Source of the DNA: a virus
Length of the DNA: 33,553 nucleotides
IMG/VR virus record: IMGVR_UViG_3300042907_001641
Location: 1 to 33,553 of that record
Strand: one strand, 5' to 3'
Every line of letters begins with the position of its first letter. Within the stretch, counting starts at the first letter, position 1. The notes beneath the pieces were generated by a model. The model made no database searches. It saw nothing but the letters and a program-made list of their open reading frames with translations, and was not told the origin of the DNA. Shown here piece after piece: positions 1 to 33,553 of this stretch. A program made the position numbers and the translations under genes.

Positions 1-69
1 GGCTCGGTGGCGAGCGGCGCGTCGGCGGGCCTCGTCGGCAACGCGTACATCGTGTGGTCGGTGATCTGA
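1..69 (+). CDS. C-terminal end of small beta-rich virion protein (partial)
   Basis: The reading frame is open from base 1 and ends at TGA 67-69. Its 22 residues are identical to the last 22 residues of the 158-residue protein encoded at 32488-32964. It is cut by the window edge, not broken. Function is inferred only from its place among the head genes. Confidence 0.85.
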   Translation, partial: GSVASGASAGLVGNAYIVWSVI

Positions 70-79
70 TCGCAGCGAC

Positions 80-103
80 GACCGGCGGGGCAACTCGCCG
101 GTC
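80..103 (+). other. Intergenic hairpin between head genes
   Basis: An 8-base stem (GACCGGCG with CGCCGGTC) closes an 8-base loop, between the stop at 69 and the start at 140. The same hairpin is present in the right-end copy near 32975-32998. In this copy only, a run of five T follows about 20 bases later. This is too far for a standard intrinsic terminator, so a role in RNA stability or partial termination is a guess. Confidence 0.55.
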
Positions 104-106
104 GAA

Positions 107-127
107 GCATCTGTGGTCAGCGTTTTT
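107..127 (+). repeat. GCATCTGTGG...TTTTT motif, copy 1
   Basis: This 21-base stretch starts GCATCTGTGG and ends in five T. It resembles stretches at 3973, 3995, 16765 and 18646. The right-end copy of this locus lacks bases 111-127, which removes most of the motif. The indel is flanked by TCT on both sides, which fits loss or gain through short direct repeats. Confidence 0.45.
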
Positions 128-139
128 CTCGGAGGCGAT

Positions 140-409
140 ATGCCAATCACCAGCAAGAATGTCACCATCACGACCAGCGCGACGCTGATGCACACGTCGG
201 CCAGCAACGGCTGCCGCATATATCTGTACAGCGCCAGCGGCGGGCAGGACATCACTATTGGTCCCGCAACGGTAGCGTCTGGCACGGGCTTTGTGCTATC
301 GAGCAGCAAAAACAGCGAGCTGACCATCGATCTGCCGCCAGGCGACAGCCTGTACGGTATCGTGGGATCATCGACGCACACCATTCGTCTCACGGTAGTG
401 GAGTACTGA
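140..409 (+). CDS. Small beta-rich virion protein, possible head decoration (89 aa)
   Basis: I place the start at ATG 140 because CGGAGG lies just before it and because the right-end copy (33018) starts at the matching codon. A GTG at 113 would add nine residues encoded by the variable insert and is unlikely. The product is rich in Ser, Thr, Ile and Gly with alternating hydrophobic residues, typical of a beta-sandwich, and has no signal peptide or membrane segment. It lies between capsid and connector genes, where phages often carry decoration or head-fibre proteins. That role is inferred from position. It differs from the right-end copy at four residues (P2A, T4I, N58T, V87M). The stop is followed after one base by the next start. 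Confidence 0.6.
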   Translation: MPITSKNVTITTSATLMHTSASNGCRIYLYSASGGQDITIGPATVASGTGFVLSSSKNSELTIDLPPGDSLYGIVGSSTHTIRLTVVEY

Positions 410-410
410 C

Positions 411-1289
411 ATGGCGCTCGGCCTGACCGTTACCGATCTGCGCGAGTACCTCGACCAGGTGCCGGATCGCGCCGCGCAGCGCGTGACGGTCACCGGCTCG
501 CCGACTGGCGGCACGTACACGCTGACGTACCAGGGCGTCGCGACGGTTGCCATCGCCTACAACGCCACGCCAGCCACCGTGCAGGCGGCGATCACGACGG
601 TGGCCGCGACGTCGGGCGACGCGTCGCCAGTGTCGGTGTACGGCAGCGCCGGCGGACCGTACCTGGTGGTGTGGTCGGCGCGCAGCGCGCGCATCGCATC
701 GCCGCTGCTGCTCGGCACCAACAGCCTGACCGGCGGCACGACACCGTCGGTGACGATCGTCCCGGCACTGGACGCGCTGCTGCAGGACATCCTCGACCGG
801 GCCTGCGCGATGGTCGAAGCCGCGCTGCTGCCGGTGGCCTACGCCGCGTACGGCGCCGCGACGGCGCGCAACATCCGCACCGAGCCGTACCGCACGACGT
901 ACTTTCGATTGCCGGCGCACCAGCACGGCAGCGTGACCAGCGTGGTCGAGGTCGATACCCTGACCAGCACGACGGGCACGACGATCAGCACGGACGACTA
1001 CGTGCAGGAAGACGGCTACGTCATCGCTGCCGGCACCGAGTACCGATGGCCGGCGTCGCGCGTCTACCGCGTCACGGCGGTGTACGGCTACGGCGCAGCG
1101 CCAGCCGACGTGCAGCAGGTTGCGCTCGAGCTCGCCGTCAACATGTGGAGACAGCGGGATCGCGGTTTGTACAGCGAGACGCAGGGCGTTGAGGGCGGTG
1201 GTTCAGTCACGTACATCGGCGGGCTGAACGCCACGCAGCGCATGGTGATCCAGCGCGCGCGGATGCAGTGGCGTGAGGTGGTGACATGA
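411..1289 (+). CDS. Head-tail connector protein with inserted beta domain (292 aa)
   Basis: Head-tail connector (gp6-like adaptor) proteins form a ring below the portal and join head to tail. The first 20 residues (LTVTDLREYL) and residues from about 120 (a helical ILDRACAMVEAAL stretch, then beta strands, then VQQVALELAVNMW and a C-terminal helix) fit this family, whose members are often 100-200 residues. Between them, about residues 24-118, lies an extra domain with the pattern GTYTLTYQG, IAYNATPATVQAAI and GGPYLVVW. This matches a beta-sandwich module that recurs in many phage structural proteins. The gene follows the 89-aa gene by one base and overlaps the next by ATGA. The family call rests on motif pattern and gene order; the insertion boundaries are approximate. 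Confidence 0.75.
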   Translation: MALGLTVTDLREYLDQVPDRAAQRVTVTGSPTGGTYTLTYQGVATVAIAYNATPATVQAAITTVAATSGDASPVSVYGSAGGPYLVVWSARSARIASPLLLGTNSLTGGTTPSVTIVPALDALLQDILDRACAMVEAALLPVAYAAYGAATARNIRTEPYRTTYFRLPAHQHGSVTSVVEVDTLTSTTGTTISTDDYVQEDGYVIAAGTEYRWPASRVYRVTAVYGYGAAPADVQQVALELAVNMWRQRDRGLYSETQGVEGGGSVTYIGGLNATQRMVIQRARMQWREVVT

Positions 1290-1699
1290 CCACACGCATC
1301 GACATCGATGGACTCGAGAAGCTCCTGCAGCGTCTCGATCCGGAGCGCGCTCAGAAGATCCTCGACTCGCTGATCACGCGGGCCACGGCGCTGGTGCTGG
1401 CGGAGACGAAGAAGCCCGGGCCGCGTGGCCCGCGACCACGTCCGATCATGATGGGCGGCCGCGTGTTCCGCGACATGACGCTCGGCGAGTACACGCCGGT
1501 GATGACCGGAAACCTGCGACGGTCGATCACGTCGCGCGTGGAGCTGCCGCGCCAGCGCGGGATCGTCGGTACCAACGTCGTGTACGCCAAGCGGGTCCAT
1601 CGCCGCAAGCCGTTCCTCGAGTGGGCGCTGCAGCGCGCGCAGGAACCGATCCGCGACGAGATCGACAAGGCCGGGCAGAAGATCGTAGGTGGCCCGTGA
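1286..1699 (+). CDS. HK97 gp10-like neck/tail completion protein (137 aa)
   Basis: The start overlaps the previous stop (ATGA). Its length of 137 residues and layout fit the HK97 gp10-like family: an N-terminal helix pair (DGLEKLLQRLD), a basic Pro/Arg/Gly stretch near residues 46-56, a TGNLRRSI motif near residues 75-82, the GTNVVYAKRVH strand, and a C-terminal helix rich in charged residues. These proteins act at the head-tail joint during tail attachment. The position between connector and putative tail terminator is where this family normally sits. The next gene starts at a GTG overlapping this stop. Confidence 0.8.
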   Translation: MTTRIDIDGLEKLLQRLDPERAQKILDSLITRATALVLAETKKPGPRGPRPRPIMMGGRVFRDMTLGEYTPVMTGNLRRSITSRVELPRQRGIVGTNVVYAKRVHRRKPFLEWALQRAQEPIRDEIDKAGQKIVGGP

Positions 1700-2142
1700 G
1701 CTATCGTCTCGAGGACATTGTCAGCAACCTGCACTCGATCTACGGCAGCATGCCGGGCATCACGGCGACGATACCGTACGAGCCCCGCGCCGTCCAGGCG
1801 CCGCCTCTGCTGTACACGCTGCTGGACACCGTCGAGCGCACGGACGCCACGACGTCAGCCGGCAGCAACACGCGGCTGGTCGCGTATCGGTATCGTCTGA
1901 TCTCGCGCATCCTGCTGTCGTGGCGCGACACCGAACAGGCCGAGCGCGATGTGCGATACTATACCGGCGCGGCACTCGACCTCATGGAGGTCTCGGCGAA
2001 CCGCACGCTCGCGGGACTGATTACGGCGGGCAGCGGCGCGACCATCGAGAGCATCGCCACGGGATGGATCGTCGTGGACGGCAACGAGTACAGGATCGTC
2101 GACATCACGACGGCGGTACACGATAAAGTGCTGAGGGGATAG
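1696..2142 (+). CDS. Probable tail terminator protein (148 aa)
   Basis: The start is GTG 1696, overlapping the TGA of the previous gene (GTGA), giving 148 residues. An N-terminal helix (LEDIVSNLHSIYGSM) is followed by alternating strands such as RYRLISRILLSW and a C-terminal strand pair (YRIVDITTAVHDKVL). This alpha/beta pattern and size fit tail terminator or tail completion proteins, which cap the growing tail tube. The family is poorly conserved, so the call rests mainly on gene order: connector, gp10-like, this gene, then tail tube soon after. Confidence 0.6.
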   Translation: MSYRLEDIVSNLHSIYGSMPGITATIPYEPRAVQAPPLLYTLLDTVERTDATTSAGSNTRLVAYRYRLISRILLSWRDTEQAERDVRYYTGAALDLMEVSANRTLAGLITAGSGATIESIATGWIVVDGNEYRIVDITTAVHDKVLRG

Positions 2143-2143
2143 C

Positions 2144-2953
2144 ATGGCAGACAACTACAACATCCTCGAACCGGTCACGACGCCGTCGGGAACGCAGCAG
2201 CGAAGCATCCGGGCGTTGGAGGTGTCAAGTCAGCTCTATGCCGCGGCGGTGATGCACACCGCCTCCGGCACGGCAATCGGCCACGCCGAAGACACTGCCC
2301 ACGCGAGCGACGACGGCGGCGTCATGGCGCTGGCTGTTCGACGCAATACGCCGCTATCGTCGTCCGGCACGGCTGGCGACTACAGTAGCCTGAACGTCGA
2401 TGAGCAGGGACGGCTCTACGTCAGGCCTGTGTCATATTCGGCTCTGACGCTCACATCAGCAGCGCCGACACCAACCGGCACGGACATCACCGATGAGACT
2501 GGTGCTGCGATTGCGTCGGCGGATCTGGCAATTCGCACTACGTCTGGGACGTTATATTACTTCTACATTCCATTTGCGATTGTCGGGTACACTGCGTGCA
2601 CGATCACGCTAGACACTGGCAACAACGCTGCCACTACCACTGGCGCGGCATTCAACCAGGCCACAACAGCGCAGTTTTATACTGCGCGAGCCCTCGGATC
2701 GCTGACATTGGAGCTCACTGGCGTGCTGACGTTTGGCGCTAGTATTGCGGCAAGCGCCACAGTTGGCGCGTTCAACGGCGCGACCATTGCGTATGCCACC
2801 AGTCCTGCCGCGATTGCAATCTCCGCATCGCAAACCTATCGGTACAATGTGCCTGAAATGGCAACGCCCTCGCCGTATCTGGCGTTCTACCTGCGCGGTG
2901 GCGCAACCGCACCAGGCTCGGGAAACTTCGGAGTCGTGATCAATCGTTGGTAG
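2144..2953 (+). CDS. Phage structural protein, possible virion appendage (269 aa)
   Basis: The start ATG lies one base after the previous stop. Near residues 60-100 the protein has the pattern GGVMALAVRRNTP...GDYSSLNVDEQGRLYV, which recurs in phage virion proteins near head or tail genes. The rest is rich in Thr, Ala, Ser and Gly and looks all-beta, without membrane segments or enzyme motifs. Its base composition is less GC-rich than the neighbours (more AT in third positions around 2500-2850), which suggests a separately acquired module. It lies between the tail terminator and tail tube genes. An exposed appendage or receptor-contacting protein is possible but not shown. Confidence 0.55.
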   Translation: MADNYNILEPVTTPSGTQQRSIRALEVSSQLYAAAVMHTASGTAIGHAEDTAHASDDGGVMALAVRRNTPLSSSGTAGDYSSLNVDEQGRLYVRPVSYSALTLTSAAPTPTGTDITDETGAAIASADLAIRTTSGTLYYFYIPFAIVGYTACTITLDTGNNAATTTGAAFNQATTAQFYTARALGSLTLELTGVLTFGASIAASATVGAFNGATIAYATSPAAIAISASQTYRYNVPEMATPSPYLAFYLRGGATAPGSGNFGVVINRW

Positions 2954-2965
2954 GAGGAACACACC

Positions 2966-3973
2966 ATGGCCGTCGAGCTAGCCTTTGAGACACTGCTGGC
3001 CGCGATCGAGTCGACGCGCGGAACCGCGATCAGCGCGCCGACACATCTCATTCACCTCGGCGGCAGCATCACGCCGACGAAGAGCGTCCAGGCGCCCGAC
3101 GAGAGTCGCGGCACGCTGGCCAGCAACTACCGCACCGTCGCGACGCGCTACGGCGCGACGTTCGAGATCGCCGAGGGGCCCGTCGACACGCGGATCCTGC
3201 CGTTCCTGCTCAGCGGTATCCTGAACGGCAACGTCTCGGCCACCACGCCGGGCGGCGCGACGAACACGCGCGAGTGGGCCTTCGCCCGCGACATCACAGC
3301 CGACGACATCGAGAGCTACACGCTGTGGTTCGGCGACAGCTCGATCCGCCAGTGGGTCGGCGCTTACGCGATGTTCCTCGAGGCTACGCTGTCGAACGAC
3401 GCGTCGAGCGAGGACGGCGTGCTGACGTTCTCCGGCAACGGCGAGTGTCGCAAGATCGCGACGAACAGCCCGGCAGACGCGGCACCAACTGCGACGGCTG
3501 GCGCGATGCTGCCGGGCCAGATGATGTCGCTGTTCATCGACACCAGCTCGGCGATCGGCACCACGGCAGTGACGGGACGTCTGGTCAGCGCGAGCCACAC
3601 GCTGCGCACTGGCGTCACGTTCAAATATCTGGGCGGCGGCGCGACCAGCACGCTCGACTTCGCCAGGACTGGGCGTTCACGCGTGATCGGCATCACCACC
3701 ACGATCGTGATGGAGCTGCCGGACATGTCGCAGTACGACAACTGGGCGAACCACGACACGCTCAAGGTCCGCGTGATCCACAACGGTGCGACGATTGAAT
3801 CCGGGTTCAACCACCAGGTCATCGTCGACACCTACGGCCCGTTCACGGCGCTGTCGTGGGGCACCAACGCCGATTCGAATCGCACCGTGGAGCTGACCAT
3901 CGAGGGGCAGGTCGACGCCACGCTGGCGAGCGACTGCCAGATCAAGGTGTTCAACGACTCGGCGACACTCTAG
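2966..3973 (+). CDS. Major tail tube protein (335 aa)
   Basis: A good ribosome site (GGAGGA) precedes ATG 2966. The protein starts with AFETLLAAIESTRGTAISAP, a pattern common in phage tail tube proteins, and continues with beta-rich segments and few charged clusters. Tail tube proteins polymerise into hexameric rings around the tape measure. The gene sits just before the frameshifted chaperone pair and the tape measure, which is the standard position. The length is at the long end for the family, so an extra surface domain in the C-terminal half is likely. Confidence 0.75.
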   Translation: MAVELAFETLLAAIESTRGTAISAPTHLIHLGGSITPTKSVQAPDESRGTLASNYRTVATRYGATFEIAEGPVDTRILPFLLSGILNGNVSATTPGGATNTREWAFARDITADDIESYTLWFGDSSIRQWVGAYAMFLEATLSNDASSEDGVLTFSGNGECRKIATNSPADAAPTATAGAMLPGQMMSLFIDTSSAIGTTAVTGRLVSASHTLRTGVTFKYLGGGATSTLDFARTGRSRVIGITTTIVMELPDMSQYDNWANHDTLKVRVIHNGATIESGFNHQVIVDTYGPFTALSWGTNADSNRTVELTIEGQVDATLASDCQIKVFNDSATL

Positions 3974-4017
3974 CATCGGTGGTCGGATTTTCAAGCATCG
4001 CTGGGGGCTGTTTTTTT
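3973..4017 (+). repeat. Two tandem GCATCG...TTTT motif copies between tail tube and chaperone genes
   Basis: Just after the tail tube stop lie two related stretches: GCATCGGTGGTCGGATTTT (3973-3991) and a second from 3995 to 4017 that starts GCATCGCTGG and ends in seven T. Both resemble the motif at 107 and 18646. T runs are rare in this GC-rich genome. I see no stable stem directly before the T run, so a normal intrinsic terminator is doubtful. Reduced read-through after the abundant tail tube message would make sense here. Confidence 0.45.
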
Positions 4018-4033
4018 AGCAGGAGACACAGAC

Positions 4034-4402
4034 ATGTTCGCCAAAGGCAGGGTAGCTATCGGCGTGGACGGCGAGGTCGCTGACGGTGCGATCACGCCGG
4101 CAATCGACGTCATCTGGATTCGGAACCGCATGAGCGTCGCAGTACAGCAGGCGGTGCAGTCCGAGGCGACATCGATGAAGGGCTCCGGCGGACGGGCCAT
4201 GGAGGTCGACATCGACGTCGGGCTATACCAGCTCGCGCTGCTTCGGCAGAACATCCTGGCATGGCAGGGCCCGTCGTTCAACGGCGTGGTCTGCACGCCA
4301 GAGACGATCGGCGAGCTGGACGCCAGTGAGCCGCTGGTACAGCGCGTGCTGCAGGAGATCAGCGACCGCAACGCGCGCCGAAGCCCAAACGCAACGAGCT
4401 GA
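4034..4402 (+). CDS. Tail assembly chaperone, short form (gpG-like, 122 aa)
   Basis: A ribosome site (AGGAGA) precedes ATG 4034. The short form reads in frame to TGA 4400-4402. Proteins of this type bind the tape measure and recruit tail tube subunits during assembly and are absent from the finished virion. The assignment comes from the position between tail tube and tape measure and from the in-frame slippery site near the end. The N-terminal half looks beta-rich and the C-terminal part (LVQRVLQEISDRNAR) helical. Most ribosomes should end here and a minority should shift into the extension. Confidence 0.75.
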   Translation: MFAKGRVAIGVDGEVADGAITPAIDVIWIRNRMSVAVQQAVQSEATSMKGSGGRAMEVDIDVGLYQLALLRQNILAWQGPSFNGVVCTPETIGELDASEPLVQRVLQEISDRNARRSPNATS

Positions 4403-4614
4403 TCGCGCGATGGCGTGCGCGGTTTCGCGGACGCGCGGTCAGCGCCGGACAGTACGACGCCCACATCAACCTGCTGCTCATGGACGTCGCGCGCCTCGAT
4501 CTGCGCGACGTCGATGACCTCGATCCCGACGCGCTCGACGAGATCATGGCAGCATACGAAGCGCGCAGCCAGCAGCAAGAGTCCGAGCGCAAGGCAGCAG
4601 AACGGAGACGGTGA
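4034..4614 (+). CDS. Tail assembly chaperone, -1 frameshifted long form (gpGT-like, about 193 aa)
   Basis: The reading is 4034-4390 in the first frame, then -1 with base 4390 read twice, on to TGA 4612-4614. The slip site CCCAAAC (4384-4390) has the right phase: codons CCA AAC can slip to CCC AAA. The extension adds 74 residues, begins RNELIARWRARF, has an acidic middle (DLRDVDDLDPDALDEI) and ends in a charged helix. It has no start codon with a ribosome site of its own and ends exactly at the tape measure start (TGATG). This is the arrangement known from lambda G/GT and many siphoviruses. The frameshift is inferred from sequence, not measured. Confidence 0.82.
4384..4390 (+). promoter_or_regulatory. 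-1 ribosomal frameshift site CCCAAAC
   Basis: The heptamer fits X XXY YYZ in the chaperone frame (C CCA AAC) and lies 9 bases before the zero-frame stop codon. Slipping by -1 opens a 74-codon extension that runs to the tape measure start. The GC-rich sequence downstream could form a stimulatory structure but I did not fold it. Confidence 0.82.
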
Positions 4615-7600
4615 TGGCTAAGGCTGAGCTCGAGATCATCGTCAAGCTCAAGGACATGGCGAAGGGCGCGCTCAACGATCTCAACACCGGACTGACGGGA
4701 CTCGGCACCGGCGCAGCCGTCGCAGCCGGCGCCGGGATTGCTGCGGTCACTGCCGGGTTGATCAACATCGGCGACCAGGCATCGAACGCGCGCACCGTGC
4801 TGCAGGGACTCAACGACGTCGATCTGACCGCAGTGCTCGACGATGCCCAGCTGCTGGCTCGCAGGTACGGCGAAGACGTCAACAAGACGGTGGCGGCGAC
4901 GCGCACGTTGATGGAGGATTTCGGGCTGACCAGTGAGGAAGCCAACGACCTCATCGTGTCGGGCTTCAACCGCGGCCTCGACGCCTCCGGCGATTTTCTC
5001 GATACCATCGGCGAGTACTCGAATCTATTTGTTGATGGTGGCGCCACTGCCGAAGAGTTCTTCTCGCTGCTGGAGAGCGGCTTGGCCGGCGGCGTGCTCG
5101 GCACCGACAAGGCCGCCGACGCCTTCAAGGAGTTCGGCATTCGGCTCAGCGAGCTGCAGCTGGCCGAAGGCGACATGACGTTCGCCGAAGCGCTCGACGG
5201 CTCTGGCGAGATCGTCAAGCGCATGGTCAGTGGATTCGAGAGCGCACTCTACTTCACCGATCTGTCGGCCAAGGAGATCAACGATCTCCACCAGGGCCTG
5301 ATGGACGGATCGAAGACGACGGCCGACGCTTTCAAGATCATCGTCCCAGCACTCGCCGGAATCGAGAGCGAGGTCGAGCGGAACGCCGCCGGTGTGCAGT
5401 TGTTCGGCACGCAGTGGGAAGACCTCGGCCCGCAGATCATGTCGCAGCTGACGCTGACCGGCACGAGCATGGAACAGCTCGGCGAAACTGCCGAGGCCGA
5501 GCGCGGCGTGATTCTGGGCTCACTCGGCGAGGTTCCGGCGCTCATTTTCGATAAGTTCTCGCTCGCGCTGCTGCCGCTCAGCGATCTGTTGCTGGGCGTG
5601 GCGAACAGCATCATGGCTGCCGAGGACCCACTGGCACAACTCTTCGAGGAGGTGTTCAAGCTGGTGCCGGGCCTCGAGCAATTCGCTGGCCAGGGGACTG
5701 CGATCGTCGCGGCGATGCAGCCGTTCATCAAGGTCGTCCAGGACAACCTGATCCCAATCATTGCCGGACTCGTAGCAGTGGTCGGCGTAGCGCTGGTCGC
5801 TGCGTTGGGCTCCGTGATCGCGCCGATTGCCGGCGTGATTGCAACCACGGGCGCGTTCGTGGCCGCGCTATTCGCCGTGGTGGCCGCTGGCGCAAAAGTG
5901 TATGAGACGATCACAACGCAGTACCCGGGCATGGCTATCCAGATCAAGGACGCGTTCGAGACAGCCAAAGCCTTTGTGATGACGGCGATGCAGGTTATCG
6001 CGACCGTCGTGCAAACCATCACGGCAGCCGTGGTTGGATGGTGGCAGGAGAACGGTGATCGCATCATCGCGCAGGTACAGACGACGTTCAACACCGCGGT
6101 AGCCGTGATCAGCAGCGTGATGATGCAGATCGAGGCAACAGTCGCCACCATCACCGAGGTCATCGCGAAGTTTTGGGCAACGTACGGCGACGAGATTATC
6201 GCTACGGTCAACGATCTCGCAATCCAGCTCGGCGCGCTGTGGGACGAGATTGTGAAGCTCGTCAACGCGGCAATGATCGGCATCGGTCAGCTGATCAACG
6301 GCGCGCTCTCAGAGATTCAGAAATTCTGGGAGACCTACGGCAATGACATCCAGGTTATTGCGTTCAACGTGTTCAACGGGATCAGCCAGCAGATCAGCGG
6401 ATTCATGGAGATTATCCGCGGGATTGTGAAGACCGTTACCGCGCTGATCCAGGGCGACTGGCAGGGCGCGGCCGATGGGCTGCGGACCATCGTCGATGGG
6501 ATCTCCACGTACCTGGTGGGGACGTGGAACACGATCGTCGCGGTGATTGGTCCGATCCTCAATCAGATTACTGCGGCAATCACGCACGCATTCACGGCGG
6601 CATGGAACGGAATCACCGGCACGCTGACAACGATTCAGAACGGCATCACCAGTGCGTTCACTGGCGCATGGAACGGGATCACCGGCACGCTGACAACGAT
6701 TCAGAACGGCATCACGAATGCGTTCACTGGCGCATGGAACGGCATCACCGGTACGCTGACAACGATACAAAACGGCATCGTCAATACATTCACCCATGCA
6801 TGGAACGGGATCACCGCCACACTGACAAGAATCCAGATAGGTATCATTGCTGCAATTCTGCGAGCCTGGACCGGCATCGTGACATTCCTGACCAACATTC
6901 GGAATGGCATCATCAACGCCATCAAAGCCGCGTGGGATGGGCTGGTCGCAAACCTAAGCAAGATCCGGCAGGGTATCATCGACGCGGTGAGCCGTGCATG
7001 GACCGGCATCGTGACATTCCTGACCAACATTCGCGACGGCATCATCAACGCCATCAAAACCGCGTGGGAGGGGCTGGTCGCAAACCTAAGCAAGATCCGG
7101 CAGGGTATCATCGACGCGGTGAGCCGTGCATGGACCGGCATCGTGACATTCCTGACCAACATTCGCGACGGCATCATCAACGCCATCAAAACCGCGTGGG
7201 AGGGGCTGGTCGCAAACCTAAGCAAGATCCGGCAGGGTATCATCGACGCGGTGAGCCGTGCGTGGGATGGTATCAGAGACACACTAAGCACCATTCGGCT
7301 GCGCATCATCCAGGCGATCCAGCTGGCGTGGGATGGACTAATCATCAACCTGGGCAAAATCAAGCAGGGCATCATCAACGCCATCGCGTTTGCGTGGGAT
7401 GGTATCAGAGACACACTAAGCACCATTCGGCTGCGCATCATTCAAGCGATTCAGCTCGCGTGGGATGGAATAACCATCAACCTGGGCAAAATCAAGCAGG
7501 GTATCATCGACGCCATCGCGTTTGCGTGGGATGGTATCAGTGGCGTGCTGACCAACATCCGCAACGGGATTACGAACGCAATCACCGGCGCGCTCGATGC

Positions 7601-8090
7601 CATCAGCGCGCCACTGGGCAACATCAAAACGGCGGTCATCGATGCACTCACCGCCGTCCGCACATGGCTGGAATCGTTTAGCCTAGGAAAAGTCGCGTTG
7701 GGCATCGCCGATTCACTGGTCGGCGGCATGATCAAAGCGATCAGCGGAACCGCAGATAAACTCAAGGACGCGTTCAAGAATCTGGTCCAATCCGCGATCA
7801 ACTCGCTGCCCAAGCCGATCCGCGATGCGCTTGCGCTATTGGGCTTCAAGGTCACGAAGAGCGCTGCCGCGACGCTGCCAGCGCCACCGCCAACGACACG
7901 AGGGGCAGCAGTCGGTAGCGTGCTACCTGGCGCATCGGTGGCTACGGTTTCGAGCCCGTCGATCGTTATCAACATTGGCTCGGTTCGCGACGCGCGCGAC
8001 ATCGACGCTATCAGGCGCGCCGTCCGCGATGGCATGGACGAAGCCGCGCGCCGAGGTATTGTGCAGTCGCAGTTGCCGCGAGGGATCTAA
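4614..8090 (+). CDS. Tape measure protein (1158 aa)
   Basis: This is the longest gene. I choose ATG 4614, with GGAGA five bases before it, over GTG 4611. The tape measure sets tail length and passes through the membrane at infection. Residues 1-370 look helical with a hydrophobic glycine-rich start, residues about 378-435 form a strongly hydrophobic region with several membrane-like stretches, and residues 659-1010 hold sixteen 22-residue repeats with a Trp at almost the same place in each. The C-terminal part has a Pro/Ala linker (LPAPPPTTRG). At 1.5 angstrom per residue the tail would be roughly 170 nm, an estimate from the usual ruler relation. The stop overlaps the next start (TAATG). Confidence 0.92.
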   Translation: MAKAELEIIVKLKDMAKGALNDLNTGLTGLGTGAAVAAGAGIAAVTAGLINIGDQASNARTVLQGLNDVDLTAVLDDAQLLARRYGEDVNKTVAATRTLMEDFGLTSEEANDLIVSGFNRGLDASGDFLDTIGEYSNLFVDGGATAEEFFSLLESGLAGGVLGTDKAADAFKEFGIRLSELQLAEGDMTFAEALDGSGEIVKRMVSGFESALYFTDLSAKEINDLHQGLMDGSKTTADAFKIIVPALAGIESEVERNAAGVQLFGTQWEDLGPQIMSQLTLTGTSMEQLGETAEAERGVILGSLGEVPALIFDKFSLALLPLSDLLLGVANSIMAAEDPLAQLFEEVFKLVPGLEQFAGQGTAIVAAMQPFIKVVQDNLIPIIAGLVAVVGVALVAALGSVIAPIAGVIATTGAFVAALFAVVAAGAKVYETITTQYPGMAIQIKDAFETAKAFVMTAMQVIATVVQTITAAVVGWWQENGDRIIAQVQTTFNTAVAVISSVMMQIEATVATITEVIAKFWATYGDEIIATVNDLAIQLGALWDEIVKLVNAAMIGIGQLINGALSEIQKFWETYGNDIQVIAFNVFNGISQQISGFMEIIRGIVKTVTALIQGDWQGAADGLRTIVDGISTYLVGTWNTIVAVIGPILNQITAAITHAFTAAWNGITGTLTTIQNGITSAFTGAWNGITGTLTTIQNGITNAFTGAWNGITGTLTTIQNGIVNTFTHAWNGITATLTRIQIGIIAAILRAWTGIVTFLTNIRNGIINAIKAAWDGLVANLSKIRQGIIDAVSRAWTGIVTFLTNIRDGIINAIKTAWEGLVANLSKIRQGIIDAVSRAWTGIVTFLTNIRDGIINAIKTAWEGLVANLSKIRQGIIDAVSRAWDGIRDTLSTIRLRIIQAIQLAWDGLIINLGKIKQGIINAIAFAWDGIRDTLSTIRLRIIQAIQLAWDGITINLGKIKQGIIDAIAFAWDGISGVLTNIRNGITNAITGALDAISAPLGNIKTAVIDALTAVRTWLESFSLGKVALGIADSLVGGMIKAISGTADKLKDAFKNLVQSAINSLPKPIRDALALLGFKVTKSAAATLPAPPPTTRGAAVGSVLPGASVATVSSPSIVINIGSVRDARDIDAIRRAVRDGMDEAARRGIVQSQLPRGI
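6588..7643 (+). repeat. Sixteen 66-base (22-residue) repeats in the tape measure gene
   Basis: Units begin at 6588 and recur every 66 bases to 7643. A typical unit is AFTGAWNGITGTLTTIQNGI plus two residues. Two unit types alternate in the middle, giving a 132-base super-repeat that is almost identical in DNA at 6867, 6999 and 7131, which means recent duplication. Twenty-two residues equal two hendecads, a spacing suited to a long straight helix bundle. Each unit would change predicted tail length by about 3.3 nm. Confidence 0.9.
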
Positions 8091-9520
8091 TGCAAACACT
8101 ATCGATCAGCGACGGCACGACCACGATCAGCCTGATCAGCACGACGTCGCTGCATCTCGCCGCCAACGGCTGGCCACTGCAGGTAGCGCCGCCAATCATT
8201 AGCGACCTCGGCGGGCGTGGCCCGTACGACGACGTCACCGAGCAGATCACCGTCACGGCGCAGGGCAGCAGCGCTATCCCGGATCTGCGCGAGATCGTGC
8301 GGCTCCTCGATCAAGCGCGCCGCTGGGCACGCGGCGAGGACGTGGCCTGCGTGAAGCTGCGCATCCGGATCGACAACAGCACGCTGGGCTCCGGCGTCGT
8401 GCTCGAGGCCGCGCTGCTCGGCCCAGACGGTGGCGGCGCCGGGCTGTCGGCAGACTGGGCAGATCTGCTGATCATCAACGAGATCTCGTCGATCACACTG
8501 TCAATGCGACGACGCGGCCTGTGGATCTCGAGCGCAGCCGAGACGACGGCGACGGCGTCGGCCGTGGCAGCGCGGACCACGACGGCATTCACGCTGGCCA
8601 GCCTGCCGGCTCCGTCGCCGATCGAGGTGGCGCTCACGCCAGTCGTCGGCCCGGAGGCGCGCGTGCGTGGTCTGCTGCTCATGCATCAGGACACTACAGA
8701 TCTCCGCGTGTTCTCTGCCTCGCTCTTTGGCGCTGTTACCGTAGCAGGTGGTGTATTTACGACTGGCGATACGTCGATCTTCACCACACTGCCACCGGGG
8801 ATGGGCATGGGAACACTGCCTCCCGGCACGTACGCGTTCCCGCCAGCGTTGAACATCAACTACCTGCGATTCACGTCGACTGCTGCTGTGGTGAACGATG
8901 CCACCACAAATCTCGGGCTTGCCTTGGTCAATTCACTGATGGGCGGCTTCGATGTGTATCTCACAATCGCAACGGCGCTGGTGTCGAGCAGCACCGAGCC
9001 GTGGGTTCTGCAGATACGCATGCTGGGGCCATCAACCGCGCCGATCATTGTCGAGGGCCCGCCAGTCAGCATTGAGTTCTCGCCATCATCAACCGATCAG
9101 GTTTACGTGGTGCACATGGGCTACTTCATGCAGCGCGGGCGATTCCACGATGTGCAGCTGAGCGTATCGCGAGGCTCGGCGCCGATTGGCGACTTCATCG
9201 ATATCGCAGCAGTGTATGTGTATTACCCGCGACAGTACAACGCAGCGATATACCTGGATGCAAACCTCCAAAGCTACAGTACTGATGCTCTCGTTACATA
9301 CCATCGACCGACGGTGGCTCCCAACCCGAGCGCGGATGTACGAAGCCCTGCGGATGTGCTGCGATCTGCAGCCAATGTGGCCTACGGCGATCTCGCCATC
9401 CACCAGGCGCCGAACACCGGCACGATCTACGGGACATTCATCTCGAGCTCGATCCAGTATGTGGCCGTGACACAGAACTGGTCAGTACGACGACGCAGCG
9501 CGTATGTGGTGCCGCAGTGA
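8090..9520 (+). CDS. Distal tail / tail-tip protein (476 aa)
   Basis: The gene starts at ATG 8090, overlapping the tape measure stop, and is the first gene after the tape measure, the position of the distal tail protein in siphoviruses. The N-terminal 150 residues (a target of the form ITVTAQGSS, then a helix IPDLREIVRLLDQARRWARG, then LRIRID) look like a tail-tip ring domain. The remainder is beta-rich with Ser/Thr runs and could be a carbohydrate-binding or adhesin-like part. No catalytic motif is visible. With no separate tail fibre gene downstream, this protein or the next probably contacts the host. Confidence 0.65.
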   Translation: MQTLSISDGTTTISLISTTSLHLAANGWPLQVAPPIISDLGGRGPYDDVTEQITVTAQGSSAIPDLREIVRLLDQARRWARGEDVACVKLRIRIDNSTLGSGVVLEAALLGPDGGGAGLSADWADLLIINEISSITLSMRRRGLWISSAAETTATASAVAARTTTAFTLASLPAPSPIEVALTPVVGPEARVRGLLLMHQDTTDLRVFSASLFGAVTVAGGVFTTGDTSIFTTLPPGMGMGTLPPGTYAFPPALNINYLRFTSTAAVVNDATTNLGLALVNSLMGGFDVYLTIATALVSSSTEPWVLQIRMLGPSTAPIIVEGPPVSIEFSPSSTDQVYVVHMGYFMQRGRFHDVQLSVSRGSAPIGDFIDIAAVYVYYPRQYNAAIYLDANLQSYSTDALVTYHRPTVAPNPSADVRSPADVLRSAANVAYGDLAIHQAPNTGTIYGTFISSSIQYVAVTQNWSVRRRSAYVVPQ

Positions 9521-9567
9521 AAAACGCTACCCAGCGATGCGACGAACGTGAAGTGGTGCCGCAATGA
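9506..9567 (+). repeat. Short direct repeat spanning a gene junction
   Basis: The 15 bases at 9506-9520 (GTGGTGCCGCAGTGA) recur at 9553-9567 with one change (A for G). In the first copy they contain the stop of the tail-tip gene; in the second they contain the ATG of the next gene. The 43-base gap 9521-9563 holds nothing else recognisable. A small duplication appears to have separated the two genes. Confidence 0.75.
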
Positions 9568-11102
9568 GATATCAAGTTGGGCTGTACGACTCGCCACAAG
9601 GCCTACAGATCGCCGACCATAGCACGCAGATAACCGAGCTGCAGTGGTCGACCGACACGGGCGGCGACAAAGACCTCACCTACACGGCGATCATCTCGCC
9701 ACGCGAGGCCGTGGCGCTATTCGATCGGCGCGACATTCTGCACGTGCAGGTTAGCCGAGGCATGGAGATCCTGTGGCAGGGACGCGTGACGGCTGCCGGC
9801 GTCAGCATCGACAGCACCACCAGTGTGCGCATCCAGGCGCTGGGCTACCGCGTCGCGCTGTACGACACGCTGTACACGGCACTGTGGCAGGATGTGGAGC
9901 TGCCGCGCTGGCTCCCGCTCAGTGGATCGACGCCCAACCGCGCCGACTTGTACAACGTCCTGCAGACCGTCGACGCGATCACCATCACCATGCAGGCACG
10001 TCGATATACCACGGCGATGCGCGGTCGAGTCCTCTACACGACGCCCAGCCGCTCCCGACGCCCGATCACGGAGATATCAATCGAGCTCGACTACGATATC
10101 CCAGCTGGCATTACGATCACCGTCACACGGGCAGCGACGACCACGTCGGCCGAGACGACCATCAGTACGATCACAGGGCCATCGTCGTCGCCGTCCACGA
10201 CGATCGCCGATGCCTGGTCGTCGTCGCTCGGCGTGACTGCGATCCGCGTGGGGATCGTGCCGACAACGAACGTCACGGTCGGCAGCACCGACGACTACTA
10301 CGTGCGTATCCTGCCCACACTGACGCGCATCGGCACGCTCGATACCGGACTGACCACACCGGACGCCGACGACCGCGCAGTGATCCGCGACGTTATCGCA
10401 TCGATCGATGAGATCAACGCGGATCAGATCATCACATCCAGCGCGCGTCTCGAGGTCGTGCCGACCGATGTCGTGCCAGTGTGGTCGACCATCATCTATG
10501 CCGACCAGCGTCCCGGCGACATTCTCGACAGCATCGCCAGCAAGGGCAACGGCGATACCCTGCTCGAGTGGGGCGTTGATCAACACCGCGTTGTATACAT
10601 GCGTCCCGCCACGGCTGTGCAGACCACATGGCAGGTACATGTCGACAGCCTGACCATGGATCGCATGAACACCGACCTCTACAACAGCGTGTACAGCGTA
10701 ACCACCGTCAATAACGCGATCGTCCGTAGCGCAGCACAAACTGACGCCAACAGCATCAATCTAGCAAACCTGACACGACAGCAGTACATCGATCTATCCA
10801 GTAGCACCAGTGAGAGCAACACCACGCCGATCGAATCGCAGCTCAAGTACCTGGCAACTCCACTGCCGGAGATTCGATTCACGGCGGCGCGCGTAATTCT
10901 GTTCGGCGCCATCGTTGAATCGTACCGCGTGCGAGCCGGCGACGCAGTTGAAATCACGAACGTGACGTTTATCGGCGTTGACGAGCTAACCAGGAAAAGA
11001 ACGTTCCGCGTCATTGAGACACGATACGACGCGATCTCCGATCGCATGGACATCGTGCCGGAAAAGGCACCACCACGCCTCGAGGACGTGGTGGGCCGAT
11101 AG
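9564..11102 (+). CDS. Tail-associated hub protein (512 aa)
   Basis: The second gene after the tape measure occupies the slot of the tail hub or tail-associated protein (Tal/gp27-like). The N-terminal part (YQVGLYDSPQGLQIAD, then LTYTAIISPREAVALF and ILHVQVSRGMEILWQGRV) matches the beta-rich start of this class, and the C-terminus (ESYRVRAGDAVEITNV, then RTFRVIETRYDAISDRMDI) has the OB-like strand pattern seen at hub ends. No peptidase or lysozyme motif is visible. No clear ribosome site was found, but the copied 15-base element lies at the start. This is the last rightward tail gene and ends 3 bases from a convergent gene. Confidence 0.65.
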   Translation: MRYQVGLYDSPQGLQIADHSTQITELQWSTDTGGDKDLTYTAIISPREAVALFDRRDILHVQVSRGMEILWQGRVTAAGVSIDSTTSVRIQALGYRVALYDTLYTALWQDVELPRWLPLSGSTPNRADLYNVLQTVDAITITMQARRYTTAMRGRVLYTTPSRSRRPITEISIELDYDIPAGITITVTRAATTTSAETTISTITGPSSSPSTTIADAWSSSLGVTAIRVGIVPTTNVTVGSTDDYYVRILPTLTRIGTLDTGLTTPDADDRAVIRDVIASIDEINADQIITSSARLEVVPTDVVPVWSTIIYADQRPGDILDSIASKGNGDTLLEWGVDQHRVVYMRPATAVQTTWQVHVDSLTMDRMNTDLYNSVYSVTTVNNAIVRSAAQTDANSINLANLTRQQYIDLSSSTSESNTTPIESQLKYLATPLPEIRFTAARVILFGAIVESYRVRAGDAVEITNVTFIGVDELTRKRTFRVIETRYDAISDRMDIVPEKAPPRLEDVVGR

Positions 11103-11105
11103 GGC

Positions 11106-12245
11106 TCAGCGTGCTGCGCGTCGAAGCTGTGCGCCTGGCGGACGCTGCGGCTCAGCCCGCGCGCGCAGCTCTGCCGGTACGGCGAAGCCGCGGCGCTTGC
11201 ACCACACCACGAGGTCTGGCGGCCAGAGCCATTGCTTACTGATGCGGCTCACCATGCTCAGTGGCATGGTGGCGTGGCGGTACCACGGGTACAGCGCCTG
11301 CCGCGTCAGGCCGATCATCTGGGCCGCCTGGCCAGCGTAGATCCAGTCGATGCTGCCGGGCGGCCGCGACACCGCCAGCGTGCGCTGCCAGTCGGGCGAG
11401 CAGTCCGCCAGGCTCCACAACATCCACGACATCCGGTCTGCGCACCAATCGTACAACTGCTCCCCTTCGATGATATAGATAGCTGTCACGTGTTGCCGCG
11501 TGCTGGCGTCCCAGCGCGTGCCGTACGGCGTCAGCGGCAGATACTGGCGCCGGGTTTTCCAGTGGTACTTCGTCCAGCCGAGGGCCTCGCAGATCTCGCC
11601 GCTGTGCATCCAGTGGCTGTGCCGACGGTGGCGCAGCGATCGCTCGACAGCGGGCCGCGCCCAGCCTGCGTCGATCGCCGACACGACGCGCGTCCGCGTG
11701 ATGTCGAGCATCCGCGCCGTCTCCGTGACGGTCATCCCGCTGTCCAGCGCGATGGCGATCTCGTTGCGCTCCTCGACCGTCTGCCGGAGCATGATCCGCT
11801 TGCGCTCGGCGCGGGCCTTCGCCGCGCGCGCGCGCCGGCATGGCGGGCACGTGTGGTCGCGCACCTTGGTGCGATTGCACGGGAATGTCTGATGGCATGC
11901 CACGCAGAACAGGTTCCCGGCGCTGTGGATCTCGAGCTGACACGTCGGGCAGATGTGCCGCGAGGTCTTGTCGCGCGGGTATTGCGCGCCGCACAGGACG
12001 CACGTGTGCGGCAGCTTCTTCACGTAGTCGGCGCGCTTCGTGACCGAGCACGGCCCGCACCACGAGTGGCCTCCGGCGTGGACGCGCGATCGGATTCGCA
12101 GGCAGATCGTGCAGAACAGACCGCCAACATCGCGGATTGCGTCGAAGCACGCCGGGCAGATGTATCGCGGCGAGCGCTGCTGCGGGTACTGCGTGCCGCA
12201 CAGCCTGCACGTGCGCGGCGGCTTCGGAGGTCTCACCGAAGGCAT
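11106..12245 (-). CDS. Eight-CxxC zinc-ribbon and HTH regulatory protein (379 aa)
   Basis: The start is ATG 12245 with GGGAGG before it. Residues 13-136 contain eight CxxC pairs (13/16, 30/33, 45/48, 63/66, 82/85, 99/102, 114/117, 133/136). They form two tandem copies of one four-pair module, since CRLCGTQYP and CVLCGAQYP match and the spacings agree. A basic linker follows, then a helix-turn-helix (about 160-192, MTVTETARMLDITRTRVVSA) and an excisionase/MerR-like helix-turn-helix (about 303-350, YAGQAAQMIGLTRQALYPWY). It looks like a multi-site DNA-binding protein, perhaps a regulator of late genes. That role is inferred. It is convergent with the tail operon and overlaps the nuclease gene start by 13 bases. 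Confidence 0.6.
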   Translation of the reverse strand: MPSVRPPKPPRTCRLCGTQYPQQRSPRYICPACFDAIRDVGGLFCTICLRIRSRVHAGGHSWCGPCSVTKRADYVKKLPHTCVLCGAQYPRDKTSRHICPTCQLEIHSAGNLFCVACHQTFPCNRTKVRDHTCPPCRRARAAKARAERKRIMLRQTVEERNEIAIALDSGMTVTETARMLDITRTRVVSAIDAGWARPAVERSLRHRRHSHWMHSGEICEALGWTKYHWKTRRQYLPLTPYGTRWDASTRQHVTAIYIIEGEQLYDWCADRMSWMLWSLADCSPDWQRTLAVSRPPGSIDWIYAGQAAQMIGLTRQALYPWYRHATMPLSMVSRISKQWLWPPDLVVWCKRRGFAVPAELRARAEPQRPPGAQLRRAAR

Positions 12246-12622
12246 ACCAACCTCCCGGCGAGATAGTGCTCGATCGCTTCGATGGCTTCCTGGGCACCAC
12301 GCGCCACGACGACAGCACAGCCCTCGTAGCGCAGGGCGCCGATCCACGCGCGCTGCTCCGGCGACAGTGCGCCACCGCGGCGCCGCTTCATCTCGATCCA
12401 CAGCGCGTGGTACGGCATGACGGCAACGGGCAACAGCAGATCAGGGACGCCCGGGCGCACGCCGAGCCGGCGCATCCGCGCGCCGGTGGCTGGTGAGCGT
12501 GCGCCGCCGTTCGGCACGTGCAGCAGCAGGCCGCGACGCGGATCGATGCCGCTGGTGCGGTTCGCCCAGTCGATCACCGTGGCCTGCTCCTGATCCTCGG
12601 TGGGGTTGATGATGTCGATCAC
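12233..12622 (-). CDS. VRR-NUC family nuclease (129 aa)
   Basis: The start is GTG 12622, overlapping the previous stop (GTGA). The protein is nearly all one VRR-NUC domain of the PD-(D/E)XK nuclease superfamily. It has an N-terminal Glu/Gln helix (EDQEQATVIDWA), HVPNGGARS, the GVRPGVPD motif with Asp61, the EMK motif (Glu77, Lys79), and a Gln (SPEQ, Gln90). Small stand-alone proteins of this family occur in many phages and are thought to cut branched DNA during replication or packaging. It lies among leftward DNA-metabolism genes. The catalytic residues all appear intact. Confidence 0.88.
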   Translation of the reverse strand: MIDIINPTEDQEQATVIDWANRTSGIDPRRGLLLHVPNGGARSPATGARMRRLGVRPGVPDLLLPVAVMPYHALWIEMKRRRGGALSPEQRAWIGALRYEGCAVVVARGAQEAIEAIEHYLAGRLVCLR

Positions 12623-13098
12623 GCCGTACCCCCGATCATGTGCAGGCCGAGCACCGTGTAGCCCAGCAGATCGTCGAGCGTGTCGTCGTACGCCTCCTCG
12701 AACGCGTAGCCTGAGTCCAAGCGTCCGTGCAGTGCTTGCAGTCGCTGCACCTTGTCGCTCATCCGGATCACGATGCCGGGCACGCCGTAGCGACGGTGAT
12801 TCTGTGGGCCGTAAGCGTCCTGCTTCGACAGCAGGATCTCGACGAGCCACTCGGTGAGGTCGTCGGCATTGATGCGGCGATGGTTGGTGGTGAGCCGCCA
12901 CGCCATCGAGCCGACGCTCCAGATGTACGTGCTGTAGTGCGCCTGCGTGGCGTGATTCTCGCGCCACAGCAGCGCCATCATCTCGTCGCGGCGCTGGATA
13001 GCGGCGATCAGGCCCTGGGCGTCGGTCGGTGCGGTGCGCAGTGTGACGTACTGCGGCAGATGCGTCAGGATGTCGCGGACGTTTCGCTCGGTGATCAT
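12619..13098 (-). CDS. DUF1599-like (nucleotide modification associated) protein (159 aa)
   Basis: The start is ATG 13098 with AGGAGA just before it. The C-terminal two thirds fit the DUF1599 pattern: a KQDAYGPQNHRRYGVPGIVI stretch, then RMSDKVQRL, then an acidic helix ending DDTLDDLLGYTVLGL. This family is often found in phages beside DNA base-modification genes and is named for that association; its activity is unclear. The helical Glu/Asp pattern recalls MazG-type all-alpha nucleotide pyrophosphatases. The nearby Mom-like gene supports a link with modified nucleotides. The family call is from motif memory. Confidence 0.7.
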   Translation of the reverse strand: MITERNVRDILTHLPQYVTLRTAPTDAQGLIAAIQRRDEMMALLWRENHATQAHYSTYIWSVGSMAWRLTTNHRRINADDLTEWLVEILLSKQDAYGPQNHRRYGVPGIVIRMSDKVQRLQALHGRLDSGYAFEEAYDDTLDDLLGYTVLGLHMIGGTA

Positions 13099-13106
13099 GA
13101 TGTCTC

Positions 13107-13448
13107 CTACCACCAGCCCCAGCCGTAGCGGAGCCGGTTCTGCTGCCACGCGGCCCACGCCGCACAAATGCCGCCGTATCGGGCGTCGGCGTACGCCATC
13201 ATCCATCGAGTCTGGTCGGGAACCAGCCACGGCCGTGGCGGCGCGCCGTGCGTCGGCACGTGACGCTGGCCCAGGCCAACGCTGGCGCCGTTGTCGCCGA
13301 CTGCGTGCCGGTTCCAGCTGCTCTCGCGCGCGATGATCTCGGCGAGGCACTCGTACTCGGCAGCGCGCCCGGCGAGCGCCAGTGTCCACCAGACGTCCAC
13401 GGCCTCCAGCGTCTGCACGTGGGCCGGTGGTGGCTCAAGGGATATCAC
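13107..13448 (-). CDS. Lytic transglycosylase-like protein (113 aa)
   Basis: The start is GTG 13448 with AGGAGGT before it; it overlaps the upstream stop (GTGA). Residues about 35-113 follow the SLT lysozyme-like pattern: ECLAEIIARESSWN with the probable catalytic Glu in RES, GDNGASVGLGQ, then a C-terminal helix pair YADARYGGICAAWAAWQQN. It lacks a signal peptide and is short, so it holds little beyond the catalytic core. It is unusual to find it in the DNA-metabolism operon, far from the lysis genes at 23128-24179. It may be a virion-borne wall-degrading enzyme or a second lysin. Confidence 0.72.
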   Translation of the reverse strand: MISLEPPPAHVQTLEAVDVWWTLALAGRAAEYECLAEIIARESSWNRHAVGDNGASVGLGQRHVPTHGAPPRPWLVPDQTRWMMAYADARYGGICAAWAAWQQNRLRYGWGWW

Positions 13449-14098
13449 AGTAGCACCTCCTGTCGAACCGCGCGCGATGCGCGGATGCGTCGAGCTCGGG
13501 CATCGGTCAGGCTCATGGCGCGCACATGCGCGTCCTGCGCTGGCGTCAGTGGCGGCAGCGCGCGCACGTAGGTCTGAACGCCGTGCGCGTTGGTGCGCGC
13601 CAGCCGGAACCGCGACGCCACGTACAGCCAGCCGTTGTGGAGTCGTGTGTCGCAGTACGACACCAGCGACCGCAAAACATATGGCTCGGTCACGTCCACT
13701 GGCGGACGATGCACCAGCCAGTCGTAGTGCACACGCGCATGCAGCGCGCGCACGACGGTCGAGGCAGCGTGATGCACGTAGTCGGCGCCATCGCGCTGTA
13801 CGCGCGGATGCAGCCACACACGCGCCAGGTTGATGAGCTGGTGCCTGGTGCACATCGCACGGCCGCGGGCCACGTCGTCGACACTGCCGTAGGTCAGGCG
13901 GCTGCTGGAATCGTAGCAGCGTGTGGCCTCGAGGCTGGACACGATCAGCGTACCGACCGGCTCGTCGCCCAGCCACACCACGTAGTGCAGTGGACGGCAG
14001 AGCACATGCACGTGCTGGTGCAGGTAGTGGTGCGCCACGATCTGCCGATTGCACCAGCGCTTCATGGCGGGATCGGCAATGTCGATGCGCAGTGTCAT
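13445..14098 (-). CDS. Mom-like DNA-modification acyltransferase family protein (217 aa)
   Basis: I choose ATG 14098, which has GGAGA five bases upstream, over ATG 14110, which adds four residues. The protein resembles phage proteins annotated as Mom-family or GNAT-like: IVAHHYLHQHVHVL, YVVWLGDEPVGTLIVSS, EATRCY, LINLARVWLHPRVQ, then LVSYCDTRLHNGWLYVASRF and a final GVQTYVR strand. Mom of phage Mu adds a group to adenine in DNA and protects it from restriction. If this holds, the phage modifies its own DNA; the adjacent DUF1599-like gene is consistent. The assignment is from remembered family patterns and is not certain. Confidence 0.55.
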   Translation of the reverse strand: MTLRIDIADPAMKRWCNRQIVAHHYLHQHVHVLCRPLHYVVWLGDEPVGTLIVSSLEATRCYDSSSRLTYGSVDDVARGRAMCTRHQLINLARVWLHPRVQRDGADYVHHAASTVVRALHARVHYDWLVHRPPVDVTEPYVLRSLVSYCDTRLHNGWLYVASRFRLARTNAHGVQTYVRALPPLTPAQDAHVRAMSLTDARARRIRASRAVRQEVLL

Positions 14099-14115
14099 GG
14101 CAGTCTCCATGCAAC

Positions 14116-14143
14116 GACGCGCCAGGAGCCTTCCTGGCGCGTC
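14116..14143 (-). other. Perfect 12-bp intergenic hairpin
   Basis: The stem GACGCGCCAGGA pairs perfectly with TCCTGGCGCGTC around a 4-base loop. It lies between the stop of the upstream leftward gene (14159) and the Mom-like gene start (14098). No T run follows on the minus strand, so it is not a typical intrinsic terminator. The inner ribosome site of the next gene lies just downstream of it. Confidence 0.8.
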
Positions 14144-14158
14144 TGGTGGGCATCGTTG

Positions 14159-14575
14159 TCACTCGCGCACGAACAATTCGACGCGCCAGTCGAGGTGGGT
14201 GGCCAGCAGCATCTCGTACAGCGCCCGGGCCTCCCTGTCCGGCAGGTTGATCGACACCTGCCGGATGTGGCCCTGCCGACGCTGCTGCCAGCCGAGTGCG
14301 CCCCAGCGCTCGAGCAGCAGCGTCTTGATCTTCGCCAAGCGCAGCTTCGGCAGCTCCATCAGGACGGTCTCCCAGCGGTCGCTGCCGGGCACGACGCCCA
14401 GCGCCGTGGCGAGGACCGACACCGCCAGCCCGTTGGCGCTGACGTCATCGAACGGCGCCCAGCGCGTCACGGTGACGCGCCCGATCAGACAGTGGTCAGG
14501 AACGATCTGGGTCCGGCGTGCGGCGCTGGCAGCGGCGATCATCATGTCCTCGTCGTAGTGCTTGCGGTAGCTCAT
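14159..14575 (-). CDS. Unknown protein (138 aa)
   Basis: The start is ATG 14575, with AGGAG eight bases upstream. I do not recognise the family. The first 25 residues (MSYRKHYDEDMMIAAASAAR) look helical, the middle is mixed with a Leu/Lys-rich helix (ELPKLRLAKIKTLLLERWG), and the C-terminus has a beta strand and a helix. It has no cysteines in metal-site pattern, signal peptide or membrane segment. It is preceded by the copied hairpin module found before two other genes of this operon, which suggests that it belongs to the same expression unit. Confidence 0.7.
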   Translation of the reverse strand: MSYRKHYDEDMMIAAASAARRTQIVPDHCLIGRVTVTRWAPFDDVSANGLAVSVLATALGVVPGSDRWETVLMELPKLRLAKIKTLLLERWGALGWQQRRQGHIRQVSINLPDREARALYEMLLATHLDWRVELFVRE

Positions 14576-14638
14576 GGTCGTGGCTCCTGTCAGTGCCGGG
14601 CGCCACAGCGGCGCCCGGTCGGTCGTCGTCGATGTCAG
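14576..14638 (-). repeat. Copied intergenic hairpin module, copy A
   Basis: Between leftward genes lies a module with the order stop codon, CGACGACGACC-type stretch, hairpin (14596-14618: CCGGGCGCC, loop ACAGC, GGCGCCCGG), CACTGAC, ribosome site, CACGACC, ATG. Copies B and C at 15190-15258 and 15628-15693 share this order and almost all bases. Copy A is the most diverged outside the hairpin. No T run follows the hairpin on the minus strand. Confidence 0.85.
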
Positions 14639-15189
14639 AACCCCAGGTACATCAGTGCGTCCTGCCAGACGCTAGCCACTCCGCGTGCCTCCAGGTACGC
14701 GCCCCACGTGGTGGCATCGTCCGATGCCTCGTACGCCGCCTCCGCCGCCGCCAGCCGCTCCTGTGCGGCGCTGTGGCGCTGCTGGATCGTCGGCAGCGCG
14801 ATGGCCTCGCCAGCGCGGTGCAGCTGCTGCCACAGAAGCGCCGCATGCGTGCTGGCGTGCGTCTGCCCGTAGCCGGCATCCGAGCGCAGGTGCGCCGGCT
14901 CCAGGTGGTCGCGCCCACAGGCAGCGCTGGCCTGCAGGTACAGCCACTCGATGGCGTCCGGCGTCAGCAGGACATCGTCGGCGCAGAACGGCTCGGCGGC
15001 GGCGGCGATCTCGAGCTCGGCGATCTGCGTGTCCAGCTCGAGGGCCTTCCGCGTGTACACGCGGACCTCGTCGCTGGCGAACTCCGACGATTTCGACGTC
15101 CAGTAGGCGATGCGGCTGGCCAGCAGCTGGCGCTGGCGCTGGGCGGTGGTCAGGGCGGCGGCGATGGCGGTTGCGGTTGCGTTCGTCAT
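14635..15189 (-). CDS. Unknown helical protein of a three-member family (184 aa)
   Basis: The start is ATG 15189, eight bases after AGGAGA. The first 12 residues (MTNATATAIAAA) nearly match those of the next upstream gene, and SRIAYWTSKSSEF resembles NRIAYWNAQYDLY of the 197-aa protein further upstream. The protein is rich in Ala, Leu, Glu and Gln and looks largely helical, probably coiled-coil near residues 12-60 and 130-160. No enzyme motif, signal peptide or membrane segment is visible. It is part of the hairpin-spaced leftward set; its function is unknown. Confidence 0.7.
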   Translation of the reverse strand: MTNATATAIAAALTTAQRQRQLLASRIAYWTSKSSEFASDEVRVYTRKALELDTQIAELEIAAAAEPFCADDVLLTPDAIEWLYLQASAACGRDHLEPAHLRSDAGYGQTHASTHAALLWQQLHRAGEAIALPTIQQRHSAAQERLAAAEAAYEASDDATTWGAYLEARGVASVWQDALMYLGF

Positions 15190-15258
15190 GGTCGTGTCTC
15201 CTGTCTGGTCAGTGCCGGGCGCCACAGCGGCGCCCGGTCGTCGTCGTCGTCGGTGTCA
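15190..15258 (-). repeat. Copied intergenic hairpin module, copy B
   Basis: It has the same order as copy A, with the hairpin at 15215-15237 (stem CCGGGCGCC, loop ACAGC). It matches copy C almost base for base, apart from one extra CGA unit. The similarity continues through the start codon into about the first 12 codons of the following gene, then stops abruptly. That marks the module as a duplicated unit of leader plus start region. Confidence 0.88.
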
Positions 15259-15627
15259 GATCGTTGCGGTAACCAGCTGCTCGAGGCGGGCGCGGGCGTC
15301 GGTCAGGCGCTGGTCCAGCAGGTCGACCAGGTCGGGATCCTCGATCGCGGTGTTGCACGCATCGTCGAGGTCGTTGTACGCGCGCTGCACATCGTCGTGG
15401 GCGGCAGCGATCAGGACCTCGGTTGCGCGGCGGTAGGCGCGGCACGTCGGCGGAACCGATGCGCGCAGCTCGGCAACCTGTGCGCGCCAGCTGGCTGCCT
15501 TCACCAGGTACTCGGCGCGGTCGCCGTCGTTGGTGGCGTCGCTGGCGAAGCCGAGCCACTCTTCCAGCATGTCGATGGCGAAGCTGAGGCGGGCGGCGGC
15601 GATGGCGGTTGCGGTTGTGTTTGTCAT
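15256..15627 (-). CDS. Unknown helical protein of a three-member family (123 aa)
   Basis: The start is ATG 15627 with AGGAGA upstream. It begins MTNTTATAIAAA, nearly the same as the downstream 184-aa protein, and then diverges completely. The remainder is rich in Ala, Asp, Arg and Leu and looks all-helical (MLEEWLGFASDATNDGDRAE, then LVDLLDQRLTDARARLEQLV). No motif suggests an activity. Shared leaders and first codons point to duplication of an expression cassette followed by replacement or rapid change of the body. Confidence 0.7.
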   Translation of the reverse strand: MTNTTATAIAAARLSFAIDMLEEWLGFASDATNDGDRAEYLVKAASWRAQVAELRASVPPTCRAYRRATEVLIAAAHDDVQRAYNDLDDACNTAIEDPDLVDLLDQRLTDARARLEQLVTATI

Positions 15628-15693
15628 GGTCGTGTCTCCTGTCTGGTCAGTGCCGGGCGCCACAGCGGCGCCCGGTCGTCGTCGTCGGTGTCA
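15628..15693 (-). repeat. Copied intergenic hairpin module, copy C
   Basis: The hairpin lies at 15653-15675 (stem CCGGGCGCC, loop ACAGC). The surrounding bases, ribosome site and start region match copy B. It lies directly after the stop of the 197-aa gene, so every gene junction from 15691 to 14575 carries the same element. Confidence 0.88.
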
Positions 15694-16284
15694 GCGGCGG
15701 CGGAGGTTGGCGCTGAGCTTGAGGATCATCTCGTCCAGCGGCTCCCACTCCGGCAGCAGCCGATCGATCGTTGCCTGGTGCCGGGCGATCGCCTTCGCCT
15801 GAACCGGCGTGCCGTCCTCCCGCACGTAGCTGTAGGACTGCGCCTTGTCGCGTGCCGTGATCGCTGCGCCGATCTCGCGGTCCAGCTCGATCCAGCGGCG
15901 GTACATCGCGCTGGCCTTGAGCTCGGCGATCGTCTGGAAGGTCGGGGCGGCAGGCTCGGCGGCGGCGACGACCTCGGCGGCGGCAGCGGCTTCGGCTTCG
16001 ACGGCTGCCGTCAGCTCTGCGATCTGCGCATGGATCGCGGTCAACTGGCGCGTATACTTCCGCAGCTCGGCGATCGCGACGTCTGCCTGCACGCCGCGAT
16101 TGATCGACGTCGACGCGCCCAGATGGTCTGCAGTGATCGGGCCGGTGTACAGATCGTACTGCGCGTTCCAGTAGGCGATCCGGTTGATCAGCGACGTGCG
16201 CTCGGCGGTGGCGTTGGCCAGGGCGTGGGCGGCGGCGCTGTAGTCGGCGACGGTGGCGGCGGTGGTGGTCGTTGCGGTCGTCAT
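15691..16284 (-). CDS. Unknown helical protein of a three-member family, first gene after promoter (197 aa)
   Basis: The start is ATG 16284 with AGGAGA upstream. The start MTTATTTTAATVADYSAAAH is followed by helices including SLINRIAYWNAQYDLY, a region with TRQLTAIHAQIAELTAAVEA and a long Ala/Glu run, then WIELDREIGAAITARDKAQS. It looks like an extended coiled-coil protein. The RIAYW segment links it to the 184-aa protein. It is the first gene after the strong promoter at 16336-16364, so it should be highly expressed early. No function can be assigned. Confidence 0.7.
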   Translation of the reverse strand: MTTATTTTAATVADYSAAAHALANATAERTSLINRIAYWNAQYDLYTGPITADHLGASTSINRGVQADVAIAELRKYTRQLTAIHAQIAELTAAVEAEAAAAAEVVAAAEPAAPTFQTIAELKASAMYRRWIELDREIGAAITARDKAQSYSYVREDGTPVQAKAIARHQATIDRLLPEWEPLDEMILKLSANLRRR

Positions 16285-16300
16285 GGCTTCGGTCTCCTGC

Positions 16301-16330
16301 TGTCGCGGGGGGCTCTGTTTCCCGCCGACA
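16301..16330 (-). other. Hairpin at the 5' end of the leftward transcript
   Basis: TGTCGCGGG (16301-16309) pairs with CCCGCCGACA (16321-16330), with one bulged base. With the -10 box at 16336-16341, the transcript is expected to start near 16329, so it would begin inside or at this hairpin. The ribosome site of the 197-aa gene follows. Such 5' hairpins can protect messages from decay. Confidence 0.65.
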
Positions 16331-16335
16331 CCAGT

Positions 16336-16364
16336 ACTATACCATGGTGGTACAGTACTGTCAA
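16336..16364 (-). promoter_or_regulatory. Strong sigma70-type promoter with overlapping palindrome
   Basis: On the minus strand the -35 box is TTGACA (16364-16359) and the -10 box TATAGT (16341-16336), separated by exactly 17 bases. The spacer and -10 form a palindrome-like operator: AGTACT at both ends and ACCA/TGGT inside (about 16333-16359). The -35 overlaps the stop of the upstream HTH gene. A repressor bound to the palindrome would cover the promoter; one of the adjacent HTH proteins is a natural candidate, which is inference. Confidence 0.88.
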
Positions 16365-16780
16365 TAGGGTTTTGGGGCTTTTTTGGGGCATTTTTCGACG
16401 AGTTTTCCAGAATCCCGGAGATTCTGCCGGATTTTGTAGACCGTGCCGGTGCCGACACCGGTGGCGCGGGCCACTGCCGCCACCGACTGGCCTGCCAGCA
16501 GGGCGCTGGCGATGCGGCGCCGCACTGCCTCGCCGAGGCGACCGGTACGCTGCGCCTGGTCGCTGCGCACGCCAGCGGCTCGGCAGATGGCGCGGATCTG
16601 GTCGTAGCCCAGGTCGAAGCGCCGCGCGGCTGCCGCGTAGGTCTCGCCGCCAGCCACGTAGCTGGCGATGGCGGCGAGCGCTGCCGGATCGGTCGGCACG
16701 CGGCGCATTGGGCGCACGCGCCGGTACGGCGTGAGCGCCCAGCTGCCGAGGTCGTCAACGTCAAGCATCTGTGGCTGCAT
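16361..16780 (-). CDS. Double helix-turn-helix DNA-binding protein (139 aa)
   Basis: The likely start is ATG 16780, but the ribosome site is weak and ATG 16768 is possible. Two helix-turn-helix units are visible: residues about 33-70 (LAAIASYVAGGETYAAAARR, then FDLGYDQIRAICRAAG) and about 85-122 (RRRIASALLAGQSVAAVARA, then TGVGTGTVYKIRQ). The C-terminus is basic (KKAPKPY). Such tandem resolvase-like helices occur in phage regulators and in terminase-like small proteins. The gene ends inside the -35 box of the downstream promoter, so it may control that promoter. It overlaps the neighbouring HTH gene by 20 bases. Confidence 0.7.
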   Translation of the reverse strand: MQPQMLDVDDLGSWALTPYRRVRPMRRVPTDPAALAAIASYVAGGETYAAAARRFDLGYDQIRAICRAAGVRSDQAQRTGRLGEAVRRRIASALLAGQSVAAVARATGVGTGTVYKIRQNLRDSGKLVEKCPKKAPKPY

Positions 16781-17081
16781 TTTCGACAGCCTTGCGCACC
16801 GTCGCCCGATTGACGCCGACGATCTCGGCGATCTGGCGCTGGCTCAGGCCGGCAGTGTGCAGCACCACCATGGCGCGCAGCTGGTCTGCCGTGACGGTCC
16901 TGCGGCGATCCTCGCGCCGCGCCGCGCGTGTGGCGAGCATCTGGTCCCAGTCGTCGCCCGATCGCGCCGCGGCCCGCAGGACGCGCTGGGCGATGCGCTG
17001 GCGCGTCAGCCCGGCGCGGTCGGCGATACCCTGCACCGATTCGCCCGCCAGCCACCTGGCGAGGATCTCGCTATCATCCAC
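16761..17081 (-). CDS. Second double helix-turn-helix protein (106 aa)
   Basis: The start is GTG 17081 with GGGAGG upstream, inside the end of the preceding gene. Residues about 3-37 (SEILARWLAGESVQGIADRA, then GLTRQRIAQRVLRAA) and about 63-100 (LRAMVVLHTAGLSQRQIAEI, then VGVNRATVRKAVENA) form two helix-turn-helix units joined by a basic linker. The layout resembles that of the next gene, so the two are probably distant paralogues. It likely binds DNA as a regulator; the target is unknown. Confidence 0.7.
   Translation of the reverse strand: MDDSEILARWLAGESVQGIADRAGLTRQRIAQRVLRAAARSGDDWDQMLATRAARREDRRRTVTADQLRAMVVLHTAGLSQRQIAEIVGVNRATVRKAVENAATDA
16765..16783 (+). repeat. GCATCTGTGG...TTTT motif at an HTH gene start
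   Basis: GCATCTGTGGCTGCATTTT on the plus strand matches the motif at 107 and 18646. Here it covers the start codons of the 139-aa HTH gene, which is read from the other strand. A chance match is possible because the region is coding. Confidence 0.3.
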
Positions 17082-17532
17082 CGCGCACCTCCCGTAGTCT
17101 GCCGTACTCACTGATGATCTCGCGGTAGTGCTGCAACGAGCTGTCGTGCAGCGCGGTCTCGGCGCGCCAGCGCAGCAGGCCGGCGTGATACGGCTGCAGC
17201 ACCGGGTAGCGCCGCAGCGTAGCGGCGATGCGGTGCAGATCCTCGCCGAGCATGATGGCCGTGACGATGCGCAGCCAGCGCTCGGTCTGTTCGATCGGCA
17301 TCTCGACCACCATGGCGAACCACTCCTGGCTGGCGATGTTGATCTGCTCGGCCAGGTCATCATAGCCGCGCTGCGCGCGCAGCATCTGCGCGTCCTCGTC
17401 GTCGATGCAGGGACCGCACAGCTCGACGTTCGGGTACGGCAGCAGCGCGACGCGACTGCACACCACGCACTGGGCGCGCCGCGAGGCGCCGAACATCGGC
17501 GCCGTCTCGGGCGGGAACAGATCGTCGCTCAT
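17074..17532 (-). CDS. Unknown protein with an N-terminal zinc knuckle (152 aa)
   Basis: The start is ATG 17532, overlapping the clamp gene stop (ATGA). Residues about 21-42 contain CVVC and CGPC pairs separated by 13 residues, a probable zinc ribbon. The rest is helical (EQINIASQEWFAMVVEMPIE, then WLRIVTAIMLGEDLHRIAAT). The family is not recognised. Its tight coupling to the clamp gene upstream and to the HTH genes downstream suggests a replication or regulatory accessory role, without direct evidence. Confidence 0.65.
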   Translation of the reverse strand: MSDDLFPPETAPMFGASRRAQCVVCSRVALLPYPNVELCGPCIDDEDAQMLRAQRGYDDLAEQINIASQEWFAMVVEMPIEQTERWLRIVTAIMLGEDLHRIAATLRRYPVLQPYHAGLLRWRAETALHDSSLQHYREIISEYGRLREVRGG

Positions 17533-18605
17533 ACCGCACCTACCGTCATCGGCATCACGACGGTCCATGCGTCGCCGTTGTTCAAGCCCAGCGGCGTCTT
17601 GCCGTCGATCACGACGAGCTGGCACGTGGTGCCGATGATCGCCATGGCGTTCAGCGCGTCGCGCAGGTACGCGCCGTTGACGGCGATCTGCCAGTCAGCG
17701 TCATCGGCGCCGGCCACCGTCACACGCGCCAGCGCCTTCGACGCGCCGGTTGCCGGCTTGGCGCTGAGCGTCAGCTCGCCGCGCTCGAGTTTCAGGCGCA
17801 CAATGGCAAGCTCGCTGCGCAGCGCCATCGCGATCTTGAGTGCCTCGAGCATGGCCTTGATATTGATCGTGGCGCGTGGCTTCGTTTTCGCCAGTGGCTC
17901 GATGATCTTGCCCAGCTGCGGGTAGGTGCCGGCGACCAGCCTGCCGCTGATCGTCACACTGCCGATGGCCATCTGGGCCCAGAACTCGCCGGCACGCAGC
18001 GTGAAATCCGTGTCGACTGCGCCCTTGAGCGCTGCCACCAGCGCGCCGACCATCGGCGGCGGCAGCAGCACATGATCGCCGTAGGTGCTGCCGGACATAT
18101 GGGCGCGGTATCCGTCGGCGGCGGCGACCGCGCGCTTGCCGACCAGCACGCTGGCCAGCATCGGCCTGGTGATGTCCTTGGCGGCTGCCGGCGCCATCAT
18201 GGTCAGCAGATCGATCCAGCCGTCGCGGTTCATCGTCGTGATGTCACGCACGCTGGTCAGTCGCGGCGGATCGGGGTATTGGTCTGCGTTGACGGTCTCG
18301 AGCTCGACCTCGGCGTGCTGGCCGCGCAGCACCAGGGCGGTGCCGACCACGTCGAGGACGAGCGTGGCGTCCGACATCGCGCCGACAGCGTCAGCGAACG
18401 CCTGGTACACGACGGCGACCGGCTCGGCGATATCGGCGGCCATCTCGATCTCGATGGACAGATGCTCGTTACACGTGCGCAGCGTCAGGCCGTAGGGGCC
18501 GGGTTCCATCAGCAGCCACGTGAACACGGGCGCGCTGCTCTTACCACCGACGGCCGTCTTGAGTTTGCTGAGTGCGGACACCAGTTCGGGTCGATTGATC
18601 TCCAT
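17529..18605 (-). CDS. dnaN: DNA polymerase III beta subunit-like sliding clamp (358 aa)
   Basis: The start is ATG 18605 with AGGAGA upstream. The start (MEINRPELVSALSKLKTAVG), the LTLRTCNEHLSIEIEM segment, RPMLASVLV near the middle and AVAAADGYRAHMS fit the three-domain sliding clamp fold. The length of 358 is close to bacterial DnaN (about 366-375). The end (VVMPMTVGAV) replaces the usual MPMRL-type C-terminus. The clamp holds polymerase on DNA. A phage clamp without a visible phage replicative polymerase of family A, B or C suggests that it loads the host polymerase or serves the primase-polymerase at 20446. Confidence 0.85.
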   Translation of the reverse strand: MEINRPELVSALSKLKTAVGGKSSAPVFTWLLMEPGPYGLTLRTCNEHLSIEIEMAADIAEPVAVVYQAFADAVGAMSDATLVLDVVGTALVLRGQHAEVELETVNADQYPDPPRLTSVRDITTMNRDGWIDLLTMMAPAAAKDITRPMLASVLVGKRAVAAADGYRAHMSGSTYGDHVLLPPPMVGALVAALKGAVDTDFTLRAGEFWAQMAIGSVTISGRLVAGTYPQLGKIIEPLAKTKPRATINIKAMLEALKIAMALRSELAIVRLKLERGELTLSAKPATGASKALARVTVAGADDADWQIAVNGAYLRDALNAMAIIGTTCQLVVIDGKTPLGLNNGDAWTVVMPMTVGAV

Positions 18606-18622
18606 GGTCAGTCTCCTGTGAT

Positions 18623-18650
18623 GATGCGCCGATCAAATTATCGGCGCATC
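18623..18650 (-). other. Perfect 11-bp hairpin before the clamp gene
   Basis: GATGCGCCGAT pairs with ATCGGCGCATC around a 6-base AT-rich loop. It lies between the SSB-like gene and the clamp gene, directly upstream of the clamp ribosome site. No T run follows on the minus strand; on the plus strand a T run follows ten bases later. It fits the pattern of hairpins at gene junctions in this operon. Confidence 0.8.
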
Positions 18651-18665
18651 TGTGGCAGCGTTTTT
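18646..18665 (+). repeat. GCATCTGTGGCAGCGTTTTT motif
   Basis: This 20-base stretch matches the one at 107-127 except for one missing T in the middle. It overlaps the distal arm of the hairpin at 18623-18650 and ends at the stop codon of the SSB-like gene, which is encoded on the other strand. Confidence 0.5.
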
Positions 18666-18666
18666 A

Positions 18667-19482
18667 TCAGAACGACAGATCGTCATCGCCGATCGGCTGC
18701 GGCGTGTTGTGCGACGGAGCCGCCTGCGGCGCGGCGTCTGCCGGCGTCGCCTTCAGCCAGCCGTCGTACTCGCGGCGGAGTTCCTCGCCGATCTCGAGCA
18801 GCTGCTTGCCGACGTACAGGCCACGCGCCATGGTCAGCGCGTCGCCCTCCGGCAGGATCAGCTTCGGCGGCGTCACCGGCGCGCCCTTCGTTCGCTCGTA
18901 CACCGGCTGGCGCTTGGCGTCGACCTCGCCGCGGATCGGCAGCCAGAACGCCCACGACGGGATCGACGGGTTCCGCTTCTCCTGCTTCACCTGGTCCAGC
19001 AGCTCGAAGCGGTAGGCGCGCAGCATGGTCATCATGGCCATGCTCGTCTTGATGCGCTTGCTGGCCCACACGACGGGCTGGTTGAGCCCCTGCGCCATGC
19101 AGAGGATCTCCACGTACAGGGACCAGCCGGCAGGCCGTGCCGCGCCGCGTGGCGTGCGGCCCACGTAGGTCATCACGCCCTCTGGGTCGATGACCACATC
19201 GTGCTGCCGAACGCCGAGCACGGCCACCTTCAGCGCGCGTGCCTCGTAGCCGTCTTCGCTCTCGCCCGACCGGAACGTCCGCGTGATCTCACGCCACGGC
19301 GAGCCGTTCACCGTCACGCCGTTGTTCTCGGCGTTGCGCCGCGTCAGGAAGAAACTGCCGGGAGTCCTTGCGCCCGGATCGCCGTTGTGCCAGTGGATGC
19401 GGGCCAGCCCGTCGCCCTGCGGCGCGTTGTCAGTGTAGGCGCTGGTGAAGCTGGCGAGGTCGTTGATGTCGAAGGTCGTCAT
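18667..19482 (-). CDS. Probable single-stranded DNA-binding-like replication protein (271 aa)
   Basis: The start is ATG 19482 with AAAGGA upstream. The body is mixed alpha/beta (MTTFDINDLASFTSAY, ITRTFRSGESEDGYEARALK, GWSLYVEILCMAQGL) and the last third is Pro/Ala-rich. The final residues GDDDLSF closely resemble the acidic DDDIPF tip by which SSB proteins bind partner proteins. I do not see a textbook SSB OB-fold, so this is a call on the tail, on position before the clamp gene, and on the low-complexity linker. A recombination-mediator role is an alternative. Confidence 0.5.
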   Translation of the reverse strand: MTTFDINDLASFTSAYTDNAPQGDGLARIHWHNGDPGARTPGSFFLTRRNAENNGVTVNGSPWREITRTFRSGESEDGYEARALKVAVLGVRQHDVVIDPEGVMTYVGRTPRGAARPAGWSLYVEILCMAQGLNQPVVWASKRIKTSMAMMTMLRAYRFELLDQVKQEKRNPSIPSWAFWLPIRGEVDAKRQPVYERTKGAPVTPPKLILPEGDALTMARGLYVGKQLLEIGEELRREYDGWLKATPADAAPQAAPSHNTPQPIGDDDLSF

Positions 19483-19518
19483 GATCGGTGTCCTTTCGTG
19501 CGGTTCAGGTCGTGCGGT

Positions 19519-19704
19519 TCAGGCGTACCAGTCGATGCTGCGGTAGATCGGCGGCAGCGTGATCGTCACTGCCGTGTCGCGATGCGTGCGTGCGATGTCC
19601 CAGGCGAGTCGATACGCGGTCGGCAGATCAATGCCGACGGCGTGTGGCTGGTGGTCGACGAGGACGGTGTAGCCGGCACCGTCCTCGATCACGTCGATGC
19701 TCAC
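19519..19704 (-). CDS. Small unknown protein (61 aa)
   Basis: The start is GTG 19704, overlapping the previous stop (GTGA), which suggests translational coupling. The product (VSIDVIEDGAGYTVLVDHQP...) is mixed beta and helix, with a hydrophobic C-terminal strand ending in SIDWYA. It has no membrane segment or cysteine motif. It is the second gene of the leftward operon, a usual place for small host-takeover proteins, but nothing in the sequence shows a function. Confidence 0.6.
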   Translation of the reverse strand: MSIDVIEDGAGYTVLVDHQPHAVGIDLPTAYRLAWDIARTHRDTAVTITLPPIYRSIDWYA

Positions 19705-19931
19705 AGGTAGTGCCACATGCTGCGCATATCGCGCTCGATCTCTTCGATGCGCTCCTGCACCTGGTAGCCCAGGCTGACCAGCGACTCGGCGTGTGGCGAT
19801 GTGTCCAGCAGCGCGTCGATCTTGCTCATCACGCTGCACAGCGCGTCGAGCTCGTCGCACAGCTCCTCCTCGAGGAGCGATTGGCCCGGCAGTCCGCGTC
19901 CGATCCACCAAGCGTCAGGAACGTGTTGCAT
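19701..19931 (-). CDS. Small helical acidic protein, first leftward gene (76 aa)
   Basis: The start is ATG 19931 with AAGGAG upstream. The product is acidic and helical (LLEEELCDELDALCSVMSKI, then VQERIEEIERDMRSMWHYL), probably a helical hairpin or short coiled coil. It is the first gene after the promoter at 19979-20007 and so should be made earliest. Small acidic phage proteins in this position often inhibit host enzymes or mimic DNA; that is only a possibility here. Confidence 0.68.
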   Translation of the reverse strand: MQHVPDAWWIGRGLPGQSLLEEELCDELDALCSVMSKIDALLDTSPHAESLVSLGYQVQERIEEIERDMRSMWHYL

Positions 19932-19952
19932 GGTTATGTCTCCTTGCCATTT

Positions 19953-19971
19953 TCGGGCATGCGTTGCCCGA
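19953..19971 (-). other. Hairpin at the 5' end of the leftward early transcript
   Basis: TCGGGCA (19953-19959) pairs with TGCCCGA (19965-19971) around a 5-base loop. With the -10 box ending at 19979, the transcript should start near 19972, so the message begins at the hairpin. Confidence 0.72.
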
Positions 19972-19978
19972 TGACCAG

Positions 19979-20007
19979 AGTATACCACAACGGCACGAGA
20001 TGTGCAA
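19979..20007 (-). promoter_or_regulatory. Leftward early promoter
   Basis: On the minus strand the boxes are TTGCAC (20007-20002) and TATACT (19984-19979), with a 17-base spacer. It drives the leftward set beginning with the 76-aa gene. It is paired with a rightward promoter about 70 bases away. Confidence 0.85.
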
Positions 20008-20049
20008 GCGTAATCCGATTGCTATATAGATGTGCGTGGGGAGAATGTG

Positions 20050-20058
20050 TGTTATACT
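20050..20058 (+). promoter_or_regulatory. Rightward extended -10 promoter
   Basis: TGTTATACT contains the extended -10 TGn and a TATACT box at 20053-20058, with a weak -35. It precedes the ribbon-helix-helix gene. Its downstream bases mirror those of the leftward promoter. Confidence 0.7.
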
Positions 20059-20093
20059 GTGGTCATGGGAACCGCCATTACATGGAGACGGCT

Positions 20094-20312
20094 ATGACCA
20101 ATCCACCACGTTCGCGCACGCCACGACGCGTGGGCCCAGACGCAATCCGCATCAGCGTGCCGGTACCGATGATCGTGTTCAATCAGGTCGAGCAGATGGC
20201 GCAGCGCTACGGCATGGCGCTATCGCAGTACCTGCGGATGGTCATCGTCGATCACATCGCAGCGAAGCGCGCCGAGGAGGAAGCGGCAGCAGCACCACGG
20301 CGACGCCGATAG
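20094..20312 (+). CDS. Ribbon-helix-helix DNA-binding protein (72 aa)
   Basis: I choose ATG 20094 with GGAGAC upstream; ATG 20082 would add four residues and lies within that ribosome site. Residues about 18-55 (IRISVPVPMIVFNQVEQMAQ, then RYGMALSQYLRMVIVDHI) match the CopG/Arc ribbon-helix-helix fold: a beta strand then two helices. The C-terminus is Glu/Ala then Arg-rich. These proteins bind operators as dimers and often repress their own promoter. Its place at the divergent control region makes it the likely regulator of both early operons. Confidence 0.75.
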   Translation: MTNPPRSRTPRRVGPDAIRISVPVPMIVFNQVEQMAQRYGMALSQYLRMVIVDHIAAKRAEEEAAAAPRRRR

Positions 20313-20314
20313 GC

Positions 20315-20320
20315 TATACT
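20315..20320 (+). promoter_or_regulatory. TATACT -10-like element before the primase-helicase gene
   Basis: GGCTATACTG lies just after the RHH gene stop. There is no good -35, so strength is uncertain. The same GGCTATACTG occurs at 23067-23076 before the amidase gene. A hairpin follows at the expected transcript start region. Confidence 0.5.
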
Positions 20321-20333
20321 GCCGGACACACGA

Positions 20334-20362
20334 ACGCCGCCGGTTTCGTCCACCGGCGGCGT
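20334..20362 (+). other. 11-bp leader hairpin before the primase-helicase gene
   Basis: ACGCCGCCGGT pairs with ACCGGCGGCGT around a 7-base loop (TTCGTCC). It starts about seven bases after the expected transcript start. No T run follows. The rest of 20363-20445 holds a weak AGAAT/ATTCT hairpin and an ACCGCCATTA box (20421-20430), which also occurs at 20071-20080 before the RHH gene. Confidence 0.78.
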
Positions 20363-20445
20363 CAGGACAGGGGCCCGGAGAATGCACATTCTGTCGGGGC
20401 GAATGATCAGAACGCGGCACACCGCCATTATACACGGAGGTCATC

Positions 20446-23067
20446 ATGGCGTCGAGTCTCGGCACGCAGGCAATCCTGACCAAGTCGAATTTCACGCTGC
20501 TGCCGCTTGCGATTCGGCACGCGGATCAGTGGATCACATGGGACGCAGGCGATAAGCGCCCAGGCCGCTACGAGACGTGGCGAACCGCGACCAGCCGACG
20601 CCACATCGATGACGTCATGCCGCAGCTGGGCGACCAGCTCGGCCTGGCGCGTGTGATGTCGGACGGCTTCGCCGTGCTCGACCTCGACAAGGTGGCGACG
20701 TCGCCGCGTGATCGCAAGAGCCTGGTCGCGTGGGCGCAGCCGATCGTGGCGCGTGCGCTCAAATTGGGCTATGTCGAGTGGTCGCATAGCGGACGCGGAT
20801 TGCATATCGTTATGCGTGACGTCCCGCAGGACTGGCAGCGCAAGCGCGCGTGGCGCGCAGACGACGGCAGCGGGTACGACTGGATTGCCGGCGAGAACCT
20901 GTGCCACCTCACGATGGATTCGCTGGACCATCTCGGGGGCACCATCTGCGTGCCGGCATCGGAGATGATCGCGCTGCTGCCGCAGCCAGTCGAGGCCGTG
21001 CCGGCAGTGACCGCGCCACGCGTTCTCGCGACTCGGTTCGACATTGCGCCCAGCGATGCGCGCAAACACGGATACGGCGAGAACGCGATGGAGCGCCTGA
21101 TCGGCGAGCTCAGCCAGGCCGGCGAAGGTGCGCGTAACAAGGCGCTCAACTGGACCTCGTACCGTCTCGGGCAGCTGGACGCGGCCGGCACCATCGCCGA
21201 TGCGCAGCGGTGGCTTGACGTCGTGCAGAGCACTGCCGGCGCCATCGGCCTGGGCAATCGCGAGATCGTGTCGACGATGCGCAGCGGCTACGAGGCCGGG
21301 CGGCTGAAGCCTGCGGATATCGACTGGCGCAACGACGAACCACGTGAGCGCCACGCTGCCGACGCGCCCGTGCAATCTGTCGCGTCCGATGCTGTCGTCG
21401 TTCCTGAGGCTTCTGGTGGCGTCACAGCGCCAGCACGGCGCTACACGTCGTTGATCCATGCGAGTGATCTGGCGCGCTTGCCGCAGACCACATGGCTGGT
21501 CGACAAGTTGCTCGGGCTGGGCGTGATCACGCAGTTCTTCGGCAAGCCCGGCGCCGGGAAGAGCCTCGCCGCACTCGATGTCGCGCTGACCATTGCGCAG
21601 CACATGCCGGTGGTGTACGTGGCTGGCGAGGCTCCCGGCGAGCTCGCGCCGCGCATCCACGCGTGGTGCCAGCACACGCGCAGCCAGGGGCCGGGGCGGT
21701 TCTACGTCTACCCCGAGGCGATCAATTTGCGCGATCGTGATCAGATCGGCGCGCTGTCTGATGAGTGCCGCGCCATTGAGGCTCGCATGATCATCATCGA
21801 TCCGCTGGCGGAGTGCCTGGGCGCGGCTGGGCTCGACGAGAACGCGGCGCAGGACATGGGTATCGCCGTCGCGGCGCTGCGCACACTGGTCGCCGATGCC
21901 GGCAACCCGGCGCTGCTCGTCGTGCACCACGCGGGCTGGGATGACGCCCACGAGCGCGGCTCGAGTGCGCTGCGCGGCGCGTCGCGCGTGGTTGTGCGTG
22001 TCGCTGCCGATGCCGACGACAACCGCGTCACACTGCGTGTGGACAAGGCCAACAACGGCAAGCCGTTCGAGGAGCTCTACTACGCCATGGTCGGCGTGGC
22101 CGATAGTGTGGTGCTGACGCCCCATCATCGGGCGGCGCCAGCTGCCGATCGACCGCTGTCGCCGATGCAGCTGCAGCTTCTGGAGGTTCTGATGCTGCAG
22201 CAGTATCGCGACGGGGCGTCGCAGTCGGCTCTTGTCGACTCGTCAGGGCAGTCGCGGCAGACGGTCAGCAAGAGTATCTCCCGGTTGTTGAAGCGACTCA
22301 TGATCGAACAGAACAACAGTTTGTTCACCATCACCGAGAGGGGCCAGCAGTACCTGGAAGGCGTCGCTGCCGCTGGGGGTATCGGAACCGCCGCACTGGC
22401 CAGCGAGGATGGGCGCTACAACTGGCGCGTCAACCCCGTGTCGCCACTGTCGCCACTGTCGCCAGTGTTGTCGCCACCTTGTCCCCTATCTGTCGCCAGT
22501 GTGTCGCCAGTCACTGGGGACAACGGACATCTGTCCCCTGTCACTGGGGACAAGGGCACCGTTTGTCCCCTGTCGCCTGATGATTCTGTCCCCAGTGCTG
22601 TCGCCAGTGGCGCAATAGGTGATTCCGCATTGCAATGCGAAACGTCGCCTGAGTTGTCCCCTATGTCGCCAGTCTTGTCCCCTGTTTGTCCCCTACCTGT
22701 CCCCTTGTCCCCTGTTGTTGGGGGGCCTATAAGGCCCCCAACAGGGGACAAGGGACAAGGGACTGACCATATGGTCGGCGACATCGTCGAAGCCGTTGAG
22801 CCTGCCGTCGAAGTGGTCGACGATCCGTTCGCCTGGTTCGATCGACATCGCGATAGCTACTCGGCGAACGTCAGCATTGTTCAGTGCTGGGTCACGCGGC
22901 AGGATAATGGGCAGGGCGAGGATCGGTACTTCGCCGTGGCCGACTGGGGTACGCCGCAGGCGGCGATTGCGTGGGAGACGAGTCCGTACGGCTACGAGCG
23001 GGAATCCGATGCGCGCAGCGCCGCGCTGGAGCGCAACAACATCAGGCCCGGACTGATCACACTGTAG
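20446..23067 (+). CDS. Primase-polymerase / RepA-like helicase replication protein (873 aa)
   Basis: A ribosome site (CGGAGG) precedes ATG 20446. Residues 1-180 look like a primase-polymerase domain: LDLDK (78-82), SHSGRGLHIVM (113-123) and YDWIAGENLCHLT. Residues 330-560 form a RecA/RepA-like ATPase: Walker A GKPGAGKS (366-373), Walker B MIIIDP (448-453) and LLVVHHAGWDDAHERGSSAL. A winged helix follows (570-635). Residues about 664-775 are a Ser/Pro/Leu linker encoded by the TGTCSCC repeat field, and a C-terminal domain of about 100 residues ends the protein. It likely initiates, primes and unwinds. No other replicative polymerase is visible in the genome. Confidence 0.85.
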   Translation: MASSLGTQAILTKSNFTLLPLAIRHADQWITWDAGDKRPGRYETWRTATSRRHIDDVMPQLGDQLGLARVMSDGFAVLDLDKVATSPRDRKSLVAWAQPIVARALKLGYVEWSHSGRGLHIVMRDVPQDWQRKRAWRADDGSGYDWIAGENLCHLTMDSLDHLGGTICVPASEMIALLPQPVEAVPAVTAPRVLATRFDIAPSDARKHGYGENAMERLIGELSQAGEGARNKALNWTSYRLGQLDAAGTIADAQRWLDVVQSTAGAIGLGNREIVSTMRSGYEAGRLKPADIDWRNDEPRERHAADAPVQSVASDAVVVPEASGGVTAPARRYTSLIHASDLARLPQTTWLVDKLLGLGVITQFFGKPGAGKSLAALDVALTIAQHMPVVYVAGEAPGELAPRIHAWCQHTRSQGPGRFYVYPEAINLRDRDQIGALSDECRAIEARMIIIDPLAECLGAAGLDENAAQDMGIAVAALRTLVADAGNPALLVVHHAGWDDAHERGSSALRGASRVVVRVAADADDNRVTLRVDKANNGKPFEELYYAMVGVADSVVLTPHHRAAPAADRPLSPMQLQLLEVLMLQQYRDGASQSALVDSSGQSRQTVSKSISRLLKRLMIEQNNSLFTITERGQQYLEGVAAAGGIGTAALASEDGRYNWRVNPVSPLSPLSPVLSPPCPLSVASVSPVTGDNGHLSPVTGDKGTVCPLSPDDSVPSAVASGAIGDSALQCETSPELSPMSPVLSPVCPLPVPLSPVVGGPIRPPTGDKGQGTDHMVGDIVEAVEPAVEVVDDPFAWFDRHRDSYSANVSIVQCWVTRQDNGQGEDRYFAVADWGTPQAAIAWETSPYGYERESDARSAALERNNIRPGLITL
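22439..22755 (+). repeat. Dense TGTCSCC iteron field with large palindrome: candidate replication origin
   Basis: About 18 copies of TGTCCCC or TGTCGCC lie in direct orientation within 317 bases, with three inverted GGGGACA copies. Near the end (22702-22754) they form one large imperfect palindrome: CCCTTGTCCCCTGTTG pairs with CAACAGGGGACAAGGG and the centre is a GC stem with an ATA loop. The repeats lie inside the replication gene, between its winged helix and C-terminal domain, as in phage lambda where the origin lies inside gene O. The encoded residues are a flexible Ser-Pro linker, so the protein tolerates the repeats. Confidence 0.65.
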
Positions 23068-23069
23068 GC

Positions 23070-23075
23070 TATACT
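23070..23075 (+). promoter_or_regulatory. TATACT -10-like element before the lysis genes
   Basis: GGCTATACTG lies just after the replication gene stop (23065-23067) and matches the element at 20311. The -35 is poor. It is placed to start lysis gene transcription. Confidence 0.5.
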
Positions 23076-23081
23076 GTGGCG

Positions 23082-23106
23082 GGCGCCGGGGTCTGCGGCC
23101 GGCGCC
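23082..23106 (+). other. Hairpin at the start of the lysis transcript
   Basis: GGCGCCGG (23082-23089) pairs with CCGGCGCC (23099-23106). It begins at the position expected for the transcript start, and is followed by the ribosome site AGGAGG of the amidase gene. Confidence 0.72.
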
Positions 23107-23127
23107 TGGCGTTCGACAGGAGGCACT

Positions 23128-23658
23128 ATGCGACGGTTCCGGATGGACATTCGACGCTGGGCGACGCCAGCCGATCTGGCGCGACACCTCGATCATCATC
23201 ATCCCAACATCTGCAGCTGGTGGCAGCGCATCGTCCTGCACCACACCGTCGTGCCGACACTCGCCCAGTGGCAAGGCCTGCGCAGCATGGAAGCGATGGC
23301 GAACTACTACCAGCGCCTGGGCTGGCCCGCCGGGCCGCACTTATTCATCGCCGTCGGCTCGCCGCGGCCGCAGGACGACGGCATCTGGCAGATGACCGCG
23401 CTGAACGAGCGCGGCATCCACGCCGGTGTCTGCAACGTCGACAGCGTGGGCATCGAGGTCGTGGGCCGGTACGATGCGGCGCCGTGGGCGCCGCGCATGC
23501 GCGCCGTCGTGTATGATGTGCTTGTGGTCCTTCAACGCTGGCAGCGGCGCGATATCCACATCATCGGACATCGTGACTGCAATTCGCCGAAGAGCTGCCC
23601 GGGCCGGGCCATCGATCTGAACGTGGTGCGACGTGACGTAGCGGAGGCGATGCAGTGA
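23128..23658 (+). CDS. Endolysin: N-acetylmuramoyl-L-alanine amidase (176 aa)
   Basis: AGGAGG precedes ATG 23128. The protein is a single amidase_2/PGRP domain that cuts the bond between muramic acid and the peptide stem. Expected zinc ligands are present: His in VLHHT (His38), His in IIGHRDC (His148) and Cys in KSCPG (Cys157). Also visible are a GPHLFIA strand and the SVGIEVVGRY strand. It has no signal peptide and no separate wall-binding domain. It is followed by an XhlA-like gene and a holin-like gene, a complete lysis cassette. Its stop overlaps the next GTG start. Confidence 0.9.
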   Translation: MRRFRMDIRRWATPADLARHLDHHHPNICSWWQRIVLHHTVVPTLAQWQGLRSMEAMANYYQRLGWPAGPHLFIAVGSPRPQDDGIWQMTALNERGIHAGVCNVDSVGIEVVGRYDAAPWAPRMRAVVYDVLVVLQRWQRRDIHIIGHRDCNSPKSCPGRAIDLNVVRRDVAEAMQ

Positions 23659-23879
23659 CACAATCCGATGTCCAGACGATTATGAACCGCCTAGTCGCGA
23701 TGGAGGAGCGACTGATCTGGATCCAGAAACGCCTCGACCGAGGTGACACGCAGTTCGATGAGCTCGAGGATCGCATCGTCAGCCTGGAGCACTCGATGAT
23801 CAAGATCATGGCGTTCGCCGGTCTGCTCGGCGCAGGCGTGCCGATCCTGCTGTCGTTTCTGTTGAGAATGTGGGGATAG
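23655..23879 (+). CDS. XhlA-like haemolysin/holin partner (74 aa)
   Basis: The start is GTG 23655, overlapping the amidase stop (GTGA). The N-terminal 50 residues form a coiled coil (TIMNRLVAMEERLIWIQKRL, FDELEDRIVSLEH), followed by one membrane segment (IKIMAFAGLLGAGVPILLSF) near the C-terminus. This layout is that of the XhlA family, which helps holins in membrane disruption. Direct placement between amidase and holin genes supports the call. Confidence 0.8.
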   Translation: MTQSDVQTIMNRLVAMEERLIWIQKRLDRGDTQFDELEDRIVSLEHSMIKIMAFAGLLGAGVPILLSFLLRMWG

Positions 23880-23882
23880 CCT

Positions 23883-24179
23883 GTGGAGAGCATCATCGCA
23901 ACCGGTGCGGCAGCCGTCGTGACCGGCTACCTGGTTGAGCTGCTGAAGCTGGCGCTGCCGGATCTCGACGCGGCGTGGATCGTGCTGTTCAGCGTGGTGG
24001 CCGGCGTCGGCTCGGCGCTGCTCGTCGGTGTCGCCAGTGGCCAACCGTGGGAGGCGGCGGCTGTCGCCACGCGCATCCTCGAAGGCATCGCGGCGGCGGC
24101 GACTGCGGCGGGCCTGACGCGGACGATGCAGCGGGCCGACGTCGCGCGATTCGACGCGCAGCATCGCCCGGACGCCTAG
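23883..24179 (+). CDS. Probable holin (98 aa)
   Basis: The start is GTG 23883, three bases after the previous stop. Two hydrophobic segments are visible: about residues 5-25 (IIATGAAAVVTGYLVELLKL) and 30-52 (AWIVLFSVVAGVGSALLVGV), then an Ala-rich amphipathic region (56-80) and a charged tail ending RFDAQHRPDA. Size, membrane pattern and position after amidase and XhlA-like genes fit a holin that opens the membrane to the amidase. Confidence 0.72.
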   Translation: MESIIATGAAAVVTGYLVELLKLALPDLDAAWIVLFSVVAGVGSALLVGVASGQPWEAAAVATRILEGIAAAATAAGLTRTMQRADVARFDAQHRPDA

Positions 24180-24284
24180 CCCTTGTGCTCAACCAAGACC
24201 GGCGCTGGGGTCTCCTGGGCGCACTGTATCGTGAGGACACGGCGGTAGTACGCATGAGCCGCGCGTGGCACAAGGAGGCGGGGA
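24180..24284. other. Gap between lysis and packaging genes
   Basis: This is the only gap near the terminase genes, 105 bases long. I find no gene, strong promoter box or terminator in it; a weak AGACC/GGTCT stem lies near 24199-24216. Since many phages keep their cos or pac site beside the small terminase gene, this gap is a candidate, but nothing in its bases proves it. Confidence 0.35.
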
Positions 24285-24611
24285 ATGGCGAGACCGATCA
24301 AGAAGATCAAGTTGGACGGCGAGCAGATCGAGAAGCTGGCGTCGCTCGGGCACAGCGATGAGGTCATCGCGGTACTCGCGGGATGCCAGGAATCGACACT
24401 GCATCGCCGTTTTGCGACTCACTTACGCATGGGCCGTGCAAATCTGCACCACCAGCTGCGCACACTGCAGCTCGAGAAGGCGCGGGCCGGTAGCGACACG
24501 ATGTTGATCTGGCTGGGTAAGGTCTACTTGCAGCAGCGCGAACACGTCGAGCAGACGATCCGGCAGGAGACGTCAATTGTCATCGACCTCGGCGACACGC
24601 CAGGCACGTAG
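24285..24611 (+). CDS. Terminase small subunit (108 aa)
   Basis: AAGGAGG precedes ATG 24285. Residues about 8-50 form a helix-turn-helix-like region (LDGEQIEKLASLGHSDEVIA, then GCQESTLHRRF) and the C-terminal half has the MLIWLGKVYLQQREH pattern that recurs in phage small terminases. The protein recognises phage DNA and directs the large subunit to cut. It overlaps the large subunit gene by 35 bases. Confidence 0.78.
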   Translation: MARPIKKIKLDGEQIEKLASLGHSDEVIAVLAGCQESTLHRRFATHLRMGRANLHHQLRTLQLEKARAGSDTMLIWLGKVYLQQREHVEQTIRQETSIVIDLGDTPGT

Positions 24612-25773
24612 CATCACGCTGCGTCACAGCAGCGCGACGACACCGCAGCGCGAGTTCTGGTCGAGCGCGGCGCGGTATCGTGCGTTCGTCGGCGGCGTCG
24701 GGAGCGGTAAGAGCCGCGCCGGCGCCGTCGAGGCATTGCGCATGCCGGCGGGTACGGTGGGCATGGTGCTGGCGCCGACGTATCCGATGCTGCGCGACGC
24801 CACGCTGCGCAGCGTCGCCGACCTCGCCCAGCGCGGCGGCATCGTGACGTCGTGGCATCGCACCGAGATGCGCATGCAGCTGGTCAACGGCTCGACGATC
24901 CTGTTCCGATCCGCCGATGATCCCGATCGACTGCGCGGGCCGAACCTGGCGTGGTTCTGGCTCGACGAGGCCGCGATGATGGCGCACGACGTGTGGCTGA
25001 TCATGCTGGGCCGTCTGCGCGCCCAGCCGGGCCGAGCCTGGGTCACGACGACGCCGCGCGGGCGCAACTGGCTGCACGATGTGTGGCGCACCAACAGCGA
25101 CGACTACGCGCTGATCAGATCATCGAGCCGCGACAATCCGTACCTGCCGGCAGAGTTCGTGACAACGCTCGAGGCGCAGTACACCAGCGAGTTCGCGGCG
25201 CAGGAGATCGACGGCGAGTTCGTTGATCCCAGCGGCGCGATGTTCCGGCGCGACTGGTTCAGCGTGGTCGATGCTGCGCCCGACGGCCTGCGCTGGGTGC
25301 GATATTGGGACCTCGCGGCCAGCACGAAGACGTCGGCGGACTACACGGCGTCGGTCGCCGTGGCCATGGCGCCGGACGGCGTCGTGTACCTGCGCGACAT
25401 GGTGCGCGGCCGATGGGAGTGGCCGGAGGCCCGGCAGCGCATCCGCGACTGCATGCTGGCCGAGCCACGCGTCGTGCACGCCATCGAGCAGGCGATGCAC
25501 GGACTGGCGGCGATTCAGGAGCTGCGGCGCGATCCTGCGCTGGCGGCGATCACGATGCGTGGCGTGACGCCAGACCGCGACAAGATCGCGCGGGCCATGC
25601 CGTGGGCGGCGCGGGCCGAGGCCGGCAAGGTGCGGCTCGTGGCTGGCGCGTGGGTCCGCGAGTTCCTCGATGAGGTAACGGCGTTCCCGTCGGGACGCCA
25701 CGACGATCAGGTCGACAGCGTGAGCGGTGCGTTGCCGCTGCTGCGGGCCGTTGAGTTCAGGGGGGTTCGATGA
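24577..25773 (+). CDS. terL: Terminase large subunit (398 aa)
   Basis: The start is TTG 24577, chosen because AGGAGA lies 7 bases upstream and no later start keeps the ATPase intact. Walker A is GGVGSGKS (39-46), Walker B is WFWLDE (126-131), and the coupling motif TTTPRG is at 157-162. The RNase H-like nuclease shows YWDLA (Asp245) and GRHDDQVD (373-380). It pumps DNA into the prohead and cuts it. The length of 398 is on the short side for the family, but all motifs are present. Confidence 0.9.
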   Translation: MSSTSATRQARSITLRHSSATTPQREFWSSAARYRAFVGGVGSGKSRAGAVEALRMPAGTVGMVLAPTYPMLRDATLRSVADLAQRGGIVTSWHRTEMRMQLVNGSTILFRSADDPDRLRGPNLAWFWLDEAAMMAHDVWLIMLGRLRAQPGRAWVTTTPRGRNWLHDVWRTNSDDYALIRSSSRDNPYLPAEFVTTLEAQYTSEFAAQEIDGEFVDPSGAMFRRDWFSVVDAAPDGLRWVRYWDLAASTKTSADYTASVAVAMAPDGVVYLRDMVRGRWEWPEARQRIRDCMLAEPRVVHAIEQAMHGLAAIQELRRDPALAAITMRGVTPDRDKIARAMPWAARAEAGKVRLVAGAWVREFLDEVTAFPSGRHDDQVDSVSGALPLLRAVEFRGVR

Positions 25774-26072
25774 GCGAGATCGCGCTGCAGCCGGCGCAGA
25801 GCGTCGAGATCTGGGATTCGTTCATGGTCAACGGCACGGTGTACTACGCGCTGCTGAACCGCAACGCCAACTACCGCGCCGAGGTGTACCGCCGCCGCAG
25901 CACCGGGCTCAACGAGCGCCTGTGGACGGGCGACGCGGCGTTCAAGTACGGCAGCGTGTCGATCATGCCGAGCGGTACGTCGCTGATCCTGCTGTACAGT
26001 CGCGCCAGCGGCGCGGACAGCAAGACACCGTATCGGCCGTACATGGTGACGCTGCCGAACGTGGTCAACTAG
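25770..26072 (+). CDS. Unknown beta-rich protein (100 aa)
   Basis: The ATG overlaps the terminase stop (ATGA), with AGGGGGG upstream. The sequence (VEIWDSFMVNGTVYYALLNR, LNERLWTGDAAFKYGSVSIM) alternates polar and hydrophobic residues and looks all-beta. It has no Cys, signal peptide or enzyme motif. Its place directly after the packaging motor gene could mean a head or packaging accessory, but nothing recognisable supports that. Confidence 0.65.
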   Translation: MSEIALQPAQSVEIWDSFMVNGTVYYALLNRNANYRAEVYRRRSTGLNERLWTGDAAFKYGSVSIMPSGTSLILLYSRASGADSKTPYRPYMVTLPNVVN

Positions 26073-26080
26073 GGGACATC

Positions 26081-26701
26081 ATGCGACTCGTAGCAATCAC
26101 GCCGAACGCGGAGCAGCTGGTGGTGTACTGCGCGCGCGTGTCGAATCCGGCGAACCAGGGCAACCACGCGACTGGCCGGCGACTGCTGCGCTACCTCATC
26201 GAGCACGGCCACTGGTCGCCGTTCGAGATGGTGCACGCCACGCTGGAGATCACGACGAGCCGCGCCATCGCACGGCAGATCCTGCGCCATCGCTCGTTCG
26301 CCTTCCAGGAGTTCTCGCAACGCTACGCCGCAGCCTCCGACGTGACGGCGATCGAGCTGCGGGCGCAGGGCGCCGCGCGGCAGGGCAGCGACGGCGATGC
26401 GCCGATGGCGCGCGACGATCTGGCGCAGCGCGTCGCCGACCACATGGTCGCCACGCAGGCGCTGTACGCCGATCTGGTCGCGGCGGGCGTGGCGTACGAG
26501 TCGGCGCGCATGGTGTTGCCGGAGGCGACGCAGACGACGATGTACATGGCCGGCTCGCTGCGATCGTGGATTCACTATCTGCAGCTGCGGTGTGCTGCGT
26601 CAACGCAGCTCGAGCACCGACGCGTGGCGATCGCGTGTCGCGCCGTGCTGGCGGCGGAGCTGCCGGTGATCGCCGAAGCGCTGGACTGGGAGACACGATG
26701 A
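26081..26701 (+). CDS. thyX: FAD-dependent thymidylate synthase ThyX (206 aa)
   Basis: AGGGGAC precedes ATG 26081. The ThyX signature RHRSFAFQEFS lies at residues 69-79 and QRY follows; SPFE (46-49) and the C-terminal AASTQLEHRRVAIA segment also fit. The enzyme makes dTMP from dUMP using FAD, NADPH and methylenetetrahydrofolate. The length (206) fits the family. It sits with a dCMP deaminase gene that supplies dUMP, together boosting dTMP in infected cells. The cassette splits the terminase and portal genes. Its stop overlaps the next start (ATGA). Confidence 0.92.
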   Translation: MRLVAITPNAEQLVVYCARVSNPANQGNHATGRRLLRYLIEHGHWSPFEMVHATLEITTSRAIARQILRHRSFAFQEFSQRYAAASDVTAIELRAQGAARQGSDGDAPMARDDLAQRVADHMVATQALYADLVAAGVAYESARMVLPEATQTTMYMAGSLRSWIHYLQLRCAASTQLEHRRVAIACRAVLAAELPVIAEALDWETR

Positions 26702-27114
26702 GCCCGATCATGAGCGCGGCGCGGCAGGCCGCCAGCCAGTCGCAGTGCGTGCGCCGACAGATCGGCGCGGTGGTGGTGCAGTATGGCGACGTCGTCGGCG
26801 TCGGCTATAATCGTGTGGTGATCGGCGCGCGCGACATGGTGTCGTGCGCAGCCGTGTGCCGCCGAGCGCATCGTGACGACGCAGTCGATCCGGCGTACCA
26901 CGACTGCTACGCGGTGCACGCCGAGGCAGCTGCGCTGCTCGAGGCCGGGCGACGCGCGGCTGGGGCGACGCTGTTTGTCACCGACGTGCCGTGCCACAAC
27001 TGCGCGATCCTCGTGGTCGCTGCCGGCGTGGGGCGCGTCGTGATCGGCCAGGCGGAGCGCGACGTGCCTGACGTCCTGCGGCAGATCGCGATCGAGTGGG
27101 AGGTCGCTGTATGA
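26698..27114 (+). CDS. dCMP deaminase-type zinc deaminase (138 aa)
   Basis: The ATG overlaps the thyX stop. The active site is intact: HAE at residues 74-76 (VHAEAAALLEAG) and PCHNC at 98-102. The N-terminal GAVVVQYGDVVGVGYNRV strand pair is typical. An extra Cys/His stretch (CAAVCRRAH near 50-58 and HDC at 68-70) fits the additional zinc site of phage dCMP deaminases. It converts dCMP to dUMP, the substrate of ThyX. The stop overlaps the portal start. Confidence 0.9.
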   Translation: MSPIMSAARQAASQSQCVRRQIGAVVVQYGDVVGVGYNRVVIGARDMVSCAAVCRRAHRDDAVDPAYHDCYAVHAEAAALLEAGRRAAGATLFVTDVPCHNCAILVVAAGVGRVVIGQAERDVPDVLRQIAIEWEVAV

Positions 27115-28595
27115 ACTGGTCGACGCGGCTGCGCTACGGGCTGGCGCGCATGTTCCTCAAAGCGGGCGGGCTCGCCATCGTGCCGCGCTGGATCGACACG
27201 ACCGTGCTCGATCCCACGTGGCGCGCGTTATCCCGCGACGGCTACCGCCGGAATGCGGCGGTGTACGCCTGCGTGTCGACGCTGGCCTTCGACCTCGTCG
27301 AGCCGGTGCTACGCTGCTACAACGCGCAGGGCGAGGAGCTCGGCGCGTCGCCATTGGCGCGGCTGCTGTCGCGACCGAACCCGATGCACTCGCAGCGGGA
27401 GTTCTGGACACTCGTCGCCGTCTACGCGGCCGTCGGCGGCAACGCCTACATCCACGTGGTCCGCGATCGACGCGGCGTGCCGGTAGAGCTGTGGCCGTAC
27501 CACGCGGGCCAGATGGTGCCGGTGCCGTCGACGGACGCCAGCGCCAGGATGTGGATCTCGCGGTACGACTACGTGAACGCGGACGGCACCGAGCAGCCGG
27601 TACCGGTCGAGGACGTCATCCAGATCCGCTGGCCGAGTGTCGACCTCGAGCAGCCGTGGGTCGCGCTGTCGCCGATCGTGGCCGTGGCCGCCGAGGTCGA
27701 CGCCACCAACGAAGCCATGCGCTACGTCCGAGCGTTACTCAAGAACGACGCCATGCCGCGCGTCGTGTTGCAGACGCCGGCGGGCCTGATGCTCGACGAC
27801 ACGGCGGTGAACCGCATGCGCGCCCAGTGGTCTGAGCGCTACGGCGGCGACCAGCGCGGCGGCGTGGCCGTGCTCGAGGAGGGCGTCACGCTGCAGCGCG
27901 TCGGCCTGTCCATGAGCGAGCTGGCGTTCGATGCGCTGATGCGCGTGCCCGAGGCGCACATCGCCGCGGCGTTCCGCGTGCCGGCAATCGTTGCGGGCCT
28001 GGGCATCGGCCTCGACCGCTCGACCTACAGCAACTACGCCGAGGCTCGGGTATCGTACACGCAGCAGACGCTGATCCCGCTGTGGCGCATGTGGGAGGGC
28101 GAGATCCAGGCGTCGCTCGGCGATCCGTTCGGCGTCGTGGTGCGCTACGATCTGTCGAACGTCGCGGCGCTGCAGGAGGATCAGGCTGCGCGCGTGACGC
28201 GGACGATCAACGCCTGGTCGGCGGGCATCATCACACGCAACGAAGCGCGTCACGCGCTGATGCTGCCGATCGACGACGCCGGCGACGTGTACGCGCTGCC
28301 GACGTCGGTGCAGCTGCTCGACGCGCAGCACAGCCCGGTCATCGGCATGCCGACGCTGACGCCGACGACCGACGCGCCACCGACGGCAGCCGACGCGCCA
28401 GTCGAGACGCGGGCCGCGCCCAGGGCGCCGCATCCGATCGCCGCGTACGTGGCGCCACCGATCGACGACGTGGCGGAGTCGATGTTCCGGCGGCTGCGCC
28501 GCTACGTCGATGGGCAATATCGGACGGCGGCGGTTGAGCTCGAGCGCGTGGCGCAGCGCGAGATCGACGCCGAGCGGGCGAGGAATGTGCAATGA
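27111..28595 (+). CDS. Portal protein (494 aa)
   Basis: The start is ATG 27111, overlapping the previous stop (ATGA). The HK97-type portal pattern is clear: NAAVYACVSTLAFDLVEPVL near residue 50, SPLARLLSRPNPMHSQREFW, VGGNAYIHVVRD, ELWPYHAGQMVP, then VPEAHIAAAFRVPAIVAGLG, YTQQTLIPLWRMWEGEI, and INAWSAGIITRNEAR. The portal forms the dodecameric ring at one vertex through which DNA passes. The last 60 residues (from about 435) are a helical extension. It is followed by the MuF-like gene with a 4-base overlap. Confidence 0.92.
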   Translation: MNWSTRLRYGLARMFLKAGGLAIVPRWIDTTVLDPTWRALSRDGYRRNAAVYACVSTLAFDLVEPVLRCYNAQGEELGASPLARLLSRPNPMHSQREFWTLVAVYAAVGGNAYIHVVRDRRGVPVELWPYHAGQMVPVPSTDASARMWISRYDYVNADGTEQPVPVEDVIQIRWPSVDLEQPWVALSPIVAVAAEVDATNEAMRYVRALLKNDAMPRVVLQTPAGLMLDDTAVNRMRAQWSERYGGDQRGGVAVLEEGVTLQRVGLSMSELAFDALMRVPEAHIAAAFRVPAIVAGLGIGLDRSTYSNYAEARVSYTQQTLIPLWRMWEGEIQASLGDPFGVVVRYDLSNVAALQEDQAARVTRTINAWSAGIITRNEARHALMLPIDDAGDVYALPTSVQLLDAQHSPVIGMPTLTPTTDAPPTAADAPVETRAAPRAPHPIAAYVAPPIDDVAESMFRRLRRYVDGQYRTAAVELERVAQREIDAERARNVQ

Positions 28596-29221
28596 CGGAC
28601 GCGCCGTACAATCCGTTCACCGGCGGACTGACGCCAGCGCAGTCGGAGCTGGTCGTTGGGCAGCTCGACGACGGCACCGAGATCGCCGAGATCATGCGGC
28701 AGTTCTACCCGCTGCTGCTCGAGCGCGCGTGGGAGCGAGCCGGCGGCCAGGTGCAGCTCGGCCTCGCGTTTGATCTGCGCAACCCACGTGTGCAGGAGAC
28801 GATCGCCGGGCTGGCGCAGAAGGTGCGCCGCGTGGCCGACGTCACGCGCGAAGAAGTGCGCGCCGTGCTGGCGCGTGTCGACGCCGAGGGGCTGAGCTAC
28901 CAGCAGGCCGCGGAGTTGCTGCGCGGCGTGATCGAGACGACGGCCGACGGCGTCGAGCTGAGACCGTTCGACAGCGCCTACCGTTCGTTCATGATCGCGG
29001 TGACGGAGTCGGCGTACGCTTACAGCCGAGGCCAGGTACTGGCGTGGCAGGAGAGCGGCGAGGTCGATCGGATGCAGTGGGTCGCGGAGACCAACGCCTG
29101 CGCCATCTGCCAGGGACTCAACGGACAGATCGTCGTGCTCGGCGCGCCGTTCGAAGGCGGGCGAGAAGTGCCGGCGCATCCCAACTGTCGATGTGCTTTG
29201 TCGCCAGTGCTGAGTGACTGA
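28592..29221 (+). CDS. MuF-like minor head protein (209 aa)
   Basis: The ATG overlaps the portal stop (ATGA). The C-terminal part has the phage Mu F-like motif: NACAICQGLNGQIVVL (Cys170, Cys173), then VPAHPNCRC (His196, Cys199, Cys201), a probable zinc site. The middle is helical and includes AVTESAYAYSRGQVLAW. These proteins are minor head components, placed next to the portal and needed early in head assembly or ejection. At 209 residues it is compact and carries no toxin or ADP-ribosyltransferase extension. Confidence 0.82.
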   Translation: MTDAPYNPFTGGLTPAQSELVVGQLDDGTEIAEIMRQFYPLLLERAWERAGGQVQLGLAFDLRNPRVQETIAGLAQKVRRVADVTREEVRAVLARVDAEGLSYQQAAELLRGVIETTADGVELRPFDSAYRSFMIAVTESAYAYSRGQVLAWQESGEVDRMQWVAETNACAICQGLNGQIVVLGAPFEGGREVPAHPNCRCALSPVLSD

Positions 29222-29230
29222 TGCTATACT
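29222..29230 (+). promoter_or_regulatory. Extended -10 promoter before the protease-capsid genes
   Basis: TGCTATACT carries the TGn extension and a TATACT box (29225-29230) directly after the MuF-like stop. No good -35 is visible. The ribosome site GGAGGG and ATG 29252 follow. A promoter here would raise protease and capsid output. Unlike the other TATACT elements it has no hairpin after it. Confidence 0.55.
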
Positions 29231-29251
29231 GACCACGACGGAGGGAACGGC

Positions 29252-30790
29252 ATGGCTTGGGTAATCGGCGCGTCGCGCGATCTGCCACTCAACGATGATC
29301 TGCCGTGGGACGGTCCGGGCGCGGCTGCGCGCGTGTTCGAGCTCGCCCAGTTCGACGGCGACGAGCCGGACGTCGAGCTGGCGCGGCAGGCGTTCCTCGT
29401 GTACGACGACGAGCGTCCGGAGCTGCGCGGCAGCTACAAGCTCGGCATTGCCGACGTGATCGACGGCCAGCTGCAGGTACTGAGCAGCGGCCTGCGCGCT
29501 GCGGCGTCTCGACTGCCGCAGACCGCCGATCTCAGCGAGGATGTGGTCAACGAAGCGCGCGAGATCATCGACGGCTACGTCGCCCAGATGCTGGACGACG
29601 AAGAAGACGACGAAGAAGACGACGACAGCGACCGCGCAAAAACGCTGCCAGCGATGCGCGAGACAAAATACGACGCACCGAACTGGCTGCGCGGCAACGC
29701 GGCGCGCGGGCTCGAGTGGTACAGCGAGGGCCTGGCGGGCGACGGCGTGACAGCGCAGACCGTGCGCGAAGCGCGGGCCATGGCCGGCGGCTTCGTGAGC
29801 GAGGACAAGGCCACGCGCATGGCCGCGTGGTTCGCGCGGCACATGACGGACCTCGACGCGCCGGCGGCAAACCCCAGCCACGATGACTACCCGTCGCCGG
29901 GCGTTGTGGCCCACGCGCTGTGGGGCGGCGGCACGCGGCGGCAGTCAGAGCGCGCACAGCGCTGGGCGGAGGAGCAGGTGGCAAGCGAAGAAGAACGAGC
30001 AGCGGCGCCACGCCACGAGCGCAAGGCGGTGGTGATCGCGCCCAGTGGCGTCAGTGATCGCACGGTAACTGGCGTGTTCTCGGTGTTCGGGAACATGGAC
30101 AGCTACGCCGACGTCATCCACAACGGCGCGATGGAGAAGACCTTGCGGGAGCGCGGCACGCGCATCCTGCACCTCTGGCAGCATGACATGGACGCGCCGC
30201 CGATCGCGATGATCGAATCGATCCGCGAGGTACCGCGCCAGGCGTTGCCGGCGGAGGTGCTGCTCCGCGCGCCGACGGCCACGGGCGGCGCCGAGGTCAC
30301 GCGAACCTACCTCGACACGCCGCGCGGCAACGAGGTGCTGGCGGCGATCCGCGGCGGCGTGCCGCTGGAGATGAGCTTTGCGTTCGACGCGATCCGGTAC
30401 GACTTTATGGAGTCTGCGGATTCCCCTATCGGCGTTATCCGCAACCTGCGCGAGCTGAAGTTGTACGAGACCAGCGACGTTCTGTTCGGCGCGAACAGCG
30501 CCACCGTCGCGGCGAAGTCTCATGGCCGGCTGCCGATCGCGACGCTGCTTGCAGCGCTGAAGGCGGCGATGAGGGCCGGCGCGCGGCACAGCACGCGCGA
30601 CACACAACTGATCAACAGCATCGCCGAGGCGGCGATCGAGTTGGGCGCGACCAGCGTGCGCCTGATAGCTCAGCCTGATCCCGACGAGGAGCGCGCCGCT
30701 CGAGTAGCACTCGCTGTCCCGGTCGATCGGTCACGGCAACTGCGCGCTGCAGCAGCCGCGCTGGCGCTGCTGCACAAGGGAGGATCATAA
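29252..30790 (+). CDS. HK97-type prohead protease with long N-terminal extension (512 aa)
   Basis: GGAGGG precedes ATG 29252. The protease domain is at about residues 258-395: GVFSVFGNMDSYADVI, LHLWQHD (catalytic His311) and PLEMSFAF (catalytic Ser375), as in the U35 prohead protease family, which cuts scaffold and capsid delta domains. Before it come a first domain (1-112), a strongly acidic run (115-126, DDEEDDEEDDDS), and a helical domain (140-245) with YSEGLAGDGVTAQTVREARA and AAWFARHMTDL. The C-terminal 120 residues are helical. The extensions may act as scaffold. HK97 proteases alone are about 200-230 residues, so this one is much enlarged. Confidence 0.85.
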   Translation: MAWVIGASRDLPLNDDLPWDGPGAAARVFELAQFDGDEPDVELARQAFLVYDDERPELRGSYKLGIADVIDGQLQVLSSGLRAAASRLPQTADLSEDVVNEAREIIDGYVAQMLDDEEDDEEDDDSDRAKTLPAMRETKYDAPNWLRGNAARGLEWYSEGLAGDGVTAQTVREARAMAGGFVSEDKATRMAAWFARHMTDLDAPAANPSHDDYPSPGVVAHALWGGGTRRQSERAQRWAEEQVASEEERAAAPRHERKAVVIAPSGVSDRTVTGVFSVFGNMDSYADVIHNGAMEKTLRERGTRILHLWQHDMDAPPIAMIESIREVPRQALPAEVLLRAPTATGGAEVTRTYLDTPRGNEVLAAIRGGVPLEMSFAFDAIRYDFMESADSPIGVIRNLRELKLYETSDVLFGANSATVAAKSHGRLPIATLLAALKAAMRAGARHSTRDTQLINSIAEAAIELGATSVRLIAQPDPDEERAARVALAVPVDRSRQLRAAAAALALLHKGGS

Positions 30791-30792
30791 CC

Positions 30793-32022
30793 ATGGCGGA
30801 TACACAGCGCCTCTACAACGAGGCAACCGAGCTGTACGGTCGAGCCCGGGCATTGCTCGAGGCATCGCCGAGCGGCATGAGCGCTGAGCAGTCGGCGCAG
30901 TACGACACGATCATGGAGCAGTTCGACGGGCGGATCGCCGAGGCGAAGCGGCTCGAGCGCGGCGAGCGCGCAGCCGGCATCATCGCCGAGGCATCGCAGC
31001 CGCAGGCGCGCCTGGGCGTCGGTGGTGTCGAGGCGCGCAGCGCGACCGAAGATCGCCAGCTGGGCCTGCTGCGCACTTGGTTCAAGGGCGCGCAGCTGTC
31101 TGCTGCCGAGCGCAAGGACCTCAGCGCCGGCGTCGATGCCCAGGGAGGGTATCTCGTCGCTCCGGCAGTGCTGGCGCAGGGCATCATCAAGTTCATCGAT
31201 GACGAGGTCTACCTGCGAAGGTTGGCCACGGTCATCCCGATGGACGTCGGCACTGAGCTGATCGCACCGACGTGGGACACCGATCCGGCTGATGCCGACT
31301 GGCTCACCGAGATCGCCAGCGTCACCACCGACACCAGCATGGCGACTGGCCTGCGCACACTGCGGCCCAGCCGCCTGTCGAAGCAGGTCAAGATCTCGCG
31401 GACGCTGGTGAACCAGAGCCGCATCAACATTGAGCAATGGGTGCAGGCGCGCCTGGCCTACAAGTTTGGCATCACCGAGGAGAAGGCGTTCATGACCGGC
31501 TCGGGCGCTGCCGGCGTGCCGCTCGGCGTGTTCACTGCCAGCGCGCAGGGCATCCCGACGAGCCGCGACACCACGGCCAGCGCGACCACGTCGTTCACCG
31601 CCGACAATCTCCTCGACACCAAGCACGCGTTGAAGGCAGCGTACTGGTCGCGGCCCGGCACGCGCTGGATCATGCATCGCGACACCATCGCGCGGGTTCG
31701 CAAGTTGAAGGACGGCAACGGCAACTACCTGTGGAGCCCCGGGCTTGGACCGGGCGGCGGCATCACGCAGGGCCTGCCACCGACCATCTGCGACGTGCCG
31801 TACCTGGTCAGCGAGTACGCGCCGAACACCTACACGACTGGGTTGTACGTCGCGATCATCGGCGACTTCTCGTACTACTACATCGCCGAGACGGGCCGCT
31901 ACGAGCTGCAGGTTCTGGCCGAGCTGTACAGCGCGACGGACCAGATCGGCTACATCGGTCGCACGTACCTCGACGGCCAGCCGGTGCTCGCCGAGGCGTT
32001 CCAGCGCTTGAAGCTGGCCTGA
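30793..32022 (+). CDS. HK97-fold major capsid protein (409 aa)
   Basis: GGGAGG precedes ATG 30793. Residues 1-80 are a charged coiled coil (LYNEATELYGRARALLEA, MEQFDGRIAEAKRLERGE), the delta domain used as internal scaffold and removed by the protease. The HK97 fold follows: DAQGGYLVAPAVLAQGII (about 115-132), then SKQVKISRTLVNQS, EEKAFMTGSG, PLGVF, WIMHRDTIARVRKLKDGNGN, and the C-terminal GRTYLDGQPVLAEAFQRL. It builds the icosahedral shell. The cleavage point cannot be fixed from sequence alone, but should lie near residues 80-90. Confidence 0.94.
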   Translation: MADTQRLYNEATELYGRARALLEASPSGMSAEQSAQYDTIMEQFDGRIAEAKRLERGERAAGIIAEASQPQARLGVGGVEARSATEDRQLGLLRTWFKGAQLSAAERKDLSAGVDAQGGYLVAPAVLAQGIIKFIDDEVYLRRLATVIPMDVGTELIAPTWDTDPADADWLTEIASVTTDTSMATGLRTLRPSRLSKQVKISRTLVNQSRINIEQWVQARLAYKFGITEEKAFMTGSGAAGVPLGVFTASAQGIPTSRDTTASATTSFTADNLLDTKHALKAAYWSRPGTRWIMHRDTIARVRKLKDGNGNYLWSPGLGPGGGITQGLPPTICDVPYLVSEYAPNTYTTGLYVAIIGDFSYYYIAETGRYELQVLAELYSATDQIGYIGRTYLDGQPVLAEAFQRLKLA

Positions 32023-32035
32023 GGAGGAAACAGCT

Positions 32036-32485
32036 ATGCCACAACTCAACGAAAACGTCGCGATCGACTACGTCGGCGCCGCGGTGTCCAACGCCAACAA
32101 CACCGACAGCAACAGCACGCGGCTGGACATGTCGGGCTGGGACGGCGTGGTGTTCATCACCACGATCACCGACAGCGCGGCAACCGGCGTGGCGACGCTG
32201 AAGGTCGAGCAGAACACCAGCGACAGCGACACCGGCATGACTGCGCTGACTGGCGCGTCGGCCGCAGTGACGTGCGCGGTGAACGACGACGTCAACGGCA
32301 AGATCTTGATCGTCGATGTGCGCGCGCCGCGTGAGCGGTGGGTGCAGGGCGTGCGCACCAGCGCGACGGCGAACATGGCGTTCGGCGAGATCCTGGCAAT
32401 CCGGTACGGCCCGCGGCTGGCGCCGGCTGCAGCGAGCGCGACCACGGCAGCGGCGGCTGAGGTGGTGAGCCCGGCGGAGGTCTGA
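32036..32485 (+). CDS. Probable head decoration-type protein (149 aa)
   Basis: AGGAGG precedes ATG 32036. It is beta-rich and acidic (DGVVFITTITDSAATGVATL, DDVNGKILIVDVRAPRERW, MAFGEILAIRYGPRL) with a Pro/Ala/Glu-rich C-terminal tail of about 25 residues. Small proteins with the NGKxLIVDVxxPRxRW type pattern directly after the capsid gene are common in siphoviruses and are thought to sit on the head. No enzyme motif is seen. The role is inferred from position. Confidence 0.6.
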   Translation: MPQLNENVAIDYVGAAVSNANNTDSNSTRLDMSGWDGVVFITTITDSAATGVATLKVEQNTSDSDTGMTALTGASAAVTCAVNDDVNGKILIVDVRAPRERWVQGVRTSATANMAFGEILAIRYGPRLAPAAASATTAAAAEVVSPAEV

Positions 32486-32487
32486 CC

Positions 32488-32964
32488 ATGACCTACAACA
32501 GCAGCAACTACAGCGAGCAGGGCGGCGCGTCGTGGGTCGTGGACGGCACGCTGACCGTCAACGGGACCATGACGATCGCGGCAACGGCGACGGTCGGTGT
32601 GCCACGCGTGACGAAAATCGCGCTGGCCGCCGTCGACACGGCGGGCGGCGTGTTCGCGTGGGCGAATCCGGCAGGCGCCGCGATCCTCGTGCACAGCGTG
32701 ATGCTCGATGTCACGACGTTCACGACCGGCGCCTGCACCATCGACGTCGGTGTGGCCGCGAACGGCACGACGCTGAGCGATACGTTGATCGACGGCGCCA
32801 GTCTGGCGACGGCGGCAAAGGTGTTGAACAGCGCGACGAACGCCGGCACCAACGGATCGATGTCGCGCAAGGTCACCAGCACGCAGTTTGTCACCGGCTC
32901 GGTGGCGAGCGGCGCGTCGGCGGGCCTCGTCGGCAACGCGTACATCGTGTGGTCGGTGATCTGA
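32488..32964 (+). CDS. Small beta-rich virion protein (158 aa)
   Basis: The ATG lies two bases after the previous stop; GGAGG lies upstream within that gene. The product is rich in Thr, Ala, Val and Gly and alternates in a beta pattern (GTLTVNGTMTIAATATVG, then VHSVMLDVTTFTTGACTID), as for head fibre or decoration proteins. No known active site is visible. Its last 22 residues are repeated at the left window edge. Confidence 0.55.
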   Translation: MTYNSSNYSEQGGASWVVDGTLTVNGTMTIAATATVGVPRVTKIALAAVDTAGGVFAWANPAGAAILVHSVMLDVTTFTTGACTIDVGVAANGTTLSDTLIDGASLATAAKVLNSATNAGTNGSMSRKVTSTQFVTGSVASGASAGLVGNAYIVWSVI

Positions 32965-33017
32965 TCGCAGCGACGACCGGCGGGGCAACTCGCCGGTCGC
33001 AGCATCTCGGAGGTCAT

Positions 33018-33287
33018 ATGGCGATCATCAGCAAGAATGTCACGATCACGACCAGCGCGACGCTGATGCACACGTCGGCCAGCAATGGCTGCCGCATCTA
33101 TCTGTACAGCGCCAGCGGCGGACAGGACATCACCATTGGTCCCGCAACGGTAGCGTCTGGCACGGGCTTTGTGCTATCGAGCAGCAAGACCAGCGAGCTG
33201 ACCATCGATCTGCCGCCAGGCGACAGCCTGTACGGCATCGTGGGATCATCGACGCACACGATCCGCCTCACGGTAATGGAGTACTGA
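33018..33287 (+). CDS. Small beta-rich virion protein, second copy (89 aa)
   Basis: This is the counterpart of 140-409 at the other end of the unit, with a CGGAGG ribosome site. It differs by 15 substitutions in the codons, of which four change residues (A2, I4, T58, M87 here). Both copies have intact frames. If the ends represent one circular genome, only one copy exists in each particle. Confidence 0.7.
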   Translation: MAIISKNVTITTSATLMHTSASNGCRIYLYSASGGQDITIGPATVASGTGFVLSSSKTSELTIDLPPGDSLYGIVGSSTHTIRLTVMEY

Positions 33288-33288
33288 C

Positions 33289-33553
33289 ATGGCGCTGGGC
33301 CTGACCGTTACCGATCTGCGCGAGTACCTCGATCAGGTGCCGGATCGCGCTGCGCAGCGCGTGACGGTCACCGGCTCGCCGACTGGCGGCACGTACACGC
33401 TGACGTACCAGGGCGTCGCGACGGTCGCCATCGCCTACAACGCCACGCCAGCCACCGTGCAGGCGGCGATCACGACGGTGGCCGCGACGTCGGGCGACGC
33501 GTCGCCAGTGTCGGTGTACGGCAGCGCCGGCGGACCGTACCTGGTGGTGTGGT
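33289..33553 (+). CDS. Head-tail connector protein, second copy, cut by the window end
   Basis: It matches the first 265 bases of the gene at 411, with four silent differences, and runs off the window. It already includes the beginning of the inserted beta domain, so both strains carry the insertion. Confidence 0.8.
   Translation, partial: MALGLTVTDLREYLDQVPDRAAQRVTVTGSPTGGTYTLTYQGVATVAIAYNATPATVQAAITTVAATSGDASPVSVYGSAGGPYLVVW

Follow-up and report, generated by a model that had tools for sequence, protein, structure and literature searches.

At positions 14,576 to 15,693 of a viral DNA of 33,553 nt (IMG/VR virus record IMGVR_UViG_3300042907_001641; the whole stretch, at its full length, is called the window below), three gene junctions carry the same hairpin in front of different gene bodies, which raises the question of how one leader came to stand before several genes. 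The initial annotation took the locus for a duplicated expression cassette whose bodies had been swapped or rapidly changed, a possible way for the phage to load new early proteins.

The repeated hairpin and its operon

The plus-strand sequence CCGGGCGCCACAGCGGCGCCCGG occurs in three exact copies (14596-14618, 15215-15237 and 15653-15675), each within a 33-nt block that is 100% identical at all three junctions, and this bears out the claim of a common hairpin; no further copy is present in the whole 33,553-base record, and dinucleotide shuffles give 0.01 chance matches in the window for a 23-mer within 3 mismatches. The loop had been given as ACAGC, which is correct for the plus strand; because the genes lie on the minus strand, the loop of the mRNA is GCUGU and not ACAGC, and in transcript sense the hairpin reads CCGGGCGCC-GCTGT-GGCGCCCGG, with a 9-bp stem and a 5-nt loop. 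Two copies have more in common, as had also been noted: 15153-15249 and 15591-15687 have 98% identity across a 97-nt stretch that spans the hairpin, the AGGAG ribosome site and the first 12 codons (MTNATATAIAAA and MTNTTATAIAAA). That B and C might extend in frame through the hairpin from GTG starts was rejected, since the hairpin lies 21-27 nt from the ATG, a distance that does not keep a constant frame.

The hairpins lie in a minus-strand operon in which a single promoter is followed by genes A, B, C and D. The promoter is sigma70-like (TTGACA-17-TATAGT, 16336..16364, minus strand, 11/12 consensus matches), and its spacer holds a dyad, TACCA-CCA-TGGTA, at 16340-16352. This dyad (TACCAGTCTGGTA or a near variant) is present in the promoters of 7/7 records containing the first gene, twice in G003, and is a possible candidate operator for the adjacent HTH protein. 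In most relatives the spacer dyad reads TACCAG-T-CTGGTA. The features that follow are all on the minus strand. Gene A (15691..16284, 197 aa) is a fusion of a C-like N-terminal domain and a domain of the type of gene H, which is described below. Linker A>B (15628..15690) has its hairpin at 15653-15675 and AGGAG 8 nt upstream of the ATG, and is followed by gene B (15256..15627, 123 aa), by its sequence a small Ala-rich protein, which is shortened to 77-78 aa in G005-G007 (B'). Linker B>C (15190..15255, hairpin 15215-15237) has a right half of B type and leads to gene C (14635..15189, 184 aa), predicted to be helical (model pLDDT 67), and linker C>D (14576..14634, hairpin 14596-14618) leads to gene D (14159..14575, 138 aa), which ends the operon and stays constant, with about 53-100% identity in relatives. 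Beyond D, a linker with a different, 12-bp hairpin (14099..14158, hairpin 14116-14143) precedes a Mom-like gene (13445..14098, 217 aa, weak PHROG match). The bodies gave no convincing match in Pfam, PHROG, PADLOC or PDB, only weak ones; the model of protein D (pLDDT 69) resembled ferredoxin-like structures only weakly, the best E being 0.016. The strong sigma70-like promoter and the position of the genes suggest that A-D may be newly loaded early proteins.

Linkers in related contigs

A hairpin-core scan of 2.9 million viral contigs returned seven related IMG/VR contigs. An independent scan with a protein D alignment returned the same seven (22 stretches fitted the peptide pattern and 7 were confirmed), a scan with the SLT-like protein the same seven and one distant record, and a scan with the ssb-like protein six of the seven and G008. 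Because the hairpin and D searches gave the same contigs, the hairpin is present in every D-bearing relative recovered. The sample is small, with 8 records in two groups: a close group (the window and G004-G007), in which protein D is 88-100% identical to that of the window, and a distant group (G001-G003), in which identity is about 50-56%. Among 84,980 bacterial and archaeal genomes no relative was found by hairpin-plus-ribosome-site pattern or by D profile, and INPHARED gave no match by D protein or operon DNA; matches to the portal protein were all <60% identical and spread over many hosts. No repeated linkers were present within the 12.4 kb examined of a distant SLT-like relative (L035). 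In G008 (L051, L052) the hairpin between the ssb-like gene and the sliding clamp is present and the operon is absent from the contig parts examined.

Across the 8 records, 24 of 25 cassette junctions carry the hairpin, the exception being F>D of G005, and the transcript-sense loop is GCTGT in 24/24 copies. In 23 ordinary linkers the stem starts 14-19 nt past the stop codon, and 21-27 nt separate its end from the ATG; the 24th, T>P of G003, has the hairpin followed by a second promoter copy and is the only one with a promoter (23/24 are without). There, at L020 4593-5050, the second promoter copy and an apparent HTH-gene tail lie behind the hairpin, followed by P, which looks like duplication of a promoter-containing cassette. 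Just upstream of the starts, the linkers read ACAGGAGAC or GAGAGGAGCACC. The stem is perfect, with 8-9 bp across linkers, and includes one compensatory pair (C-G in one group, G-C in the other); two adjacent linkers of G006 have in common a G-U stem variant. For 21 of the 24 linkers, 17 of them distinct, 97.4% of cells are paired; column shuffles give 91.9% and slid structures 36-47%. One pair of linkers compared from group to group had edits at 6 of ~20 nt in the left flank, 9 of ~27 nt in the right flank and 0 of 17 nt in the core.

The folding energy of the linkers is about -23 kcal/mol. The stems are not followed by a T run, a terminator scan of the window lists no linker, and Rfam gave 0 matches in the window above the gathering score. 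Predicted accessibility of the ribosome site with the native hairpin exceeded the shuffled mean in only 13/22 linkers; insulation of the ribosome site by the hairpin was rejected, accessibility being not systematically higher than with shuffled hairpins. Pairing of the loop with the ribosome site (CUGU with ACAG) was likewise rejected, because group 2 (distant) linkers have no ACAG at the ribosome site yet keep the loop. Linkers are no more alike within a genome than between genomes (permutation of 15 close-group linkers, 427/2000 for the right half and 772/2000 for the whole linker), and general concerted evolution within a genome was rejected, with no significant signal. Single within-genome cases are the start of C in the window, the G-U of the adjacent G006 linkers, and a spacer common to B and C in G004.

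Stems are also present at other junctions. In the early block of the window, 5/5 junctions of ~60 nt contain a perfect stem of 9 bp or more (A>B, B>C, C>D, D>Mom-like with 12 bp, and ssb-like>clamp with 11 bp), compared with 12/2936 random 60-nt stretches outside those linkers. Three other early-block gaps (36, 41 and 143 nt), at which start codons are uncertain, have no stem or an 8-bp stem, and the remaining junctions are overlaps, 8 nt, or the promoter gap. Five plus-strand gaps were examined: a 60-nt gap (23068-23127) has an 8-bp stem and the other four none. The Mom-like gene stands behind the D linker in the window, G004 and G007; it is absent there in G005 and G006, so that in those two the D-linker hairpin precedes the SLT-like gene. 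The Mom-like gene of G001 (L018 5552-6205, 58% identity) lies after the SLT-like gene, unlike its position in the window. The linker between the ssb-like gene and the sliding clamp (18606..18666, minus strand, 11-bp hairpin 18623-18650) shows a T-A to G-C exchange in its hairpin between relatives, and this hairpin is kept in G008 before a clamp of only 45% identity. Its cores in G004 and G006 are exact inversions of each other, and the cores of a different hairpin behind the ssb-like gene are exactly inverted between G001 (L018) and G003 (L020). The inverted cores read GTTTG/CAAAC and CAGCACGGTGCCA/TGGCACCGTGCTG (window 18623-18650, L021, L023; group 2 L018, L020). Such inversions hint at palindromes active at the DNA level.

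Gene bodies and breakpoints

The gene order is A-B-C-D in the window, E-B-C-D in G004, E-B'-F-D in G005, H-E-B'-C-D in G006 and E-B'-C-D in G007; in the distant group it is P-Q-R-D in G001, S-T-(promoter)-P-R-D in G003 and P-R-D in G002, the record of which is cut. In the window A takes the place of E, with an alignment that ends at most 8 nt from the start codon and resumes at the stop codon. In G005, F (62 aa) replaces C, with an alignment that breaks at the start codon and resumes at the ribosome site of D; D is intact behind this hairpinless junction. H (91 aa) of G006 is an insertion between the promoter leader and the linker, and E, which is directly behind the promoter in G004, G005 and G007, follows a hairpin linker in G006, where its ribosome-site spacer is that of G004. 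The H-like end of A in the window is followed by the same left half-linker as in G006, but then by B, not E. Q and one linker copy, together 392 bp, are present in G001 and missing from G003 and G002, in which the single linkers at the Q-less junctions are different variants at one base. Across the window and G001-G007, then, bodies change while leaders stay, as the initial annotation had proposed to check; nowhere in the 8 records do bodies and leaders change together, and no single ancestral gene spans the region. Its duplicated expression cassette survives as bodies swapped between constant leaders and fails as a unit of expression, one promoter serving the operon.

The bodies were said to diverge completely. 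This holds for B and C (shuffled scores reach the observed score in 13/1000; profile probability 0.4%) and does not hold for A and C, which have an N-terminal domain in common (0/1000 shuffles, z 5-7; profile probability 70%, E 4e-5), with a likeness that takes in the ribosome site region (~73% at the nucleotide level over 135 nt). The C-terminal part of A matches the separate gene H of G006 (97% over 86 aa). Resemblance was also found for F/H, for S/T in G003 and, more weakly, for A/E, and these pairs together with A/C make part of the set a small paralogous family; shuffle and profile comparisons gave no convincing relationship for E vs C or for Q or R vs B. The start of C reads MTTRTIT(T/S)ATAIA in G004, G006 and G007 and MTNATATAIA, as in B, in the window, where the ribosome-site spacer is also that of B. 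Because the C starts of the relatives differ, the start common to B and C is best read, from these alignments, as a local overwrite by a B-type start peculiar to the window phage, and the first 12 codons drop out as a general part of the module.

Breakpoints were sought by maximum chi-square, with parent pairs for the three tests that were picked after the identity table was seen. The ssb-like gene of the window is nearest to that of G005 (97.1%, vs 88.6% for G007) and its clamp to that of G007 (97.1%, vs 90.5% for G005), and the switch from G005-like to G007-like sequence maps to the interval 18659-18600, within the hairpin linker that separates the two genes (195 informative sites, 0/1000 permutations); breakpoints are easily placed in linkers because linkers hold few informative sites. 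The B-C break lies 9-11 nt before the stop codon of B, and the C-D break ~100 nt inside C, outside the linker, which speaks against exchange at the linker. Among triples of 5 genomes, 13/78 switch parents at three linker/cassette junctions and 5/144 at six others, the latter all at the junction of the clamp with the next gene (5/30 there); these counts are descriptive because the triples overlap and are not independent.

Explanations and known systems

The probable explanation is a single-promoter operon whose near-identical linkers are joints where homologous recombination exchanges whole genes. The linker unit, 60-70 nt, would consist of a stop codon, ~16 nt, the 9-bp GC-rich hairpin with its GCUGU loop, ~25 nt with the ribosome site, and a start codon. 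Linkers of co-infecting relatives, or those within one genome, would recombine homologously, with the result that one whole gene is swapped, inserted or deleted. Because every linker is near-identical, genes could be exchanged without disturbed expression, and an incoming gene would always be preceded by a stop codon, hairpin and ribosome site and be served by the promoter of the operon. Homologous recombination would be the agent, and the genes would act early. The hairpin itself would most likely act in the mRNA, through shielding or processing of intercistronic mRNA, a role favoured because the stem lies just outside the footprints expected for terminating and initiating ribosomes, given the sizes of such footprints. 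A stronger form, that the hairpin linkers are a built-in exchange platform in which palindromes promote recombination and the RNA hairpin keeps cistrons independent, is tentative and rather improbable; were it true, early host-interaction genes would be plugged in and out at fixed slots, and selection would act on one repeat in two capacities, as a joint in the DNA and as an element of the RNA.

There is a low though appreciable probability that the linkers persist solely for a role in RNA, be it processing, protection of 3' ends, the decoupling of adjacent cistrons or recognition of the GCUGU loop by a protein, and that the turnover of genes simply spares these essential linkers. The conserved pairing with its compensatory change and G-U variant argues for this, as do the stems of all five ~60-nt early linkers even where their sequence differs, the T-A to G-C exchange in the ssb>clamp hairpin, and a loop that is GCTGT in 24/24 copies although the cores of other hairpins are inverted in these phages. 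Yet ribosome-site accessibility is not predicted to be raised, D is intact behind the hairpinless F>D junction of G005, and a pure RNA role leaves the near-identical flanks outside the stem and the linker breakpoints unexplained. Plain tandem duplication, by which an ancestral gene and its leader were copied and the copies diverged, would account for the domain that A and C share, including the ribosome site region, and for the likeness of F/H and S/T; it is quite unlikely as the general origin, with B/C, E/C and Q or R/B showing no convincing relationship, the same slot holding different genes in relatives, and the B/C start identity in the window being a local overwrite.

Transcription terminators that taper expression along the operon would fit the GC-rich stem after each stop codon and the folding energy of the linkers, but the missing T run, the absence of linkers from the terminator scan, and a single promoter, under which all downstream genes would lose expression, make this reading highly improbable. 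A dedicated recombinase or mobile cassette system acting at the linkers is just as hard to credit: the conserved palindromic core, the precise cassette differences and the exact core inversion in two other linkers would suit one, but the proteins scanned, which do not cover every ORF, include none recognisable as an integrase or invertase, the HTH protein only weakly resembles invertase and transposase HTH domains, and the breakpoints vary in position.

The joints of the favoured explanation, exchange by homologous recombination at the linkers, have counterparts in several phages. PeSLs (promoter early stem-loops) of T4-like phages were reportedly described by Arbiol in 2010 and by Comeau in 2014, and the title of the latter paper is said to speak of a promoter-terminator motif. 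In the part of the published account drawn on here, they are mobile regulatory cassettes said to mediate gene shuffling among relatives (PMC4503421; see also PMC3950731), and the likeness, as far as that part goes, is a short repeated intergenic stem-loop element that is dense in a plastic region and tied to shuffling. The present element differs in joining a stem-loop to a ribosome site, in being promoterless in 23/24 cases, in lying inside one operon of a ~33-kb phage, and in having a stem without a terminator tail; T>P of G003, with its hairpin and then a promoter, is the one PeSL-like arrangement. Because the promoter and terminator features that were tested for are lacking, the linkers are filed as recombinogenic regulatory linkers that work like PeSLs, and not as PeSL members. 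No T4-type core set was present among the proteins scanned, though the terminase matches a T4likevirus-type N-terminal Pfam model.

Early genes of T7 have RNase III-site hairpins between the cistrons of a polycistronic phage transcript, and as T7 is commonly described the two systems are alike in having hairpins between early cistrons; T7 has longer stems with imperfections, and these do not form identical linkers where genes are swapped. In cluster K mycobacteriophages, the sections of the report used here describe SAS as a repeat just before the starts of many gene families, about half of them with an inverted repeat in front, the ESAS, whose 17-bp inverted repeats are imperfect and, in the authors' view, unlikely to pair as hairpins in RNA (PMC3203893). 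The stem here is, in contrast, perfect and has a compensatory change, and the SAS 13-mer GGGATAGGAGCCC, which stands just upstream of starts, is absent from these linkers. In the haloarchaeal virus HGTV-1, according to the portion of the text consulted, a TATA-like box and an inverted repeat precede most left-side ORFs (PMC3950731); this is also an inverted-repeat motif before many ORFs for which regulation and shuffling are suggested in that portion, but its motif holds a promoter element and the virus is archaeal. Phage mosaicism through homologous recombination at short common sequences, leading to gene gain and loss, is exemplified in the excerpted text by a 1.35-kb segment of LRRHood that is flanked by 29-bp repeats (PMC3029335). 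Unlike such boundary sequences, the sequence here recurs at almost all junctions of a single operon and belongs to the expression signal.

No report of promoterless hairpin and ribosome-site linkers at swapped genes of small phages was found in a literature coverage that was partial, so that this absence is a weak argument for novelty. As a rule, the turnover of genes at early phage loci is visible only as an outcome, and the close relatives compared here show the joints. If the arrangement is general, the linker would be a marker for swap slots and new host-interaction genes in uncultured phages, and the PeSL idea would reach beyond T4-like phages to a small phage whose linkers lack promoters.

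The 33.5-kb window record has ThyX, dCMP deaminase, Mu F-like and portal proteins among the proteins scanned. Its ends, 1-675 and 32896-33553, repeat each other (94% over ~675 nt, gapped), which would reflect either terminal redundancy or errors in the assembly of a circular genome. Arrays of a 66-nt repeat are present at 6579-7568, within a large ORF (4611-8090) that is probably the tape measure gene.

Follow-up and report, generated by a model that had tools for sequence, protein, structure and literature searches.

Does a dense field of short repeats inside a phage replication gene mark the place where that phage starts to copy its DNA? Few uncultured phages have a known replication origin, and the question was raised by a viral stretch of 33,553 nucleotides (IMG/VR record IMGVR_UViG_3300042907_001641, analysed at full length and hereafter the window) in which TGTCSCC repeats fill the linker of a primase-helicase gene. 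The array was found to be real, and it probably functions as an origin.

Domains of the replication gene

The replication gene (20446-23067, + strand) encodes 873 amino acids, which the list of open reading frames (ORFs) and Pfam and PHROGs searches divided into a primase-like N-terminus, an AAA_25 helicase, a winged helix, a Ser-Pro linker with the array and a variable tail. The PrimPol-like primase domain (aa 17-133, 20494-20844, + strand) matched phrog_8643, DNA polymerase/primase (E 6.6e-9). Weak matches to PDB chains named Primase (7rr4, 6k9a, 6a9w; E about 1e-3) covered aa 62-146, and inspection of the translation by eye for AEP primase motifs displayed VLDLDK and SGRGLH stretches. The helicase core (aa 337-500, 21454-21945, + strand) matched AAA_25 (PF13481, E 9.6e-29), as did 60 of 60 relatives, with K54, D134, H176 and H177 (alignment numbering) invariant. 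The best solved structure for a profile of these 60 relatives was RSF1010 RepA (1g8y, E 8.6e-19), and the helicase was assigned on sequence to the RSF1010 RepA-like (AAA_25) family.

Searched alone, the C-terminal stretch matched MarR_2 (E 2.5e-6), HVO_A0261_N and HTH_45, delimiting a winged helix-turn-helix at about aa 571-641 (22156-22368, + strand), which is proposed as the reader of the iterons. Pfam sees a winged helix in only a few of the 60 relatives, although the C-terminal regions have sufficient length for one. The tail behind the array (22771-23067, + strand) gave no family match and evolves fast (pS 0.43 and pN 0.28 among close relatives). Near-identical relatives carried quite different C-termini, all ending in ITL, and the in-frame ATG at 22771 could yield a separate small protein.

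Repeat array and palindrome in the linker

The earlier note had described about 18 direct TGTCCCC/TGTCGCC units and three inverted GGGGACA units within 22439-22755. Counting gave 18 forward TGTCSCC units (22439-22712, + strand) and inverted units at 22516, 22546 and 22744, and an additional reverse unit (GGCGACA, 22777) lies just beyond that range. The array as delimited from pattern positions, repeats and conservation thus spans 22439-22783, with 18 forward and four reverse units (3 GGGGACA, 1 GGCGACA). Outside it, the whole 33.5-kb window held only 6 forward and 11 reverse units. The array was the top 7-mer cluster of the window, with a score of 26.2, where 20 Markov surrogates reached at most 7.2. 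The second-strongest short-repeat cluster (about 6950-7540; GGTATCA, CGTGGGA) lies within a long ORF (4611-8090) and probably consists of coding repeats.

Forward units occupied all three reading frames (11, 3 and 4). The 21 units observed exceeded both the 20,000 reverse translations of the linker made with the codon usage of the gene (mean 4.9, maximum 12) and permutations of synonymous codons within the array (mean 7.9, maximum 16), so that neither the protein nor codon choice explains the array.

The units are interrupted at 22613-22654, a gap without TGTCSCC that was delimited from unit spacing, repeats and GC windows and that contains a TTCCGCATTGCA/TGCAATGCGAAA palindrome. Its GC content (0.53-0.57) is below that of the rest of the array, which weakly suggests a possible opening site. 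No clear AT-rich tract of the lambda kind was seen, the lowest 40-bp GC value listed for the array region being 0.53. An AT-rich opening element is usual in iteron-type origins and not universal; strand opening could occur at the hairpin instead. DnaA boxes, which some iteron-type origins contain and which are not required, were absent from the window. A turn of the GC skew, for which the earlier note had proposed to look here, was not found near 22.5 kb.

At the end of the forward units lies a 53-base imperfect palindrome (22702-22754) with an ATA loop, described before and borne out by the repeat search and DNA folding. Its outer arms are perfect over 16 bp and include inverted iterons. Folded as single-stranded DNA, it reached -31.5 kcal/mol (z = -6.55 against shuffled sequences). 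The inner hairpin (22721-22739) reads GGGGGCCT-ATA-AGGCCCCC, and its CCT-(A/T)-AGG apex is common to other phages.

Selection on the array among near relatives

The array was aligned between the window and four near relatives (L009-L012, protein identity 95-98%). Variable columns were 2 of 147 in iterons and 17 of 134 in spacers (Fisher p = 1.6e-4). Both variable iteron columns belonged to one local inversion in L009, which turned TGTCGCC into GGCGACA and thereby regenerated an iteron; in L011, one 9-base unit was missing from the array. Most spacer changes affected the first or second codon position. Synonymous divergence (pS) was about five-fold lower in the array (0.026) than in the flanking domains (0.11-0.14), while pN/pS was 1.26 in the array and 0.05-0.27 in the flanking domains. 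Length differences in the array region were multiples of three, so the reading frame stays open while the residues are free to change. Selection on DNA rather than on protein, as suggested earlier, agrees with these patterns, iteron bases being nearly frozen and linker residues variable. Relatives that kept the linker residues and lost the TGTCSCC bases had been named as the observation that would speak against it; the opposite was found, with bases kept and residues changing. As a coding sequence, the array appears only to need to stay open, and its DNA to be the target of selection.

These comparisons bear on the reading of the array as a protein-level repeat, in which a Ser-Pro linker or repeat domain would be selected for its residues. 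The linker is indeed low-complexity and Ser-Pro rich, as the earlier note had it, and in-frame coding repeats mimic iterons elsewhere. Requiring three TGTCSCC units proved too loose a criterion when viral contigs were searched: the densest match (L083, 4860-5250) turned out to be collagen-like GDTGDK coding repeats with TGTCSCC on the other strand. Two clusters within helicase genes, upstream of the ATPase (phi673, L274 3284-3389; MW202711, L267 3345-3531), were likewise rejected as codon-periodic protein repeats (VPSVEH, ERA-type), and all three cases stand as a warning. In the window, however, units in three frames and the failure of both codon nulls are at odds with a protein repeat, as are the arrays that other relatives carry outside the ORF. 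This explanation was already refuted by the near relatives, which keep the bases and change the residues, and its probability is negligible.

Arrays at related helicase loci

Relatives of the helicase were retrieved by an alignment search at 80 loci in viral sequences and 46 in bacterial genomes. The 7-mer with the strongest clustering was determined for every locus blind to gene position, and the set was then dereplicated to 69 loci. No correction for the number of tested words was applied to the k-mer scores, and controls for placement and for ORF ends were included for this reason. The same place was defined as a strongest cluster starting between -200 and +400 bases from the end of the AAA/winged-helix match, with the expectation taken from uniform placement. 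The earlier note had proposed to search the replication genes of related phages for the same repeat field in this position, and a field of the same kind was found there at 56 of the 69 dereplicated loci (5.2 expected). Cluster scores of at least 6 were reached at the 3' ends of 50 of 67 helicase genes (75%) compared with 20 of 294 other long ORFs (6.8%), several of these 20 control ends being the same arrays viewed from overlapping ORFs. Very strong 7-mer clusters also occurred far from the helicase gene in L242 (82-433; CGGTGCC, 21 copies) and L169 (8370-8706; CTCGTAA, 11 copies).

Matched loci belonged to phages and prophages, and by record title to proteobacterial, planctomycete and chloroflexi genomes. 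Among cultured phages, an array directly behind the gene was found in 16-3 (CGTGACA, 14 copies), RHph_N65 (ATCTCCG, 12), CRP-823 (CTACAAA, 11) and PB15 (TGAACCA, 8), and a weaker one behind the helicase gene of CGphi29. No such array was found behind the gene in BFK20 (the phage of the studied protein gp43, which is of this type), RLK, Minerva, Trine and phi673; the array is thus lacking in an actinophage branch that has this type of helicase. The gene at L092, an independent match to the TGTCSCC pattern, proved to encode a helicase of the AAA_25 type; TGTCCCC units surround GGGGACACACACCTATAGGTGTGTCCCC at this locus. DnaA boxes showed no overall enrichment and were present only in the L013-L015/L137 lineage, where the box TTATCCACA lies beside CGGACAA iterons (L013 3888-3908, L014 5034-5147, L015 5111-5130).

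Most arrays lie beyond the helicase gene. Out of 43 strong arrays, 30 had no overlap with the helicase ORF, and the majority of these 30 began no more than a few tens of bases from its stop codon; 12 straddled the stop codon, and complete embedding in the ORF was seen only in the lineage of the window. This arrangement bears on the possibility of an operator array, whose repeats the winged helix would bind to repress or autoregulate transcription rather than to start replication. MarR/HTH_45-like folds are common among repressors, and plasmid iterons, which often also serve autoregulation, offer a precedent. Such a role is nevertheless improbable here: the array of the window lies 2 kb from the start of the gene, at its 3' end, a promoter scan found no promoter-like site within 22300-23200, and most arrays of the relatives begin right after the helicase stop, far from the promoter of that gene.

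Lineage-specific iterons and a shared hairpin apex

The iteron itself was lineage-specific (TGTCCCC in the window; TTGTCCG, GTCAGGT, TGTCACG and others elsewhere). With the ATPase core held constant, iteron similarity tracked the C-terminal region (partial Mantel r 0.18, p 0.002), a modest effect whose p value is approximate, the loci being related to one another. It did not track the ATPase core in the Mantel analysis. Such a correlation between iteron and C-terminus would be expected if the C-terminal domain reads the iterons.

A partition, incompatibility or DNA-packaging site that came to lie at the helicase gene by chance could also be made of repeats, since repeat arrays are found at centromeres and packaging sites as well, and terminase genes start about 1.2 kb downstream of the replication gene. 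Among the relatives, though, the array accompanies the helicase gene whatever its neighbours, and its iteron follows the C-terminal region of that helicase; this reading is very unlikely.

Hairpins with a CCT-N2-4-AGG apex occurred in 24 of 50 arrays. Their stems differed and often ran into inverted iterons. The loop consisted of A/T only in 22 of 25 array hairpins, against one such hairpin in the 423 kb outside arrays at the same loci, an enrichment that is partly post hoc (the apex was chosen after several examples had been seen), most of the counted loci not being among these examples. In L259 and L230 the arrays lie far downstream, and CCCTATAGGG hairpins were found there too.

Hairpins at gene ends are often transcription terminators, and some T follows the stem in 16-3 and BcepGomr. 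The hairpin could accordingly be a terminator or an mRNA structure, with the repeats incidental to it. In the window, however, it is placed within the reading frame, and a scan for intrinsic terminators around the array and hairpin returned no terminator-like site. T-rich or A-rich flanks accompanied only 3 of 25 array hairpins, which argues that these are not ordinary terminators. The iterons would moreover be left unexplained, and there is very little probability that this is the correct reading.

A proposed initiation mechanism

Iteron-type origins are recognised by short repeats clustered beyond chance with selection at the DNA level, which were found here, and by repeats in or next to the initiator gene, which is where the array lies if the gene encodes the initiator, as proposed. 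It is highly probable that the array is the iteron-type replication origin of the phage, located within the gene for its initiator and bound by the winged helix, with the hairpin used for opening or priming. The winged helix of the same protein would bind the TGTCSCC units, as the correlation of iteron and C-terminus across lineages suggests. With many direct and inverted units bound, the RepA-like helicase would be gathered into rings at the site, by analogy with SaPI Rep and RSF1010. Once extruded, or exposed on a single strand, the palindrome would then present a hairpin as entry point for the primase domain or the helicase. Apex and position of the hairpin were observed directly; its role is suggested by likeness to the RSF1010 ssi hairpins and perhaps to the pRN1 stem-loop. 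A single protein would in this way unite the tasks of RepC (iterons), RepA (helicase) and RepB' (primase) of RSF1010.

Whether the arrays as a whole form a widespread, undescribed class of phage origins is an evenly balanced question. Such a class would comprise RepA-like primase-helicases of proteobacterial and other phages, whose genes carry at the 3' end a lineage-specific iteron field co-evolving with the C-terminal domain. The field would often surround a CCT-(A/T)2-4-AGG hairpin that acts as the shared site of entry or priming regardless of which primase type (TOPRIM or PrimPol) is fused to the helicase, and the field would be wholly coding in the lineage of the window. Searches of open-access literature found no description of the array or hairpin; what may be new is how general the module is and that the hairpin apex is shared. 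With a recognisable helicase gene as guide, an origin candidate made of two measurable parts (iterons and a shared-apex hairpin) can be located in dozens of lineages, including the cultured 16-3, RHph_N65, CRP-823 and PB15. Direct tests thereby become possible of origin prediction, of initiator specificity and of coding DNA acting as an origin.

Comparison with known origins

The earlier note had drawn a parallel with phage lambda, the O protein of which is not a helicase. The parallel holds for iterons within the initiator gene; it does not extend to an AT-rich tract, which lies beside the iterons in lambda and was not seen in the window, or to homology with the O protein. In lambda the iterons occupy the central part of the initiator gene, and further iterons lengthen the protein by additional residues (PMC7466680). 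Direct-repeat origins within replisome organiser genes are also known from the lactococcal phages TP901-1 and Tuc2009 (PMC8965321). These organisers are described as repeat-binding and not as primase-helicases, and it is by this description that they are set apart here.

Helicase homology links the locus to the IncQ plasmid RSF1010, which combines iterons, RepA helicase and hairpins recognised by the primase (PMC4234260, PMC4538821). Iterons plus hairpins and a primase (a putative one here) are features of both systems. RSF1010 uses three proteins with a separate RepC initiator, whereas putative primase, helicase and winged helix form one chain here and the iterons are 7 bp long. The pRN1 protein ORF904 likewise joins prim-pol, helicase and winged helix, and its origin, conserved in structure and not in sequence, lies just downstream (PMC4234260). 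It shares with the replication gene of the window this domain set (the primase being putative here) and an origin (a candidate one here) at its gene, but differs by an SF3 helicase and by a single 100-nt stem-loop, the only element needed there.

In SaPI Rep and SCC Cch2, C-terminal domains bind short iterons located immediately 3' of the respective genes (PMC7581432). Like this locus, they pair a helicase that has a C-terminal DNA-binding domain (predicted here) with iterons placed directly 3' of it. Their helicases are of the DUF927 or D5 (Primase_Cterm) type, in contrast to the AAA_25/RepA type of the window with its array within the reading frame. A SaPI/SCC-like layout also occurred in the dataset: on the phage contig L082, another independent match to the TGTCSCC pattern, a TGTCCCC-type array with its own GAATTGCTAGGCAATTC hairpin (5140-5460, minus strand) lies directly behind a helicase gene of the DUF927/Cch type (DUF927 plus Cch-HTH).
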